64,000 nt of DNA, taken from positions 1 to 64,000 of the forward strand of contig JAIBBR010000009.1 in NCBI GenBank assembly GCA_019694575.1, in the 5' to 3' direction. Made by a program: the position numbers and the translations under genes. The stretch is from Myxococcaceae bacterium. GTDB lineage: Bacteria; Myxococcota; Myxococcia; Myxococcales; Myxococcaceae. Within the stretch, counting starts at the first letter, position 1. Each line of letters starts with the position of its first letter. Shown one piece after another: positions 1 to 64,000 of this stretch. Under the pieces are notes generated by a model that saw only the letters and a program-made list of their open reading frames with translations, was not told the DNA's origin and made no database searches.

Positions 1-33
1 CGAGGCGCCCGGATGGCGAGGCGCGCGACCTAA

Positions 34-52
34 GACTTACCAGTGGTAAGTC
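34..52. promoter_or_regulatory. perfect 8-bp inverted repeat, possible operator
   Basis: GACTTACC and GGTAAGTC are perfect inverted arms around a 3-nt centre. No T-run follows on either strand, so this is not a terminator. Size and symmetry fit an operator for a dimeric repressor of TetR or MarR type. The gene it would control lies off the left edge, so the assignment is only structural. The rest of bases 1-121 shows nothing recognisable. Confidence 0.35.
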
Positions 53-208
53 GCAGGGAGCGCAACGCGGACAGCCGGGATGGATCGGCGCTGATATGGA
101 GCGTTTATTTTGTGGCGGGCCCTAAGCCTTTGGAACTGAGCTCTTGTCCTTCTTGAGCAAGTCTTTGACCTGCTGCAAGCAGATGTCCGTCGCGCTGCCC
201 GTCGGCAG

Positions 209-1039
209 TCAAAAGTTGCCTGACAGTGCGACGCTCCCGCTTCCCTTGCCGACAGACGTCGACACAGACAGCGAATGCTTGCGCAATACGGGCAGCTTGG
301 TGTGCACCCAAGGCACCGTGAAGCCGACCAAACTGCCCAACGCAGCGCCTGCCAGCACATCGGTCAAATAGTGGCGGTCAGCCACGACACGCATCACCGA
401 CGAGACAGTGGCGAGCGAAAGGCCTGAAATCCAAATCCAATACACAGACCGAGCGCCGTGGAGCGACGCCAGGGTGCCGTTCGCAACGGCCAACGCGAAA
501 CCAACCGTGGCGTGACCGCTGACCATCGACATGTCGTCGTCGGGGTCTGCCGTTCTTGAATGAGGGTTGAAGCGCATCGCTGGCCGCGTGCGGGCAACCA
601 CGTACTTAAAGCCCTGCTCCGTGGCGTGGGCGATGGCCACGGCTTCACCGACGATCAACGCGTCATGCGCGGCCTGCTCGAAGCCAACTTCGCTCCAAGT
701 CAAAAGGTGTGGCGCCAGCGCGAGGGCGGGTACCAAGCCGTAGCCCACCACGTCACCCGCTCGCCGCACCGCGGGCAAGTAGGTATCGGGGGCCTTGAGC
801 AGGCTTCGCGCGCCAAAATCTAGCGGGTTGAGCGTGAGCCTGCCTGCCGCGTCGACGTCGCACCAGCGGCATTGCCGGGGGCCCCAGTCTGCCCGAAATG
901 CGACCAGGCTAACGCCCGCTACGACTGCGCTTGCTGTCAGCGGCACATCGACGGCGGGCTGATAAATCGTCTCTCCTTTGCGGGTCGTCGTCGTGGCCAC
1001 CAGAACGCACGACATCATCACCGTTGGCAAAACACCCAT
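209..1039 (-). CDS. PAP2-superfamily membrane phosphatase
   Basis: The 276-aa protein carries the three PAP2 signatures in order: KYVVARTRP (K145 to R152-P153), SGH at 174-176 and R217-x5-H223-x3-D227. These form the phosphatase site with a phospho-His intermediate, so it probably hydrolyses a lipid phosphate or pyrophosphate such as phosphatidate or undecaprenyl pyrophosphate. Hydrophobic stretches near residues 35-48, 97-113 and 201-215 suggest a membrane protein, but there are fewer clear helices than in classical six-helix members. The ATG at 1039 is chosen because AAGGAG lies 9 nt upstream; the frame is open to 1156 but has no such site there. It is divergent from the LysR gene, which may regulate it. 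Oddly, the frame after the TGA stays open and codon-biased for 28 more codons (see findings). Confidence 0.85.
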   Translation of the reverse strand: MGVLPTVMMSCVLVATTTTRKGETIYQPAVDVPLTASAVVAGVSLVAFRADWGPRQCRWCDVDAAGRLTLNPLDFGARSLLKAPDTYLPAVRRAGDVVGYGLVPALALAPHLLTWSEVGFEQAAHDALIVGEAVAIAHATEQGFKYVVARTRPAMRFNPHSRTADPDDDMSMVSGHATVGFALAVANGTLASLHGARSVYWIWISGLSLATVSSVMRVVADRHYLTDVLAGAALGSLVGFTVPWVHTKLPVLRKHSLSVSTSVGKGSGSVALSGNF

Positions 1040-1111
1040 CGAACATCTCTCCTTGTCGAACCGAGACACCGTGTCGCTTGAGAGATTTCGTAGGCCGTTT
1101 GCGCCCGTTAC

Positions 1112-1155
1112 TGTGTAAGACAAAAACACATAAGACTGTTTACAATAGGTAAACA
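1112..1155 (+). promoter_or_regulatory. LysR promoter with overlapping inverted repeats
   Basis: TGTTTAC (1137-1143) and GTAAACA (1149-1155) form a perfect 7-bp inverted repeat with a 5-nt spacer, ending one base before the LysR start codon. Inside it TACAAT (1141-1146) makes a good -10 hexamer, which would put the transcript start almost at the ATG. A second pair, TGTGT/ACACA (1112-1116, 1126-1130), lies upstream in the divergent PAP2 promoter region. A regulator bound here would cover the -10, the weak AGGT ribosome site and the start, which suits autorepression. The binding protein is inferred, not shown. Confidence 0.5.
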
Positions 1156-2022
1156 ATGAACATCGCCCGATTAGAAGGTTTCTACGCCGTTGCTCAGCAC
1201 CGAAGTTTTCGGCGCGCGGCTCGCCTGTTCTCGTACCCCATCACGCCGGCAGGGCTGCATCAGCAGATTCGCCGCCTGCAGGTGGACCTGGGCGCGAAGC
1301 TCATCGAACGTCGCAGCCGCGATGAAATGGGCCTCACCGCCGAAGGTGAGCAGCTGCTCGAATTCATTCGCCCCTTCTTTGAAGGGCTGCCCACACTCAA
1401 GGAGCGGCTGACCACGGCTCCCCTTCGCGGAACGTTGCGGTTGATGTCATCGATTCACCTGCTCAAGCACTTCTTGGCGCCGGTCTTGCGCCGGTTCCGA
1501 ACGGTGGCCCCCGGTGTCTCGGTCACATTTCTCGAGGCGCGCGAGCCCGACATGAGCCTGGTGTGGCTTGACCACGTCGATCTCTTCGTCGACTTCATTC
1601 CGCAGCTCTTGCCGGGCCTTGGGGGTCGCGTGGTGGGCGAGCTGCGAGGGCACCTGGTGCTGCCCCAGGCCACGCGGCAAAAGACTTTCAACCCCTCACA
1701 ACTCAAAAACCAAACATTCATCGCCTACGCCGAAGGCCGCGCCAATCGCTTTCGTCAAATGAATGGTTTGTCGAAGCTCGAGTTGAAACCCAGCCATGTC
1801 ATGTCTGCCGAATCGTCAGAGACGATTCTGGCGCTGGTCTCTGCTGGCATGGGTTACTCGCTCTTGCCACTCGTCGAGGGCGCGGCGTTGGGGCTGAAAG
1901 GAGTGCACTCGATTCCCCTGTCGCAGGCAGAAGCCAAGTTCCCCGTGCGCGCGGTCTATCGCGCACGCGGCGAAGTGCTGCCCGCGGTGAAACAGTTTCT
2001 TTCGTTGCTGCCCGCGCGTTGA
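1156..2022 (+). CDS. LysR-family transcriptional regulator
   Basis: The 288-aa length and layout fit LysR regulators: a winged helix-turn-helix over about residues 1-60 (LEGFYAVAQHRSFRRAARLF, then a recognition helix with LHQQIRRLQVDLGAKLIER) and a periplasmic-binding-like effector domain over about 85-285. It is divergent from the PAP2 phosphatase gene with 116 bp between the starts, the usual arrangement for a LysR regulator and its target. Only a weak AGGT precedes the ATG, and it sits inside a perfect inverted repeat, so the mRNA may be nearly leaderless. The effector cannot be named. Confidence 0.9.
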   Translation: MNIARLEGFYAVAQHRSFRRAARLFSYPITPAGLHQQIRRLQVDLGAKLIERRSRDEMGLTAEGEQLLEFIRPFFEGLPTLKERLTTAPLRGTLRLMSSIHLLKHFLAPVLRRFRTVAPGVSVTFLEAREPDMSLVWLDHVDLFVDFIPQLLPGLGGRVVGELRGHLVLPQATRQKTFNPSQLKNQTFIAYAEGRANRFRQMNGLSKLELKPSHVMSAESSETILALVSAGMGYSLLPLVEGAALGLKGVHSIPLSQAEAKFPVRAVYRARGEVLPAVKQFLSLLPAR

Positions 2023-2116
2023 AGAAGCTTCTGTAGGCAGGCCCCTATCTTCAACTTGCCGCCAAGAGTCCGCACCCTGCAGAATGCCAACGCCGCGCTT
2101 CGCTGAGAGGTGTTTC

Positions 2117-3172
2117 ATGATCAGAGCTGTCACCGCAGTTGTCGCCGCCTGGGTGGTTGTTGCTTGCGGGACTTTGTCGTCGACCGGACCCGATGCAGGA
2201 GGAGGAGGCAACGCAGGTGGGGCGGCTGGAGGTGGCTATGGAGGCTCAGGCGGCGGCGGAGGGGGCGGGCCTGCGTTCACTGGAATCAAGAAGGTCTTTG
2301 TCATTGCCATGGAGAATCAAGCGGCCGCCTCGGTGTACGGCAGCGCGAACGCGCCCTACATCAACAACACGCTGATGATGCAGGGTGGACACTCCACCAA
2401 CTACGGCGACGTTCTCGGCTCTTCGGTTCCGAGCGAACCGCACTACATCTGGATGGAGGCAGGCACGAACGTCTTCTCTGATCACACTTTCACCAACGAC
2501 AACGACGTTTCTGCGACCAACAGAACCGCCTCGTCGGCGCATCTCGTCACGCAAATGGCCGCGCTCCCAACACCGAAGACATGGCGCGCGTACCAAGAAG
2601 GAATGAATACCACCACCGGAACGTGCCCCATCGCGTCATCCGGCCACTACGCGGCGAAGCACGACCCCTTCGTGTTCTTCACCGATGTGGCGGGCAGTCC
2701 TCCGTCGAAAACGAATGCCGGCTGTGCCACCCACCACAGGGCGTTCACGCTGAGCGCGTTTCAGGCTGACCTCAACGCGAACGACGTTGCCGACTACACC
2801 TTCATTACGCCAGACCTGTGCAATGACATGCACGGTGGCTTTTGCGCCAACAGCTGTTTGGGAAGCGTCACCGTTGGCACTTGCGTCAATGCGGGTGATT
2901 CTTGGCTCGCGGCAGTCGTTCCATCGATTCTCACCTACATCAACGCGCATGACGGGGTGCTGATGATTGTTTGGGACGAGCCGGAGAGCGCCGGCACCCA
3001 GCCATTCGTCATTATCGGGCCTCATGTGAAGCCGAACTTCACGAGCAACGTTGCGGTGACGCACAGCAGCTACTTGAAATCGCTGCAGCGCATCTTTGGC
3101 GTGGCCGTGTTCGCTAACGTCACCGCAGCGAACGATTTTTCTGACTTCTTCGAGACCGGCTTCTTCCCTTGA
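2117..3172 (+). CDS. phosphoesterase-family lipoprotein (acid phosphatase/phospholipase C fold)
   Basis: The 351-aa product starts with a lipoprotein signal (hydrophobic residues 5-16, then Cys17 in VVAC), followed by a Gly-rich linker to about residue 52. The rest has hallmarks of the PF04185 phosphoesterase family: VIAMENQ followed by YG, FFTDV, FITPDLCNDMH, a D-x-W-L segment, IVWDE and THSSYLKSLQRIFG. These families are metal-dependent phosphatases or phospholipases C with an alkaline-phosphatase-like core. The likely site is the cell surface or periplasm, with an unknown phosphate-ester substrate. The ATG at 2117 is preferred because GAGAGGTG sits just upstream and it places the signal at the N-terminus. 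Confidence 0.8.
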   Translation: MIRAVTAVVAAWVVVACGTLSSTGPDAGGGGNAGGAAGGGYGGSGGGGGGGPAFTGIKKVFVIAMENQAAASVYGSANAPYINNTLMMQGGHSTNYGDVLGSSVPSEPHYIWMEAGTNVFSDHTFTNDNDVSATNRTASSAHLVTQMAALPTPKTWRAYQEGMNTTTGTCPIASSGHYAAKHDPFVFFTDVAGSPPSKTNAGCATHHRAFTLSAFQADLNANDVADYTFITPDLCNDMHGGFCANSCLGSVTVGTCVNAGDSWLAAVVPSILTYINAHDGVLMIVWDEPESAGTQPFVIIGPHVKPNFTSNVAVTHSSYLKSLQRIFGVAVFANVTAANDFSDFFETGFFP

Positions 3173-3317
3173 GGCGATGGGCAGCGCCCAAAAGCGAAGG
3201 CAAGTGGCTGGGCACACGACCGCCAGCGCATTTTCACTTACCTCGCGTGTGGCACAGCGTCGCCTCCGTCACACCACTGACGCCTACGACTCCGGCGCCC
3301 ACGCCGTCAGCCATATT

Positions 3318-4451
3318 TCACTGACAATACCCGTTCGCGCCGCACGTTTTCATTCCACATAAGCCGACCGCGTTGTGGCAGTCGGGGCCGCAGACGCCTT
3401 CGTTGGGCAAGGGGTTACCCGCCATGTCGCGCACCAGTTGGCACACGTAACCTGGGCGGCAACTGCCCTGGCCTTGGCCCGGCGTGTCGCAGCGCTTGAA
3501 GCAAGCGGCCACGTCGTCGGTGACGCCCACGCAAACTGCTCCGCCGTCGACCGAGCAATGCTGGTCATTGAAGCAAGGGGCCGTGCAGTACCCATTGATG
3601 AAAGCACCTTGGCCACCGTCTTCGTCGCTGCCCGTTGCACAAAAACCGTCGAGCGGAGGGTTCTGACATTGCTCATCGACCGAGCAGGCCTGCCCCACCT
3701 TGTCAGCGGGAGGCCCCTGCGGCAATGGGGCAAGCCAACAGGCGCGCGCGCCTCCGCTGGTCAACGGGTAGCAGGCATAACCCGGCTCACGACACCGGTC
3801 GCTCGGGCCGTTGCAAAGGTCCAAGCAGAGGGCGGGGGTTTCACCATATTCAGGAGAAACTTCGACGCACGCCGAGCCTTCGGGGCAACTGCCCTGCTTG
3901 CCGTCTGAGCAGTCGAGGGTGCAATACCCACCCACGTACTCATCGAGCCCTGACGAGGTGTTTTTACGGCACTGTGCGGTTTCTCCCAGCGACGCGCAGT
4001 CGCTGTCGCTCTGACAGGCCCGCCCCACCGCCGTGGGTTCAGCGCACACCCCCGCCTTGCACGAAGTGCCCGCGCCGCACGAGGTGCACACCTGCCCGCC
4101 TTGGCCACAGTTGTTGTCGCTGGTGGCGGTAATGCACACCGAATCACGCGCGGTGCCCGTGCAGCAGCCAGCGCAATTGGCGGCGTTGCAACCACCGCCG
4201 CTCATCGAGCCACAGACGAAATCAACGCAGGTTTGACTGGCCAAGGTGCAGTTGGCGCAAACGGTACCGGGGGCTCCACAGGTCGCGTTTTCGGCATTGA
4301 ACGGCGCTTCGACACAGGTGCCGTCAGTCTTGCAGCAGCCTGTGCAGGTGGTGGTGTTGCACGACGGTGCCAGCTTTTGGGTGCCACATGAGAAAGAGGC
4401 CCCCAAGGCGACGCCTGCGACAAAGCCCAACATCACGGCTCGGTACGACAT
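3318..4451 (-). CDS. Cys-rich lipoprotein, paralogue of the next gene upstream
   Basis: This 377-aa protein has a signal peptide ending in a lipobox-like SFSC (Cys22) and several dozen cysteines in short CxxxxCxxCC and CxxDxxC modules. Length, cysteine spacing and the C-terminus (CGANGYCQ) match the protein encoded 78 bp upstream, so the two are tandem paralogues and probably co-transcribed. Such modules resemble disulfide-rich extracellular domains common in myxobacterial surface lipoproteins; no enzyme motif is visible. The ATG at 4451 follows GGGGAG and replaces a longer open frame without a signal peptide. A structural or ligand-binding surface role is only an inference. Confidence 0.8.
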   Translation of the reverse strand: MSYRAVMLGFVAGVALGASFSCGTQKLAPSCNTTTCTGCCKTDGTCVEAPFNAENATCGAPGTVCANCTLASQTCVDFVCGSMSGGGCNAANCAGCCTGTARDSVCITATSDNNCGQGGQVCTSCGAGTSCKAGVCAEPTAVGRACQSDSDCASLGETAQCRKNTSSGLDEYVGGYCTLDCSDGKQGSCPEGSACVEVSPEYGETPALCLDLCNGPSDRCREPGYACYPLTSGGARACWLAPLPQGPPADKVGQACSVDEQCQNPPLDGFCATGSDEDGGQGAFINGYCTAPCFNDQHCSVDGGAVCVGVTDDVAACFKRCDTPGQGQGSCRPGYVCQLVRDMAGNPLPNEGVCGPDCHNAVGLCGMKTCGANGYCQ

Positions 4452-4528
4452 AGCTCCCCAAATACAACGGGCGACCCCGGCCCAGCAGGTCGCCCGCCAT
4501 TGTACTTCAATTGCGCAACGGTGCCTGG

Positions 4529-5788
4529 TTACTGGCAGAACCCGCTGGGAAGACAGGTGCCGCCCTGGCCACACCACCCCTGCACGTTGTTGCAGTTGGG
4601 GTAGCAGATACCGTCGGGAGCCACGCCACCGTCAGCCAAGCCAAGCGCCTCGCACACGTAATTCGTACGGCAGCTGCTCTGGCCACCGTCTGGCGTGCAG
4701 TGCCGCATGCACTGGTTGAAATCACCACCGTTGAAGGAAATGCAGATGGCCCCACCGTCGGTGGAGCATTCGTGGCCCGACTGGTCGCAATCGTCGCGGG
4801 TGCAGTAGCCTCCGACGAAGCCGCTGGCCACCGTGCCGCCGTCAGACAACGGCAGGTTCTCGCCAATGCAGTTCACGCCAACAGAAGGCGGCATCTGGCA
4901 ATCAGCGGGGTTGGTGCACGCGTTACCAATGGTGGTGGGCACTGGGCCGCCGTCAATTTTCACATCTGGCAGGGGGTCAAGCCAGCAGACGCTGACGTCC
5001 ATGTCGATGGCGTAGCACTTGTAACCTGGGGTACGGCAATCGTTCGGACCGGAGCAGTTCTTTGCACAGAACGGCGTCGGCTCGCCCAAGCTCGCGCCGG
5101 CGTTGATGCAGGTCGAGTCATCGGCGCAGGTTTCAGCGGTGGTGTCCTTACCGCAGTCTTTGGTGCAGTAACCACCTTCGTAACCGGCGTCACCCAGCGC
5201 GGTGATTTTGCGGCATTTCAAATAATTGGCCGGGTTACCACCGTTGCATTCAGCGTCGGTCTGGCAAGCGATGCCGGTTTTCTCTACTTCGGGGCCGGCG
5301 TCGACCACCATTGGTGTTGTGCAGCCTTGCGCCGAGTGCGAGCAGGTCATGCCCGTCGTGCAAGCCGCGCAAGCCGCGCCAGCGCTACCGCAGCTGGTGC
5401 TGTCTTGCCGCAAGTAAGGAATGCAGGTGTTGCCCGAGCAGCAGCCCGCGCAGTTCGCCGCGGTGCAGGTACCAGTCGTACCGCCACCAGTACCGCCGGT
5501 GCCGCCGCCAGTACCGCCCATGCCGCCGCCCGTACCCGTACCGCCGGTGCACGCGAGGGTCGCTGCGTCGCAGGTCTTGCTTGAAGCGGTACAATCAACG
5601 CACGCATTACCGTTGTTGCCGCAGGTCGCGTTCTCTTTGTTCTTGTTGTCTTTAATACAGACGCCCTTGGCGTCGCAGCAACCCGTGCTGCAGTTCGCAG
5701 CGCTACACTTTGAATTACCACCACACGAAGGAACAACCGCGACGAGGAAGCCGAGCACGGCCCCAAGCGCTAATGCTTTGCGATTCAT
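4529..5788 (-). CDS. Cys-rich lipoprotein, first of a tandem pair
   Basis: A 419-aa lipoprotein with signal sequence MNRKALALGAV..., lipobox-like VPSC (Cys22), an N-terminal Cys module, a low-complexity Gly/Thr linker near residues 81-105 and four or five further Cys-rich modules ending in CLPSGFCQ. It has the same architecture as the downstream gene but with the added Gly/Thr spacer, which would hold the modules away from the membrane. GGAGACG precedes the ATG. The linker DNA is GGT/GGC-rich and repetitive, so it is a likely place for length variation. No catalytic motif was recognised. Confidence 0.85.
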   Translation of the reverse strand: MNRKALALGAVLGFLVAVVPSCGGNSKCSAANCSTGCCDAKGVCIKDNKNKENATCGNNGNACVDCTASSKTCDAATLACTGGTGTGGGMGGTGGGTGGTGGGTTGTCTAANCAGCCSGNTCIPYLRQDSTSCGSAGAACAACTTGMTCSHSAQGCTTPMVVDAGPEVEKTGIACQTDAECNGGNPANYLKCRKITALGDAGYEGGYCTKDCGKDTTAETCADDSTCINAGASLGEPTPFCAKNCSGPNDCRTPGYKCYAIDMDVSVCWLDPLPDVKIDGGPVPTTIGNACTNPADCQMPPSVGVNCIGENLPLSDGGTVASGFVGGYCTRDDCDQSGHECSTDGGAICISFNGGDFNQCMRHCTPDGGQSSCRTNYVCEALGLADGGVAPDGICYPNCNNVQGWCGQGGTCLPSGFCQ

Positions 5789-5916
5789 GAAACGTCTCCA
5801 ATCAAGATTTCAGGGCCACACCGGCTGTGGCAGATCAACGAACAAACAAGTCCAGCTCCACTCAAGCGGCGGACCTTCTGTTCGAACCAGCCCGAAGAGT
5901 CAACCCTTCAAACGCG

Positions 5917-5956
5917 AAAAAGCCGGCCGCTTCGTTGTGACAAAAAGCGACCGGCC
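5917..5956 (-). terminator. Rho-independent terminator of ssb
   Basis: On the minus strand GCCGGTCGCTT pairs with AAGCGGCCGGC (11 bp with one G-U pair) around a 12-nt loop and is followed directly by TTTTT. It lies about 30 nt beyond the ssb stop codon and before the lipoprotein pair, so it separates the two transcription units. Confidence 0.85.
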
Positions 5957-5986
5957 TCGCGATTTCGCTCAACACCCTACCGTGGA

Positions 5987-6454
5987 TCAGAAGGGAATGT
6001 CATCTCCCCCTGCCGGCGGCATGCCGGGAGGAGGGCCCATGTCGTCCATCGGAGGAGCGCCATATTCCTCACGGGTGCTACGGCCCGAGCCGGTGCTCGC
6101 GCCGGGGCCTGCCCCTTCACCGCGGCCTCCCAAGAACACCACTTGGTTGGCAACCACTTCGGTGGTCTGGTTCTTTTTGCCTTCTTTGTCGTTCCACTCG
6201 CGGGTCTGCAGCCGACCCTCGACATAAGCCTGGCGCCCCTTCTTCAAGTATTCACCGCACAACTCGCCTAATTTGCCCCACACCACGATGCGGTGCCACT
6301 CGGTGCGCTCTTGCTTTTGGCCACCTTTGTCGGTCCAGCTGTCGGTGGTGGCAATCGAGAAATTCGCCACGGCTTGCCCTGAAGGTGTGAAGCGCACTTC
6401 AGGGTCGCGACCTAAGTTACCGACGAGAATGACCTTGTTAACTCCGCCTGCCAT
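5987..6454 (-). CDS. ssb: single-stranded DNA-binding protein
   Basis: The 155-aa product begins [20 protein letters not shown], which is diagnostic of bacterial SSB. It has the OB-fold over about residues 1-110 (including [21 protein letters not shown] and VEGRLQTR), a Gly/Pro-rich flexible tail and the acidic tip DDIPF that recruits replication and repair proteins. It binds single-stranded DNA as a tetramer during replication, repair and recombination. The start at 6454 is chosen for homology and a preceding AAAGGTGG. The gene stands alone, with a terminator after it and a strong hairpin in its leader. Confidence 0.98.
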
Positions 6455-6476
6455 ATGTACCACCTTTCGCTTCGAG

Positions 6477-6499
6477 AACTTCTCCATCGCGGAGAAGTT
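6477..6499 (-). promoter_or_regulatory. perfect 9-bp hairpin in the ssb leader
   Basis: AACTTCTCC and GGAGAAGTT are perfect inverted arms with a 5-nt loop, 22 bp before the ssb start on the minus strand. There is no U-run. It could be an operator or an mRNA leader hairpin affecting ssb translation. Confidence 0.5.
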
Positions 6500-6853
6500 A
6501 TGGTTTGCCCAAGGAGTGAATTCTCATTGGGTTGAAAAGCCGTATATCAGCTGGGGCTGACGACGCTGCCTGCTTTGCTTGTTTGCTTCATGGCACGGCG
6601 ATTCGCCCTTCGGCCTGCGCGTCTCTTAATGCAAAATCAGCCAAGCGTATTTCGCTAGAGCGCGGCTTCCAACCCGTCGTGGCTACTCGCGCAACCGAAC
6701 ATGCCAACTGCGCTTGCCGTTGGCGTCGGTTTCGATCATTTTGCTCAATAACCTTGACGTGGGTTTTCCGTCTGACGGCCAAACTTGGTAGTTTCATTCT
6801 GCCCACACCATCTGCAGGCGGGTGCTGAGTAAAGCGGTTGAAAAGGTGAACCC
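6500..6853. other. AT-richer intergenic stretch with no supported gene
   Basis: About 350 bp between ssb and the secreted protein at 6854. Its composition is poorer in G+C than the flanking genes. Open frames run on both strands (for example 6588-6863 minus, 91 codons) but show no signal, domain or ribosome site, and the minus frame overlaps a well-supported start. It presumably holds the divergent promoters of ssb and of the 6854 gene, and may contain decayed DNA. Confidence 0.5.
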
Positions 6854-7741
6854 ATGACGGCATTACGAATCATGTTGTTGGGTGTTGCTCTGACGCTATT
6901 GCCTCACGACGCATTGGCTCAATGGGCACATCAGCCAACCAATGCTCAAGTGCTCGTCGACTGCGCATTTACCGCGGGGCAGTGCACCAACCAAGGCATG
7001 CTCGATTACTCCGTCAACGCCCCGCTCCCGTACACGAATGATGTGTCAGCCCCGATTTCTCCATCGGGTGTCGGTGTTTCTCGGCTGATCTATCCCAATA
7101 CCTCTGGCGGTTCTCAGTGGGGGTATTACGCAAATGCCGTGATTCGCTCGCTCTATGTCGGTCTCGAATGGCGAACCAATTCAGGTTTTACCGGGAACAA
7201 TGTCGGGCAGAACAAGACATTTTTCATGCGCGGCAATGGTTACGGCAACACGCCGTTCAATGCCGGAGTCTTTATTCTGACCAAAGATAAAAATGCCAGC
7301 TCCGGAGTACTCACCTGGCACCAGAATACTGGCGGGCTCGACAATGGGCATGTCTGTCCTCCGAGCCCAGGGTCTATTTGTTTTCCCAACCTGACAGCAA
7401 CGCCCATCGTCGTCGGCCAGTGGTACAAGCTCGAGGCAATCGTCACCGCCAGTACCTGCAATACCTGCCGCGATGGGCGAATTGAACTGTGGGTCAACGA
7501 CGTCAAAAATTTCGATCTCCAAAATTTTAATTATGGCGGAGGAAACGTCAACGAGTTCATCTGGACAGAGACGTGGGACGGGGTATCTGCAGGAGCAGGA
7601 TTCCTTGCAACGGCAGAACACTACTTCGACCATCTTCGTGTCGCGGCGGTGAATTGCTCCCCCAATTGCGGGAGTGGAGAGCGAGACACCACCCCTCCAG
7701 GCCAAGTCACCAACCTCACGGTATCGCAGCTCACTCGCTAA
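6854..7741 (+). CDS. secreted protein, probable beta-sandwich, truncated before an Fn3 domain
   Basis: The 295-aa protein has a clear signal peptide (MTALRIMLLGVALTLLPHDALA, cleavage after ALA) and an AAAAGGTG site 6 nt before the ATG. The body (about residues 24-270) is rich in aromatic, Asn and Gly residues and beta-strand-like (WYKLEAIV, GRIELWVNDVK), which resembles a concanavalin-like jelly-roll of polysaccharide-active proteins. No catalytic residues could be assigned. The last residues, DTTPPGQVTNLTVSQLTR, match the start of a fibronectin type III domain, but a stop follows at once. G+C is lower than in neighbouring genes. It is likely a truncated remnant of a larger secreted, perhaps horizontally acquired protein. 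Confidence 0.65.
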   Translation: MTALRIMLLGVALTLLPHDALAQWAHQPTNAQVLVDCAFTAGQCTNQGMLDYSVNAPLPYTNDVSAPISPSGVGVSRLIYPNTSGGSQWGYYANAVIRSLYVGLEWRTNSGFTGNNVGQNKTFFMRGNGYGNTPFNAGVFILTKDKNASSGVLTWHQNTGGLDNGHVCPPSPGSICFPNLTATPIVVGQWYKLEAIVTASTCNTCRDGRIELWVNDVKNFDLQNFNYGGGNVNEFIWTETWDGVSAGAGFLATAEHYFDHLRVAAVNCSPNCGSGERDTTPPGQVTNLTVSQLTR

Positions 7742-7863
7742 CTGCTCAGCCTTTTGCTGGTGACGCCTTTACTCCGTGCGCGAACACTCGGCGTACGACG
7801 TATTCGTCTCGTCACACCCTGCCTCTTTCAGTGACTGCTTGGCTTCTTTGAAATAGACAACCA

Positions 7864-10059
7864 TTACCCGCCCGGAGTGACCGCCGAGCTGCTTGAAGGC
7901 CGCGGCACCAAAGGCTGGCCGCCATCGGTCATCGAAGGCGCTTTCGCCTCGGCAATGCGCTGCGACAAGGCCACTTCTAACCCGCGAGCGAATTCAACCA
8001 AGCCTGCGTCTAACGCACCTTGCGCGTCTTTCAACGCCGCCCACAACGGAGCATCAGGCAACGCCGCGCGCACCATGCCTTCGGCCAACATCTCTATCGA
8101 CACCTCGCGCTCAGGCACGCCCGCCGCGCGCAACGCTTCAATCAATTCTTTGGGAGCTTCTTTGGCCACTCCCGCGAGCGCATCGGCCAATAACCCACGC
8201 GCAGTCTCTTCGCCCGAAGCCGCGCGGGCCCACTCGAGCAACTTGGTCATCGCGTCTGCATTGCCGCTGCTCGAAAGCTCTGCCATCGCCGCCAAGCCGG
8301 GCGTCTCGATATTCAATTCAGCCGCCGCTTTGCGCAGACGGCCAAACACTTCGTCGCTGGCGCTGAGCGAATCAATCAGCAACCGAACGTTGGCGCCTTC
8401 TTGCGGGTCAGAGGCGTACAACGCGTCAGCCACCACCAGACGCACCGCGGGGTCTTTCTCGCTGCGCCAGCTGGTGCGCAAAAACGCCACGTTGCGTTTG
8501 TCGGCTTTCTGCGCCACCACCCCATAAGTGGTGATGCGCGCTTTCAATTCAGCCAGCGGGCCCAACACCGAAGGCGCCGCCGACAAGCTGGCCACCGCCG
8601 TGCCCGGCCCCGACGCCGAGCCCGACGCCGCCACCGCCGCACCCAACGCGTCGATGTGCTGCACCACCGTGCTGGCCCGGCCAGGAAAATCGTTCACCAT
8701 GATTGAAAAGATGAACCGCTCGCCACCCACTGCTTGCACGTAACCTGAGAGCGCCGACACGTTTTCTAGCGTGCCGGTCTTGGCGCGCAGCCGGCCCACC
8801 GCGTCTGACCCTTCGAAGCGGTACTTCACCGTGCCATCTTTACCGGCAATGCCCAACGCCGAGAGGTATTCGGGCGCCAGGGGAAAACGCTCCCACATGA
8901 CCCGGAGCAGCCGGTTGGTCTGGGCCGCCGAAAAACGGTTGGTGTCATTCAGACCCGAGCCGTTGCGCATGATGTACGAGCCACGCGCCAACCCGACTTC
9001 TTTCTCTAAAAACTCTTCTGCCGCGGCGATGCCCTTCGCGGTGGTGCCCGGAGCACCCTTCACTTCAGCCCCCAGGGTTTTAATCAGCTGCTCGGCCACG
9101 AAATTCGAAGAATGCTTGTTCAACTTTTTCAAGACGATGTCGAGCGTTTCACTCTGCGCCACGTAGAGCGGCCTGGCGGTGGTGGGCACGGCTCCCAGTT
9201 TCACCCGGCCCCGTACTTTCACGCCGCGCTGCGCGAGCAACGCCTTCAAGGTGGCTCCGAAATAAAGCGCCGGTTGGTCAATTTTCTTCCACACGCTCCA
9301 CGCACCCCGTTGTTCTTTGGGCACGAAGCCGTGCACTTCGATGCGTTGGTGCACCCGGTCTTTGTCGAGCCGCGACAACACGGTGAAGCGCCGTTGCATG
9401 CGGGTACCCGTCGTTACCCGGCCCTCGACGATGAAGTAGTCGCTTGCCGGCTCGAGCTCTACCGCGGCCGGCGCCCCAACGCTGTCTGAGGGGCGCAAGT
9501 ACACTCCCACCGCGTTCCAGTTGAGCGACAGCGCGCCGGTGGGAGACAAATAAGAGCGGTCACCGCTTTCTTGGTCAAAACCCGGAGCCTCGCGCTCTAA
9601 ATCGAACCAGCTCTCATCGAGCACGATGTCGCCCACCACTTCTTTCAAGCCCGCGTGCAAAAGCTCCGACACGATGCCGTACAACTTGTCGGTGTTCATC
9701 GTGGGGTCGCCCTTGCCGCGCACGTAGAGCACCTTGGCCTTGCCGTCGTTGCGTAAGTCAGCGTCGGTCAAGAAGTCGGTGTCGAAGCGGTAGTCAGTGC
9801 CCAGCCGCGCCAACGCCGCCGCGGCGGTGAACAGCTTCACGTTCGACGCGGGGTTCAACAGCTCGTCGGCGTTTTGCGCAAACACCACCGAGCTATCATC
9901 GAGGCTTTGCATTTGCACCGAGAGCCGCGCCGTCTTCAGCGCCGAGCGGTCGATGACTTGCATCAGCGCTTTCTTGAGCGCTTCACGCTCATTGGCTTTC
10001 GCTGCCCCTGTCACCGCCAGAGAAACCGAACACCACGCGAGGAACACGACCGAGGTCAT
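7864..10059 (-). CDS. dacB: D-alanyl-D-alanine carboxypeptidase/endopeptidase (PBP4, S13 family)
   Basis: The 731-aa protein shows the penicillin-binding triad: SNVK (Ser72 and Lys75), SGLN in RNGSGLNDTNRFS and KTG in RAKTGTLENVSALSGY. The large insertion between the first two motifs is typical of the S13/DacB family, which trims peptidoglycan peptides in the periplasm. A short signal sequence occupies residues 1-22. Usual members are about 450-500 aa; here roughly 240 extra C-terminal residues form Ala/Leu/Glu-rich helices that look HEAT- or ARM-like. No good ribosome site precedes the ATG. The gene is divergent from the SRPBCC protein gene, with 71 bp between the starts. Confidence 0.9.
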   Translation of the reverse strand: MTSVVFLAWCSVSLAVTGAAKANEREALKKALMQVIDRSALKTARLSVQMQSLDDSSVVFAQNADELLNPASNVKLFTAAAALARLGTDYRFDTDFLTDADLRNDGKAKVLYVRGKGDPTMNTDKLYGIVSELLHAGLKEVVGDIVLDESWFDLEREAPGFDQESGDRSYLSPTGALSLNWNAVGVYLRPSDSVGAPAAVELEPASDYFIVEGRVTTGTRMQRRFTVLSRLDKDRVHQRIEVHGFVPKEQRGAWSVWKKIDQPALYFGATLKALLAQRGVKVRGRVKLGAVPTTARPLYVAQSETLDIVLKKLNKHSSNFVAEQLIKTLGAEVKGAPGTTAKGIAAAEEFLEKEVGLARGSYIMRNGSGLNDTNRFSAAQTNRLLRVMWERFPLAPEYLSALGIAGKDGTVKYRFEGSDAVGRLRAKTGTLENVSALSGYVQAVGGERFIFSIMVNDFPGRASTVVQHIDALGAAVAASGSASGPGTAVASLSAAPSVLGPLAELKARITTYGVVAQKADKRNVAFLRTSWRSEKDPAVRLVVADALYASDPQEGANVRLLIDSLSASDEVFGRLRKAAAELNIETPGLAAMAELSSSGNADAMTKLLEWARAASGEETARGLLADALAGVAKEAPKELIEALRAAGVPEREVSIEMLAEGMVRAALPDAPLWAALKDAQGALDAGLVEFARGLEVALSQRIAEAKAPSMTDGGQPLVPRPSSSSAVTPGG

Positions 10060-10130
10060 TTGGGGGCGAATTATGGGTAGAGTCTGGCACCCAAGTAAAT
10101 GGTCCTGGTCAAAACAGGGAGTACATGGGC

Positions 10131-10787
10131 ATGAGCGAAAACATCGAAGTGTCGCGAATTATCGCCGCGAGGCCAAACCGCATCTTCGAGGCGTGGCTGT
10201 CAGGCGACGAGCACGGAAAGATGATTGGCAGTTCTGCCACGGTCGATGCTGATGGCAGCTTCTCTGCGTGGGACGGCTACATCAGCGGCAGCACCTTGGT
10301 GCGAGAGCCCTACCGTCGAATTTTACAGGCCTGGCGGACCACCGAGTTTCCGCCCGGCGCGCCCGACTCGCAGCTCGAGGTCTTGCTTGAAGACGTGAGC
10401 GGCGGCACCAAGGTCACCCTGAAACACACCTTGATTCCCGATGGGCAGGGCCGCAGCTATGCGCAGGGGTGGAATGAGCACTACTTCGACCCGATGCTCC
10501 GGTATTTCGAGGCCCCCAGCTCGAAGTTGAACGACATGAACGACGCGCTGAGCGAGGCGATGGGCCACACCAGCGAGGCTTTCGAAGCGGCCGGGGCCCA
10601 GGCGAAGAAGACGCTCAAAAAAGTGCAGAAGAGCGCCAAAAAAGCAGCGGTTAAGGTCAAAGCTTTCGTCGGCAAGGCGAAAAAGCAGCTCGCGAAGCGT
10701 AAAGCGGCGTTGACGAAGAAGGTGAAGGCCAAGCCGAAGAAGGCGGCTGCGAAGAAGAAGAAGCCTGCGCGCAAGTCGCGGAGGTGA
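10131..10787 (+). CDS. SRPBCC (AHSA1-like) domain fused to a histone-H1-like Lys/Ala tail
   Basis: About residues 1-125 match the START/Bet v1-like fold of the AHSA1 group (SRIIAARPNRIFEAW, YRRILQAWRTTEFPPGAPDS, GWNEHYFDPMLRYF), which binds hydrophobic ligands or chaperone partners. From about residue 155 to the end (218 aa) the sequence becomes almost only Lys, Ala, Val and Arg, in KKAAAKKKK-type repeats like those of histone H1 and bacterial H1-like proteins. The tail probably binds DNA or RNA without sequence specificity. AGGGAG lies 9 nt before the ATG at 10131; another ATG at 10125 is only 3 nt from it. Confidence 0.8.
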   Translation: MSENIEVSRIIAARPNRIFEAWLSGDEHGKMIGSSATVDADGSFSAWDGYISGSTLVREPYRRILQAWRTTEFPPGAPDSQLEVLLEDVSGGTKVTLKHTLIPDGQGRSYAQGWNEHYFDPMLRYFEAPSSKLNDMNDALSEAMGHTSEAFEAAGAQAKKTLKKVQKSAKKAAVKVKAFVGKAKKQLAKRKAALTKKVKAKPKKAAAKKKKPARKSRR

Positions 10788-10836
10788 TGACGAGCATGCA
10801 TCAGACATCAAACGACGCGCCCATCAAGACTGAATG

Positions 10837-12348
10837 TCACGAAACGTGCCGCGCCTGCCGTTTGGGCAACTGAGTGGGCAGTGCAACAGCAGGCAACGCG
10901 CCCGCAAAGGCCTTGAGCCAGCCGGGCATGTCGGTGCGGTGCGCTCCAAAGTCGAGCACCAGCGCTTGCCCCACCTTGGCTTGCTCGAGCCCGCGTTGCT
11001 GGGTGAGAAACCCAAACATCAGCGCATATTGCTTGAGCAGCGCGATGCCATGCGTGAAGCCTCCTTGCGCATACAGCCACCGAGAGAAGTGAGAAAACGC
11101 AGCGAAGGGCGACTCACCCTCGAGCAGCAACGGCAGCGTGTGGCGAAAATGCCCGCTGTTGCCAAACAGGTCCCAGTAGCGGGCAAAGCGCTTCATCGTT
11201 TGCAGGGTGGCAAAGTCCATCGACGCTGTCTTCAACACTTCAAACGGAGGCTCTGGGCTGTACACCATTGCCTGCGCCGCGTCGTGCCGCGCAATCGGCG
11301 TGCCTTTGAGCCGCTTCAAAATGCCGAGCTGAATCTCGTGCGGGCGCATTGCCCACAGCACATCGAAACCAGCGCCGAAGCTGGCCACCGTTTCACCCGG
11401 CAGCCCGGCAATGAGGTCGGCGTGCACGTGCACCCCCGTTTCATCGCGCAGAAAACGAAAATTGTCGCGCATGCGCTCGTGGTTTTGGCGACGGCTCACC
11501 AGCGTTTCTACCTGTGGGTTCAACGTCTGCACGCCCACTTCGAACTGCAAAGCGCCGGGAGGAAACCGCGCAATCAGCTCACGCAGCGCCAACGGCAACC
11601 GGTCGGGCACCATTTCGAAGTGCACGAAAAGCCCTTCGCGCATCTCGTTTAAGAAAAATTTCAAAATCGCCGAGCTGGTGGCGATATCGAGGTTGAACGT
11701 GCGGTCGACGAATTTGAATTGCCGCACTCCCCGCTCGAGCAGCGCCTTCATGTCGTCGAGAAAAGCGGGCAGTGGAAAAGCGCGCACTTTTTCATCGAGC
11801 GACGACAGACAGAACTCGCAGCGGTACGGGCACCCGCGCGACGCCTCGACGTAGATGACCCGGTGCGCCACGTCGTCATCGGTGTACGCGCCGTACGGCG
11901 ACTTGAGCTGCTTCAAGTCAGGCAGCGTCGCGCCGATAATTTTCTGCAGGGGCCTGTTGCCTTCGAGCAGCTGACCGGCCAGCGCGGCGAACGCCACGTC
12001 GCCTTCGCCACGAATCACATAATCAGCAGCATCGACAATCGGCTGACCTTCGAGCTCATGGCTCACTTCAGGCCCGCCGAGCACCACGAGCACCTGGGGC
12101 GCCACCCGCTTGAGCACCTGCACCACCCGCGTCAGGGCCGACACATTCCAAATATAGACACCCAACCCGACGACGCGCGGAGACAGCGCCAACAACTGCT
12201 CCACGACATCAGCCACGGGCAACTGCGCGTCGCGCTCGAATATCACCGCCCGCGATTGCAGCTCGCCCAGGTTGGCCCACAAACACCGCAAGCCAAACGC
12301 GCTGTGAATGTATTTGCTGTTTAGCGTGGCGAGAACGACCTCAGGCAT
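10837..12348 (-). CDS. B12-binding domain radical SAM protein (DUF4080-like)
   Basis: The 503-aa product has a Rossmann-type cobalamin-binding domain (about residues 1-130; VVGLGVYIWNVS, VLVVLGGPEVS, VIRGEGD) and then a radical SAM domain with the 4Fe-4S motif C173-x3-C177-x2-C180 (ASRGCPYRCEFC). The C-terminal region resembles DUF4080. Such enzymes use S-adenosylmethionine radicals, often with cobalamin, for methylation or rearrangement; the substrate is unknown. The ATG at 12348 overlaps the last 8 nt of the IPT-repeat gene, so translation is probably coupled. A longer frame reaching 12597 lies opposite that gene's coding sequence and lacks family similarity. Confidence 0.85.
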   Translation of the reverse strand: MPEVVLATLNSKYIHSAFGLRCLWANLGELQSRAVIFERDAQLPVADVVEQLLALSPRVVGLGVYIWNVSALTRVVQVLKRVAPQVLVVLGGPEVSHELEGQPIVDAADYVIRGEGDVAFAALAGQLLEGNRPLQKIIGATLPDLKQLKSPYGAYTDDDVAHRVIYVEASRGCPYRCEFCLSSLDEKVRAFPLPAFLDDMKALLERGVRQFKFVDRTFNLDIATSSAILKFFLNEMREGLFVHFEMVPDRLPLALRELIARFPPGALQFEVGVQTLNPQVETLVSRRQNHERMRDNFRFLRDETGVHVHADLIAGLPGETVASFGAGFDVLWAMRPHEIQLGILKRLKGTPIARHDAAQAMVYSPEPPFEVLKTASMDFATLQTMKRFARYWDLFGNSGHFRHTLPLLLEGESPFAAFSHFSRWLYAQGGFTHGIALLKQYALMFGFLTQQRGLEQAKVGQALVLDFGAHRTDMPGWLKAFAGALPAVALPTQLPKRQARHVS

Positions 12349-15300
12349 GGCGACTTCTTCTACGCCAGCGCAAAAGCCACACACCAGCGAGCGCCAGCCA
12401 CACCGGGGCGGCTTGCGTGCCATTGCAGCCGCAGCCTTGGCGCACTTCGACGGTGGTGGTGCCACCATCGACGGCGGCCATGCCTGCATCGCTCGGCATT
12501 TGCATGCCCGCGTCAACCACACCGGCGTCGGGGTGGCCTGCGTCGGGCCGTGGGCCGGCATCGACGTCGGGGCCTTCAAAAGTGAAGCCCGAGGCAAGCT
12601 TGCCGGTCTGTGAATCGGGGTTGGTCACCACCACGTCAACCGCTCCGGCCGAATGCGCGGGTGTCTGGCAGGTGATGGTACTGACGCTCACCACGTTGAC
12701 GTCAGTGCACGGGTAACCATCGAGCGCCACGGTAGAGCCGTTCTCGAAATTGCCTCCGGTGAGGTTGATGACCGTGCCGCCCATGGTGGGCCCCGCCACC
12801 GGCACCACCACGTTGATGACCGGCGCCGGTTTGCCCACGTAGGTAAAGCCCTTGGCCAAACTGCCCGCTTGTTGGTCGGGGTTGGTCACCACCACATCGG
12901 CCTGCCCCGCAGCGTGCGCTGGCGTCAGGGCTTCAATGAATACGTCACTCACGATGTTGACTTGCGTCGCCAGGCCGCCGCCCACCGTCAACACCGCGCC
13001 CGGAGCGAAACCTTGCCCCGTCACGATGATGCGCGTGTCTCCGCTGGAGGGGCCGGTGTTGGGCGTCACCTGCGTCACCGTCGGTGCAGGAGGCGCGATA
13101 AACGTAAAGGCCTGCGTCTTCTGGCCACTCTGGTTGTCGGGGTTGCGCACTTCAACCGTCACCAGCCCCACGGCGTGGGCGGGAGTCGAAACATCGATGG
13201 AGGTGGGGCTCACCACGGTGGCCATGGCGGCGGCGGTGCCTCCGAAAAGCACCGCGGCGCCGTTTTGAAAACCAGTGCCAGTCAGACTGACCGCTGTGCC
13301 GCCCAGCGTGGAGCCCATGGCCGGCGACACCTGGGTCACCGTCGGAGCCTGCGCTTGAAAGGTGAAGGCATTCGCTTGGCTGCCTTGCTGGCCATCGGTG
13401 TTCTGCACCACCACGGCCACCGTACCCGCTGCATGCGGCGGTGTGCTCGCCATGAGGCTGGTAGAGCTGCTCACCACCACCACGGGGGCCGCGGTGCCGC
13501 CAAAACTTACCGCGGCACCAGGGTAAAACGACGTGCCCGTCACCACCACTGACGTGCCGCCCGTGCTTGGGCCCACTGCCGGAGCCACCGCCGTCACCGT
13601 GGGCGCCGAAGCGGTGAAGGTGAAGGCGTTGTTCAGCGTCGCGGCCTGACTGTCGGGGTTGCGCACCGTCACATTCACCATTTGCGGTGCGTGCACCGGC
13701 GTCAGCACCGTCAAGCTGCTGGGGCTGTTGAACGTGACGTTGCTCGAGGCCGTACTGCCAAAACTCACCGTGGCGCCATTCACGAATTGCGCGCCGCTCA
13801 AAGTCACCGACGTGCCTCCATTGGCCGTGCCGCTGCTGGGGCTCACTTGGCTTAAACTCGGAGCCGGGCCCGTCGGGCCACCCGCGAAGCAGTTCTTCGA
13901 AATCGACAACAAGTAGTCTCCAGCGCCGCCCGAGCCAATGGTGACTCCGCTCGAGACGCGCACATAAAACGTACCCCCCACCGGCACGCGGTAAGTCAGC
14001 GCTTCACCCGGCGAGCGGGGAACGTTGGCCGTCAGCGTCGCTCCGGCGTCTGTCGCCACTGACGTCACGTCAATGTCGTTCACGCTTACCAACACTTCAC
14101 CGGTGCCAGTCATCAGTTCTAATTTGCCGTTGAGCGGCGTTTCGTTGCGCAGCGGGTCAGCATCGAGCGCGACGAAGAGCAAATCGCCGGCGTTGGCGGT
14201 GACGCGAAACACGTCGATGTCAGTCGAAGGTGAAAAGCCTGACAGCGTGCCCGAAAAATACAAGTTCGCCGCTGACGTCGCTTCGTCGGGCGCCTCGTTG
14301 GGCTCTACCTCGGCCGTGGCCTGCGCGCTGTCGGGCTGCACCACGGCGTAAACGCGGTACGGCTCTTGCGCCGTGCCGGCAAAGTAATGCGAGACACGCA
14401 AAAAACCGGGCACCGACAGGAGTGCACCCGAAATATTGGGGGCGTTGTCTCCGAAACGGGCGTTGTTGTTGTCGTCGTCGTACTCCACGGTGTGGGTGGT
14501 GGTGGTGACGCGCAAATCAAAGTCAGAGTCTGCGCCCGTGTAGCCGTCAACCATTGCGAAGACCCGGCCCGTCGCGCTGCCCAGCGAGAAGAAGTCGACA
14601 TCGCCCGGCACCTGCAACGAGCCCTGCATGCCGCACACAAAGGTATTGGCTTGCGCCGGCGTGTCGTTTGGCTCTGCTTCAGGAAAGCAGGCCGTCACTT
14701 CTAACTCGAAGGTGCCGCCTGACGTTTGCGACGCGGCGTCGACGAATGCGAAATAGGGCGTTCCTTGCGTAAGCGGCGTGCAGGCCACTTCTTCTCCGTA
14801 AAGGGCGCTGCGGTTAGACGCGGCGGTGCAGGTGCTCACCGTGGCCGGCGACGCGCCCGAGGGGCAAGTGGTGGCGACATAAAGCGCGGTGTCGCTCGAA
14901 GCGCCCGTGCCTTTGACACGAAATGAATAGTTGCCGCTCGCAGCCGGCGTGTATCGGTACACCACGTCGCGCCCGGCCGCCGTGGTGGCGGTTTGGTTGA
15001 GGCCCGAAAAACAGGCGGCGCTGCCCGGCAACTCGTAGTCGTTGGTGGCAGTTTGGGTAGAGCCCGACGCGGGAATGTTCAGCGCCAAGGCCGTCGCGCC
15101 TTGGCACGTGTCGTTGGGAGGCGGAAACGACGGAAAAACCCGCATCTGCACCGCGGTGTTGCCTGCGAAGGGCGCGCTGGTGCCGTACTTATAGAGCAGT
15201 ACGTAATAAACCGTGCCCGCTTGCAGCGACACGCCAAGCGACGACTGGTTGTCTTCGAAGCCGCAGCCGTCGTCGTCGCAAGCGGCTCCGCCCACTTCGG

Positions 15301-15664
15301 TGAAGGGCCCCGCGCAACCGGTGGCCGAGGTGTAGACGGCAAGCACCGTGTCGTCGACGGTGCTGCCGGTGGGCGCTTCAGCGCAGGTCGAAAAAACGTA
15401 GCGGCCGCTGGTGACGGGCGTGAACGTGTACCAAACGCTGCGCGACACCAACGATTGACAGGTGGGCACGGGCGGGTCTCCCTCGCTCGTGGCGTCGGTG
15501 ATATCGGGCACCAGCGGGGTGGTGTGCGGAAACGGCCCCGCAGCGGGAATCACCTGCGCGCCCGAACAATTGTCATTGTCTGGCGCCGCGGCGAAAGCGC
15601 TGGTGACGGTGGTGAAGAGCGAAGCGAGAAGAACAGAGCGACGGATCTCGAAGGTATGAGCCAC
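12341..15664 (-). CDS. large IPT/TIG-repeat surface protein with MYXO-CTERM-like tail
   Basis: The 1107-aa secreted protein starts at a GTG (weak ribosome site) with a signal peptide of about 25 residues. The N-terminal half has several beta-sandwich units of the pre-peptidase C-terminal kind (VWYTFTPVTSGRYVFST, EPNDTPAQA, DVDFFSL). Five IPT/TIG immunoglobulin-like repeats of about 85 residues follow from roughly residue 610, each with a GTSVTLSG-type core. An Asp-Ala-Gly linker leads to GCGCNG, a hydrophobic helix and WRRRSRHA, a MYXO-CTERM-like sorting tail. It is likely surface-anchored, for adhesion or envelope structure. Its stop codon overlaps the start of the radical SAM gene. Confidence 0.9.
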   Translation of the reverse strand: MAHTFEIRRSVLLASLFTTVTSAFAAAPDNDNCSGAQVIPAAGPFPHTTPLVPDITDATSEGDPPVPTCQSLVSRSVWYTFTPVTSGRYVFSTCAEAPTGSTVDDTVLAVYTSATGCAGPFTEVGGAACDDDGCGFEDNQSSLGVSLQAGTVYYVLLYKYGTSAPFAGNTAVQMRVFPSFPPPNDTCQGATALALNIPASGSTQTATNDYELPGSAACFSGLNQTATTAAGRDVVYRYTPAASGNYSFRVKGTGASSDTALYVATTCPSGASPATVSTCTAASNRSALYGEEVACTPLTQGTPYFAFVDAASQTSGGTFELEVTACFPEAEPNDTPAQANTFVCGMQGSLQVPGDVDFFSLGSATGRVFAMVDGYTGADSDFDLRVTTTTHTVEYDDDNNNARFGDNAPNISGALLSVPGFLRVSHYFAGTAQEPYRVYAVVQPDSAQATAEVEPNEAPDEATSAANLYFSGTLSGFSPSTDIDVFRVTANAGDLLFVALDADPLRNETPLNGKLELMTGTGEVLVSVNDIDVTSVATDAGATLTANVPRSPGEALTYRVPVGGTFYVRVSSGVTIGSGGAGDYLLSISKNCFAGGPTGPAPSLSQVSPSSGTANGGTSVTLSGAQFVNGATVSFGSTASSNVTFNSPSSLTVLTPVHAPQMVNVTVRNPDSQAATLNNAFTFTASAPTVTAVAPAVGPSTGGTSVVVTGTSFYPGAAVSFGGTAAPVVVVSSSTSLMASTPPHAAGTVAVVVQNTDGQQGSQANAFTFQAQAPTVTQVSPAMGSTLGGTAVSLTGTGFQNGAAVLFGGTAAAMATVVSPTSIDVSTPAHAVGLVTVEVRNPDNQSGQKTQAFTFIAPPAPTVTQVTPNTGPSSGDTRIIVTGQGFAPGAVLTVGGGLATQVNIVSDVFIEALTPAHAAGQADVVVTNPDQQAGSLAKGFTYVGKPAPVINVVVPVAGPTMGGTVINLTGGNFENGSTVALDGYPCTDVNVVSVSTITCQTPAHSAGAVDVVVTNPDSQTGKLASGFTFEGPDVDAGPRPDAGHPDAGVVDAGMQMPSDAGMAAVDGGTTTVEVRQGCGCNGTQAAPVWLALAGVWLLRWRRRSRHA

Positions 15665-15786
15665 GGCGGAATGAGAACCTAGCTCGCCTTGGTCGTCGGT
15701 GTCCTCTGCGGCCGCGAAAAGCGCCCCGCGTTTCTCGAGCAGGGGGGTACCGTTTGCCGCGCCCCTTCAGTAGAAGCCTGAGCCCA

Positions 15787-18012
15787 ATGCCGTTCGGCCT
15801 TCGTTCTGACGCGATGCGGTGGTGGAGCGTTCTGCTCGCAGGTTGGCTCGTCTCGTGTGCCTCGGGCGGAGGCTGCACGGGTTGCCTCGACCCCATTCCC
15901 AACGGGCAATACACCGGCGAGCGGCTCGACTCAGCCGCGGCCATGCGCATCACCGCGTCGGGGTTTGACGTCATCAACGCCGACGCTCCAAAAATTTTGC
16001 AGCGCTTCGCTCCCGGGCAACAACTCACCGTGCCGCTGGGCTGCAGCATCAGCAGCACCAATTTGCTCAACTTCATCAACTTGGGTTTCGCTATCGCCGA
16101 CCAAGGCGAGGCCGGCTGCACGCAAGAAAGTTGCGGTCAACTCGACGGCAAGTGCGACGCCAAAGACGTGCCGGTCAACATTCCGATGACGTTCAACGCC
16201 ATGCACGTAAACCCCAAGGGCCCCAACCAGCTTGAGGTGACGCTCGACCTCACCTTCTCGACGGGCAAAATCATGATTTCCACCACGGCGCGCAATTCGC
16301 CGTTGTGCCTTTTCACCAACCCCGCCAAATGCGGCATCGACTTCGACTCGTCGCGCGCTGCGCCCAACAACAACCAAATGAAGTTGGGCGTTCAATTCAC
16401 CGTCGACACGCGCTGGGGCAAGCTGCTCAAGCTGCAAGTGGCGAGCTTGGGCGGCATCAAAGTGTGCGGCACCCAGGGCGCCGAACCAAAGCCCGCGTGT
16501 CTAGACAGCGCTGACTTGGTGATTACCGCCGAAGGCAGTTGCCAAACGTGCACCGCCGCCGGGTGGGACCCCGTGAAGGTGCTGCTGATGGACCAAATCG
16601 GCAAGGCGCTGCAAGACGCCCTGCAAGGCGCGCTCGATGATTTGAACTGCCGCGCGTGTGGCCCCGCGGGCGCCTGCCCTCAAAACGGCGCCACCACCAG
16701 CCAATGCGATGCCGCGAATGACGGCGGCACGGCGTCGGGCCACTGCAAAGACGTGATGACTGGCCAATGCGTGCCGGCAATTTTCGGCGCCGAGGGCCGC
16801 ATGAATGTCAGCGCGCTGTTGGGAGCTTCTTCGAGCACGGCGACTCCGATTGACGTTTCTTTCGCGGCGGGAGGCGCCACGGCGGCTGACAGCAAAGGCT
16901 TCACCCAGGGCTTCGTGGGCGGCGCGCGCAGCGTGGCCTTCAATGCCTGTGTGCCGGCCGAGCAGATTCCCGTTTTCGCGCCACTTGCCCTGCCCCTGCT
17001 CGATGCGCAGGCACCGGGCACGTACGACGTGGGGGTTACCCTGTCGCAGCAGTTTTTGAACCACGCGCTCTTCGCCGCACAGCAGTCGGGCGTGTTCTGT
17101 CTCGAAGCGGGCCACGAAACGGTGGCACAATTAGAGACGTCGGTGCTGGCCGCGTTTCTCCCCTCGCTGGGTTTGCTGGCCGATGAGCAGCCGTCAAATG
17201 GCCCGCTGCACATCGTGCTGCGGCCTACCCACGCCCCCACCCTGTCAGTCGGCGAAGGCACCTTCGACGCCATGGGTAAAATCGACAAGCCGTTGCTCAC
17301 GCTCGACTGGAACGACGTCGAAGTCGACGTCTACGCGATGGTGTACGAGCACTGGACTCGGCTGTTCACCATGTCGGCCGACATCACCTTGCCGTTCGGC
17401 CTGCAAATTGAAAACTGCACCCACATTACCCCGGTGCTCGGAGACTTGAAGAACGCGATTACCGACGTGAAGGCGCTGAACTCTGAGATGCTGGCTGAAG
17501 ACGTGTCGGCGCTCGAAGGTCTGGTGCCTTCGCTGATTACGCTGGTGGAACCGCTGCTCGCGTCGGGTTTGCCTGGCTTCGACATTCCCGAGGCAGAAGG
17601 GTACCAGCTCCACCTGTTGGCGGCGAAAGGCGTCGAGGCGATTGGCGGCGGAGCGACATTCAACCATTTGGGGCTCTACGCGCAGCTGAAGAAACCCACT
17701 GACAGGTGCGCGTCGCCCTCTGGGCCGCCCATGTTCGCACCCGACGCGGTGTCACGTGACGGCGAGCAGCTCACGTTGCGCGTGGGCGCCCAGTCACCGT
17801 CGAAGTCATATTCCATGCGGTTAGACCGTGGGTTTTGGAGCAGCTTTCAAAAGGCAACCACTGCTGGCGTGGTGACTTTCACCCACCCCAAGCTGGCCTT
17901 GGGCCTGGGGCACGTTGTCGAAGTACGCGAGCGCGATGACCGTGAGCCCCTGCAGGTGTCACTGCCGCGCAGCTTGACGCTTGCGCCCCAACAGCCTCAG
18001 CGCCAGCAGTAA
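15787..18012 (+). CDS. unrecognised 741-aa Cys-containing lipoprotein
   Basis: The N-terminus is a lipoprotein signal (WWSVLLAGWLVSC, Cys24) followed by a GGGCTGC motif. The body has paired cysteines (CRACGPAGACPQ, CQTCTAAGW) and long alternating hydrophobic stretches (LEVTLDLTFSTGKIMIST, LHIVLRPTHAPTLSVGEG) that could form an elongated lipid-binding sheet like BPI or TULIP proteins; this is a guess from pattern only. Possible starts are TTG 15754 (best ribosome site, AGGGGGG), ATG 15787 and ATG 15814; 15787 is a compromise that keeps the signal short. It is divergent from the IPT-repeat gene, and its 3' end overlaps the convergent msrQ by 54 bp. Confidence 0.75.
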   Translation: MPFGLRSDAMRWWSVLLAGWLVSCASGGGCTGCLDPIPNGQYTGERLDSAAAMRITASGFDVINADAPKILQRFAPGQQLTVPLGCSISSTNLLNFINLGFAIADQGEAGCTQESCGQLDGKCDAKDVPVNIPMTFNAMHVNPKGPNQLEVTLDLTFSTGKIMISTTARNSPLCLFTNPAKCGIDFDSSRAAPNNNQMKLGVQFTVDTRWGKLLKLQVASLGGIKVCGTQGAEPKPACLDSADLVITAEGSCQTCTAAGWDPVKVLLMDQIGKALQDALQGALDDLNCRACGPAGACPQNGATTSQCDAANDGGTASGHCKDVMTGQCVPAIFGAEGRMNVSALLGASSSTATPIDVSFAAGGATAADSKGFTQGFVGGARSVAFNACVPAEQIPVFAPLALPLLDAQAPGTYDVGVTLSQQFLNHALFAAQQSGVFCLEAGHETVAQLETSVLAAFLPSLGLLADEQPSNGPLHIVLRPTHAPTLSVGEGTFDAMGKIDKPLLTLDWNDVEVDVYAMVYEHWTRLFTMSADITLPFGLQIENCTHITPVLGDLKNAITDVKALNSEMLAEDVSALEGLVPSLITLVEPLLASGLPGFDIPEAEGYQLHLLAAKGVEAIGGGATFNHLGLYAQLKKPTDRCASPSGPPMFAPDAVSRDGEQLTLRVGAQSPSKSYSMRLDRGFWSSFQKATTAGVVTFTHPKLALGLGHVVEVRERDDREPLQVSLPRSLTLAPQQPQRQQ

Positions 18013-18555
18013 CGCCAACAACGCGCCGTAAACGAGCGGCTCGGTAATGTCTTTCTTCACCCGCCACCAGAAGTGAATCACCGCGAGAATGCCCGTCGCA
18101 TAGACAAGACGGTGCAGCCGAGTCCACTTGTCGAAGCCAAGTCGCTTCACGCTGGCCTTGCTCGAGGTCCACGCCAGGGGCACCATCGAGAGCCAGGCGA
18201 GCAGGCCCACGGTGATGAACGGCCGCTTCACCACGTCGTCCCACAGCGCTTGGAGCGCGAGCTGTTGGTCAATCACCACATAAGTGAGCAAATGCAGCGT
18301 GGCGTAAGCGAAAGCAAGGAGCCCCAGTGTGCGGCGAACCCGCGCCGGCCATGTCCATTTGAAGACGAGCCGCAGCGGCGTGCAGGCGAGTGATGCCACC
18401 AACATCACCAGCGCGAGAAGGCCAAGCTGATTGAGCGCCGTGGCAATGGGGTTGGCGCCCAAGTCATTTGTCGCGGCGCGCGCGAGCAGACCCAGCACCG
18501 GCAGGGTGGCGCCAGCGACGAGCGCGGGGTTGAGCCATGCGAGCGGTTTCGCCAT
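17959..18555 (-). CDS. msrQ: MsrQ-like heme-binding membrane subunit (YedZ family)
   Basis: The 198-aa protein has about six hydrophobic helices and the ferric-reductase-like pattern of MsrQ: His residues inside helices (YATLHLLTYVVID, ILAVIHFWW) and LHRLVYATG. The family passes electrons from quinones or flavins to the periplasmic methionine sulfoxide reductase MsrP. No msrP is next to it; instead it follows the AbiEii toxin gene by 8 nt, so it may share that transcript. The ATG at 18555 is chosen because it begins the family-like part; longer frames add only non-homologous residues. Its 3' end overlaps the convergent lipoprotein gene. Confidence 0.85.
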   Translation of the reverse strand: MAKPLAWLNPALVAGATLPVLGLLARAATNDLGANPIATALNQLGLLALVMLVASLACTPLRLVFKWTWPARVRRTLGLLAFAYATLHLLTYVVIDQQLALQALWDDVVKRPFITVGLLAWLSMVPLAWTSSKASVKRLGFDKWTRLHRLVYATGILAVIHFWWRVKKDITEPLVYGALLALLLALRLLGRKRQAARQ

Positions 18556-18563
18556 GAGCTTTA

Positions 18564-19355
18564 TCAGCCCGCGTGAATTCGCGGCAGCACTCCACCGGGC
18601 CGACCGTAATGGCAGGTGAGGGTTTTTCGCCCGTGGCCGCGAGGGTCGACGAAAGTCTTCTCGGTCGTAGAATAGTAAAGGCAACCGATTTCGCCGGCAG
18701 GCAGCGCGCTGATGAGCGCATCAGCGTCGTCGAGCGCCGTCGACCAGGTGACTTTCAAAACGGGGAGTTCGACCGGCTTGGTTAGACGAAGCCGGTCGAA
18801 GTCTTCGGGCTGATATTTGCTGCGGCGCCGCAAGAGCTCGAGCAGCGAACGGGGTGTGAAGCCCGGGTCTTTGCCGACGGAGGCCCAGCACAGCGCTCCC
18901 AAGCACAGGGTTCTTTCGTGAACTTCAAGCACATCGAGAAAATCACGCGGTTCGTTTCGACCCACCAGCGCGAGCACTTTGTTGAGCGCGAGGTCTACCG
19001 GGTGGAGCACAAAGCCCAGCTCGGCGTCGGCAACAGTGGGCATGAAACGCCATGCTGAGTCGTGCGCCCATTCAATTTTGGTCGAATCGTCACCACACAC
19101 TACCCGCGCGCGAATGTAGCCGGGCTGCTTCATGTCGATGGCTACCTGGTACCCTTCACGCTCGAGCGCCGCAGAATCTGCTGCAAAGGCACTCGCGACC
19201 CTCTCAACCGAGTCGTGAAAGTAGTCGAGGTCGTTACTGAAGCGCGTAGAGTTCGGTAGGCGATGCAGTGCCGCTCCTCCCGCAAGGTAGCTGTCGGCGC
19301 TGCGGCCTGCCGCGAGCAGCCGCCCCACCGAAGACTGTAAAGGGGTTAGCGGCAT
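18564..19355 (-). CDS. AbiEii/AbiGii-family nucleotidyltransferase toxin
   Basis: The 263-aa protein shows the nucleotidyltransferase pattern of AbiEii toxins: AGGAAL (Gly26-Gly27), RFSNDLDYF with Asp42 and Asp44 as the metal pair, and downstream DLALNKVLALVGRNEPRDFLD, which matches the conserved K...RDFxD motif. Known members transfer nucleotides to RNA or other targets and arrest growth, with the antitoxin encoded just upstream. Here the start overlaps the end of the upstream small gene by 10 nt, as in a toxin-antitoxin operon. Target and nucleotide are unknown. Confidence 0.85.
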   Translation of the reverse strand: MPLTPLQSSVGRLLAAGRSADSYLAGGAALHRLPNSTRFSNDLDYFHDSVERVASAFAADSAALEREGYQVAIDMKQPGYIRARVVCGDDSTKIEWAHDSAWRFMPTVADAELGFVLHPVDLALNKVLALVGRNEPRDFLDVLEVHERTLCLGALCWASVGKDPGFTPRSLLELLRRRSKYQPEDFDRLRLTKPVELPVLKVTWSTALDDADALISALPAGEIGCLYYSTTEKTFVDPRGHGRKTLTCHYGRPGGVLPRIHAG

Positions 19356-19612
19356 AGCCGTTCACCCACTTTCCACGCCGCGCGGTTGCCGTTTTTCATG
19401 AGCTGCTCGCAGAGCCAGGGCAGGTCTTTCAAAGTGACAACGTAATGCGGGTCGAACGACCAAAAGCACTGCGCATGAAATTGGCGATACGCCCGCCGCG
19501 CCTCGCGTACGCGAACCATGTCACGCGCCACCGCAGCCGAAAGAACCCGGCGACTCTTCAGCCCACCTTTGCGGCCAATTTCGGCCAGATACTTTTTAAC
19601 CTCAGAATTCAT
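19346..19612 (-). CDS. putative cognate antitoxin of the AbiEii-type toxin
   Basis: The 88-aa protein begins with a short basic segment containing EIGRKGGLKSRRVLS, an RKGG-type motif seen in small proteins encoded next to AbiEii-type toxins, and continues with helical charged residues (RVREARRAYRQFH). It overlaps the toxin start by 10 nt, so the two are translationally coupled. The ATG at 19612 is preferred over an upstream frame that adds 14 non-homologous residues. A palindrome 77 bp upstream could be its operator. The antitoxin role is inferred from position and size. Confidence 0.65.
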   Translation of the reverse strand: MNSEVKKYLAEIGRKGGLKSRRVLSAAVARDMVRVREARRAYRQFHAQCFWSFDPHYVVTLKDLPWLCEQLMKNGNRAAWKVGERLCR

Positions 19613-19688
19613 GGAGCATAATCTTAACCCGCTTATGATGCGACAAGACAGCAACAGGCGCCGCAGATGTCAGGCTCCCTGTTTCAAA

Positions 19689-19698
19689 TGTAATTACA
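19689..19698. promoter_or_regulatory. 10-bp palindrome upstream of the toxin-antitoxin pair
   Basis: TGTAATTACA is a perfect palindrome in the AT-rich 132-bp gap (19613-19744) between rpe and the antitoxin start. It lies where an antitoxin-family autorepressor could bind. No clear -10/-35 pair was assigned. Confidence 0.3.
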
Positions 19699-19744
19699 AT
19701 TGGTTAAACGAATTCAGACAGCTGAAGCACGGAAAGCCCGGCAC

Positions 19745-20401
19745 CTACTGAGCCTTCAACGTAGCAATCGCCGCTCGGTAGTCAGGGGAGCGAAACACAG
19801 CCTGGCCCGCGACCAGCACATTGGCGCCCGCCGCCACCACTGACTTCACGGTGTCAGGCCCAATGCCTCCGTCGACTTCGATGTCGACTTTCGCCAAGCC
19901 CTTCGCATCGAGCATCGCGCGCAGCTTGCGAATTTTTTCGACCGTCGCCGGAATGAACGCCTGCCCACCGAAGCCGGGGTTCACGCTCATCAGCAACACC
20001 TGGTCGACTTCGCCCAGCACTTCTTCGATGGCCGACAACCCCGTCGAAGGGTTCAACACCACGCTCGGCTTCGCGCCCGCGCGGCGAATCTGCTGCAGGG
20101 TGCGGTGCAAATGAGGGCAGGTTTCAACATGCACGGTGACAATCGACGCGCCGACCTTCACGAAGTCTTCGATGTACTTCTCGGGCTCGACAATCATCAG
20201 GTGCACATCGAGCGGTAGCGCGGTGGCCTTTTTCACCGCCTGCACCACCACAGGGCCCATGGTGATGTTCGGCACGAAACGGCCGTCCATCACGTCGACA
20301 TGAATGTAGTCGGCGCCCGCGGCCTCAACCGCCTTCACCTCTTCGGCCAACCGGCCAAAATCGGCCGAAAGAATCGACGGAGCGATTTTTATGTGGCTCA
20401 T
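19745..20401 (-). CDS. rpe: ribulose-phosphate 3-epimerase
   Basis: The 218-aa TIM-barrel enzyme is recognised by [46 protein letters not shown] and EVDGGI, which include the catalytic aspartates and metal-binding histidines. It interconverts ribulose 5-phosphate and xylulose 5-phosphate in the pentose phosphate pathway in the cytoplasm. The start overlaps the stop of the upstream MBL-fold gene as ATGA, so the two are coupled. Full length for the family. Confidence 0.97.
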
Positions 20402-21258
20402 GGCGTTTCCTTTTTAGACGAATTCATCTCGGTCTCTTTCTTCACCGACTGAAACATGGCGCGCGTGGTGCCTTCGCGTGAAGGCACATAGAAGGCCGTC
20501 TTGATGTCATCGAAGCCCTGCAGCTGTACCGCGCGCACGGCGGTGTCTTCGTCTGAACCTTTCGTCACCTCGGCGCGAATGCCCGCTTCAAGCTGCTTCA
20601 AGTAGTCGCCGAAATGCTCCACTTTGCTGCGCGGCATCACCTGCCCGTGACCTGGCACCAAGTGGGTGAAGTCGAGCTCCAAAATGCGCTGCACGGTGTG
20701 CGCGAGCACCAACACATCGCCGCCATAGGCTTGGTCGGCACGCGGTTCTAAGTCTTCGTTCACCAAGTCGCCCGCCACCACCCATTTTCGCTTGGGCAAG
20801 TACGCCACCAAGTCGCCGTCGGTGTGGCCCGAGCCCAGGTTCAACACCCGCACCTCTTCTTCACCTAGAAAGAGGCGAATTTCGCCGTCAACCTCGACAA
20901 AAGGCGCGCGTTCACCTTGGGCGAGCAGGCGCTTTTTGGCATTGGGGTGCACCAGCACCGCGCCCACTTCAGGGTAAAGCGCCAGGCTGCCCGCATGGTC
21001 TTGGTGCGCGTGGGTGAGCATGACGCGGCTGACTTTCAACCGCAGCGTGTCTTCAAGGTCGTGACGCAACCGCATGCCGAAATCGGCGAACTTCACGTCG
21101 CTCAAAAATGCCTGCCGGCCGTGCAACACACCTACCGAATTGCCGCCCCCGCCCAGCCACACCTCGAGCCCATCGTCGATGCGCACCGCTTCGAGCTGTA
21201 AAAACGTGCGCAACCCACACCCAGCCAGAAAGCAGCACACCGCCAGGAGCATTCTCAT
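20398..21258 (-). CDS. metallo-beta-lactamase-fold lipoprotein
   Basis: The 286-aa protein has a short lipoprotein signal ([14 protein letters not shown], Cys14 in LAGC). The MBL fold is shown by THAHQDHAG (HxHxDH metal motif), SGHTDGD, VVAGDLV and VPGHGQV, the zinc ligands in order. Such proteins hydrolyse beta-lactams, lactones, thioesters or phosphoesters; nothing here fixes the substrate. Being anchored outside the cytoplasm and coupled to rpe by a 4-nt overlap is an unusual pairing. It is divergent from the HD-GYP gene. Confidence 0.88.
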
Positions 21259-21341
21259 TGCTCCACCCTACCAAAGGGCGCGAACATGTCGTGGTGGCTG
21301 CACCACTCACTGGTTCATCGGCGCCTGCGCTCGACGTGGCC

Positions 21342-22811
21342 ATGCGCCGCGTAAGCAAGCTGAACGCGATTCTCGAAGTCGCCAAGGCGATGACCTTGAA
21401 GCGCAACTTAGAAGAATTGCTACCGCTGATTCTCAAAGAGGCGGCGCGGGTGGTTGAAGCCGACCGCTGCACCTTGTTCATTTTAGACCGAGAACGTTCT
21501 GAGCTGTGGAGCCGCATTGCCCAGGGCGCCACCGGTGAAATTCGCATGCCGATGAACAAGGGCATCGCCGGCGCGGTGGCGATGAGCGGAGACGTGATTA
21601 ACTTGAAAGACGCTTACGAAGACGCGCGCTTCGCTCGCAATTTCGACGTCACCAACCACTATCGCACCAAGAGCATTTTGTGCGTGCCGATGCGTGACGC
21701 GAAGGGCGAGATTACCGGCGTGCTGCAGGCGCTGAACGCCGCCGACGGAGCCTTCGACGGTGAAGATGAAGAGCTGCTTTTGGCGCTCGGTGGCCAAGCG
21801 GCGTCGGCCATCGAGAACGCGCTGTTGCATGAAGAAATCAACCGGCTCTTCGAAGGCTTCGTGCAGGCCTCGGTGGTGGCGATTGAATCGCGTGACCCGA
21901 CGACCGCGGGTCATTCAGGCCGAGTGTCTGACTTGACGGTGACCATGGCCAAGGCGCTGGAGCACGTCACCAAGGGTCCGTACGCTGGCACCCGCTTCAA
22001 CAACAACGAGATTCAAGAGATTCGCTACGCATCGCTGCTCCACGACTTTGGCAAGGTGGGCGTGCGCGAGCCGGTGCTGGTGAAAGCCGAAAAACTCTAC
22101 CCCCATGAATTCGACGTGCTGAAGGCGCGCTTCGCCCTGGCCCGCAAAGACCGGCAGCTCTCGTCACACCAACGCCGGCTCGACTCGCTGAAAATGCGCG
22201 GCGACAAAGATTTCGCCGCCATCGAGCAAGAAGAAAACGAGCGGCTGGTGCGCGAGCTGAGTGAGCTCGACGAAGCATTTGCTTTCATCGCCACCTGCAA
22301 CCGCCCCACGGTGCTGGCGCAAGGGGGCTTCGAGCGACTCAACGACTTGGGCGCAGTGTCGTACAACGACGCGAACGACAAACCGCAAACGTTGCTCACC
22401 CCCCACGAAATGACGGTGCTTTCGATTCCCAAAGGCACGCTGTCAGCGACCGAGCGGCTCGAAATTGAATCGCACGTCACGCACACGTTTCGTTTTCTTT
22501 CCCAAATTCCGTGGACGCGCTCGTTGCGCCGCGTGCCTGAGATTGCGTACGGGCACCACGAGAAGCTCGACGGCAAAGGGTACCCGCGTCAGCTGCCCGC
22601 GGTCGCCATTCCCCTGCAGTCGAAGATGATGGCCATCTCAGACATTTACGATGCGCTCACCGCCAGCGACCGCCCCTACAAGAAGGCCGTGCCCCACGAG
22701 ATGGCGATAGATATTTTGAAGAAAGAATGCGCCAACGGCCAGCTCGACGCAGAGCTGTTCACCATTTTCACCGAAGGCGAAATTGCCCGCCGCGCGCTAA
22801 AGAAGCCTTAA
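21342..22811 (+). CDS. GAF-domain HD-GYP protein, probable cyclic-di-GMP phosphodiesterase
   Basis: A 489-aa protein with an N-terminal GAF sensor (about residues 20-160; ADRCTLFILDRERSELWSRI, SILCVPMRDA) followed by an HD-GYP domain: HSGRVSDLT, LLHDFGKVG (His214-Asp215), HHEKLDGKGYP and ISDIYDALTASDRPYK. It should degrade cyclic di-GMP in the cytoplasm in response to a GAF ligand. Between the HD and HHE motifs sits a longer than usual stretch, including charged coiled-coil residues (RRLDSLKMRGDKDFAAIEQE). The start is uncertain: ATG 21342 is family-like, but GTG codons from 21291 are also in frame. It is divergent from the MBL-fold gene. Confidence 0.9.
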   Translation: MRRVSKLNAILEVAKAMTLKRNLEELLPLILKEAARVVEADRCTLFILDRERSELWSRIAQGATGEIRMPMNKGIAGAVAMSGDVINLKDAYEDARFARNFDVTNHYRTKSILCVPMRDAKGEITGVLQALNAADGAFDGEDEELLLALGGQAASAIENALLHEEINRLFEGFVQASVVAIESRDPTTAGHSGRVSDLTVTMAKALEHVTKGPYAGTRFNNNEIQEIRYASLLHDFGKVGVREPVLVKAEKLYPHEFDVLKARFALARKDRQLSSHQRRLDSLKMRGDKDFAAIEQEENERLVRELSELDEAFAFIATCNRPTVLAQGGFERLNDLGAVSYNDANDKPQTLLTPHEMTVLSIPKGTLSATERLEIESHVTHTFRFLSQIPWTRSLRRVPEIAYGHHEKLDGKGYPRQLPAVAIPLQSKMMAISDIYDALTASDRPYKKAVPHEMAIDILKKECANGQLDAELFTIFTEGEIARRALKKP

Positions 22812-22833
22812 CCTGCCGCTGAAGGGCCCGCCC

Positions 22834-23190
22834 TTATTCACACGGCTGGCGAATCGACTGGCAGGTCCACTGCCCGTTTTCACAGTGGGGCACCCTGCAG
22901 CATTCGCCGGGCTCTCCGAAACACGTGCCGGCGGCGCAATCGCTCGTCTTGGTGAGCCCTCGCGGGCAACCCCATTCGCTGCCCAGACAAATAGCATTCA
23001 CGTACGCGTCACCTCCACACATGTCGACACAATGAAAGTCAGCGACTTTTCCCGCGCAGGTACAGGGCGCGCCTTCGCTGCACCCGTCGTTGTCGTTTCG
23101 GCAGCTCGCAAACCCTGCGCCACGCCAAAGCGCTGCATTCATCGACACTTGCGCGCCGCACCACCTCAGAAATTCGAGGGAAACACTCAC
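22834..23190 (-). CDS. small Cys-rich protein downstream of pyruvate kinase
   Basis: A 118-aa frame begins with GTG directly overlapping the pyk stop (ATGTGAGTG). From about residue 30 it is a dense Cys module (CRNDNDGC, CTCAGKVADFHC, CFGEPGECCRVPHC) like the secreted Cys-rich lipoproteins elsewhere in the window. GFASC at 27-30 could be a lipobox, but no proper signal peptide precedes it: residues 1-26 have a charged, aromatic composition. Either the N-terminus has decayed or the real start is elsewhere. Function unknown. Confidence 0.5.
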   Translation of the reverse strand: MSVSLEFLRWCGAQVSMNAALWRGAGFASCRNDNDGCSEGAPCTCAGKVADFHCVDMCGGDAYVNAICLGSEWGCPRGLTKTSDCAAGTCFGEPGECCRVPHCENGQWTCQSIRQPCE

Positions 23191-24617
23191 ATCGAAATCG
23201 TATGCAACCGCAGTGAGTTGATTTTGCCCGCCTGGCCGACCGGCGCGCCGAACACAATCACCACGCTCTCACCCCGTTGTGCCAACCCACGCGCGAGCAG
23301 CTCTTCTTCAACGCGGCGAACCATTGCTTCGGTCTCTTGCATCGGCTCGAGCACGCGGGGAATCACGCCCCACAGCAAAGAAAGCCGGCGCCGTACTTCT
23401 TGGTTCGGGCTGAAGGCGATAATCGGCACCGTGGGGCGGTAGCGTGACAGCAACCGCGCGGTGGTACCCGTCAGCGTGAAGGCCACAATGAGCGACGCAC
23501 CCGTTTCGCGCGCCGCACGGCATGCCACGCCACTCGTCACGTCGGGGAACTGCGCGGGAATGCGCAGCGGCTCGCCACTGCCCATACGAGGGAACGTTTG
23601 GCGCATCGACGATTCGGCCGCGAGCACAATGCGGTTCATCATCTCGACCGATTCGATGGGGTAGTCGCCCGAAGCCGTTTCACCCGACAACATCACCGCG
23701 TCGGTGCCGTCGAAAATGGCGTTCGCCACGTCAGACGCTTCGGCCCGGGTGGGCCGGGGGTGCTCAATCATCGAATTCAACATCTGCGTGGCGACGATGA
23801 CCGGCAAGCCGCGCGCGTTGGCTCTGCGAATGATGTCTTTTTGAATCGCCGGCACTTCTTCGGGAGGAATTTCCACGCCCAAATCGCCGCGCGCCACCAT
23901 CACTCCGTCGGTCTTGTCTAAAATCGCGTCGAGCCGCGCCAGTGCTTCGGGCTTTTCGAGCTTGGCCACAATGGGCACCTGCCGGCCCGCTTCGGCCATG
24001 GCCGCGCGCGCCAAGTCGATGTCTTGCGGGTTGCGCACGAACGAGAGCGCTACATAGTCGACGCCGTTCTTGATACCGAAAATCAGGTCTTCACGGTCTT
24101 TGGGCGTCAACGCGTCGGCGCGAATCGCCACGCCCGGCAAGTTGATGCCCTTGTTGTTCTTCAACGTGCCGCCGTGAATCACTTCGGTGCGCACCAACGT
24201 TTTTTTGTCGGTGGCCAACACTTTGAGCTCGAGCAAACCGTCGTCGAGCAAAATGCGGTCGCCCACGTTCACGTCAGCCGCCAAGTGCACGTAGGTGGTG
24301 CTCACCAAGTCTTCGTTGCCAAGCACGCCTTCGTCGGTGGTGATTGAAATTTCTTTGCCCTCGACGAGCTCGATGGCGCCTTTTTCTAACCGGCCGGTGC
24401 GAATTTTAGGGCCCTGCAGGTCACCCAAAATGCCCACCCCTTTGCGCACCTTCAAGCTGGCCGCGCGCAGGCGTTCGATGACTTCTTGGTGCTGCTCGTG
24501 GGTGCCGTGAGAAAAATTCAACCGCGCTACGTCCATGCCTGAAGCGAGCAACTTCTCGAGCATCTCTTGGCTGGTGGTGGCGGGACCCAGGGTGCAAACG
24601 ATCTTCGCGCGTCTCAT
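23187..24617 (-). CDS. pyk: pyruvate kinase
   Basis: The 476-aa enzyme starts MRRAKIVCTLGPAT and carries the family signatures: MDVARLNFSHG, IVAKLEKPEAL with the catalytic Lys, GVMVARGDLGVEIP, ATQMLNSMIEHPRPTRAE and DAVMLSGETA. It converts phosphoenolpyruvate and ADP to pyruvate and ATP at the end of glycolysis. The ATG at 24617 fits the family N-terminus; an upstream in-frame extension is not homologous. A TATAAG lies about 8 nt before the ATG with no ribosome site, so the mRNA could be leaderless. A small Cys-rich frame overlaps its stop. Confidence 0.97.
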   Translation of the reverse strand: MRRAKIVCTLGPATTSQEMLEKLLASGMDVARLNFSHGTHEQHQEVIERLRAASLKVRKGVGILGDLQGPKIRTGRLEKGAIELVEGKEISITTDEGVLGNEDLVSTTYVHLAADVNVGDRILLDDGLLELKVLATDKKTLVRTEVIHGGTLKNNKGINLPGVAIRADALTPKDREDLIFGIKNGVDYVALSFVRNPQDIDLARAAMAEAGRQVPIVAKLEKPEALARLDAILDKTDGVMVARGDLGVEIPPEEVPAIQKDIIRRANARGLPVIVATQMLNSMIEHPRPTRAEASDVANAIFDGTDAVMLSGETASGDYPIESVEMMNRIVLAAESSMRQTFPRMGSGEPLRIPAQFPDVTSGVACRAARETGASLIVAFTLTGTTARLLSRYRPTVPIIAFSPNQEVRRRLSLLWGVIPRVLEPMQETEAMVRRVEEELLARGLAQRGESVVIVFGAPVGQAGKINSLRLHTISM

Positions 24618-24710
24618 GGCGTGGCTTATACGCCCCCTGACGAGAACTTCACGTACCGAATGCGTGAAATGCGTAGCGCACCGCGGCATGGCGCCAACAC
24701 CTTTTTGACG

Positions 24711-25475
24711 TCAGCGCGCGAGCAGCGACTTGAGGTGCTGCTTTTCCCACTTCAGCGCTGCTGCGTAATGAGGGTACGCCCGCTCACGCTCACGAAACGC
24801 TTGCGGGTGGTGTACATGGCCGCGCGCTCCCCGCGTACCGGGAAAACGCTGGTGCAGCATTTCATGAAAGACAATGTATTCGACGAAGAAGCGCGGCACT
24901 TCGGGCCTGTCCAACGCGGGGTGAATGCGAATCTCGCGGGTGGCGTGATCATAAACCCCCAGACGAATCGACTTGCGCCGGCGCTTGCTGGGCCGCTTGC
25001 CCCACGAAATCACCGCCGCCACTTGGCCGTCGAAGTACGCCGCATTCACGGTGTCGAAGAGCTCTTGCAAGTCGAAGCAGCGCCCACGCGACAGGCCTGG
25101 CCTTGCCACCCGGGCCCGCTGACGAATCACCGCCCGTTGCGACTGCACATAGCGGTCGATGACCTTGCCTGACGAAACGTTGTTGTGCCCCGCGTATTCG
25201 GCGAGCGCGGTGACCACGTTTTCGGGCGCGTCTAAAAACATGTGGTGCAGGCGCATCGAGAGCAGCCCCGCGCGCCGTCGAAAGCTGACCATCGTCGAGC
25301 GGTTGTCGGTAATCGACAGGCGTACCTGCGCCTTGAGCTGACCTGCGAGGGCGCGGGCCAGCACGTCAGCTTTGAGCAACCGCTCTTCACGGTTGGCCGG
25401 CACGGTAAACACCGGCGCGGGCGGCTCTGCGCGCAACGGCGCGGCGAACATTTCAAGCTGCTGCGGCGCGTTCAT
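24711..25475 (-). CDS. SprT-like zinc metalloprotease
   Basis: The 254-aa protein has a C-terminal SprT-type core: FDTVNAAYFDGQV, ISWGKRP, an IRIHPALDRPEVP strand, VEYIVFHEMLHQ (HExxH zinc site) and a later HH pair (RGHVHHPQAF). The N-terminal half is basic and could bind nucleic acid. SprT/Spartan proteins act on protein-DNA crosslinks, but bacterial members are poorly defined. The ATG at 25475 has no clear ribosome site; an open frame extends further to 25568 through the terminator of the zincin operon and is not used. Confidence 0.8.
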   Translation of the reverse strand: MNAPQQLEMFAAPLRAEPPAPVFTVPANREERLLKADVLARALAGQLKAQVRLSITDNRSTMVSFRRRAGLLSMRLHHMFLDAPENVVTALAEYAGHNNVSSGKVIDRYVQSQRAVIRQRARVARPGLSRGRCFDLQELFDTVNAAYFDGQVAAVISWGKRPSKRRRKSIRLGVYDHATREIRIHPALDRPEVPRFFVEYIVFHEMLHQRFPGTRGARGHVHHPQAFRERERAYPHYAAALKWEKQHLKSLLAR

Positions 25476-25510
25476 CGATAGGTAAAACCTTACCGCTGTT
25501 TGAAGCCTCT

Positions 25511-25555
25511 CAAAAAGAAGAAGCCCAGCTCCCTCCACCGAGAAAGAGCCGGGCC
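25511..25555 (-). terminator. Rho-independent terminator of the zincin operon
   Basis: On the minus strand GCCCGGCTC pairs with GAGCTGGGC (one G-U pair) around a 14-nt loop and is followed by a T-rich run (TTCTTCTTTTTG). It is about 30 nt past the stop of the last metalloprotease gene, before the SprT-like gene. Confidence 0.8.
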
Positions 25556-25583
25556 TCGAACTGCTCAAAACACCTCGAAGCGC

Positions 25584-28500
25584 TTAGATGGCGCGACCGA
25601 AGACGTCGTACAAACCGCGCGACATTTCGAGCGAGCGAACCGTGTCGCGCAGCTTGCCCGAAATGTCTGCCTTTTCATCTGCGGTGGTGTTGGTGTCGCA
25701 GAACTTCAACGTCAGGTTCTGCGCGCGCTCAATCAACAACACGGCCGGCGTCACCGGAGTGGTGCTGCCGTTCTTCTGCAGCGCCGCGTAAGTATAACCA
25801 CCCGAAATGCCGCTGAGTGACGCGTAGCAGGCGGCGTTCGCACCCACCGCATTCACGTCGGGGAAAGACAGCACCGAGTAGTTTTCAGTGGGGGTGAGCG
25901 CTTCACCCGAGCCCAACCGGTAAATCTGGCTGAAGCTCGCGTACTCCTGATTGAAGTTCTCGGTGAAGTACGCCATGCCGAACACCTGCGCGTAGAAGCG
26001 GGTGCCCCAGCTGGTGACGGGGTTGACCTTGTTCATCAACGCCATTTGGCCCGAGGTCTGCGACGACGGAGGCGGCGGGTAAACGAAGTTGTTGATGTAG
26101 TTCTCGGCGTGCACGAATGTCTGCGGCAACACCACCGCTTCGCCATTCGAATTCTTGCCCAGTAGCGGAGCGAAGTTGCCCTGCTCTTCCGCCCACAGTG
26201 AGCCGAAGAGCGGAGCGAGCTCACGGTTGAAGGTGATGTAGTACGGCAATGAGTAGCGCAGCGCGTCTGACCCACGATCGACACCGATGAAGTTCGTCTC
26301 ACTTGTGGTGAGCGCGTTCAACGCCAAGAGCTGGTCCCAGAAGTGGCCCGACTCGTTGGCGCGGGTGAAAAAGTCGAAACCCTTGGTGTCGAACTGGGTG
26401 TACATCGAACGGCCTGGCCCCCGCGGCACATAGGTGAAATCGGTGTAGCCCTTGGCGCGCATGGCGTTGAAGTACGCCGCTTCGACGGCTGGCTCCATTT
26501 TGCCGTAGCCACTCTTGTTGTCGGGCAACAGCTCCCAGTTACCGCCCGCTTTCTTGCCGTGGTAACCGACCGACGGCGTGGTGAGCAGCTGCATCAGCGA
26601 GTTGGTGCTGTCGACCACCGCCATCGTGTAATAGTTCTGCCAAACCGGGTCGCCGGCCGCGAAGAAGTCTTCGAGCTGCTCCGGCGTCAAAATGGTGCCG
26701 TAGGTGCGGTAGGCATCGTAGATGTAATAGCTGTTGAAGAGCCACTGCTGGTACACGTTGGGCAGGTTGGCCACGTAGCGGTTGAACTTGCCGCCCGCCA
26801 CCGTCGACGGGTTGTAGAACAACCGGTCACGGCGAAAGTTAGAGAACACGTACGTGTTTTCCAGACGCTCCAACCACTTGTGCGTCATTTCGTAGACGTC
26901 AGCGCCCTGGTCATTGCGGTTGCAAATGACGTTGGCGCCTACTTCGACGTCAGAGCAGAACATGTACGGCACTTCGACCGGCAGCTCACCACCCGCGGTT
27001 TTCTTGAGCACATTGCCCACGATGGTGCGAGAAATTTCAGTGGCGGCGATGTCGTAGTCTTTCGACGACAGGTAAAAGTCTTTAATTTCTGCTTCGAGCT
27101 TGGTGTACCAAACCTGCATGTCGCTCCACTTGCGGAACGAGCGGTTGTTCATACGCTCGATGCCTTGATCAAGCGCTTGCGCGAAGTCTAACCCTTCGTC
27201 AGCGAAGTGAAAGGGCAGCGTGGTGTAGTGAAAGCGGTCGCTGTACAGCGCCGACACCGGCGTGTAGTGCTGCACAATCGACACCGGAATTTCAGTGTGA
27301 GCGCCGCGCACCAACAACTTGCGGCCCATCACGTCGGTGTCCATCGAGACGTTGGTTCGGGTGTAGTCGTGGCGGGTCTGGTTGAAGACCTCGACGTAAC
27401 CCGGCTCGTAGCCGCCCGAGTAAGCGAACAGCACCGCGGCCTCGTCGTACTTACCGATGCCCTTGTTTTGCGAGTTCACCCGAGCGCCGTAGTCCATGAT
27501 GCTCGAATAGGCGTACTCATACATGCCGTTGTCGATTTGCTTTTGAGTGGGCTGCGCGGCGTCGACCAGGTTTTGCGAGGTCACCGGCAACACACGCTTG
27601 CCACCGACCATCACGCCGATGCTGTCTTTGCGCAGGTCCCAGTAGCCGGTTTTGTAGTTCATCGCGTCGGCCGAGGCGATGAAGTTGTGCATCAAACCCA
27701 CGGTGTGGCCAACTTCGTGCTCAGCCACCGAGCGCCACGCTTCACCGCGGAACTCGTCGTAAATCGCCTTTTTGGCCGCCGTCTTCGCTTGGGCGTCGCT
27801 CATGCCGCTTGCCTTGTTGGCATTGAACTTGGCTTGGTATGACGCGAGCTTGGTCTTCGCCGCGCCCATGTAGTCTTCGTCGAAGTAGTCGAGGTGGTAC
27901 ATGCAACCCACCGCCGGGCCCGTCATGCGCATGAAGTCATTGCGCGCCTTGGTGATGGGGTCTTCGCCGAACATCACCTGGCGGGCCAGTGAACGGTAAA
28001 GGCCCGGGTCAGCCTCGAGGCGGGCATGCAAACCGCGGTCGGGAATTTGCGTCAACACCGCTTGGCGCACTTCGTCAATGTTGAGCAACTCGCTCTCGAG
28101 AGCCGGGTTCGATTCAATCAACTTGCGCACCACCGCGCGGCGGTCTTCTTTGCGCAGCGGTAAGTGACCGTCTTGGTGAAACTTCTCGAGCTGCGCACGC
28201 AACGGGCCGGCAGTGCGAGCGAAGGTCGACAGTGGCTCGCGGTTGGGCACCGACACCAAGGGCTGTTGAGACACCGCCGGGCCGTCAGCACGGCGCGGGT
28301 CGGTGGGGCCCAAGTTGGCGAATACGTGGTCTTTCATGTCTTGGCCGAGAATCAGGTCTTCGAGTTTGATTTCGCCGTTGAGCACATCGACGATTTGTTG
28401 CGACGAAGCGCTCCAGGTGTCGAGACCGGGGCCGTAAATATTGGCCACCGCTTGCACGATTTCGCCGGTTTCGGGGTCGACCGACGACGGGCCGAGACCT

Positions 28501-29858
28501 AACAAGCCACCCGCCAGCTGCTGCACGTAGGGAATCATGTTGTACCGCAAATCGCCCATGCGGGCGTAGGTGCCGGGCTTGCCACACGCCGCGGGAGCGC
28601 CTTCGGGCACCGGCGACTGGCACACATAGAACATCTGCGGCGCTTGTTCAGGCTCGATGCCGTGGGGCACCGCCACCGCGCGGCGGAAAGCGTGGTCCCA
28701 CGAGGCTTCGAGGTTGTCTTTCTCGTTTACCCGGTTGCCCGCAGCGTCACGGCCGTTGGCGTAGGGCAGCAATTCTTTGGGGAAATTTTCGGTGAGGTAA
28801 TAAACCACCGGGCGAATTTCGCGCTTCTCGATGGGAATGGTGAGCGGTCGGTTCTGCGCGTCAACCTTGTCGGTGTAGTGCGCGCGCTTCCAAATGTTGT
28901 GGCGCATCGCGTACTGAATGCGGCCCGAGTCGGTAAAGCCGTAACCCTTGTCGTAAGTCAGCGTTTCCATCGCCATGCCGGCGCGGAAAAAGCCGAACTT
29001 GGTCATCAGCTTGTCGTCGTACGGCAACGGCTCGTAGTCCATCATGCGGTCTTCATCGACCTTCTTCACCGACGTGCGCAGCTTCACGTTTTGGCTTTCG
29101 CAGTCGACGCTGGGGCTGAAATAGCAATAAGGCACCGACCCATAACCTTCGATTTGCACCGAAGCAGGGTCCATAATCAGCTGGGTGGTGAAGTCGAAGT
29201 AGGTCAGCTCGTCATTGCTGTTGCGCTCGGTGACCATCGCTTCGTCGTTGGGGTTCTGGTCTTGCGCGGTGGTGTACTTGAAGTACGCGCCGTGGCCTTG
29301 GTCCCAGCAGCCGTTGCCACCGTAGCGGGTGTCGCAGCCACGCAAGTTGATGAGCTGGTTCGCCTTCCAGTCGACGCGAATGTATTCGCGGTCGTACCAG
29401 GGGCGGTCTTCGGTGTTCTCGAGCAACACGTTGGTCTGCTCACCGGTGGCGGCGTTGTACTCACGCTGCCGGTCGAAGTGCTTGGTAATCGGGTACGCGT
29501 ACACCGGCGAGCCTTTGTACGGCGTGCCGTCTAAGAACACCGGCTTGCCCACGCGCGACTTCTCTCTGTCGACGCGGGGGTCAATGCCGGGAATCTGCTC
29601 GTAAGCGCGGTAGCCCACGAGCATGTCTTCGTGAATTTCCCAGCGAATTTTTTCGAGATCGCCGCCGAAACCGACCACCGCCACGTTGCCGTTGGCGGGC
29701 ATGTCGACCACGGTGCCTTGAATGTACCAAACGCCATTCAAGAGGTCAGACTTCTTGAAGTAGTTGGGTTGGGTACGGTCGAGCATCGGGGGCGCGGTGC
29801 AGCCTGAGACCACGGCCACCATCGCCAGCGCAGCCCACAGTAAATTGAAGCGTTTCAT
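25584..29858 (-). CDS. giant zincin metalloprotease lipoprotein (second paralogue)
   Basis: A 1424-aa protein with a lipoprotein signal (MKRFNLLWAALAMVAVVSGC, Cys20). The zinc site HEVGHTVGLMH (His714, Glu715, His718, His724) and a Met-turn SSIMDY (Met788) about 65 residues later place it among metzincins, in the group with DUF5117/DUF4953-type large zinc-dependent proteases. The N-terminal 600 residues are specific to the pair. It is 40-50% similar by eye to the upstream gene along most of its length. Probable role: protein degradation or processing at the outer surface. The ATG at 29858 (SD GGAG) gives a good signal peptide; an ATG at 29897 directly after the upstream stop is an alternative. 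Confidence 0.88.
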   Translation of the reverse strand: MKRFNLLWAALAMVAVVSGCTAPPMLDRTQPNYFKKSDLLNGVWYIQGTVVDMPANGNVAVVGFGGDLEKIRWEIHEDMLVGYRAYEQIPGIDPRVDREKSRVGKPVFLDGTPYKGSPVYAYPITKHFDRQREYNAATGEQTNVLLENTEDRPWYDREYIRVDWKANQLINLRGCDTRYGGNGCWDQGHGAYFKYTTAQDQNPNDEAMVTERNSNDELTYFDFTTQLIMDPASVQIEGYGSVPYCYFSPSVDCESQNVKLRTSVKKVDEDRMMDYEPLPYDDKLMTKFGFFRAGMAMETLTYDKGYGFTDSGRIQYAMRHNIWKRAHYTDKVDAQNRPLTIPIEKREIRPVVYYLTENFPKELLPYANGRDAAGNRVNEKDNLEASWDHAFRRAVAVPHGIEPEQAPQMFYVCQSPVPEGAPAACGKPGTYARMGDLRYNMIPYVQQLAGGLLGLGPSSVDPETGEIVQAVANIYGPGLDTWSASSQQIVDVLNGEIKLEDLILGQDMKDHVFANLGPTDPRRADGPAVSQQPLVSVPNREPLSTFARTAGPLRAQLEKFHQDGHLPLRKEDRRAVVRKLIESNPALESELLNIDEVRQAVLTQIPDRGLHARLEADPGLYRSLARQVMFGEDPITKARNDFMRMTGPAVGCMYHLDYFDEDYMGAAKTKLASYQAKFNANKASGMSDAQAKTAAKKAIYDEFRGEAWRSVAEHEVGHTVGLMHNFIASADAMNYKTGYWDLRKDSIGVMVGGKRVLPVTSQNLVDAAQPTQKQIDNGMYEYAYSSIMDYGARVNSQNKGIGKYDEAAVLFAYSGGYEPGYVEVFNQTRHDYTRTNVSMDTDVMGRKLLVRGAHTEIPVSIVQHYTPVSALYSDRFHYTTLPFHFADEGLDFAQALDQGIERMNNRSFRKWSDMQVWYTKLEAEIKDFYLSSKDYDIAATEISRTIVGNVLKKTAGGELPVEVPYMFCSDVEVGANVICNRNDQGADVYEMTHKWLERLENTYVFSNFRRDRLFYNPSTVAGGKFNRYVANLPNVYQQWLFNSYYIYDAYRTYGTILTPEQLEDFFAAGDPVWQNYYTMAVVDSTNSLMQLLTTPSVGYHGKKAGGNWELLPDNKSGYGKMEPAVEAAYFNAMRAKGYTDFTYVPRGPGRSMYTQFDTKGFDFFTRANESGHFWDQLLALNALTTSETNFIGVDRGSDALRYSLPYYITFNRELAPLFGSLWAEEQGNFAPLLGKNSNGEAVVLPQTFVHAENYINNFVYPPPPSSQTSGQMALMNKVNPVTSWGTRFYAQVFGMAYFTENFNQEYASFSQIYRLGSGEALTPTENYSVLSFPDVNAVGANAACYASLSGISGGYTYAALQKNGSTTPVTPAVLLIERAQNLTLKFCDTNTTADEKADISGKLRDTVRSLEMSRGLYDVFGRAI

Positions 29859-29899
29859 CGTCTTGGCTCCAGAGGTTTCGTGAGTTGTCGTGGTCATGG

Positions 29900-32800
29900 T
29901 TAGAAAGGCTTCCCGTATTCTGAATAGAAGCCACGCGCGAGGTCGAGGTCGCGAATCTGGTCGCGGAACAACGCCTTGAACTGACGGCTGCGCTGCTCAA
30001 CCAGCATCGGGTTGGTGATTTCTGAACGGTCCATGCAGTCGTAATAGAAGGCGACCAGGGGAGGCATCGGGCACATGGTCGGGTTTTCCACCACCTGCAA
30101 ATACTCGCGGGCTTGGTTGACCAAGCGAATGGCCGGCGACGAATTGGTCGCTGCTCCGTCTTTCTCGTACGCCAGGTAGCGAGCACCGGTGTCTTTGTCT
30201 TGCACTTCCACCGTGTGGAAGCCGACGGTGGGAGTGGCCGCTTCGCCACCGCCCAAGCGGAACACTTGGTTGGCCTTGGCGTAGTCCAAGTCGTAATTGG
30301 TCGCGAACAACGCCATGCCCAAGTACAGCGCGTAAATGCGGCTGGTCCACGTCATTTGAATGTTGACGCGGGCAGGGTTCTGCTTCGATTCGATACAGCC
30401 CGGCGGTTTGGGCGGGGTGTCGTCGCAAGCCACTTCTTGCTTACGTGGGTAGCTGAATTGCTCGATGTACGTCGCGCCGTCGACCCAGCGGTTGAACGAC
30501 ACCTGCGGAATGTCAGTGGGCTGACCCAGTTCGTCCAGCTTGCGGTACATCAGCGGGCGAATGACCTGCTCGTTCGCCGCCCAGAGGGAGCCGAAGTTGG
30601 CCGTCATCTCAGGCTTGAAGATGGTGTAGTAGTTGATGTTGTAGCGGTTCGCGTCGGCGGAGCTGTCTACCCCGAGGAACTCGGTGGCTGGCATGACGGC
30701 CGCGAACATCGCTCCAATTTGGTCGTTGTAGTGACCCGCTTCGAGCATGCGGTACCAGAAGTTGAAACCGCTCTTGTAGTCGTAGCTCGAGTACATCGCG
30801 CGGCCTTCACCGCGGGGCAGAATCAAAAAGTCGGTCGCCGGAGGGTTGACGCTGCCCCTGTAGTATTGCTCCACCCGAGCAATGCCTTGATCATTGAGCA
30901 TGTCGAATTGAATGCCGCTCGACACCGACGACCACACCGGGCCATCAGCGGGGAAATTGCGCAGCGCCATCAGACCGAACGACGGCACGCTCATCACGTT
31001 GAGCTGGGTGTTGACGCCATCGAGCACCGCCATGGTCCAGTAGTCTTGAATCATCGGGTCGACGGTGTAGGTGGGCACGTTCTCTGCGGTGGTCGAAGCG
31101 CGGCCGAAGAACTCGTGCACCCAATGCTTGTAAATGTTGGTCACCGCGCCGAAGGTGTTGAAGGCACTGTTCATCGCGTAGTTCGCCGAGAACTTGTACC
31201 GGTCACGGCGAAAGTGCGTGCTGTAATAGTAGTTCCAGTAGTCTTCGAGCTCGGTACGCATCATCTCGTAGTAGTCGGGGCCACGGTCGAAGCGGTTGCA
31301 AGCCAGCACACCGCCCACGTGCTCGTCGCTGCAGAACATGTACGGCACTTCTAACGCGGCGTTGCCAACTTGAGCCGCGGTGGGCTTCACCCCTGAGGCC
31401 AGCAACGCGGCGATTCGTTCGTTGTCGCGTTTCACTTCTGACCACTTCATCAGCTTGCGCTTCTTCAGCTTGCTGATGCCGTCGGTGATGACGTCGTCGA
31501 CATTGGCGCCTTCTCCGAAGTGCAAGGGTACCGTCGAGTAGTGGTAGCGCTGGGTGTAGTCAGGCACGCCCGCGTGGCGGTGGTCGGCATTGACGAGCGG
31601 CAAATCGTACGCCGCGCCGGTGATGGTGACGTTGGCCCCGTCAGACCCGGGGAACACCTTGTCGCCAGCACGGGCCGATTCGAAGACTTCGACGTAGCCC
31701 GGTTCAGTACCACCCGAGTACGCGAAAATAATGGCCGCTTCGTCGTACTTGCCCACGCCCTGAAAGTCGCCGTTGATTTTGCCGGCGTAGTCCATGATTG
31801 ACGAGTACTCGAGGTCGTACATGCCGTTGGCGCGCTGGTTCAGCGTGCCGTCAGCCGCCGCCTTCAAGTCGTTGGGCGTACGGGGCAACTTCGACACCCC
31901 GTTCTGCTGCACGGTGAGGGTTGGTTTGCGCAAGTCCCAATAGCCATCGAAGTAGTTCACGGAGTCGAACGAACCTTCGAAGTTGTGGCGTAAACCCAAG
32001 GTGTGGCCGAGCTCATGCTCGCTGGTAGATTCCCAAACGTGCTGGCGCACGCGCATTGAAATTTCGTCGTCAGCCACGGCGCGCGCTTCGGCCGCGGTGC
32101 ACGACTCTTTATTGGCGCAGCTGGGGTGCGGCTTGTCTTTCAGCTCGGCCACGCGCACCTGACGGGCTTGTGACTCTTTGAACGCCAAACCAACCAAGGT
32201 TCGGTCATAAAACTCGGCCAGGTACATGTTGTTCTTCGAAGCAAAGTCGAGCCGTTGCTTCTCGAACGAGCGACCCGCCTGAATGTTGGTCAACACGTGA
32301 CGCGATGCTGCACGACGAAACTCGGCGTCTTTCGAAGCGCGGGCGCGCAACGGCTGGGGCAGCATCGCCACCAAGTCGTATTGCACTTCGGGGTTGTCGA
32401 GCACGGCTGACTCGAGCACCGGGTTCTTCGCCAAACGGTCGGCGGCTGAACGCATGGTGTCACCGCCGAACTTCGACAAACCGCCCTGCGACTTCATGCC
32501 CGCGATGAGCGCGCGGGTGTGCGCAGTGGGCCGCTCGAAGGCACCCTTCGACTCTTCGTTACGCGTGGGAATACCCTGCAACTCAGACTGCAACACCGTC
32601 TGCAAACGCTGTGACTCGGTCGCATATGAAGGGTTTCGGTTGATGTACGCACGCACCTTGTCGCCCGAAATGAACTGCTGCGAGGTGCTCTCGTCGAGAA
32701 TCAAATCAATCAAGTCGAGCACCTGGCGACCGTAAAGGTCGATGCCCCACAGGTACGTGTTGGCGGTACCCGAAATCAGCTCACCCGTCTCGGGGTCAGC

Positions 32801-34216
32801 CGACGACGGGCCATAACCCAAAAGCCCGTTCGCCACCGGCTCGGCCACCGTGTACATAAAGCTCTTGCGCAAATCGCCGAAGTGCGGCGCGTAACCCGGC
32901 TTGCCGCAGGCGGCTTGGCGCGCTTGGGCACCCGACGGGTTGTTCGCAAACTCGGGCAACGACGCATAGTTCGGCACCGGGTTGTCGCAAATGAAGAAGA
33001 CTTGCTGCGTCTCTTCAGGTGTTTTCTCTTGGGCTGCGGCCACCGCGCGGCGAAAACCCCTGTCCCAGTTGGTTTCCAAACGGCGCGCGGGAACCATGTA
33101 TTCGTCATAGTTCTTCTGGCCACCCATGCGCTCGGCCGGCGTCACGTAATACGCAATGGGCTTCACCGTGCGCTGCGCGAAAGGTATCGGCTTGTCGTAG
33201 TCGGGCTCGCCGTTGGCGTCTTTTTGAAAATAGCTTTCCCAAATGCGGTGACGGTTGGCCAAGCGAATGACCGCCGACTCGTTGTAACCAAACTTGCGGT
33301 CGTAGTTGAGACGCTCGGTGCGGAAATAACCGAACTTCGACATCAAGTCGTTGCCGTAAACAAGCGGCTCATAGTCGCGCGTCTTCACCGGGTCGACCTT
33401 GGCGAGCGAAATGCGCATTTTGATTTCGCTTGAGCTGCAGTCGTACTGCAGGTCGAGGTAGCACAGCGGGTAGTACCCGTAGTCTTCGAAGTAATACATG
33501 TCGGGGTTCGCCACGTAGCGGCCCGTGAAGTCCATGTAGACGAGCTTGTGGTTGTCGTCGTACTCGAAGGTGGGCCAGTCGTACGGGTCGCTGCCTTTTT
33601 CATTCGGTTGAATCCAGCTGGAGCTCGACGAGCCACCAATGGGGTTCTGTACCGTGCCCCAGTTCATGCCTGACATGGTGTTGAGCATGTTGGCCGACCA
33701 GTTGACGCGCATGTACTCGCGCTGGTTCCAAATGCGGTCCGACGTGTTCTCGGCAATGACGTTGCCCGGCTCACCCGTCGCAGGGTTGTAGTTACGCTGA
33801 ATGTCGAAGTGCGACTCGATGGGGAACGCCAGCACCGGCGCTCCGTAATAAACCTTGCCCCCCGAGCAGAGGCCCTGCGCGTCGCAGTACTTGGCGGTGG
33901 TGCCCGACGGCTTGCTGGTAGCGTCGATGTTCGACTCAGCGCCTACGATGTACGGGTACGCGCGGTAGCCCACCAAGTAGCCTTGCTGAATTTCAAAGAC
34001 GATTTTTTCGACGTTGCCGGTTTGGCCCGGGTACGTGAACCCGGTGGTCGCCGGAGTCCAGGTAACGGTGTTGCGGTAGTACCACTGGCCGTCGAGCAAC
34101 TCGGCCTTCTTGACGACACCCGGCTGCACGCGGTTGATGTCGCCGGTGCTTTGCGCGCACCCGGCCGCGAGCAGCGCGGTCAACGGGGCCAACAACCAGC
34201 CATGGTTCGGTTTCAT
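29900..34216 (-). CDS. giant zincin metalloprotease lipoprotein (first paralogue)
   Basis: The 1438-aa lipoprotein has MKPNHGWLLAPLTALLAAGC (Cys20), the zinc motif HELGHTLGLRHNF (His734, Glu735, His738) and a Met-turn SSIMDY. Segments shared with its paralogue include VVKKAELLDGQWYYRNT, YLVGYRAYPYI, GPSSADPETGE, VPYMFCSD and FRRDRYKFS. CGGAGGAA precedes the ATG at 34216. It follows the beta-barrel gene by 39 nt and the next protease starts within 42 nt, so the three form an operon. Prey protein digestion or envelope processing are both possible; no sequence feature decides. Confidence 0.88.
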   Translation of the reverse strand: MKPNHGWLLAPLTALLAAGCAQSTGDINRVQPGVVKKAELLDGQWYYRNTVTWTPATTGFTYPGQTGNVEKIVFEIQQGYLVGYRAYPYIVGAESNIDATSKPSGTTAKYCDAQGLCSGGKVYYGAPVLAFPIESHFDIQRNYNPATGEPGNVIAENTSDRIWNQREYMRVNWSANMLNTMSGMNWGTVQNPIGGSSSSSWIQPNEKGSDPYDWPTFEYDDNHKLVYMDFTGRYVANPDMYYFEDYGYYPLCYLDLQYDCSSSEIKMRISLAKVDPVKTRDYEPLVYGNDLMSKFGYFRTERLNYDRKFGYNESAVIRLANRHRIWESYFQKDANGEPDYDKPIPFAQRTVKPIAYYVTPAERMGGQKNYDEYMVPARRLETNWDRGFRRAVAAAQEKTPEETQQVFFICDNPVPNYASLPEFANNPSGAQARQAACGKPGYAPHFGDLRKSFMYTVAEPVANGLLGYGPSSADPETGELISGTANTYLWGIDLYGRQVLDLIDLILDESTSQQFISGDKVRAYINRNPSYATESQRLQTVLQSELQGIPTRNEESKGAFERPTAHTRALIAGMKSQGGLSKFGGDTMRSAADRLAKNPVLESAVLDNPEVQYDLVAMLPQPLRARASKDAEFRRAASRHVLTNIQAGRSFEKQRLDFASKNNMYLAEFYDRTLVGLAFKESQARQVRVAELKDKPHPSCANKESCTAAEARAVADDEISMRVRQHVWESTSEHELGHTLGLRHNFEGSFDSVNYFDGYWDLRKPTLTVQQNGVSKLPRTPNDLKAAADGTLNQRANGMYDLEYSSIMDYAGKINGDFQGVGKYDEAAIIFAYSGGTEPGYVEVFESARAGDKVFPGSDGANVTITGAAYDLPLVNADHRHAGVPDYTQRYHYSTVPLHFGEGANVDDVITDGISKLKKRKLMKWSEVKRDNERIAALLASGVKPTAAQVGNAALEVPYMFCSDEHVGGVLACNRFDRGPDYYEMMRTELEDYWNYYYSTHFRRDRYKFSANYAMNSAFNTFGAVTNIYKHWVHEFFGRASTTAENVPTYTVDPMIQDYWTMAVLDGVNTQLNVMSVPSFGLMALRNFPADGPVWSSVSSGIQFDMLNDQGIARVEQYYRGSVNPPATDFLILPRGEGRAMYSSYDYKSGFNFWYRMLEAGHYNDQIGAMFAAVMPATEFLGVDSSADANRYNINYYTIFKPEMTANFGSLWAANEQVIRPLMYRKLDELGQPTDIPQVSFNRWVDGATYIEQFSYPRKQEVACDDTPPKPPGCIESKQNPARVNIQMTWTSRIYALYLGMALFATNYDLDYAKANQVFRLGGGEAATPTVGFHTVEVQDKDTGARYLAYEKDGAATNSSPAIRLVNQAREYLQVVENPTMCPMPPLVAFYYDCMDRSEITNPMLVEQRSRQFKALFRDQIRDLDLARGFYSEYGKPF

Positions 34217-34255
34217 GCTTCCTCCGTTACGAAACGTCGACGTGTTCATGTGTTC

Positions 34256-35428
34256 TTAAAATGCTGCGGAAAGACCCAAATTGACTGAGGTAACGCCCAG
34301 CGCCGCGTTGCCCAAAGCGAAGAAAGGAAAACGCACCCGCCCACGCGGGTCGAGCGGCGCCTGCGCGGTGGCCAAACCCAGCGAAATGCCGAAACGGTCG
34401 GTCAAGTCGTAGCCGGCAGAAATATTGAAAGTAGAACGGTCTGAAGTGCCGGTGCCCACGGCAATGGGGCTGCCGTCTGAGCGCGTGCCTTTCGGCGAGA
34501 ACTGGTCGACCCCAATCGTGTACTTGAACGACTTGGCCAACGAATAGCTCATCGAAAAAGTAAGCGCTTCAGTGGCCTGGTACGACAAACGAATTGAGCC
34601 GCCGATGCTGCCCGAGGTGTTGGTACCCATGACTTCGGCAAACGGGTCGTCAGGGCGGCGCACTTGCAGCAAACGGCCCTGCGCGTCGCGCGCGTCGCTG
34701 TTGCGCGCGGCTTTCACTTGGCTCACGTGAAAACCTTTGGAGCCGTTGATGGCCAGCGACACACCCACTGGGCCGAAGCTGCGGCCGGCTTTGATGCTCA
34801 CGCCCAGGTTGGTGATGGTGGTGGCAGACCAACTTTCCATCGTAATTGGCGCGGTCAGGCTGAGGCTGGGCGAGAACGAAATGCCGGTCGCCGCGTTCTT
34901 GTAGAGGCCCGGCGCACCCAGCGAAAAACGCAGGTCGGTCCAACTGAAGCGACGGGCGCTCTCGTTGTCGGGCAAGGTGTATTCATACGAGATACTGCCC
35001 ATCGCGCTCGCCGAAAGCTTGATGTCTTTGACGAAGAACGCATAGCTCGCCGACATTTCGAGGTCAGAGCCGACGTAGTCGCTGTCGACCCTGTCAGCAT
35101 AGAGAAAGGTCGGCGTAGTAACCGAGTTTCCAAGGTCGATGCCAATGTGAAAACCGGTCTTGTCGTCTTTCTCGTCTTCGCCTTTGGCGGTGACGGTGGT
35201 CGACGCAGCGGGTGAAGCGGAGGTCGGCGCAACTTGGGCGGTGGGAGGCGCTGGCGGCGTCACCGGGGTCGACGGCGACTTGGGCTCACCCTGCGCCATC
35301 TCACCACCCCGCGGGGAAGCTTTTTGTTCAGTCGCGGGTTGAAGGGGCACTTGAGCGGTCAGAACAGCGGCCAAAGCGGCCGCCGGAGCGGTGAGTGCGA
35401 TGCAGCAAGCTGCGAGGGACATCTTCAC
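34256..35428 (-). CDS. outer-membrane beta-barrel protein
   Basis: The 390-aa protein starts at GTG 35428, placed 5 nt after GGGAGG, giving a signal peptide MKMSLAACCIALTAPAAALAA. A Pro/Ala/Thr-rich linker (about residues 30-80) is followed by amphipathic strands typical of a transporter-like barrel (FHIGIDLGNSVTTPTFLYA, LTFSMSYSLAKSF, TFNISAGYDLTDRFGISLG) and a C-terminal Phe (GLSAAF), the usual barrel-assembly signal. It is first in the operon with the two giant zincins and may be their export channel or partner. The ATG at 35422 is the next candidate. Confidence 0.85.
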   Translation of the reverse strand: MKMSLAACCIALTAPAAALAAVLTAQVPLQPATEQKASPRGGEMAQGEPKSPSTPVTPPAPPTAQVAPTSASPAASTTVTAKGEDEKDDKTGFHIGIDLGNSVTTPTFLYADRVDSDYVGSDLEMSASYAFFVKDIKLSASAMGSISYEYTLPDNESARRFSWTDLRFSLGAPGLYKNAATGISFSPSLSLTAPITMESWSATTITNLGVSIKAGRSFGPVGVSLAINGSKGFHVSQVKAARNSDARDAQGRLLQVRRPDDPFAEVMGTNTSGSIGGSIRLSYQATEALTFSMSYSLAKSFKYTIGVDQFSPKGTRSDGSPIAVGTGTSDRSTFNISAGYDLTDRFGISLGLATAQAPLDPRGRVRFPFFALGNAALGVTSVNLGLSAAF

Positions 35429-35754
35429 GGTGACCTCCCTACTGATGACGACTGGCCAAATGTGAACCGCACATCTGAGCGCCCGGCCGATTAGCAAAGT
35501 TCGGACCGAAGTCGTGAATTGAATAAGGTATTTGTTTTTCTTCGCATTCCCAGCGGGTTGGGGCCAAGAAAACCCGCGCAACTGTGTCAGTGACGGCGGC
35601 GACCGTTAGAGAACTGGCCATAGACGACCGTTGAGTCGACACCAAACCGACACCTGCCAACTTGCAATGGGGAGCGACGTGCGAAACGGCACGGGGCTGT
35701 AACACAGCCTTCACGCGCGGATCAACGGCGTGTCAACAGCTTTAAGGCAGTGCG
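35429..35754 (-). promoter_or_regulatory. promoter region of the barrel/zincin operon
   Basis: A 326-bp gap of lower G+C. On the operon strand it holds a perfect inverted repeat ATGTG-AACCG-CACAT (35460-35474) about 32 bp before the start codon, and the ribosome site GGGAGG. No gene is visible; the only open frame here (minus, about 90 codons) has no supporting features. Exact -10/-35 boxes could not be assigned. Confidence 0.45.
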
Positions 35755-37152
35755 TCACGGTGCTTCAGAAGCGAGTAACCGCCGTAATCGCTGGGGGTCC
35801 ACCACCAGCCAGAACGACTTTTCGTTTGTCAGCGTCACCGCTCCCATTGCGGCGCCCTTGGGCTTTCGCACGTACTTGGCAAGGGTGTAGCTGACCTCGG
35901 CTTTGTCTTCGCCCTTGGCGCTCGAATGGTGCAGCGCCAGGTGTGCCGCATCAATGAGCACGTCTTGCGAGAGCGCTTGCCCGCGCGAAAGCGGCACCAC
36001 CACGTGCGCTCCGGCGAGGCCCCGAACGTGCAACCACACATGGTCGGGCTTGGCGTGGTGCACGGTAAGCACATCGTTACCTTTCGCCCCCTTGCCCACC
36101 CAAATCGCTTGGCCGCCGGTGCCCACATAAGAACGGTATGGAGCAGCACGCGCTTGGCGCTCCTTCGGTTTGGGCAGCGTCACCCGCGGGTTTTCGGTCA
36201 CCGCGTTTTCACCGAGTGCTTGCATCGCCTCGAGCAATGCCGCCCGCTCGCGCGCCAACACGGCGAGCCGCTCGCGCGCAATGGCCACGCCTCGCTGCAA
36301 CCGCCGGTACTGGTGAAAATGCCATTCCGCGAGCGCTTGGGGGCTCCGCTTGGGGTCGAGGCTCACGGTGCGTTGCACCACTTGGCCGTCGGGCAAGTAT
36401 TCGGTCAGCGTCACTTCGCGGGCGCCACGGGCAATGGCGTGGGCATTCTTCTTAATCAACTCACCATCGCGCAAATGCTGCAGCGCGGTTTGCTCGCGCG
36501 AGGCTTCGAGGCTCACCTTTTCGAGCGTCGCTTCGAGTTTCTTCAATTTCTTCTGCAGCGGGGCCCGGGCCGATTGCAGTGGCTGCGCCGCGGTCGCCGC
36601 GCCAAAGAGCCGTTCAGCCGCTTGGAGCAGAGGAAATGAGTCTGCCTTTGCGGGCAACAGCCGCGAGGGAGCCATTTTCGACTTCACCGCCACCAAAGGC
36701 TGCCACGCGTCACCGGCGCGAAGCGGTGCCTTGGCCTCGGAGTGCGAGAGCACCGCCACCACTCGCTCTTTGGCGTTCACCAGCGCGACGAATGCCGGCG
36801 CTGCGAGCGACACGTGCAGCGACCATTTTCCTTTCGGCGAATCGAACGTCAGCGCCACGCCGTGCGTACCGGCGTCAGCGCTTGCGCTTACCAACACCGC
36901 TTCTTTCAGCACGCTGCGCCACAAGGTCTGCGCCGGCACCGCGCTTTGCACGTTGGGCTTTTGCAGCACCACCGACAGCCGCTGCGATGAGGGCGTCACG
37001 TCGGCAAGTAACCACAGCGGGCGGCGGGCCTGGCGCAGCTCGAGCACCACCAAGGCGTAATGAGGAACATAAACTTTCTGCACGGTGGCGCCGGTGAGCA
37101 GGCGTTGCACCTCGTCGGCGACAGCTACGGCTTCAAGTGGCTGCAGACCCAT
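35755..37152 (-). CDS. NFACT/RqcH-like protein (divergent, short)
   Basis: The 465-aa protein has an N-terminal NFACT-N domain (MGLQPLEAVAVADEVQRLL), a central coiled coil (about 200-330; KKLKKLEATLEKVSLEASRE) and a C-terminal NFACT-R (DUF814) domain with YRSYVGTGGQAIWVGKGAKG and HVWLHVRG. RqcH binds stalled 50S subunits and adds alanine tails in ribosome rescue. This one is about 100 residues shorter than typical RqcH, and the conserved Asp-Arg pair of the NFACT-N domain is not seen, so tailing activity is doubtful. It probably still binds ribosomal RNA or tRNA. A small membrane protein lies 41 nt upstream. Confidence 0.8.
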   Translation of the reverse strand: MGLQPLEAVAVADEVQRLLTGATVQKVYVPHYALVVLELRQARRPLWLLADVTPSSQRLSVVLQKPNVQSAVPAQTLWRSVLKEAVLVSASADAGTHGVALTFDSPKGKWSLHVSLAAPAFVALVNAKERVVAVLSHSEAKAPLRAGDAWQPLVAVKSKMAPSRLLPAKADSFPLLQAAERLFGAATAAQPLQSARAPLQKKLKKLEATLEKVSLEASREQTALQHLRDGELIKKNAHAIARGAREVTLTEYLPDGQVVQRTVSLDPKRSPQALAEWHFHQYRRLQRGVAIARERLAVLARERAALLEAMQALGENAVTENPRVTLPKPKERQARAAPYRSYVGTGGQAIWVGKGAKGNDVLTVHHAKPDHVWLHVRGLAGAHVVVPLSRGQALSQDVLIDAAHLALHHSSAKGEDKAEVSYTLAKYVRKPKGAAMGAVTLTNEKSFWLVVDPQRLRRLLASEAP

Positions 37153-37193
37153 GTGGAGAAGGCAGTGCTACCACCAAGTCGAGTGAAGAGGGT

Positions 37194-37478
37194 TTATGGC
37201 TTGCGCCGCTCGGAGCGGGGTACTTCGTTCAGCCCGCCAAGGGCTTCTTGCGGGGCACCGAAGAGACGTCGAATCGTCGAACCGAACAGCGTCAACAACA
37301 CGGCGAGCACCGCAGCGACCAACGCGGTTGAAAACACCGCCGGCACCAAGCGACCTGGCCAGCGCTGCGGGCAGTCTCGCCCACTATCCGCATCCAGTGG
37401 GCAAAGAGTCGATGGCTCAAGCGGGACCCAAGGCGGGTTGAATGTCTCGTCAGCGTCTGGGTGCCGACGTGCTCTCAT
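37194..37478 (-). CDS. small single-span membrane protein, unknown
   Basis: A 94-aa frame with a Pro/Asp-rich N-terminus, one hydrophobic helix (VPAVFSTALVAAVLAVLLTLF, about residues 45-65) flanked by Arg, and a short cytoplasmic-like tail. It shares the strand of the RqcH-like gene and lies 41 nt upstream, so it may be its operon partner. No ribosome site was found before the ATG, and no family is recognised. Coding status rests on the clean transmembrane segment. Confidence 0.5.
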   Translation of the reverse strand: MRARRHPDADETFNPPWVPLEPSTLCPLDADSGRDCPQRWPGRLVPAVFSTALVAAVLAVLLTLFGSTIRRLFGAPQEALGGLNEVPRSERRKP

Positions 37479-37557
37479 GTCCGAAAGGGGCTTGGAAGCC
37501 TTCGTTCAGCTGTCGTACTGACGTGGAACGGCAGCGAACAAGAACTGGGTGCTGAAT

Positions 37558-37620
37558 GGTGAAAAAATTTCACCGTTTGGCTCACAGTTCAGTCGCTTGA
37601 CTGTGAGGCGGCCGCACAGT
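37558..37620. repeat. cluster of inverted repeats with alternative pairing
   Basis: GGTGAAA/TTTCACC (37558-37564, 37568-37574) is followed by CTCACAGT/ACTGTGAG (37581-37588, 37600-37607), and ACTGTG can instead pair with CACAGT (37615-37620). The last two hairpins exclude each other. They lie upstream of the small membrane-protein gene in non-coding DNA. Confidence 0.5.
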
Positions 37621-37647
37621 CACCCGAGCAAAAAATCTAAATGGCAA

Positions 37648-37881
37648 TCAAGCGCCGCACTTCGACCCGGCACCTCTCATTGGAGCCGACGCTTGAAGCG
37701 AGGCACGGAAGGACTTGAGCCCAAAGCTCACTGGAGCCGCACCCAGTGGGTCGCGGGTGATGACGGTGCCGTCGGAGCGCTGCCAGAAGCGCACCTGATC
37801 ATCGCCAGAGAGCTGATTCCACTTCATGGGGCAAGGGCGGGCCAGCTTCAGCACTCCGAGCTCACGCATGTCGCAAGGCAT
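37648..37881 (-). pseudogene. remnant of a myxobacterial zinc-ribbon-like protein, internally deleted
   Basis: The frame reads MPCDMRELGVLKLARPCP..W..LSGDDQVRFW then QRSDGTVITRD. In myxobacterial proteins of this kind CP..W..L.GDD.VRFC is followed by a second CxxC/YNLS section of about 35 residues before the R-x-DGTV-x-TRDC motif. Here the two are fused and Cys is replaced (VRFW, TRDP), so the middle is lost. It reads on into the tail of the ligase fragment and has no start signal of its own. It is called a pseudogene from motif loss; the parent family is recalled from knowledge, not searched. Confidence 0.5.
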
Positions 37882-37928
37882 GGTCGAAGTGTCACAGAGC
37901 GGAGTACGGGGCGATATCGGCCATCGCG

Positions 37929-38055
37929 TCGGGCGAAAACAGTCGCCCTGCAAAAAGTCAAAGCGCACTTCGCACACCAACTGGCGCCCTGCCTTGGCCG
38001 ATGCTCTCGCCGCCTTCGTACGCAGCTACTTTTTCTTTCAGCTCGCGCTTCTGCC
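37929..38055 (-). pseudogene. broken duplicate of the 3' part of the neighbouring DNA ligase gene
   Basis: Translated on the minus strand this gives QKRELKEKVAAYEGGESIGQGR and, in another frame, LVCEVRFDFLQGDCFR. The intact ligase has QKRELKVKVAAYEGGESFGQGR and LVCEVRFDYLQGDRFR. The DNA is nearly identical to 38357-38405 and 38471-38538, with about 65 bp deleted between the two blocks, which shifts the frame. Everything before and after the match differs. It is therefore a partial tandem duplication that has decayed. Confidence 0.8.
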
Positions 38056-38067
38056 GAACGTTGCAGC

Positions 38068-38113
38068 GGGCGTGTGAGTTTATCGTCATATAGAGCGATA
38101 AGTCTTCACGCCC
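38068..38113. repeat. imperfect long palindrome at the edge of the ligase duplicate
   Basis: GGGCGTG (38068-38074) and CACGCCC (38107-38113) are perfect outer arms, and TTATCG (38080-38085) pairs with CGATAA (38096-38101) inside. The element begins about 13 bp after the last ligase-like base of the broken copy, at the duplication breakpoint. Confidence 0.5.
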
Positions 38114-38160
38114 TCGCGAAAGGTACCCACTTGACCTTCCAATTCGGTGCGATGCGAGGC

Positions 38161-38230
38161 TTGCATCAGCGTGTACGTGGCGATGATAGGCAATATCGCC
38201 ATCGCGAGGTCGGTCAGACGGCTGATGCAA
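38161..38230. repeat. nested inverted repeat spanning the ligase stop
   Basis: TTGCATCAGC (38161-38170) and GCTGATGCAA (38221-38230) are perfect 10-bp arms; inside, TGGCGAT (38178-38184) pairs with ATCGCCA (38195-38201). The right arm lies in the last codons of the ligase. The structure resembles a small non-autonomous element or a folded RNA end; no T-run supports a simple terminator. Confidence 0.5.
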
Positions 38231-39269
38231 CAGGCGACGGCTGAGCCAGCGCAACCACCGCGTCGAGCGAAAACAAGTTCGGCGGCAACAGTTGCCCATA
38301 GCGGCAGTCTTTGGGCGGCTTGTCGACGCGCCAGCGCACGAAGGTGGCTCCGTGGCGAAAACGGTCACCCTGCAAATAGTCAAAGCGCACTTCGCACACC
38401 AACTCGGGGCGAAGCGGAGTCCAGCTCAGGTCTTTGCCGGCGCTCCACCGGCTCGGCGCGCCCGGAGTTCTGCCTTGGCCGAAGCTTTCGCCGCCTTCAT
38501 ACGCAGCCACTTTTACTTTCAGCTCGCGCTTCTGCTTGGCGGTGAAAGAAGACGTGTGGCCAACATGGTGCAGCACGCCGGCTTCGTCATAGAGACCCAG
38601 GAGCAGCGCGCCCACGGTGCCCGGCGTCTTGCCGTCACGGTAACCGCCCACCACGCAATCAGCGGTGCGGCCGTGCTTGATTTTGGTCATCACCCGCTCA
38701 CCCGGCAGGTACGGCAGCTGCTCGCTTCGGGCGATGATGCCGTCTAACCCCGCACCTTCGAATTGCTCGAACCACTGTTTCGCCGTCGCCACGTCATGCG
38801 TCTGCGGAGTGGGAAAAATGTCTTTCGTCACCGGCACCTGTTTGAGCAGCTCGACGCGGCGCTCGACGAAAGGCCGTTGCCGCCAATCGACGTCGTTCAC
38901 GGCCAACAAGTCGAAGGCGACGAAGTGCGCGGGAATTTCGCCCGATAACTTTTTCACCCGTGACGCCGCGGGGTGCAGTCGCATTTGCAGCGCATCGAAG
39001 TTGAGCCCGTGCGCACCGGTGATGAACAGCTCGCCGTCGAGCACCAGAGAGCCCTTTAAGTCACGCTTTAGAAATTCGACCACTTCGGGGAAGTAGCGCT
39101 GCAGCGGCAAGCTGTTGCGGCTTGAGATGATGACGTCATCGCCCTCTTTGAAAATGAGGGCGCGAAAGCCGTCCCACTTGGGCTCGTAACAGATGCCTTC
39201 ACCGGTCGGAATGTCGTCTGCAGCCTGAGCGAGCATCGGCTCGAGAGGCGGCGCGAAAGGCAATGCCAT
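38214..39269 (-). CDS. ATP-dependent DNA ligase (LigC/LigD-ligase type)
   Basis: The 351-aa enzyme has the nucleotidyltransferase motifs: I, EPKWDGFRAL with the adenylated Lys; III, LVLDGELFI; IV, GLDGIIAR; V, VMTKIKHGRTADCVVGGY. An OB domain follows to the end. Size and sequence resemble the stand-alone ligases related to LigD, which seal breaks in non-homologous end joining or base excision repair. No ku or ligD polymerase gene is visible in the window. A broken copy of its 3' region lies just downstream, and its stop codon is inside a nested palindrome. Confidence 0.93.
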   Translation of the reverse strand: MALPFAPPLEPMLAQAADDIPTGEGICYEPKWDGFRALIFKEGDDVIISSRNSLPLQRYFPEVVEFLKRDLKGSLVLDGELFITGAHGLNFDALQMRLHPAASRVKKLSGEIPAHFVAFDLLAVNDVDWRQRPFVERRVELLKQVPVTKDIFPTPQTHDVATAKQWFEQFEGAGLDGIIARSEQLPYLPGERVMTKIKHGRTADCVVGGYRDGKTPGTVGALLLGLYDEAGVLHHVGHTSSFTAKQKRELKVKVAAYEGGESFGQGRTPGAPSRWSAGKDLSWTPLRPELVCEVRFDYLQGDRFRHGATFVRWRVDKPPKDCRYGQLLPPNLFSLDAVVALAQPSPVASAV

Positions 39270-39305
39270 GGTGCGGGCAGTATCGGCTTGAAAGCGCGGC
39301 GAAAG

Positions 39306-41330
39306 CTACTTCGGGCTGACCTGCAGCTTTTTCATCATTGCGTCATTGACCAAGTCGGGGAACTCAACGTGAAGCCGGCGCACCAAGTCATCGTTGAGCG
39401 AGCCACGCAGCGTCGAGATGTTTCTGGGAAGGAGCAGTTTGCCCACTGTTTGGCGCAGTACACCGGCTGTCTGGGGATCAATCGGCGTTCTCTCCGGAAG
39501 GCCGGCAAAGAAATCCTCCAACTCTCTAATGGCGATCGTGGCGTTGAAGTTAAAGGGACCGTTATTAAAACCAAAGCCGCCTATGTACGGGGGCACCAGC
39601 TGCGCCGCGTACCCTGCGAGACCCATCGGATAATAGGGGCCACCATACTGACGGCCTCCAGATCGCAACATCAACTCTTGCTGCACTCTCGTAAATACAG
39701 CGGCATTTTGCGCAATAGCGAGCTGCTGTTCCGGTAAAGGGTAAGAGCTCGAGGGCGGTAGAGGCACGGGAGCCTCTTGCACGGGCGGCCTCGACGGTAT
39801 GGGCGGTTGCGCCGCGGGCGGTGGAGCGGCAGGCACCACTGTTTGCGCGGGTGGCTGAGATTTGGCAGCAGTCGGAGGGGAACTCACTGAGCTGGCCTGT
39901 TGTGTTTCGTTGGGCAACACATTTGGCAAGGCGCCTGAGCCCGAGCTGATCAGTTTTTGAAATTCAGCACGCACACCATTCAGCGCCGCTTGGTTCGCCG
40001 GGTCTTGCATCACGCTGGAAAGAACTGGCCGCAGCTGCTGTTTCAAGCCTTCGACGAAATGTGCCTTGAAGCCCTCGCGTGCACTAGGAGGGACCTTTTC
40101 AAGAACCGCTTTGAGATTCGAATCAGTCTCTGCCAGCTCATTGGTGTGCTTGAGCAGCCACGCTTCGGCAATCAAATCATCAATGATGCCGGGCCGGAGC
40201 GCAGTAAGCGCTCCGGGAGCTACTGTTGTTTGTGGAGCAACAGCCGCGGGAACACTCGCCTGAGACGCCTCAGGCGCAACAGTCGGCTGCGTTTCCGTGC
40301 TTGCGTCTTGGGGCTTAGGTTCTTCGGCGGGTTCATCATCAATCGACTCCTCGGAATTCCCCTCGTCCGTTTCGGTCACTCCGGCTTGAAGGTCTTTCAA
40401 CGCTTCAATCCGGGAACTTACCTGCTGTTCGCGTGCGGCCATTTCATCAGTCACTGCGAGTGAAGCCGCGCCGGCGATGCTAGCTATCGTTTCACGAGAC
40501 GGTGGACCCGACGGTACTTTCACCAGCGCTTTTCCGGTTTCATCCTCGGGAACAGGTTCAGCGGGCGTCTTTGTGGCATCGAGCTCATCTGCGACCAATG
40601 GCTCGCCGGGCGTTTGCATGAGCGGCTCGGCTGTAGCTGCCTTCTTCACTTGAGCAACTGGGTTCCGAACAAACGCCGCTGTGTATTGCTTAATCTGTTC
40701 AGCCGTCGCGTGCTGGAACGCTTCCTCAACCTGCGCCTCATGCTGTGATGGCCCTTCAGACAACCTGGCCTCTGCCTTAGCGACTAACTGCTCTTTCACG
40801 GCTTTGAGCTTTTGCAGCGCTTCATCTAACCGGGTGGGAGGCGGATCACCTTCGCCGGCATGAATCAATGCCGCTTCAATGGTCACCAACTGTGAAGTGA
40901 GCACCTGCTTGGGCTGATCAAGCTGCGGTAGCTGCTCAAGCTGCCCCAGCGCACTTTCAACGATGTTGTTGTTGTGCTGTTGAATCGCGCTGTTCGTTTC
41001 CTGCGCCGAAACTGCGGGCGCCTCAGCCGGGGCTTTGGCTTGCCACCCCGTGTTGGGAATGCGCACTTCGTCATTGGGATAAATTCGGCGCCCGTCTGGA
41101 AAGCGGCCGGGCCCGGTGGTGAGCCCAGGGTTCGCTTTGAGCAACACGCTCAATGGCACCGAATTGCCTTTCGCAATGCGGTCTGCCGTATCTCCCGGCT
41201 TGACCTTGACGACCTTCTCGTCAGCGGAAACATCGGTCAGCTTCACCAACGTGTATTTCGGAGCGCGCGCTGCGGGCGAATTGGGAGCACCCATCGGAGC
41301 GCCGGGGTTTTTGACTTTGACGTCGGCCAT
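39306..41330 (-). CDS. LysM-domain protein, long low-complexity protein
   Basis: The 674-aa protein has an N-terminal LysM domain (about residues 40-95; VVKVKPGDTADRIAKGNSVP and NPGLTTGPGRFPDGR), which binds peptidoglycan or similar glycans. Most of the rest is acidic, Ala/Pro/Gln-rich and probably disordered or helical, with a Pro-rich segment near 500-560 and an Asn/Phe/Gly-rich patch (YIGGFGFNNGPFNFN) near 600. No signal peptide is seen, so it may reach the wall by another route or act in the cytoplasm. GAGGGCGG precedes the ATG. Function unknown beyond LysM. Confidence 0.8.
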   Translation of the reverse strand: MADVKVKNPGAPMGAPNSPAARAPKYTLVKLTDVSADEKVVKVKPGDTADRIAKGNSVPLSVLLKANPGLTTGPGRFPDGRRIYPNDEVRIPNTGWQAKAPAEAPAVSAQETNSAIQQHNNNIVESALGQLEQLPQLDQPKQVLTSQLVTIEAALIHAGEGDPPPTRLDEALQKLKAVKEQLVAKAEARLSEGPSQHEAQVEEAFQHATAEQIKQYTAAFVRNPVAQVKKAATAEPLMQTPGEPLVADELDATKTPAEPVPEDETGKALVKVPSGPPSRETIASIAGAASLAVTDEMAAREQQVSSRIEALKDLQAGVTETDEGNSEESIDDEPAEEPKPQDASTETQPTVAPEASQASVPAAVAPQTTVAPGALTALRPGIIDDLIAEAWLLKHTNELAETDSNLKAVLEKVPPSAREGFKAHFVEGLKQQLRPVLSSVMQDPANQAALNGVRAEFQKLISSGSGALPNVLPNETQQASSVSSPPTAAKSQPPAQTVVPAAPPPAAQPPIPSRPPVQEAPVPLPPSSSYPLPEQQLAIAQNAAVFTRVQQELMLRSGGRQYGGPYYPMGLAGYAAQLVPPYIGGFGFNNGPFNFNATIAIRELEDFFAGLPERTPIDPQTAGVLRQTVGKLLLPRNISTLRGSLNDDLVRRLHVEFPDLVNDAMMKKLQVSPK

Positions 41331-41467
41331 GATCAACCGCCCTCAAGAAAAAAGGTAAAACCTGACGTGACTGTAACCCCACGCTGCCAAGTCACCGCCA
41401 AACGTCAAACCCAAATTTCTCAAGAAGTTGGACTGTTTCTCATGCCCAAGCGGCTAACCAATTGGCG

Positions 41468-42823
41468 TCATTCGCCGCCACCGCAGGCCACAATCAAGAA
41501 CTCCACCCGGCCCTTCTTCGACTTGTCGATGGGTTGGGTGTCTCCATAGCCCTTGGCCTCGAGCCGCGCTGCCGCCACGCCCTTCGCCACCAGCACCCGC
41601 TTCACCACATTGGCGCGATCATCAGACAGCTTCTGGCTGGCTTTCTTGTTGGCCATCGGCTCGGTGTGCGCCTCGACACGCACACAAATGCGTTTGCGGT
41701 CTTGCATCGCCTGGGCGACTTCGCCGAGCAACCCTTGCGACGCGACGAGCAGCACCGCTTTTTTCGGCGCAAAAGCCACCGCGGCCGCTGTTTCCAACTT
41801 TGAATCAGTCACCGTGACCCGGCTGTACTTCGGGCAACCGTTGAGCTCGGGCACGCCCGGTTTGTCTGGGCACGCATCGAACTTGTTGGCCACCGTGTCA
41901 CCGTCGGTGTCGGGGCATCCGCGCGCCTTGGGGCTGCCGGCCACATTCGGGCACGCGTCTTTCACGTCGGGCACCGTGTCGTTGTCGTTGTCCACGTCGG
42001 GACAACCGTCTTGGTCTTCGAAGTTGTCTTTGTCTTCTGGCTCCAAGGGGCACTTGTCGGCCGCCCCCACGATGCCGTCGCCATCTTCGTCTTTCGCGGG
42101 GCACCCGTTGTTCGCCAACGTGCCCGGCTCGCGCCTACACGTGTCAACATCGTCAGGTACGCCGTCGCCATCGCTGTCGGGGTTGCAGGCAGGGTCGCCT
42201 TCGCGGCACGGCGCCACTTCGACCACCGTGTTGTCGCTGGTGTGCTCTACCCGCGCGTGCTGCGTCAAACCGGGCGTGAGCTCGAACGACAAACCAAAGG
42301 TGAGCATTTTCGCGTCGGCCGTGGTGGCGCCCACCGCTTGGTCCAACCCCAGCACGTGCTGGTAACGCGCGTACGGGCCTAACCAAAACGGAACATCAGC
42401 TGACCAGCGAAAGAGCACTCCTGCGGCACCGGCAATGCTGGCGCGGTTCAAAGGCCCGGTGCGAAAATAGTGGCCGTCGGCTTCGACCCAGGGAGAAATC
42501 AGGTTCGCGAACATCGGCCGCTTCAACCGCACGCCTGCGCCCGCGAAGAGGCCGGTGCCTGCTTGAGCCAAACCGCTCGACGCTGAAGGAGGCAGGTACA
42601 AATAGCCTCCTTGCAAATGCACGTCGACGAATGAGCCCAGGCTCATGCCCAAAGTGAGCGCCCCTTGACCGCCGAGCCCAAAATATTGGTTCTGTGGAGC
42701 GCCCAGGGCCATCGCCCCGCCACCTTCTAAACGGACACTCAACGTTTGAGCCGCGGCACCGACCGACGTGGTCAACGCGGCGAAAATGAGCCACGCGCGC
42801 AAGGCGCCCCCTTTGCAGTACAT
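41468..42823 (-). CDS. OmpA-family outer-membrane protein with TSP3 repeats
   Basis: A 451-aa protein with signal peptide (residues 1-25, ending GAAAQ), an N-terminal eight-stranded-barrel-like region (about 25-205), four calcium-binding thrombospondin type 3 repeats (DSDGDGVPDDVDTC, DEDGDGIVGAADKC and two more) and a C-terminal OmpA peptidoglycan-binding domain (VRVEAHTEPMANKKASQKLSDDRA, KGYGDTQPI). This is the usual myxobacterial OmpA layout that ties the outer membrane to the wall. The ATG at 42823 fits the signal; no ribosome site is obvious. Confidence 0.92.
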   Translation of the reverse strand: MYCKGGALRAWLIFAALTTSVGAAAQTLSVRLEGGGAMALGAPQNQYFGLGGQGALTLGMSLGSFVDVHLQGGYLYLPPSASSGLAQAGTGLFAGAGVRLKRPMFANLISPWVEADGHYFRTGPLNRASIAGAAGVLFRWSADVPFWLGPYARYQHVLGLDQAVGATTADAKMLTFGLSFELTPGLTQHARVEHTSDNTVVEVAPCREGDPACNPDSDGDGVPDDVDTCRREPGTLANNGCPAKDEDGDGIVGAADKCPLEPEDKDNFEDQDGCPDVDNDNDTVPDVKDACPNVAGSPKARGCPDTDGDTVANKFDACPDKPGVPELNGCPKYSRVTVTDSKLETAAAVAFAPKKAVLLVASQGLLGEVAQAMQDRKRICVRVEAHTEPMANKKASQKLSDDRANVVKRVLVAKGVAAARLEAKGYGDTQPIDKSKKGRVEFLIVACGGGE

Positions 42824-42915
42824 GGTTGGCAAACCGTCGCGAAGCTTAACTCCAACTTCGGCATTCGTCTTTTATCTGGCGTCGCCACCCTGCTCTTTTA
42901 CGGTGCGCTCTTTCA

Positions 42916-44214
42916 GTGACGACCGATTCCTACACCTTTCCCGCTGGGTTTCTCTTTGGCGCCGCCACTTCGGGGTACCAAGTCGAAGGCGGTTTGCCCA
43001 CTGATTGGACCGACTGGGAAGCAGCGGGCAAATTGAAACACCAAGGCGTCACTTGCGGCCCCGCGGTGGACCACTGGAGCCGTTTCGATGAAGACGTGGG
43101 CTTGCTCCAAGACTTGGGCGCCCAGGCCTTTCGACTTTCGGTTGAATGGGCGCGGTTAGAACCTGAATCTGGCCACTTCGATGAAACGGCGGCACTCGCC
43201 TATCGCTCACGTTTAGAGCGCCTCGTCGCGCGCGGCATTCGCCCGGTGGTGACGCTGCATCACTTCACGCACCCGCGCTGGTTTCACTCAACCTGCCCTT
43301 GGCACGAGCCGTCGTGTTTGCCGCGGTGGGAGGCACACGTTCGCCGCTGCGTGGAATTGGCGCGTGGGCTCGACGTGGTGTGGTGCACGTTCAACGAGCC
43401 CATGGTGTTTCTGTTGGGCGGGTATTTGGACGGGCAGATGCCTCCGGGCAAAAAGCATGGGGGCGAAGCGGGCCGCGCGCTCGAGAACATGGCCCGGGCC
43501 CACGTCATCGCGTGGCGCTGCATCAAAGAAGTGAACCCGCGCGCGCTGGTGGGCATCGCGCAACACTTGATGGTCTTCGCGCCTGACCGAAAGTGGCACC
43601 CCCTTGATCAGGCGTTGAGCCGGCTCGCCGACTCGCAGTTCAATTGGGCTTTTTTAGATGCGCTTTTCACCGGTCAATTGCGTCTCTCGATGCCGGGCGT
43701 GGTGCAAGCGCGGGCCGACATTCATCACGGCGCCACGATGGACTACGTGGGCGTCAACTATTACACCCGCACGCATTTGCGCTTCACCGCCGAAAAGCCG
43801 TTTCTGCGCATGGCGTTCAAAGACGTGTCAAAGCGCGGGCTGACCGACATCGGCTGGGAAGATTTTCCGCAAGGCTTCGGCTTGATGCTGCGGCAGTTGA
43901 AGCGTTTTCACTTGCCCGTGTGGGTGATGGAAAACGGCATCGACGACCGAACGGGCAACCGCCGCGCGGCTTACTTGCACGCGCATTTGAAAGAGCTGCT
44001 CGCAGCCATCGCCGACGGCGTGGACATTCGCGCGTATTTGCACTGGTCGCTGCTCGACAATTTCGAGTGGCTCGAAGGCTGGGGCCCGCGGTTTGGTTTG
44101 TACGGGGTGAACCGCGAGACGATGGAGCGCTTTGCCACTTCAGCGGTGGCTTATTTCAAAGAGCTCACGCGTACGCGGCGGTTGCCGCAATCCGCGCTCC
44201 TGGCACCGAAGTGA
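42916..44214 (+). CDS. glycoside hydrolase family 1 beta-glycosidase
   Basis: The 432-aa enzyme begins at GTG 42916 and matches GH1: FLFGAATSGYQVEGG, FRLSVEWARLEPE, CTFNEP (acid/base Glu161), YVGVNYYTR, VMENGI (nucleophile Glu339) and the substrate loop HWSLLDNFEW. It should hydrolyse beta-glucosides or beta-galactosides. There is no signal peptide, so it acts in the cytoplasm. A 44-codon frame overlaps its stop codon as GTGA. Confidence 0.92.
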   Translation: MTTDSYTFPAGFLFGAATSGYQVEGGLPTDWTDWEAAGKLKHQGVTCGPAVDHWSRFDEDVGLLQDLGAQAFRLSVEWARLEPESGHFDETAALAYRSRLERLVARGIRPVVTLHHFTHPRWFHSTCPWHEPSCLPRWEAHVRRCVELARGLDVVWCTFNEPMVFLLGGYLDGQMPPGKKHGGEAGRALENMARAHVIAWRCIKEVNPRALVGIAQHLMVFAPDRKWHPLDQALSRLADSQFNWAFLDALFTGQLRLSMPGVVQARADIHHGATMDYVGVNYYTRTHLRFTAEKPFLRMAFKDVSKRGLTDIGWEDFPQGFGLMLRQLKRFHLPVWVMENGIDDRTGNRRAAYLHAHLKELLAAIADGVDIRAYLHWSLLDNFEWLEGWGPRFGLYGVNRETMERFATSAVAYFKELTRTRRLPQSALLAPK

Positions 44215-44345
44215 AATATTGGTTCAAAGGGAACCCGCGTGACGCGCTGTTGATGGTGGTTGCGCCGTCACGAACATATTGGGAACGCATTGGCACTGAG
44301 CCCGAGATGATGCAGCTGTACAAAGCGCTCGGCCGCTTCGGCTAA
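44211..44345 (+). CDS. possible 44-aa coupled small protein
   Basis: A GTG at 44211 overlaps the GH1 stop (GTGA) and opens a 44-codon frame that ends with TAA two bases before the convergent dus gene. The peptide (KYWFKGNPRDALL, APSRTYWERIGTEPEMMQLY) has a protein-like composition with mixed charge and aromatics. No ribosome site was seen apart from coupling, and no family is known. Coding status is uncertain. Confidence 0.4.
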   Translation: MKYWFKGNPRDALLMVVAPSRTYWERIGTEPEMMQLYKALGRFG

Positions 44346-44346
44346 A

Positions 44347-45360
44347 TCAACCCAGCGCTTGCCGGTAATCGACGTCGTACTCTTCAGCTGCCTGCGCGTC
44401 GACATCGGCCGCGGCGAAAAATTGGTGAATACGCTCAGTCACCTGCTCGAGAGAATCAATGCGGTTGATGTCGTTGCGAAACGCGCTCGCCCCGAACAAC
44501 CCGTGCGCGTACCACGCTAAGTGCTTGCGAAACGCGCGCACCGCCCCCATCGGGTCTTCGATGAACCGCACATGCGCTGCCAAGTGCTCGAGCACCAGCG
44601 CTTGCCGCTCGGCGGGGCTGGGCGCATCGCCTCCCAGCAGCTGACGAAAAAGCCACGGGTTGCCCAGCGCGCCGCGGCCAATCATCACCATGTCGCAGCC
44701 TGTCGTCTCTTGCATGCGGCGCGCGTCTTCTACCGTCTTCACGTCACCATTACCGATGACGGCGAAGGCGCTACCCACGTGACGCTTCAATTCTTTAATC
44801 ACGTTCCAGTCGGCCTTGCCGCTGTAACCCTGCGCACGGGTGCGCGGGTGCACCGCGAGCGCGCACACCCCGGCGGCGCCCAGCACGTCGGCCATCTCTA
44901 AAAAGTTGCGATTGTTGGCGTCCCACCCGGAACGAATTTTCGCCGACACCGGCAAGCCCGTGGCCTCGCGAATGTGCCGAACGATTTCACCGGCGCGCTG
45001 CGGGTCGCACAACAAAGCAGAACCCGCCTGCGTCTTGGTCACCTTCTTCACCGGGCAGCCCATGTTGATGTCGATGATTTGCGCGCCCCAGTCTTTGCCC
45101 ACCAGCGCGGCGCGGGCCATGACTTCGGGCTCGCCTCCGAAAATTTGCAGACAGTATGGTTTTTCAACCGCCTTGTCGTGACGCAGGTAACGCAGCGTTC
45201 GGGTGTTGGTGCGCATCAACCCTTGTGCGCTCACCAGCTCGGTGGGGCACAACGCGGCGCCCATGCCAAAGGCGATGACACGAAAAGGCATTTCGCTCAC
45301 TCCGGCCATCGGAGCGAGCACGTACGGGTTCGACAATTCGTAAGGGCCAATGCGCGGCAT
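44347..45360 (-). CDS. dusB: tRNA-dihydrouridine synthase
   Basis: The 337-aa FMN enzyme is recognised by YVLAPMAGVSEMPFR, QIFGGEPEVM, DINMGCPVKKV with the catalytic Cys, RSGWD, VHPRTRAQGYSG and IGNGDVKT. It reduces uridines in tRNA D-loops. DusB-type features fit best by eye, but DusA/C assignment was not tested. The ATG at 45360 matches the family start (PRIGPYEL); a GTG at 45378 is also in frame. The 3' end faces the GH1/small-protein unit. Confidence 0.93.
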   Translation of the reverse strand: MPRIGPYELSNPYVLAPMAGVSEMPFRVIAFGMGAALCPTELVSAQGLMRTNTRTLRYLRHDKAVEKPYCLQIFGGEPEVMARAALVGKDWGAQIIDINMGCPVKKVTKTQAGSALLCDPQRAGEIVRHIREATGLPVSAKIRSGWDANNRNFLEMADVLGAAGVCALAVHPRTRAQGYSGKADWNVIKELKRHVGSAFAVIGNGDVKTVEDARRMQETTGCDMVMIGRGALGNPWLFRQLLGGDAPSPAERQALVLEHLAAHVRFIEDPMGAVRAFRKHLAWYAHGLFGASAFRNDINRIDSLEQVTERIHQFFAAADVDAQAAEEYDVDYRQALG

Positions 45361-45429
45361 GGTGAAGTGCGGCAGCACTTACGCGAAAGCGCCAGGGCGA
45401 TTCAACCCAAGCGGCTTGGTGCAAAAGCT

Positions 45430-46446
45430 TTACGTCTTCACAGGCTCTGGCAAACCCGAGCCGTTGCGCGCGGCCAGGTACAAGCTGCCCATGAGCAGCT
45501 GGGCCAAGGCCATTGCCGGCAGCAAGCCGATAAGGCACGCCAACACACCGACAACCATCACCAAGCCGCCCATGAAGCCGTACCCGAAAATGGGAAAGCG
45601 CAGACCTTTGGCAATTTTGAAGCTGCGGCTCAGCGCATCGAGACCAGGAGCGTCACCGTGCACCAACTCGAAGAACATGAAGTACAGCGGCATGCCGACG
45701 TAAAACATGAAGGGAATCAGCAGCACGGTGGCTCCGACGAAGGGTAAAAACAAAGCCCACACGCCTTCGCCCGATTCGAAGAGGTTCTTGAAATTTTCCA
45801 CGTCTCCGAAAGAAAGCCCGGCTGACTTCAGGCCCACCACCAAGGCCGCGCCATAAACTGAAACAATGGGAATCACGAAAATCAGGCCCACCACCACGGC
45901 GAGCAGCAAATAACGGGGCAGCTTCGAAAACTGCGAAATCAAACGGCCGATGTCGGCCTGGCCTCCGTGCAGCACGTCGAGCAGCATGCGCAGAAAACCC
46001 AACTGCAGCGTGCCGTCGATGACCACGCGCAAAATGATGCCCAATAACTGGCTCATGCCAATCACCGCCACCGCGGCCATACCCGACCCGGCATCTCCCG
46101 CTGCGCCGAACACCGCCGACAAAATGCCTTGCACCACCGTGGTGGCGAGACTTACAGCCACGCTGGCGGCGAACATCGACAACACCGCAACCGAGAGCAT
46201 CACCCATTCGCGCTGCCAGCGCTCGAAGGCGTAGCCCCACAGCCGGCCGAAATCGAAGTTGCTGCGCTCGAAGGGAAACCCGGTTTGGCCCAGCAACTGA
46301 CGGCAGGCTGGGCAACGGGTCTCAACACCTTGGGCCGCGCACTCGGCGCACATGAAATTGCCGCACCGCTGGCAAGTGGCAGAAGCCGATACTGCGGGGT
46401 GCAGCGCGCACGTGGCGCCACCCGTCGCCGTGTCCATCATTCGCAT
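45430..46446 (-). CDS. zinc-ribbon multi-spanning membrane protein
   Basis: The 338-aa protein has N-terminal zinc knuckles (CQRCGNFMC, CPAC; about residues 13-48), resembling B-box or DUF-type ribbons, followed by five or six hydrophobic helices from about residue 80 to 325 with a loop rich in Gly and Phe. AAGGA lies 8 nt before the ATG. It is divergent from the M50 protease gene. Such ribbon-plus-membrane proteins are frequent in myxobacteria; function unknown. Confidence 0.75.
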   Translation of the reverse strand: MRMMDTATGGATCALHPAVSASATCQRCGNFMCAECAAQGVETRCPACRQLLGQTGFPFERSNFDFGRLWGYAFERWQREWVMLSVAVLSMFAASVAVSLATTVVQGILSAVFGAAGDAGSGMAAVAVIGMSQLLGIILRVVIDGTLQLGFLRMLLDVLHGGQADIGRLISQFSKLPRYLLLAVVVGLIFVIPIVSVYGAALVVGLKSAGLSFGDVENFKNLFESGEGVWALFLPFVGATVLLIPFMFYVGMPLYFMFFELVHGDAPGLDALSRSFKIAKGLRFPIFGYGFMGGLVMVVGVLACLIGLLPAMALAQLLMGSLYLAARNGSGLPEPVKT

Positions 46447-46583
46447 TGACGTTTTCCTTCGCTTTTCGAAGAGCTGACGAAACTAACCCAAAACGGTTGC
46501 AGCCTGCGCAAACGCATTCTCACCCGTCGCGCAGGCCCCCGCTGCAGCCGCCCAGCAACAAGGTGTGCTACCCAAGGCGCGCG

Positions 46584-47993
46584 ATGCTCCGCTTCAAGCT
46601 TTTCGGCATTCACATCGAAGTGCATTTAAGTCACCTGCTCATCGCGGGCATTTTGGGTCACTTGGTGGCGCAATGGGGGTTGCCACAAGCGGGAGTTGCT
46701 CCTCAGCCCCCCGCTGCGTCGGGCCGCGAACTGTGGTTGGCCACTGCCTGGTGGGCTTTCGCCATTTCACTCGCCGCGCTCACCCACGAGCTCGGCCACG
46801 CGCTGATGGCGTTGCATTTCGGTTACCGGCCCACTGTGCATTTGGTCGGTTTGGGAGGCCTTACCCGCGCCCACCCCAACGAAACCGTACCCTGGCACCG
46901 TGAAGCCACCATCACCGTGGCCGGCGCGATGCTTGGCTTCACCGTGGCGGCGGGGGCTTTTCTAATGGCGCACCTTTCGCGCCAAACCCTGGGCGACACG
47001 GCGGCTTCAACACACTTTTTTCATGCGCTGAGCTTGGCGTGTGGAGCGTGGGCCGCGCTCAACTTGATACCGGTACCTCCACTCGACGGCGGCAAACTGG
47101 CATCGGTGCTGTTGGTGCGGGCCATGGGCCGGCGCGGCTTCGCGGTGGCGCAATGCGTGGCGCTCTTTTTCGGCGTGGTGGTGCTCGCGTTTTCAGCCGC
47201 CAAAGGCGAGTGGGTTCTGCTCGTCTTCTTTGGGCTGTACGTGGCGCGGGTGCTGGTGCTCTTGCACGGGTATTTCACCGGCGAGCTGCCGCGGCACACC
47301 GTGCACCCCTACGACGTCGCCTTCGCCGCCGCCATGGCCCACTACCAAGCCGGCCGCTATGGCGCCGCGCGGCAAGACGCCGAAGCGCTGCTCGAAGCCG
47401 ACATTCAACCGCCCTTGCGTTCACGGCTGCACGCGCTGCTGGGCTGGGTGTCGCTCAAAGAAAACCAAGGGCGCGCCGCGTTGGACCATTTTGCCCAAGT
47501 GCATGGCGGCGAAATTCCTTGTCAGGCGTTGGCGGCCGCGTTCTCGCTTTTGGGTGACGACCCCCGCGCGCTGCCCCTGTGGGAAAAAGCGGTGGCGCAG
47601 CATGACAATTCAACCTTGCGTCACGAATGGGCCGGCACGTTGCTGCGGCTGGGCCGTGAGCGAGAAGCGCAGGCGGTACCGCAGGTTCAGCTGCCTTTGG
47701 CATATGTGTGCGCAGAACGCGTTTATGAAGCGCGCGGCGACTTTGCCCACGCCGGGCAAATGCTCGAAGCGCGCTGTGCCCTCGAGCCCTTGGCTGACAC
47801 CGCGTATGACGCCGCCTGCCACTTCGCGCGCGCCGGTGACGAGGTAAAGACATTCGAATTGTTAGAGCAGGCCTTGGCGCTCGGCTTTCACCGGGGCGAT
47901 TTGGCCGCCAGCGAGCCCGCGTTGTCGGCGTTGCGCGCACATCAGCGCTTCGTGTCGTGGCTTTCGCGCGTGAAGCAATCGCCCACCACGTGA
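46584..47993 (+). CDS. M50 site-2-type membrane protease with C-terminal repeat domain
   Basis: The 469-aa protein begins MLRFKLFGIHIEVHLSHLL, has HELGHALM (zinc HExxH) in a hydrophobic segment and the second metal/proline motif NLIPVPPLDGGKL about 115 residues later, as in S2P/SpoIVFB-like intramembrane proteases. Six or so helices reach about residue 240, then a soluble tail of TPR-like helical repeats (AHYQAGRYGAARQDAEALL, GRAALDHFAQVHG) of about 220 residues. It likely cleaves a membrane-bound regulator, with the tail choosing the partner. AAGG precedes the ATG; the upstream frame extension is not homologous. Confidence 0.85.
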   Translation: MLRFKLFGIHIEVHLSHLLIAGILGHLVAQWGLPQAGVAPQPPAASGRELWLATAWWAFAISLAALTHELGHALMALHFGYRPTVHLVGLGGLTRAHPNETVPWHREATITVAGAMLGFTVAAGAFLMAHLSRQTLGDTAASTHFFHALSLACGAWAALNLIPVPPLDGGKLASVLLVRAMGRRGFAVAQCVALFFGVVVLAFSAAKGEWVLLVFFGLYVARVLVLLHGYFTGELPRHTVHPYDVAFAAAMAHYQAGRYGAARQDAEALLEADIQPPLRSRLHALLGWVSLKENQGRAALDHFAQVHGGEIPCQALAAAFSLLGDDPRALPLWEKAVAQHDNSTLRHEWAGTLLRLGREREAQAVPQVQLPLAYVCAERVYEARGDFAHAGQMLEARCALEPLADTAYDAACHFARAGDEVKTFELLEQALALGFHRGDLAASEPALSALRAHQRFVSWLSRVKQSPTT

Positions 47994-48074
47994 CAAACGG
48001 GTGACGGCCGTCGCGTTTGATTCGATGCAGACCGAAAACACTTTTCAGGTCCACATCGAGGCTATGGGTTCCAA

Positions 48075-49025
48075 ATGAACGCGCGCACCATCACCCACGA
48101 AAAAATCAACTGGCCGGCGAGCTTGCCTTTCATCGCCATGCACTTCACCTTGCTCTTGCCGCTGGTGGTGGGCATCGAATGGCACTGGGTGCTGCTCGCG
48201 GTCGCTTCTTATTACGTGCGCATGTTCGGAGTGACCGCCGGCTACCACCGCTATTTTTCGCACCGCGCTTTCAAGACCAACCGTTTCTTTCAGTTTCTGC
48301 TCGCGTGCTTGGCGCAAACCAGCGTGCAAAAAGGCGTGCTGTGGTGGGCCGCGCATCACCGCCACCACCACCGCGAGTCAGACCAAGAAGGCGACATTCA
48401 TTCACCGATTCAAAGTGGGTTTTGGTGGAGCCACGTGGGGTGGATTCTCAGCAAAAAATACGACGCCACCCGTTACGACAGCATTCGTGACTTCGCGCGT
48501 TACCCCGAGCTGCGTTTTTTGAACCGCTTCTTCGTGTTGCCGTTTTTGGTGATGGTGGCGGCGCTCTGGGCGTGGGGCGGTTTCGTGGCGGTGGTGTGGG
48601 GGGCGTTCATTCCCACCGTGTTTTTGTGGCACGGCACCTTCACCATCAACTCGCTCTCACACGTGTTTGGCAGCCGCCGGTACTTGACGACCGACTTGAG
48701 CCGCAACAACGCGCTGCTCGCGCTCATCACCTGTGGCGAGGGCTGGCACAACAACCACCACTACCATCAGAACACCGCCAACCAGGGTTGGTTCTGGTGG
48801 GAAGTCGACTTGAGCTACTACGCGCTGCGGGTGCTCGCGGTCTTTCGCGTGGTGAAAGACTTGCGCCTGCCCGACGCCGCCACCCGCGACGCGCATTTGA
48901 AATACACCGACGCGCAGAAGGCCGCGCTCAAGAGCAAACGCCTGGTGACGAAGTTGACCTTTGCTTCGCCAGTGCCGGTGGGGCTCGCCGGCCCGGCGAT
49001 GGTGCCTGCCACCAAGCAACAGTAA
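48075..49025 (+). CDS. fatty-acid desaturase (delta-9, acyl-CoA type)
   Basis: The 316-aa membrane di-iron enzyme has the three His boxes HRYFSH, HRHHH and HNNHH in the expected order, with four hydrophobic helices and the sequence TSVQKGVLWWAAHH typical of stearoyl-CoA desaturase-like proteins. It should introduce a cis double bond in membrane fatty acids and so control fluidity. It needs an electron donor not encoded here. Full length for bacterial members. Confidence 0.93.
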   Translation: MNARTITHEKINWPASLPFIAMHFTLLLPLVVGIEWHWVLLAVASYYVRMFGVTAGYHRYFSHRAFKTNRFFQFLLACLAQTSVQKGVLWWAAHHRHHHRESDQEGDIHSPIQSGFWWSHVGWILSKKYDATRYDSIRDFARYPELRFLNRFFVLPFLVMVAALWAWGGFVAVVWGAFIPTVFLWHGTFTINSLSHVFGSRRYLTTDLSRNNALLALITCGEGWHNNHHYHQNTANQGWFWWEVDLSYYALRVLAVFRVVKDLRLPDAATRDAHLKYTDAQKAALKSKRLVTKLTFASPVPVGLAGPAMVPATKQQ

Positions 49026-49078
49026 AGGCCCGGCCAGTACCGTGACCGCGTCGATGCGCATGGTACATTTCTGCCCCG

Positions 49079-50269
49079 ATGTCGGAGCGGCTGGGGCGCT
49101 ACATACTCGAACGCAAGCTGGCCCAAGGCGGCATGGCCGAAGTGTACGTGGCCCAACAGTCAGGCCCCGACGGCTTCGCGCGGCAATGCGTGGTGAAGCG
49201 CATGTTGCAAGAGCTCACGCACGATCCGCTCTTCGTGCGCCGGTTCTTCGATGAAGCCCGGTTGGTGGCACAGCTGAACCACCCCAACATCGCCCACATT
49301 TTCGACTTCGGTGAGCACGGCGGTCAGTACTTCTTGGCCATGGAGCTCGTCACCGGAGCCACCTTGCGCGACGTCATCGCCCACCACGCACGCCTGCGGC
49401 GCCCGTTGCCCATGGCCGCGGCGGTGCGCATCACCTCGCAAATTGCCCAGGCGCTGCATTACGCACACACGGCCATGGGTGCCGACGGCGCGCGTTTGGG
49501 CATCGTGCACCGCGACGTCAGCCCGCAGAACGTGCTCATCGCGCAAACCGGGGTGGTGAAGCTGATTGATTTCGGCGTGGCGCGTTCGGCCGTAACGGGC
49601 GCCCACACCAAGTCGCGCCACGTGGTGGGCAACATCGCGTACATGTCACCCGAGCAGCTGCGGGGTGAAACGCTCGACGGGCGCAGCGACCAATTTTCAC
49701 TTGGGCTTTTGCTGTACGAGTTGCTCACTTCAGCCCGCGCGCACACGGGCGAGAGCAACCAGGCCTTGTTCGAATCAGTGCAGACCACACGCATCACGCC
49801 TATCAATACGCTGCGCCCCGACATGCCGGCTGAGCTGGTGGGTTTCGTGCAACGCGCGCTCGCGCCCCTGCCCGAGCTTCGTTACCCTGACTGCAGCGCG
49901 TTCAGCACCGCGCTCGAAGATTTTTTGACCCGTCATCACCACATGGTGCTGCCGAGCCACTTGGCAGAACTGTTGCCACCGGCTCCGTCAGCGACAGAGC
50001 CGCTGCCCATCGAGCCCGTCACCGCGCCGGGCGACGTGGCACCATTCAAAGACGCGGCCGTTCAACCCCAAGTGACTTCAATGCAAGTGACACCCGCTGC
50101 GGTGCCACGGAGCACGGTGGCCCTGGGTGACGACATGCCCGCGGTGACCGCGCGCTTCGATTCACGCGAACATTTTCGCCCCCGGTCGTGGCCCAAAATC
50201 GTGGCGGCACTGGTGCTCCTCGCGTTGAGCGCAGCGGGCGCCATGCTGTGGCTCAACGCACGCGGGTAG
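49079..50269 (+). CDS. Ser/Thr protein kinase with one C-terminal membrane helix
   Basis: The 396-aa kinase has the Gly loop LAQGGMAEVY, Lys40 (CVVKRM), HRDVSPQNVLI (Asp146), DFGVARS (Asp164), GNIAYMSPEQL and DQFSLGLLLYELL. After the catalytic domain (to about residue 285) comes a Pro/Thr-rich linker and a hydrophobic helix (IVAALVLLALSAAGAMLWL) with only a short outside tail, so it is not a PASTA-type sensor. Myxobacteria carry many such kinases. Substrate unknown. It may be autoregulated at the linker. Confidence 0.92.
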   Translation: MSERLGRYILERKLAQGGMAEVYVAQQSGPDGFARQCVVKRMLQELTHDPLFVRRFFDEARLVAQLNHPNIAHIFDFGEHGGQYFLAMELVTGATLRDVIAHHARLRRPLPMAAAVRITSQIAQALHYAHTAMGADGARLGIVHRDVSPQNVLIAQTGVVKLIDFGVARSAVTGAHTKSRHVVGNIAYMSPEQLRGETLDGRSDQFSLGLLLYELLTSARAHTGESNQALFESVQTTRITPINTLRPDMPAELVGFVQRALAPLPELRYPDCSAFSTALEDFLTRHHHMVLPSHLAELLPPAPSATEPLPIEPVTAPGDVAPFKDAAVQPQVTSMQVTPAAVPRSTVALGDDMPAVTARFDSREHFRPRSWPKIVAALVLLALSAAGAMLWLNARG

Positions 50270-50300
50270 CGATAAGGTGCCAGACTTGTCGTGTTGCTAT

Positions 50301-51575
50301 TTACGCCGCGTTCATGCGCGCCCACACCGCGCGGGCTTGCTCTTGGGCATGGCGCATTGAATCGGCCGCGGCGATGCCGAGCGGCTTGCGTGCCCACAAC
50401 CGCCACATGCCATCAATCATCACCGCTTCGACCTGCCGCGATGAAAAGCCATTCAGCACATGGGCCGACAGCGTCTGCGCGTCTAACGGCGTGGGAGGGC
50501 GGTAGTCCATAATCACCACATCGGCCACCGCGCCTTCGCGTAACAAACCCATCGGTAAGCCGAAAACCTGTGATGCCAAGCGTTGCCCGTTGGCCAAGTA
50601 ACGTAAAACGTCGATGGGTTGCCCATAATCGCGCGAACGAAACCAGGCGGTCTGCGCCTCGGCCAGCACATCGAGTGATTCGGTGTCAGTGCCCACGCAA
50701 GCGCGCACGCCGAATTTACCGGCCGGCGCCACGCCCGTTTGCGTCGCCATGTTTGAACGCGGGCAATGCGCAAGCCACGCGCCGGTGCCGAGCACTTGCG
50801 ACAAGTCAGGCCACGACACGTGCACAGCTTGCGCGAGCACCGTGCGGTCATTCACCAGGCCATGGGCCATCAACCGGCCGACCGGCGTCATGTCGTAAGT
50901 GTCGACTGACAACTTTTCTTCTTTCGGGTCTTCAGCCAGGTGCATGAGCAGCACGGCGTTGGCTTTGTCGGCCTGCTCGCGCAAGCGGCGCATGCTGTCG
51001 TCTGACAAGCTTTGGGTACCGTGGGCGGCCAGCACGCTGCGAAACCGGCCACGGGCCTTCTGGGCGAATTCGGCTGCTTCGGCCAAACCGTCATCGAAGC
51101 CTTGGCTGCCCCAGCGCTCGGTCAGCTGATACCCGAGCACACCGCGCAGCCCGACGTCGTTCAACCCACGCGACACGCGTTCTAACGAGCCTCGCACCGC
51201 CCGTGGCGAAGCATGCAAGTCGAAGACGGTGGTGGTACCCGCCACCAAACCTTCGAGGCCGCCGCTCATCGCCGCCGCTTGCACCGCGTCTAAGTCGAGC
51301 GCTTCTTCAAACCGCCGCAAGCTATTGGCTTCATCGTCAAAGCCGATAGCGCGTGGAGCGGCTCCCCGTTTTAGCGTGGCGTAGAGGTGATGGTGCGCGC
51401 TGACCAACCCCGGCAGCACCAACTTGCCGCTGACGTCGACGACTTCATCGAACTCTTGCGGCTCGATGTCAGGGCCGCGGCCGGTGATGACACCGTTGGC
51501 AATGCGAAGGTGGCCCGTCTGCACGCCGGCGGGCTCAAACTCAATCAACGTGCCGCCTTTGAGAAACGTGCTCAC
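50301..51575 (-). CDS. amidohydrolase (SsnA/cytosine-deaminase-like)
   Basis: The 424-aa protein, GTG start, has the amidohydrolase pattern: KLVLPGLVSAHHHLYATL (HxH metal pair), TVFDLHASP, MHLAEDPKE and VGTDTES, with the final GAVADVVIMDYRPPTP strand. SsnA-like members are putative aminohydrolases of purine or pyrimidine-type substrates; the family members act in the cytoplasm. No substrate can be assigned. No ribosome site precedes the start. It converges on the kinase gene. Confidence 0.85.
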   Translation of the reverse strand: MSTFLKGGTLIEFEPAGVQTGHLRIANGVITGRGPDIEPQEFDEVVDVSGKLVLPGLVSAHHHLYATLKRGAAPRAIGFDDEANSLRRFEEALDLDAVQAAAMSGGLEGLVAGTTTVFDLHASPRAVRGSLERVSRGLNDVGLRGVLGYQLTERWGSQGFDDGLAEAAEFAQKARGRFRSVLAAHGTQSLSDDSMRRLREQADKANAVLLMHLAEDPKEEKLSVDTYDMTPVGRLMAHGLVNDRTVLAQAVHVSWPDLSQVLGTGAWLAHCPRSNMATQTGVAPAGKFGVRACVGTDTESLDVLAEAQTAWFRSRDYGQPIDVLRYLANGQRLASQVFGLPMGLLREGAVADVVIMDYRPPTPLDAQTLSAHVLNGFSSRQVEAVMIDGMWRLWARKPLGIAAADSMRHAQEQARAVWARMNAA

Positions 51576-51666
51576 GTAAAAGGGTCAAGACTATCTCCAA
51601 AAGATGATCAGCTCGACCCACTTCTTCTCTCTCACCTGTCCAATGTTCGGTCACACCCGACTCCAA

Positions 51667-51697
51667 TTGTCGCAACCACACCCCTAGCGACCGACAA
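51667..51697 (+). promoter_or_regulatory. inverted repeat upstream of the sigma-54 promoter, possible enhancer site
   Basis: TTGTCG (51667-51672) and CGACAA (51692-51697) are perfect 6-bp arms centred about 60 bp before the -24 element. Enhancer-binding proteins for sigma-54 usually bind inverted repeats at such distances. This is inference from position. Confidence 0.35.
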
Positions 51698-51737
51698 CTG
51701 CGCACCTAAGTCTCGGCAATTCTTCGTGACAGTTTAC

Positions 51738-51754
51738 TGGCACGTGTATTGCTG
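51738..51754 (+). promoter_or_regulatory. sigma-54 promoter of the trypsin-like protease gene
   Basis: CTGGCACGTGTATTGCT matches the -24/-12 consensus YTGGCACGrNNNTTGCW at all but the weak r position, with 10 nt between GG and GC. Transcription would start about 12 nt further on, leaving a short leader with GGAG before the ATG at 51785. The promoter depends on RpoN and an enhancer-binding protein. Confidence 0.85.
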
Positions 51755-51784
51755 CCGGCGAGCGTCACCATTGGAGTATTCGAC

Positions 51785-53272
51785 ATGATTAAACACCTGT
51801 TGGCCGCCGGTTCTGTTTCGCTTCTGGTGGGTTGTTCAGCGGTAGAAACCTCTGATTCTCAAAGCGCAACGGCACGTGAAGCGATTATCGGTGGCACCCT
51901 CACAACGGGTGATGAAGCGGTGGTGTTGCTCGCTGTCGGCCAAAACGGCAACTACCAAGAATATTGCACCGGTACTTTGGTGGCACCGCAGACGGTGCTG
52001 ACCGCCGCTCACTGCATCGAGGCGTACGGCCAAGGCAATTACTATTACGTGCTCTTCGGCCCCACGGTGCGCAGCCCCCATAAAGTGGTGAAGACAGCCG
52101 CCCAGTACGCCAACCCTTGCTACCAAGTCAGCTCGGCCGCGTGCCCCAACAACCAAGAGAAGGCCTACTACGACTTCGGCGTGCTCAAACTCGAGCAACC
52201 GGTGTTGGACGTCGCGCCGATTGAAATGAACTCACTGCCCATGAGCACCGCCGACATTGGCAAGAAGATTCGCCACGTCGGTTTCGGCATTACCGAGACA
52301 GGCCGTGGTGACGGTACCAAACGCGAAGTGACGTACAACGTTCGCTCGGTTCTGCCATTGGCGCTTGAGTCAGGCGCGATGGGTGCGCAAACCTGCTCGG
52401 GCGACTCGGGCGGCCCCGCTTTCATGGTGACACCCGGCAGCACCCGCGAGCGCGTGGTGGGCGTGGTCAGCTTCGGCGACCAAGACTGCAACCAGTTTGG
52501 AGTCGACGGCCGCGTCGACGTCGGCCTGGGGTGGATAAACACCACAATGCTGCAATGGGAAGTGCCTTCGTGCGGTGAAGACGGCCGCTGTGCCGCCAAT
52601 TGCCCAGAAATTGACCAAGACTGTGCGTGCGTGGCCGACGGCCAGTGCACCGCCGACTGCCATTCTCCTGGTCGCGATGTCGACTGCCCGGCCAACTGCG
52701 CCACCAATGGCGTGTGCGCAATCGAAGCCTGCCCACTTGCCGACGCTGACTGCGTGGCGCTGGGTGAAACCTGCACCAAGCCTGAAGACTGCAAGACGCG
52801 CTTGTGCATTCGCGACGGCAACAACACCCAGTCGTACTGCAGCGCCACCTGCAAAGTCGAAGGCGACTGCCAACGCGGCATGACCTGCGGCCCGGTTGGC
52901 CAATGCATTTTGAAGCCAAAAAACCCGCGCAACACTTACGAAATTTGCAACGCGATGGAGGACATTTGCGTCGGCGGCAACATTTGCGATGGCCCTGCTG
53001 GCGGCCTCACCCGCTGCGTGAAGTCGTGCACCAGCCCGGCTGATTGCACCGACGGCGCCACGTGCGATACCGGCACCGACAACAAGCGTTTTTGTCGCCC
53101 GCCCGAGAGCACGGTTCGCTTCACCTCGCTGCAAGTGCCCGAGGCGACACTCACCGGGCAAACGGCGCCGGGTTGTGCTTCGGCCACCGGCCTCTCGTCA
53201 GCCGCGTTGTGGTCGCTGTTGATAGTGGCCGCCGGCAGCCGCAAGCGCCGTGGCGCCCGTTTGACGGTTTAG
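51785..53272 (+). CDS. trypsin-like serine protease lipoprotein with Cys modules and MYXO-CTERM-like tail
   Basis: The 495-aa protein has a lipoprotein signal with Cys17 (LLVGC), propeptide and activation-like IIGG (34-37), then the S1 triad His76 (TAAHC), Asp130 (DFGVL) and Ser208 (GDSGGP). After the catalytic domain (to about 255) come Cys-rich modules (CADGQCTADC, CIEACP, CKTRLC). The last 33 residues are GCASATG, a hydrophobic helix and SRKRRGARL, a MYXO-CTERM-like sorting signal. A lipobox and this tail on one protein is unusual. GGAG precedes the ATG. It lies behind a sigma-54 promoter, so it is probably induced. Likely role: surface proteolysis. Confidence 0.9.
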   Translation: MIKHLLAAGSVSLLVGCSAVETSDSQSATAREAIIGGTLTTGDEAVVLLAVGQNGNYQEYCTGTLVAPQTVLTAAHCIEAYGQGNYYYVLFGPTVRSPHKVVKTAAQYANPCYQVSSAACPNNQEKAYYDFGVLKLEQPVLDVAPIEMNSLPMSTADIGKKIRHVGFGITETGRGDGTKREVTYNVRSVLPLALESGAMGAQTCSGDSGGPAFMVTPGSTRERVVGVVSFGDQDCNQFGVDGRVDVGLGWINTTMLQWEVPSCGEDGRCAANCPEIDQDCACVADGQCTADCHSPGRDVDCPANCATNGVCAIEACPLADADCVALGETCTKPEDCKTRLCIRDGNNTQSYCSATCKVEGDCQRGMTCGPVGQCILKPKNPRNTYEICNAMEDICVGGNICDGPAGGLTRCVKSCTSPADCTDGATCDTGTDNKRFCRPPESTVRFTSLQVPEATLTGQTAPGCASATGLSSAALWSLLIVAAGSRKRRGARLTV

Positions 53273-55218
53273 GTCACCGGCGTTTCGAGTTGCCGCAGCG
53301 CCACGTCGATGAGCGCGTCGGCGCCTTCACGCACTTCGGGAAAAGTCGCCAAACCACCTCGCACTTGCGCATGCAAGCTGTCGCCGAGCGGGTCTTGCGA
53401 GTTGAAGCGCTCTAAATGGTGCTTGAGCAGCTTCTCGGCGTCGGCCCGCGAAGCGTCATAGAGCAGCACGCCAAACCGCGCTCCACCCAAGCTGGCAACC
53501 ATGTCGCTCATACGCACCCCGAGCGCCAAACGCGCGCCGAGGGCAGCGACGACCGCGTCGAGCTCGAAACGCGACTTGGGGGCAAGCAGGTGTCGCAAAT
53601 CAGCCTCGAAAACCAGCAACGCCAAAGTGCGCCCACGCCGTGCCAGCACCAACGCGCGCTCCAATTCTTCACGCAGCGCCGCGATGCCTGGCAACCCCGG
53701 CAGTGACGTCAGGGGAGCCAAGCGCAACTCATGGGCCCTTCGATGAACCCAACTGCGCACCCGCGCCCGCAGCTCGATGTTCGACATGGGTGAAGGCATG
53801 ACGTCGTCGGCGCCCGCTTCGAACGCGTCGAGACGCAATTGGCGCGAATCGTCTTGGGTGAGAACAAGAACCGGCACGTGGCCGTGGCGTGCGTCACCTT
53901 TGAGCGCGCGCAAAATGGCCATCAAATTCACGCCCGGCAAATCGGCCGAGAGCACCACCAAAGTGGGCGCCACTTTGTCGAGCTCTTCGAAAAGCATAGC
54001 CGGCTCTAAGCATGGCAGTACCGAGTGGCCGTCGGCGCTCAGCGTTTCGGCCACGTTGCCCAAGAGCGTGCGGTCAGCTGACACCGCCAACACCGAGAGT
54101 CCCTTGGGCGTGTCGGCGAAGTCGACGGCCACACGCAACAGCGCCTGTGCGCTGGGCAACCGATGCACATAACCGCGCGCGCCGCGAGACTGGGCAGTGA
54201 GCCGTGCCGCGAAGCTGGGGTCTTTGCCCATGACCACCACCGGCCCAAACCCATGCAGCGTGATGGTCTCGCACACGTCTAACCCGTCGAAGCCGGGGCG
54301 GTCAGCGGCGACGAAAACCACGTCAGCGCGTTCTTGCGTCAGCGAGGCCAACGCTTCAGGCATTTCGTTGAAGAGCCGAATGGGCAAACCCTTGGCCATG
54401 GCCTCGCCACACGAAAGAGCCAGCTCACCCGGCCCGTCGATGAGCAACACCCGCAGCTTGCTGCCGCCACCCGAGGTGCCGGCGATGCTCAAATTGGCTC
54501 CCGCGCGCGAGAGCTTCATCGCCAGGGCGTTCACCAAGCCGTTGAGCTGGGCCTTCACCGTGGCGCTGACCGGCGCTCCTTTTTTTTGCGTGTCGAGCAA
54601 GTCTTCAATCTGCCCGCCCAGCCGCGTCAATTCTGGCAAACCGAACGAGCCGCCGGTGCCGCGAAAACGGTGCGCTTCGATGCGCAGGGTTTTCAGCGAC
54701 TCGACTTCTTCACCGTCAGCCAACGCTTTGAGCGCCTTGTGCAGCGCGTCGATGCGCTCGGTGGCAATAATGAGGTAGTCGCTCAGCAGCTCGACCGCGG
54801 TGGTGATGTCGAGCTCAATTTCGTCAGGCACGTCGACGAGCTCTGGAGGCGGCGCGAGGGTGGGTATTTTCGCCAACGCCCGCTTCAAGTCTTCAGGTGT
54901 AATCGGCTTGTGGAGCACCGCGTCGACGCGGCATTTGACCTGCAAGTGCTGCCGGCTGCGCATGTCGCGAAAGAAGGCCGAGACAAAAATGATGGGCAGC
55001 TCGCTGGGCTCCCACTTCTCGCGCAGCGTCATTGCCAAGGCATCGCCGCGTATGCCGGGCAACAGGCCGTCAATGATGACGGCCTTGGGAGTCTCTTTCT
55101 TTAATAACCGCAGCGCTTCTTCGCCGCTGCGCACGCAAACGCAGCTGACGCCCGAACCTTGCAGCACCCCTTCCACCAGTCGGTGGAACGCTGCATCATC
55201 GTCAACGACGAGCACCAT
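53269..55218 (-). CDS. multi-domain response regulator: REC-Hpt-REC-REC-degenerate GGDEF
   Basis: The 649-aa protein has a first REC (VLVVDDDAAFHRLV, about 1-115), an Hpt phosphotransfer domain (RIEAHRFRGTGGSFGLPEL, about 130-230), two further receiver-like domains (KLRVLLIDGP at about 260; LSVLAVSADRTLL at about 380) and a C-terminal diguanylate-cyclase-like domain. There the GGDEF signature reads GGARF (SLGGARFGVLL), so the cyclase is presumably inactive. The second and third receivers lack the clear acid cluster DD and may be degenerate. The protein would act as a phosphorelay hub or scaffold. Its stop overlaps the convergent protease stop by 3 bases. A GTG at 55236 is an alternative start. 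Confidence 0.85.
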   Translation of the reverse strand: MVLVVDDDAAFHRLVEGVLQGSGVSCVCVRSGEEALRLLKKETPKAVIIDGLLPGIRGDALAMTLREKWEPSELPIIFVSAFFRDMRSRQHLQVKCRVDAVLHKPITPEDLKRALAKIPTLAPPPELVDVPDEIELDITTAVELLSDYLIIATERIDALHKALKALADGEEVESLKTLRIEAHRFRGTGGSFGLPELTRLGGQIEDLLDTQKKGAPVSATVKAQLNGLVNALAMKLSRAGANLSIAGTSGGGSKLRVLLIDGPGELALSCGEAMAKGLPIRLFNEMPEALASLTQERADVVFVAADRPGFDGLDVCETITLHGFGPVVVMGKDPSFAARLTAQSRGARGYVHRLPSAQALLRVAVDFADTPKGLSVLAVSADRTLLGNVAETLSADGHSVLPCLEPAMLFEELDKVAPTLVVLSADLPGVNLMAILRALKGDARHGHVPVLVLTQDDSRQLRLDAFEAGADDVMPSPMSNIELRARVRSWVHRRAHELRLAPLTSLPGLPGIAALREELERALVLARRGRTLALLVFEADLRHLLAPKSRFELDAVVAALGARLALGVRMSDMVASLGGARFGVLLYDASRADAEKLLKHHLERFNSQDPLGDSLHAQVRGGLATFPEVREGADALIDVALRQLETPVT

Positions 55219-55269
55219 GTCCGCCACGGAAGGCACGGCCTCTTGTTTAACACGCAGCGACAGCCCGAC

Positions 55270-56346
55270 ATGCGCCTAAAGGGCCGAGCCCTCTGGGCAG
55301 TGCTGGCCAGTCTGGCCTTGCATGCGCTGGCGTTATGGGTGTGGGGTGACCCGCCGCCCGAAACGGTGCTTTCCGTCGAACGGCCGCGGCTTACCTGGGT
55401 CGACGTGCAGACGGTGCCGGCGCCAGTTGCTCCAGCTGAACCCGAGAAGGAGCTCCCTGCGCCCAAGGCAGCACCTGTGCTGCAAAAGCGACCGCCAGGC
55501 TCGACGGCGCGCGCACCCGTGCAAGCTGCGCCCACCCGTGACGTGCCTGCCGATGCGCCGCTGCGTGCGCCCCCACTCGCGGTGCAGCCGGTGCTGCCCC
55601 ATACCGTGAGTCAATCGAAAATGGAGGTGCCCATAACCGACGCGGGAACGACAGTAGAAGAAAACGTCGCGCAGTGGGCCCGGCAGGCCATGGGCGAGCA
55701 CCGGGCACAGTCAGGCTTGGTGCACACGTATTACGCCACGCTGGGTAAGGCGCTGCTCAAAGGGTGGGACGCAGACCGCCCGCTCAAAACCACTGGCCTG
55801 CAGGCCTACGGTGAGCAGTTCGTCGAAAACACGCGTCTGTGGAACAACATTTGGCAGCAGCACGCTGAAGTTTTCGGCAAGAGTGGCTCACCGTTTACTG
55901 AAGCACCGCCCACCGCTGACCGGCGTGCTCCGGTGAATGAACGCTCGCCTTTGGGCACGGTCGACGCGGTCGACAAGCGTGCGCTCAACCAGCAAATGCG
56001 CGAGACGTTCAAAGCCACCCGGCGCGCCACGGTGAAAGTGACGCAAGACGCGACCGGCAAATTGCTCGACGTGAAGCTGATTGCGCCGTCGCATGACGCC
56101 AATGTCGACCGTGAAGCGGTGGCCGACATTCGCGCCGCGGCCGAGCGCTTACCGGTGCCTCCCACCGAGCTGGCCAAAGAAGGCGCGCCGCTGGTTTCGA
56201 TTTGGAATTTCGAGCTGGTGATTTCGATTACCCCGCCGATACCCACGTTCTCGTTCGAGTTCGATGAAGCGGTGGGGTTCATCGACGCGCGGCTGCCGCT
56301 CGACCGGCGCATCTATAAAAAGGTGCGCCTGGTTTCGGTGGAATAG
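55270..56346 (+). CDS. TonB-like energy transducer protein
   Basis: The 358-aa protein has an N-terminal helix (ALWAVLASLALHALALWVW, about 7-25), a Pro/Ala/Lys-rich linker (30-115) and a C-terminal domain resembling TonB (RRATVKVTQDATGKLLDVKLIAPSHDANVD..AVADIRAA). It is 51 bp from the divergent response regulator gene. TonB-type proteins couple the inner-membrane proton motive force to outer-membrane transport; this one lacks exbB/exbD nearby. The ATG at 55270 gives the signal-anchor; longer frames upstream run over the divergent gene. Confidence 0.8.
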   Translation: MRLKGRALWAVLASLALHALALWVWGDPPPETVLSVERPRLTWVDVQTVPAPVAPAEPEKELPAPKAAPVLQKRPPGSTARAPVQAAPTRDVPADAPLRAPPLAVQPVLPHTVSQSKMEVPITDAGTTVEENVAQWARQAMGEHRAQSGLVHTYYATLGKALLKGWDADRPLKTTGLQAYGEQFVENTRLWNNIWQQHAEVFGKSGSPFTEAPPTADRRAPVNERSPLGTVDAVDKRALNQQMRETFKATRRATVKVTQDATGKLLDVKLIAPSHDANVDREAVADIRAAAERLPVPPTELAKEGAPLVSIWNFELVISITPPIPTFSFEFDEAVGFIDARLPLDRRIYKKVRLVSVE

Positions 56347-56362
56347 ACCGCGGCCTTGAAAG

Positions 56363-57418
56363 CTACTGCGCAGCCGGGAACCTTTTGTTGAGCCAGCTAA
56401 TCAGGTGCCCGTAGTACGCGCTCTTGATTGGCTCGACCTCGTTGTGAATCTCATGACCTGCTCCGGGGAAGGAGACCAGCGTCTTGTCATTCGTCCGAAT
56501 GCCGTCCTCAATGAAGCTGGGCGTGTTGAGCTGAGGAGCGACCTGATCATCCGGGCTGCTCAAGGCCAGGACGGGCGGGCCGAAGTCATTCGAGTGGTAG
56601 AGGGCTCTCTGTTGCGCCTCAATGAAGGCCTTGCCAAAGCTCGGCGTCACGAATTTCTCGTTCAGCTCGTCTGCCTCGTACGCGGCGACGACTGAAGGGT
56701 CGTGGCTCAGGTCTCGAACATCAATGTCGTTCTGCACGAGGTTGCGATCGACGACCGGAATGTCGCCCAAGACCATCGCCATCATACGTTTGAGGGGTGA
56801 AACGTTGAGCTCAGAAAGCGGAGGCGAAGACAAAACAACCGCGTCGGGCGCCGGCTGGCGCAACTGGTTCAGTCCTTCGCCGTAGTTGGCGGCAACGAGG
56901 GCTCCGAGACTGTGCCCGTAGAGAGCGACTTTCGCGCCGGGCAACTGCTCGCGCACTTCCTTCATGAACGCGTTGAGGTCCTGCGTGTAGTCTTGGAAGT
57001 CTTTGACGTAAACCCGGTAGCCTTGCGACTTTCCGTGGCCGCGCTGGTCATACGCGAAGACCGCGTAGCCCTCCTTGGCCAACTTGCGCGCCATTTCGAC
57101 GTAGCGGCCGCTGTGCTCGCCGGTTCCGTGCAGCAGAACGACCGCGGCGCGCGGCTTACCTTCGGGCATGAAGCGCCGATAGAAGAGGTTGGGAGGCGTG
57201 TCCGAAGTTCTGAACATCCCCATGGCGTACGGCTTGACGCCTTTGAAAGTGCCGAACGTTTCTTTGATGCCCGAGCCGCTGAACTCGGCCACATCGATGG
57301 GCGCGGCGCGCGACGGTTCGACCTTGAGGTCGGCAATCTGTGCGGGCGCCTGAGGCGTCGACCGCGACGAAGTCAGCGGCTTCACAACGGGAGGGAGAAC
57401 GGAGGTGATTGTCGACAT
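56363..57418 (-). CDS. alpha/beta hydrolase, monoacylglycerol-lipase-like
   Basis: The 351-aa protein has AVVLLHGTGEHSGRY (oxyanion strand), YDQRGHGKS, LYGHSLGALVA (Ser in GHSLG), SSPDDQV (acid) and AGHEIHNE (His), the full hydrolase triad of MGL/lysophospholipase enzymes. About 70 residues precede the core and are low-complexity, without a signal peptide. It hydrolyses acyl esters, probably monoacylglycerols or lysophospholipids; context gives no more. No ribosome site is obvious. Confidence 0.88.
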   Translation of the reverse strand: MSTITSVLPPVVKPLTSSRSTPQAPAQIADLKVEPSRAAPIDVAEFSGSGIKETFGTFKGVKPYAMGMFRTSDTPPNLFYRRFMPEGKPRAAVVLLHGTGEHSGRYVEMARKLAKEGYAVFAYDQRGHGKSQGYRVYVKDFQDYTQDLNAFMKEVREQLPGAKVALYGHSLGALVAANYGEGLNQLRQPAPDAVVLSSPPLSELNVSPLKRMMAMVLGDIPVVDRNLVQNDIDVRDLSHDPSVVAAYEADELNEKFVTPSFGKAFIEAQQRALYHSNDFGPPVLALSSPDDQVAPQLNTPSFIEDGIRTNDKTLVSFPGAGHEIHNEVEPIKSAYYGHLISWLNKRFPAAQ

Positions 57419-57633
57419 GGTGGCTCATTATCGGCAGCTCGTTGGAAATGTTTCGGCACTCGTGACTTCTTGACTTCGTACCTACGACGACGGGCGCGAG
57501 CCCGAAAATGGTCGTCGTGGGTCCGGTTCGAGGAATTTCTCCCTCGCCTCAACCCTCCGAAATCTCTGCGCAGATCAAATCTGCACGCAACTTCGCTATT
57601 GGCTCAGCCGACAATCTCGGCAGGAGACTTGCC

Positions 57634-58119
57634 ATGACCATCGGAAAACTGTTTGCGCTTCGTAGAACGCCCCAGATGCGCGAGATGCAGAAGCTCGATC
57701 ACGAGCTGAAATCCCTTCGAAGGACCTACAAGACGAACCGGACCGACACCGCCCTCGTTACCAAACTCGTTGCTCGGTCTGACGTGATCGCCAAGCGACA
57801 GGCCGTTCTTCAATCAGAGTTGGGAGTTGTACGCCCACTGAAACCGTTGCCGTACAACGCAGATGAGATTGGGCTGGGCTTACGGAAGGAGTTCCATGAG
57901 TCCCAATCTCTAGCTGCAGCTGTTCGGCTCTCTGAGAAGCCGGCCAAATGGGACGACGCACAGAAATATCACTTCTCCCTTCCGGTGTTGCTCGAGACAG
58001 TTCTAATGGCCAGGATTGATGGCGTCGCATATTCCTACGATCCCCTCATGGGTTTTCAGCAGTACGACGGGACTTCTTCGCTACCCAAACGCACCGCCCG
58101 TTGGTCATACCCAGAGTAG
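57634..58119 (+). CDS. orphan 161-aa protein, unknown
   Basis: Starts at ATG 57634 after a strong AGGAGA site. The first half is basic and coiled-coil-like (KLDHELKSLRRTYKTNRTD, VARSDVIAKRQAVLQSEL), the second half hydrophilic and globular (FHFSLP-like, LMARIDGVAYSYDPLMGFQQYD). Base composition is less GC-rich than in its neighbours, with many A/T-ending codons, which suggests recent acquisition. A hairpin in the leader (CGACGAC 57485-57491 with GTCGTCG 57511-57517, enclosing GGGCGCGAGCCC) may affect its mRNA. No family recognised. Confidence 0.6.
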   Translation: MTIGKLFALRRTPQMREMQKLDHELKSLRRTYKTNRTDTALVTKLVARSDVIAKRQAVLQSELGVVRPLKPLPYNADEIGLGLRKEFHESQSLAAAVRLSEKPAKWDDAQKYHFSLPVLLETVLMARIDGVAYSYDPLMGFQQYDGTSSLPKRTARWSYPE

Positions 58120-58204
58120 TTGCGTTAGCCAACGCCTTCCCATTCACAGAGTTCTTGGCGAATTCTCAAAAGGCGAAGCGTGACGGCCGCGTGAGGCGGC
58201 GCCA

Positions 58205-59074
58205 CTAAACGACGGCGAGTTGCACCCGAAGCTCGAAGTGTTCCTCTCCATGCGCGAAGGGCAGCCCGTTCCACGCTTCGAACACCGGCTGGTGATCAGG
58301 CGTAAGGCCGCTCCGTGGGAGCCAATGGCCGTAGAGATAGTCGAGCGCGCGCGTCTCAAGCTCAATGGAGCCCTTGAGCTCGAGCTCGGCAACCTTCATG
58401 CGAGGAAACAGTTGTTCGTTGACCTCGTCATTCAAATGCACGCCCTCAGGCACTTCGAGGCCGACATCGTAGCGGCACTTTTCGAGCGGTACGACTTCAG
58501 GCTCTTCCCACATGTACCCGAGCCATTGACCTTTATCGAGGCCTCGTTCTTTCGCCCAGGCGACGAGCTTCGCGGCAACGCGCGGCACGCGGCCCTTCTC
58601 GAAGGGGCGAAACACGCGCAAGTACGCGACCCGCCGCGCGGGCAGCTCACGCAAGCGTACGGTGAAGCGCTCATCGCTCTTCGGTGCAATTTTCGGTGCG
58701 AATTCGTCGCGGCGCGCCTGGCGCCACGCCTCGAGGTCGAACGCGCGCGGCGAGACGCCAAAGTGGGCCTTGAAGCTGCGCGAGAAATCGGAGCTTGAGT
58801 TGAAGCCCACGTCGAGCGCGATGTCGGTCAGTGACTTTGGGCCGTGGGACATAAGGTAAAGCGCCCGCTCCAGCCGGGTGCGCTTGACGAAGTCGTGGAG
58901 CGTCTCGCCGACCATCGCGCGGAAAATACGGTGAAAGTGAAAAGGTGAGAACGCGGCGACCCTGGCGAGCTCATCGAGCTTCAAGGGTTGCGCGAGGTTT
59001 CGCGTCACGTGGTCGATGGCCCGGTTGACGCGGGCGACATAGTCAACATTCGCAAGATCTGACAAGTCGCTCAT
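58205..59074 (-). CDS. AraC-family regulator with GyrI-like effector domain
   Basis: The 289-aa protein has two helix-turn-helix units of AraC type (LDELARVAAFSPFHFHRIFR and LTDIALDVGFNSSSDFSRSF, residues about 30-110) followed by a GyrI-like small-molecule binding domain (about 135-289; RVAYLRVFRPFEKG). Such fusions sense antibiotics or other ligands. It is divergent from the VOC protein with 27 bp between the starts, which makes that gene the likely target. Confidence 0.92.
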   Translation of the reverse strand: MSDLSDLANVDYVARVNRAIDHVTRNLAQPLKLDELARVAAFSPFHFHRIFRAMVGETLHDFVKRTRLERALYLMSHGPKSLTDIALDVGFNSSSDFSRSFKAHFGVSPRAFDLEAWRQARRDEFAPKIAPKSDERFTVRLRELPARRVAYLRVFRPFEKGRVPRVAAKLVAWAKERGLDKGQWLGYMWEEPEVVPLEKCRYDVGLEVPEGVHLNDEVNEQLFPRMKVAELELKGSIELETRALDYLYGHWLPRSGLTPDHQPVFEAWNGLPFAHGEEHFELRVQLAVV

Positions 59075-59101
59075 GCACGGCTTTGTGTAAGAAATGCGCC
59101 C

Positions 59102-59470
59102 ATGAACCTAGGAAACTTCTCAGTCAGCCTGTCGGTCAAGAACCTCGAAGTCTCACGCGCCTTTTACACCAAGCTTGGCTTCAAGCCGGGCTCGGGTGAC
59201 GGCAAAACCTGGCAGGTGATGCAGAACGGCACCACCACCATTGGCCTGTTTCAAGGCATGTTCGACCGCAACATGCTCACCTTCAACCCCGGCTGGGACG
59301 CATCGAAACAGAAGCTCGACAAGTTCACCGACGTGCGCGAGCTGCAGCGTGAGCTCAAGCGCTCGGGCATCGAGCCCACCCTGCTCGCTGATGAATCGAC
59401 GACGGGGCCTGCGCACTTCATGCTCGCCGACCCCGATGGCAACCCCATTCTCGTCGACCAGCACGTCTAA
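59102..59470 (+). CDS. VOC-superfamily (glyoxalase/bleomycin-resistance-like) protein
   Basis: The 122-aa protein has the beta-alpha-beta-beta-beta fold of VOC proteins: VSLSVKNLEVSRAFYTKLGF at the start, an aromatic middle (MLTFNPGW) and HFMLADPDGNPILVDQ with the C-terminal metal/ligand acid site. Members bind or modify antibiotics, or act as glyoxalases and dioxygenases. Close divergence from the AraC/GyrI regulator suggests induced detoxification or resistance. Complete single domain. Confidence 0.88.
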   Translation: MNLGNFSVSLSVKNLEVSRAFYTKLGFKPGSGDGKTWQVMQNGTTTIGLFQGMFDRNMLTFNPGWDASKQKLDKFTDVRELQRELKRSGIEPTLLADESTTGPAHFMLADPDGNPILVDQHV

Positions 59471-59512
59471 AGCTTGACGGCAAAGCACCGTGGGCCACCC
59501 GGTAAGGGTTAG

Positions 59513-59547
59513 TGACACGGTTGACACAGTGAACCATCGGTTGACAC
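59513..59547 (+). promoter_or_regulatory. direct repeats carrying -35-like TTGACA upstream of the HTH-PIN pair
   Basis: CGGTTGACAC occurs at 59518-59527 and 59538-59547, exactly 20 bp apart (two helix turns), and TGACAC also occurs at 59513-59518. Each contains TTGACA. They sit just before the HTH gene start (59557). They could be antitoxin operator sites overlapping the promoter. Confidence 0.5.
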
Positions 59548-59556
59548 GATAACGAC

Positions 59557-59862
59557 ATGCCGAGGTCACGAAAAACCGCAAAGCAGCAAGAATTGTTTTC
59601 TATCGCCGCGGCTGGGCGCGAGCTGGGCGTCTCGATTTCGACCATCTGGAGAATGGTGCGCCGAGGTGAATTACCGACGGTTCGACTGGCCGGTCGCCGA
59701 CTCGTGCCACGAAAGGGTTTACGCAGCGCACGCCATTTTCGTGAGCTACGTTCTGTTCCCCCGCTAACCACGAATCATTCGCTCTTCGGTCTCATCGGCG
59801 CCGGGCGTAGCGGTGGTGCTGGCCCGGGCTCGAGCGACAAGTACGCGGTACTCGACTCATGA
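59557..59862 (+). CDS. excisionase-like HTH protein, putative antitoxin
   Basis: The 101-aa protein has a MerR/excisionase-type helix-turn-helix (SIAAAGRELGVSISTIWRMVRRGELPTVRLAGRRLVP, about residues 14-52) followed by a basic, then Gly/Ser-rich tail. Its last codons overlap the PIN toxin start as ATGA. Together with the operator-like repeats upstream, this fits an antitoxin that represses its own operon. The C-terminal tail would hold the toxin-neutralising part. No ribosome site was found for the ATG. Confidence 0.7.
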   Translation: MPRSRKTAKQQELFSIAAAGRELGVSISTIWRMVRRGELPTVRLAGRRLVPRKGLRSARHFRELRSVPPLTTNHSLFGLIGAGRSGGAGPGSSDKYAVLDS

Positions 59863-60272
59863 AGCGAGCAGTGCTGTGGGACTCCAGCGCGATTCTGGCC
59901 CTCATTGACCGCGATGACCGCAATCACGAGACAGCCGTCGAGATTGGCATGGGTCTGGCGAAGGACAAACGGCCCGCGTTTATCACCAACTACATCGAAG
60001 CCGAGACACATGCGCTGCTGCTTCGCCGTGTCGGCAGAGTGGTGGCGAGCCGGTGGTTGTTGACCGCGGGTTTGCCAGTTCTCGATGCGCAGAGAAACGA
60101 AGTAGAGGCGGCTCGCTTACTCATCGCTCGATTCAGCGACAAAGACTGGAGCCTCTGCGATGCGATTTCGTTCGCGATGATGCAGAAGCGAGCGGTTCGA
60201 ACAGCATTTTCCTTTGACCATCACTTCGGTCAATTCGGCAACTTCAACGTCTTGGGACTGACGTCGGCTTAA
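59859..60272 (+). CDS. PIN-domain ribonuclease toxin
   Basis: The 137-aa protein has the four PIN acidic residues in place: Asp8 (LWDSSAILAL), Glu46 or Glu48 (NYIEAETHALL), Asp101 (WSLCDAISFAMM) and Asp120 (AFSFDHHFGQFG). This is the VapC-like fold, a metal-dependent RNase that cuts tRNA or rRNA in growth arrest. It overlaps the HTH gene by 4 nt (ATGA). The overall pair is like VapBC but with an excisionase-like antitoxin in place of the common AbrB, CopG or Phd types. Confidence 0.85.
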   Translation: MKRAVLWDSSAILALIDRDDRNHETAVEIGMGLAKDKRPAFITNYIEAETHALLLRRVGRVVASRWLLTAGLPVLDAQRNEVEAARLLIARFSDKDWSLCDAISFAMMQKRAVRTAFSFDHHFGQFGNFNVLGLTSA

Positions 60273-60365
60273 ATCTCTCAAAAGTGAAGAAAGCGATCCC
60301 GAGGCTTAAGAACGCCTCCAAATCGATACTGACGAAACAAAAACGGCGTTCTAATTTCACGGTGC

Positions 60366-62558
60366 TTGTCGAAACAGCGAATGCTTCTTGGGGTCTGGCT
60401 CGTCGCGAGCACTGCGGCGCAAGCCGCCATCTTCGAAAGACCCGTCGACATCGAAGACGCTGACGATCTCGAGTCGATGTACGAGCGCCAAGAGCTGAGC
60501 ACCGAAGACTACGAAGCGCTGCGCGAGTTGCTCGAAGAAGGCGTCGACCTCAATTCAGCCGACCGCGATGCGCTCTACGAATTACCCGGCCTCAACTGGG
60601 CCGACGTCGACGCCATCATCGCGTACCGGCAGCAAAAGGGCCGCATCGAGAACCCGGTCGAATTGGTGGCCGCCAAAGCGCTGACCGAAGAGCAGCTGCT
60701 CGAAATCACCCCCTTCATTCGGTTGGACCCCGCGCCTGACCGCGTGGCGCTCTCGGGTAAATACCGCTTCGCCACCGCGTACACCGTGGGCGACAACGTG
60801 CCTTTGCCCACGCTCGGCTTTCTCAACTTGAAAGGCCCGTACGACTTGAGCGGCGGGGTGGCATTCACCACCACTCGCTTGAGCCCAGGCACCCCCCGTT
60901 TCGACCCGCTGCACGTCGACGCACTGCAGGTCGACGGTCGCATGTACCGCTTCGAATTGCCCCGGTACTACCTGCAGTGGAAAGCCGGCCAACGCCGCGT
61001 GGTGGTGGGCAGCTACTTCATCGGTTTCGCCGAACGGGTCACGCTAGACAACAGCCGCCACCGCGCACCCACCGGCATTTACTTGAGCAACGATTTTCGC
61101 CGCGACATCGCGCTCAAGCGCACTTGCCAGGTCTCGGTTACCGGAGCGACCACCGACGTCGACAACTTGCCCTGCAGCGGCGACGTCGACAACCTGTACG
61201 TCACCCCTGACTTCGACTGGCGCGAACCGTTTCGCGGCGCCGCCGCCAGTGTCGAAAAAATTGATTTAGGGGCCCACCGCCGGCTCTCGCTCTATGGCTT
61301 CGTCAGCTACCAGTCGCGCTCGCTCTACCAATACAAAATCTACAACCGCGAAACGTGCGACGACCCCAGCGTGCGCGATGAGCATGGCGAGACAACGCCC
61401 AACTGCAAAGCGCCGCCGGTCTTTCTCGCCCAGCACGACCCTCTGGCGCCCGACGCAAAAGTCATTTTCGCGACGCTGCCCAACCTGTACAACGAGCTCA
61501 TCGGAGGTGGGCACGTCACCTTCGACGCCAACGAGCGGCTGCGCTTGGGCGTCACCGCGTACGGCGCGGCCAACTTCTTCTACGGCGCACCGCTAAAACT
61601 CGACTTTCAAGACTGGGCGGCCACACCTTATGGAGGCCCCTTTGGAGCGGTGGGCATCGACGGCAAATTCACCGCCGGCCACTTCGACTTTTACCTCGAA
61701 GGCGCGCGCAGCTTCGACAGCACCGGCAAAGGCGGAGGCTTCGCGGTGCTCCAGCGCACCGAATTCGACTACCGCAAGCACTCGGTCGAATTGGCGCTGC
61801 GCTACTACGACAACACGTACGACAACCCGTACGCACGGCCCATTTCGGCGCCTGACCAAGTCGAAGGGCTGCGCGCGCGCAACGAGCTGGGCGCACGGCT
61901 CACTTACCAAGGCCGCTTCGGCGACTGGAATTTCACCAGCCGGGCCGATGGGTGGGTGCTGCCCTATGCCGACCCCAAGCAGGGCCCCGCGGGCATGGCC
62001 AATTTGTATTTCACCACTGCACTGGAACTTCGCCGTTGGCCCGTCTTCGAGCCCGCGGTGTGGGGCGAAATGCGTAACCGCAACTTGGCGAGCAGCGTGC
62101 ACGGCACGTGCGCGTCGGGCACCATCATTTACGTCGAGAACGGTGACGTCTTTGCGTGTTCTGGTGATTTGTACCGCGCCACCGCCAGCCTCACCCTTCG
62201 GCCGCTCGGGCGGCGGTTAAACGTCATCATGCAGGGCTCCCTCACCTGGAAAGACGACGTTCGCTACAAGACTGATTTTCGCCGTGACGTGCGCGCATTC
62301 ATTGAGCTGCGTTCACAAGTCAACGACACCCTCTCGCTGCGCCTGAAGTCTCGCTACCTGAACGAAGACATCGTCGACAATACCTACTTGGAGCAGTCGT
62401 TATGGAGCTTCTTCGAAGTGGGCGCGGCCCTTCACCGGGCGCTCAAGGTGACCGCGCGGTACGACCTCTATGCTTTCCTCGACAAGAGGGCGGCCACATT
62501 GACGCGCAAGCCCAACCCCGAGCATCGTCTCTACTTAAACCTGCAGGGTTCTTTCTGA
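60366..62558 (+). CDS. helix-hairpin-helix beta-barrel envelope protein
   Basis: The 730-aa protein starts at TTG 60366, which keeps a basic n-region before the signal (KQRMLLGVWLVASTAAQA); ATG 60381 is the alternative. Residues about 45-115 form helix-hairpin-helix units (EEGVDLNSADRDALYELPGLNWADVDAIIAYRQ; KGRIENPVELVAAKALTEEQLLE) like ComEA. The rest is rich in amphipathic strands with Tyr, Arg and Asp in loops (YRFELPRYYLQWKAGQR, ELALRYYDNTYDN) and a final Phe, so it likely is an outer-membrane barrel with a DNA-binding HhH part. It heads a coupled operon with a nuclease and a lamin-tail protein. Confidence 0.75.
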   Translation: MSKQRMLLGVWLVASTAAQAAIFERPVDIEDADDLESMYERQELSTEDYEALRELLEEGVDLNSADRDALYELPGLNWADVDAIIAYRQQKGRIENPVELVAAKALTEEQLLEITPFIRLDPAPDRVALSGKYRFATAYTVGDNVPLPTLGFLNLKGPYDLSGGVAFTTTRLSPGTPRFDPLHVDALQVDGRMYRFELPRYYLQWKAGQRRVVVGSYFIGFAERVTLDNSRHRAPTGIYLSNDFRRDIALKRTCQVSVTGATTDVDNLPCSGDVDNLYVTPDFDWREPFRGAAASVEKIDLGAHRRLSLYGFVSYQSRSLYQYKIYNRETCDDPSVRDEHGETTPNCKAPPVFLAQHDPLAPDAKVIFATLPNLYNELIGGGHVTFDANERLRLGVTAYGAANFFYGAPLKLDFQDWAATPYGGPFGAVGIDGKFTAGHFDFYLEGARSFDSTGKGGGFAVLQRTEFDYRKHSVELALRYYDNTYDNPYARPISAPDQVEGLRARNELGARLTYQGRFGDWNFTSRADGWVLPYADPKQGPAGMANLYFTTALELRRWPVFEPAVWGEMRNRNLASSVHGTCASGTIIYVENGDVFACSGDLYRATASLTLRPLGRRLNVIMQGSLTWKDDVRYKTDFRRDVRAFIELRSQVNDTLSLRLKSRYLNEDIVDNTYLEQSLWSFFEVGAALHRALKVTARYDLYAFLDKRAATLTRKPNPEHRLYLNLQGSF

Positions 62559-63691
62559 TGCCATCTCGACGCATCGTGCAGCCGTTGTTCTTCGCTCTCG
62601 TCGGGCTCGCCAGCGCCTGTCAAAGCACGCGCGATTCACGCCGCTTCACCCGCGAAGAAATCAGCGCCGAGCTGCGCAAGATGGAAGTGGTGAGCTTGGA
62701 CTTGGGTGAATTTCCCATCGATGGCGCCAGCGCCGTCGTCGACGGCGACACCATTCACGTCAAAGGCCTGCAGAGCTCTTTGCGTCTGCTCGGGCTCGAC
62801 ACCGAAGAAACCTTCAAGCACGAAGACGAGCGCAAGGCGTACGCCGCCGGTTGGGACAATTACCGCGAAAAAATGCGCGGCAATTCGCCCCGCCCCGTGA
62901 AAATGGCCACGCCCATGGGTGAAGAAGCCAAGGTGTGGGCCGAAGGTTTCTTCGAAGGCGTGCAGTCGGTGCGGCTCGAGCGCGACCACCCCGGTGAAAT
63001 TCGCGACTACTACGGTCGGTACCTCGCCTACGTGATGGTTTACAAAAACGGCCGCTGGCTCAACTACAACATCGAGTGCGTGCGCGCGGGTTACAGCCCG
63101 TACTTCACCAAGTACGGCCGTTCACGGCGCTTTCACCGCGAGTTTTTAGAAGCGCAGAAAAACGCGCAAGAAGCGAAAATCGGCATTTGGTCACCGGGCA
63201 AGCTGCATTACCCCGACTACGACGAGCGGCTGAAGTGGTGGAACAACCGTGAGAGCACCATCACCCGCTTCGAAAAACAGATGGAAGACAACCCTGACAA
63301 CTACATCGCCCTCACCCGGTGGGACGCGCTGACCAAGCTCGAGGGCAAAGTCGGTGAGCCGGTGGTGCTGCTCGGCGCGGTGAGTGAAGTGACCATCGCC
63401 GAAAAAGGCCCCAGCGTGGTGAAGCTCTCGCGCACCCGCAACAGCGACTTCGACATCGTCTTCTTCGACAAAGACGTGATGCTGGCGTCGGGAGTGCTCT
63501 TCAAGCGCGGTGAATACGTGCAAGTGCGCGGCATCGTCACGCGGTACCGGCCGAAATATCTCGGCCGCGAACGGTTGCAGTTGGTGGTCACCTTACCGGG
63601 GCAAGTGCTCGCTCCCAGTGCCGAATTGGAACAACTGTTGGCAAACGAGCACCCCGACACGGCCGAAGCACGAAACTTGGAAGGCGAATGA
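62558..63691 (+). CDS. thermonuclease-fold (SNase-like) lipoprotein
   Basis: The 377-aa protein starts at ATG 62558, sharing one base with the stop of the upstream gene (TGATG), and has a lipoprotein signal ending in Cys22 (LASAC). The SNase-like core covers about residues 50-215: VVDGDTIHVKG, LRLLGLDTEETF, HPGEIRDYYGRYLAYVMVYKNGRW and NIECVRAGYSPYF. Usual Arg/Asp catalytic positions are partly visible (RLLGLD; REFLEA). The C-terminal domain (about 230-377) is of OB type, possibly nucleic-acid-binding (VQVRGIVTRYRPKYLGRERL). It would cut DNA or RNA outside the cytoplasm. Confidence 0.85.
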   Translation: MPSRRIVQPLFFALVGLASACQSTRDSRRFTREEISAELRKMEVVSLDLGEFPIDGASAVVDGDTIHVKGLQSSLRLLGLDTEETFKHEDERKAYAAGWDNYREKMRGNSPRPVKMATPMGEEAKVWAEGFFEGVQSVRLERDHPGEIRDYYGRYLAYVMVYKNGRWLNYNIECVRAGYSPYFTKYGRSRRFHREFLEAQKNAQEAKIGIWSPGKLHYPDYDERLKWWNNRESTITRFEKQMEDNPDNYIALTRWDALTKLEGKVGEPVVLLGAVSEVTIAEKGPSVVKLSRTRNSDFDIVFFDKDVMLASGVLFKRGEYVQVRGIVTRYRPKYLGRERLQLVVTLPGQVLAPSAELEQLLANEHPDTAEARNLEGE

Positions 63692-64000
63692 ACAACATCA
63701 AAGCGGCAGTGGTTTTAAGTGGGGCGACGCTTCTCGTGTGCGGTTGTACTCCGCCGGGGCCCAGCGAAGACTTGTGTGTCGGCCGCAAAGCCGGCGACTT
63801 GGTGATTACCGAGTTTATGTCGAACCCGGCGTCGACCGACACCGGCTCGGAATACATCGAAATCTTCAACAGTCTAGGCACGGCGGTAGAGCTAAAAGGC
63901 ATTACCGTTTACGTGAAGAAAACCGACGGCACCGGGTTGAAGACGCATGTGATTCGCGCCGGCACCGTGCCCGCCCGCGGCTACATGGCCATCGGCGACA
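63688..64000 (+). CDS. lamin-tail-domain lipoprotein, cut by the window edge
   Basis: A coding start ATG at 63688 overlaps the upstream stop (ATGA). The product begins with a lipoprotein signal (MNNIKAAVVLSGATLLVCGC, Cys18 or Cys20) and a lamin-tail-like fold (LVITEFMSNPASTDTGSEYIEIFN, VELKGITVYVKK, GTVPARGYMAIGD). The gene continues past base 64000. Lamin tail domains in bacteria occur on secreted nucleases and adhesins. It belongs to the same unit as the HhH barrel and the nuclease lipoprotein. Confidence 0.8.
   Translation, partial: MNNIKAAVVLSGATLLVCGCTPPGPSEDLCVGRKAGDLVITEFMSNPASTDTGSEYIEIFNSLGTAVELKGITVYVKKTDGTGLKTHVIRAGTVPARGYMAIGD

Follow-up and report, generated by a model that had tools for sequence, protein, structure and literature searches.

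A conserved Myxococcota operon for a predicted outer-membrane barrel, a lamin-tail lipoprotein, and nuclease lipoproteins, with a possible role in nucleic-acid scavenging

Here, we describe an operon at the end of a 64,000-nucleotide stretch of DNA from a Myxococcaceae bacterium (the window), which encodes a predicted outer-membrane barrel followed by lipoproteins with staphylococcal-type nuclease (SN1 and SN2) and lamin-tail (LTD) domains. The operon and its conservation were established by computation, as were the predicted barrel, the intact nuclease sites, and the lipoprotein signals. The preliminary description had proposed a surface module for the capture and cutting of DNA, and a nucleic-acid-processing module of the envelope is well supported, given the co-occurrence of the genes, the barrel prediction, and the retention of the catalytic residues. 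We tentatively favor, at a probability somewhat short of even, a cell-envelope machine of Myxococcota that digests external nucleic acids and takes up the products; here, we infer the outward orientation of the lipoproteins, the formation of a complex, the direction of transport, and the feeding role.

Layout and conservation of the operon

The first 64 kb of a draft-genome contig that runs to position 69717 make up the window, and the operon extends past its end (Table 1). The closest named relatives are Myxococcaceae. Overlaps of 1 nt and 4 nt had been claimed for three genes, and both were confirmed: the ATG of SN1 shares 1 nt with the stop codon of the barrel gene, and the LTD gene starts 4 nt before the end of SN1. 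The three genes of the operon as first described are thus present, but they are not the complete set, since a fourth gene, SN2, lies downstream of the window and overlaps the LTD gene by 10 nt. The whole LTD gene spans contig positions 63688 to 65400 and encodes a protein of 570 amino acids with three LTD stretches and the lipobox VCG-C20. The barrel gene starts with a TTG at position 60366, and an alternative ATG is found at 60381. Of three SNase matches in the whole genome, two are in the operon. A scan for promoters and terminators gave a signal at chance level.

Table 1. Genes and domains of the operon; coordinates refer to the window unless the contig is named
Feature	Coordinates	Strand	Description
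Barrel gene (gene 1)	60366..62558	+	730 aa; signal peptide, acidic N-terminal HhH-fold domain, 24-strand barrel, C-terminal Phe
HHH_3 region, residues 58-119	60537..60722	+	Pfam HHH_3, 3.9e-11; hairpins without G-h-G
Beta-barrel, residues 130-730	60753..62555	+	24 strands by DSSP of the AlphaFold2 (AF2) model
SN1 (gene 2), SNase lipoprotein	62558..63691	+	377 aa; lipobox ASA-C21
SN1 SNase domain	62780..63193	+	R76, D81, E84, R154 = staphylococcal nuclease R35, D40, E43, R87
SN1 C-terminal OB-like domain, residues 249-351	63302..63610	+	AF2 secondary-structure order; Pfam OB-fold
LTD (gene 3), lamin-tail-domain lipoprotein	63688..64000 in window	+	Gene cut by the window end
SN2 (gene 4), second SNase lipoprotein	contig 65391-65873, beyond window		160 aa; GTG start; SNase + lipobox

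The coupling of these genes withstood a survey of their co-occurrence, as barrel, LTD, and SNase genes stand side by side across the phylum rather than being rarely found together. Their adjacency recurs in approximately 80 other Myxococcota loci, far above chance. The barrel was present in 32 of 60 relatives, a count that includes the window's own genome. Among the 59 other relatives, 28 carried both the barrel and SN2, 3 the barrel only, 1 SN2 only, and 27 neither (Fisher p=2.4e-12, with shared ancestry uncorrected). A contig scan gave 79 additional loci, all but one titled Myxococcota, Deltaproteobacteria, or uncultured; phyla beyond Myxococcota were covered by this single scan, which is biased toward relatives of the query, such that absence there is not implied. 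The one exception, a record titled "Comamonas sp. KCTC 72670" (L145), holds the operon, falls together with Myxococcus xanthus in the tree of barrels, and probably stems from a mislabelled or contaminated assembly. M. xanthus has the barrel, and the set occurs in Myxococcus and other predatory genera.

Clustering of neighboring ORFs placed the barrel at 88 loci, LTD at 84, SN2 at 64, and SN1 at 53; the next real family reached 16. Since families beyond the set occur at no more than 16 of the 88 loci, the unit is self-contained, with the barrel and LTD as its core pair. LTD adjoins the barrel in essentially all loci with sufficient contig, even where the genes stand in rotated order or the barrels share very little identity, and the loci lacking LTD, by inspection, reach a contig end. 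In the same clustering, no nucleotidase or nucleoside transporter family recurred in the neighborhood. The gene orders observed were barrel-SN1-LTD-SN2, barrel-LTD-SN2, and [short LTD]-SN1-LTD-SN2-barrel, and very distant barrel families (E of ~1e-61 to 1e-10) retained LTD-SN2-barrel or LTD-barrel. In a quick FastTree of the barrels, which came with a long-branch warning, a single branch separates the loci with the barrel last from the others. The order was rotated once on this tree with the set intact; likewise on this tree, the absence of SN1 among barrel-first loci needs two changes. The locus sister to the barrel-first clade (L171) has an intermediate order, barrel-short LTD-SN1-LTD-SN2. 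The short LTD lipoprotein, of ~200 to 240 amino acids, belongs to the gene cluster in the non-Myxococcaceae lineages (L102, L106, L119, L150, L171, and others), bears its own lipobox-like signal, and has no counterpart in the operon of the window.

The barrel and its N-terminal HhH-fold domain

A probable outer-membrane barrel had been assigned to the first protein, and AlphaFold2 predicted a barrel with high confidence (pLDDT 90 and pTM 0.88, from a 65-row alignment) and not another fold. Counted from the strand list, the model has 24 membrane-length strands, connected by short turns at one end of the barrel and by long loops at the other; the conserved cysteine pairs 254/270, 331/347, and 582/598 lie in these loops. 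A signal peptide (seen by eye), the even number of strands, and a terminal aromatic residue are all features of outer-membrane barrels. A C-terminal Phe is typical of outer-membrane proteins, and F730 was nearly invariant among 24 homologues.

The sole Pfam match in the barrel protein was HHH_3 (Table 1). With Foldseek, the best matches of the barrel model were the 24-strand protein-translocating ushers FimD and PapC, and TonB-dependent transporters and MtrB matched about equally well, in all cases with a TM score by query of at most 0.37. Judging by the model, the predicted barrel is real and is without a close solved relative in the PDB. Pfam scans of the barrel and its homologues found no TonB plug, chaperone-usher, or Slam family, and the strands number 24, not 22. 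Likewise, no SusC/SusD family matched the barrel, SN1, LTD, or SN2 in Pfam. A viral fold library returned generic porin and barrel matches only, and no barrel homologues were found on plasmids.

ComEA-type HhH domains bind DNA via G-h-G hairpins and a basic surface. As for the ComEA-like HhH motifs previously assigned to the first protein, the HHH_3 domain itself is present, and its match is kept in 55 of 65 barrel homologues, but the ComEA-type signature is not, as G-h-G is absent and the domain is acidic. Among the 65 homologues, the second glycine of each hairpin is gone, with positions 77 and 107 never being Gly, and the median net charge of the N-terminal domain is -12. In contrast, a ComEA-like protein encoded elsewhere in the same genome has canonical GVG and GFG hairpins and a net charge of +7 in 58 residues. 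The HhH domain showed similarity to ComEA 8dss (E=0.0022) and scored 19 bits with the ComEA family model TIGR01259, against a cut-off of 152; neither two G-h-G hairpins nor a basic DNA-binding face was found in it. Given the loss of G-h-G and the acidity of both the N-terminal domain and the LTD protein, DNA capture by these two is not supported, and high-affinity capture by either is doubtful; the earlier argument for DNA capture thus loses force at the HhH domain. For this HhH-fold domain, a structural or gating role is more likely than one in DNA binding, and an HhH annotation need not imply that a protein binds DNA.

The nuclease and lamin-tail lipoproteins

Both nucleases matched the Pfam SNase family (PF00565; cut-off of 21 bits), SN1 at 2.7e-13 (50.7 bits) and SN2 at 2.8e-18 (66.8 bits). 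This match, together with the lipobox, bears out the assignment of gene 2 as an SNase-like lipoprotein. In this family, Arg35, Glu43, and Arg87 are the catalytic residues and Asp21 and Asp40 the Ca ligands. In SN1, R76, D81, E84, and R154 are all invariant among 47 sequences, as are D62 and D64 (corresponding to D19 and D21), which lie just ahead of the SNase-domain stretch. In SN2, R49, E57, R97, and D38 are invariant and D54 is conserved in at least 90% of 22 sequences. Both proteins thus retain the catalytic residues, and the SNase core claimed earlier was not undermined by their loss. The SN1 model matched staphylococcal nuclease in Foldseek with a TM score by target of ~0.8, the matches covering the SNase part. 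For the C-terminal domain, the OB-fold Pfam family tRNA_anti-codon was matched in 27 of 47 SN1 members, at best with 3.4e-5. In PADLOC, both SNases matched the candidate model "SNc+LTD," and no other matches were obtained.

In the full gene 3, the Pfam LTD family (PF00932) was matched at 2.3e-21 (76.6 bits, against a cut-off of 34.3), which, with the lipobox, agrees with its description as a lamin-tail lipoprotein. The net charge of this protein is approximately -30. LTDs have been found with secreted nucleases in other systems (PMC6085458, PMC4486849, PMC8289736). Elsewhere in the same genome, three large adjacent LTD-domain proteins are encoded on one strand (G000:C62:21799-28630; L078).

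By a crude pattern, a lipobox was present in 44 of 53 SN1, 73 of 90 LTD, and 52 of 61 SN2 family members. Asp at position +2 is an inner-membrane signal in E. coli, and three SN1 proteins have Asp at +2. In M. xanthus, location in the inner membrane is associated with Lys at +2 and location in the matrix with Ala at +7 (PMC3222651). Neither residue is present at these positions in the lipoproteins of the window, and the family lipoboxes mostly have no Lys at +2, which suggests that the window's lipoproteins may be located in the outer membrane.

Possible functions and related systems

Predatory myxobacteria release prey DNA, and, to our knowledge, little is known of how fragments of DNA or RNA that serve as food cross the outer membrane of Gram-negative bacteria. 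In the scavenging machine that we favor, the core would be the large outer-membrane barrel, with its N-terminal domain on the periplasmic side, together with the LTD lipoprotein. Ca-dependent nucleases of the staphylococcal type, one or two in number and likewise lipoproteins, would join the same complex or membrane patch, one of them bearing an additional OB-fold. At the outer membrane, the SNases would cut DNA or RNA, for example from lysed prey, and the barrel would let short fragments or nucleotides into the periplasm. The two nuclease lipoproteins, the OB domain, and the LTD point to nucleic acid as the substrate, and the operon offers no possible conduit other than the barrel. Since the barrel lacks a TonB plug, there is no obvious energy source for import. 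If the model holds, a genetically tractable system, with the barrel in M. xanthus, makes the question of DNA or RNA import directly testable. A more specific proposal is that of a phylum-specific outer-membrane machine in which surface nucleases are coupled to fragment import via the 24-strand barrel and in which a repurposed HhH-fold domain that does not bind DNA acts as the gate of the barrel. Such a machine would be a nucleic-acid counterpart of SusCD, unrelated to it in sequence; this we regard as possible rather than probable.

Scavenging import is ranked first and lipoprotein export second, and the tight pairing of the barrel with LTD fits both. Slam proteins deliver surface lipoproteins, and the barrel could be a dedicated translocon of a similar kind that carries LTD, SN1, and SN2 to the surface, with the nucleases acting there or in the matrix and no import of nucleic acid. 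Such a role would suit a barrel that has a soluble N-terminal domain and is genetically tied to several lipoproteins, LTD most tightly, and whose best structural matches are ushers; however, the low TM scores, the comparable matches to TonB-dependent transporters and MtrB, and the lack of a Slam or usher family match in Pfam make export somewhat unlikely. The "SNc+LTD" model of PADLOC and the Asp at +2 of three SN1 proteins would fit a periplasmic or outer-membrane barrier, in which the SNases destroy incoming phage or foreign DNA and the barrel and LTD serve as a scaffold. Nevertheless, the locus is vertically inherited, clustered, and phylum-wide, no other neighbor family recurs widely, a 24-strand pore would be an odd component, and PADLOC matched nothing else, which renders a barrier improbable.

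The barrel might also act in natural transformation, as an alternative outer-membrane DNA gate whose HhH domain pulls DNA in like ComEA. The widely kept HHH_3 match, the similarity to ComEA 8dss, and the presence of ComEC in the window's genome are in line with this idea, but the HhH domain is acidic and its hairpins are without G-h-G, a canonical basic ComEA-like protein is available elsewhere in the genome, and the adjacent nucleases would cut transforming DNA. Moreover, ComEC was found in 59 of 60 relatives irrespective of the barrel, so that nothing links the operon to transformation; a ComEC-operon link was dropped for this reason, and uptake of DNA for transformation, lacking positive support, is quite improbable.

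Compared with the ComEA receptor, the operon has an HHH_3 domain placed suitably for a periplasmic receptor, but one without the hairpin signatures or basic charge and fused to a 24-strand barrel. In SusC/SusD-type uptake, a single locus encodes a large outer-membrane barrel, a surface lipoprotein, and degradative enzymes; the operon shares the big barrel, lipoprotein, and degradative enzymes but has no TonB plug, SusD domain, or family match, and 24 strands instead of 22. We know of no barrel partner of ExeM, a nuclease of Shewanella. Like the operon's products, ExeM joins secreted nuclease activity with a lamin-tail domain, and such extracellular nucleases have been connected with biofilm DNA and the acquisition of nutrients; however, ExeM is a single polypeptide with an EEP nuclease domain, whereas the operon has separate LTD and SNase lipoproteins and a barrel (PMC6085458). 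The DNA-degradation loci of Candidatus Izemoplasmatales, which have been associated with feeding on external DNA, similarly co-localize secreted nucleases with an LTD-bearing nuclease, but these bacteria have no outer membrane, hence no barrel, and their loci include transporters and other genes of nucleic-acid catabolism, none of which recur at the barrel loci (PMC8289736). Predatory Bdellovibrio releases nucleases that digest prey DNA, but as free secreted enzymes, for which the relevant part of the source describes no barrel or LTD lipoprotein partner (PMC7925074). The preliminary description knew of no system with this exact set, and we likewise found no description of the gene set in the open-access literature; Myxococcus outer-membrane vesicle (OMV) and outer-membrane papers gave no match mappable to the operon (PMC4158809, PMC3222651). 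The individual families are known, and the combination, the barrel, and the degenerate HhH domain appear to be undescribed.

Other genes were observed upstream in the window. A TonB_2-family protein is encoded 4 kb upstream on the same strand as the operon (55159 to 56346), and 11 close relatives have a homologue ~0.5 to 4 kb ahead of their barrel gene. It is possibly an energy transducer, or its position mere synteny; we rejected it as the energy source, given that only near relatives share it and that the barrel carries no plug. Immediately before the operon (59557 to 60272), an HTH_17 (excisionase-like) gene and a PIN-domain gene overlap by 4 nt and probably form a toxin-antitoxin pair of the VapBC type. 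On the minus strand, positions 25584 to 34249 encode a tandem pair of 1400-amino-acid proteins with DUF4953 met-zincin matches.
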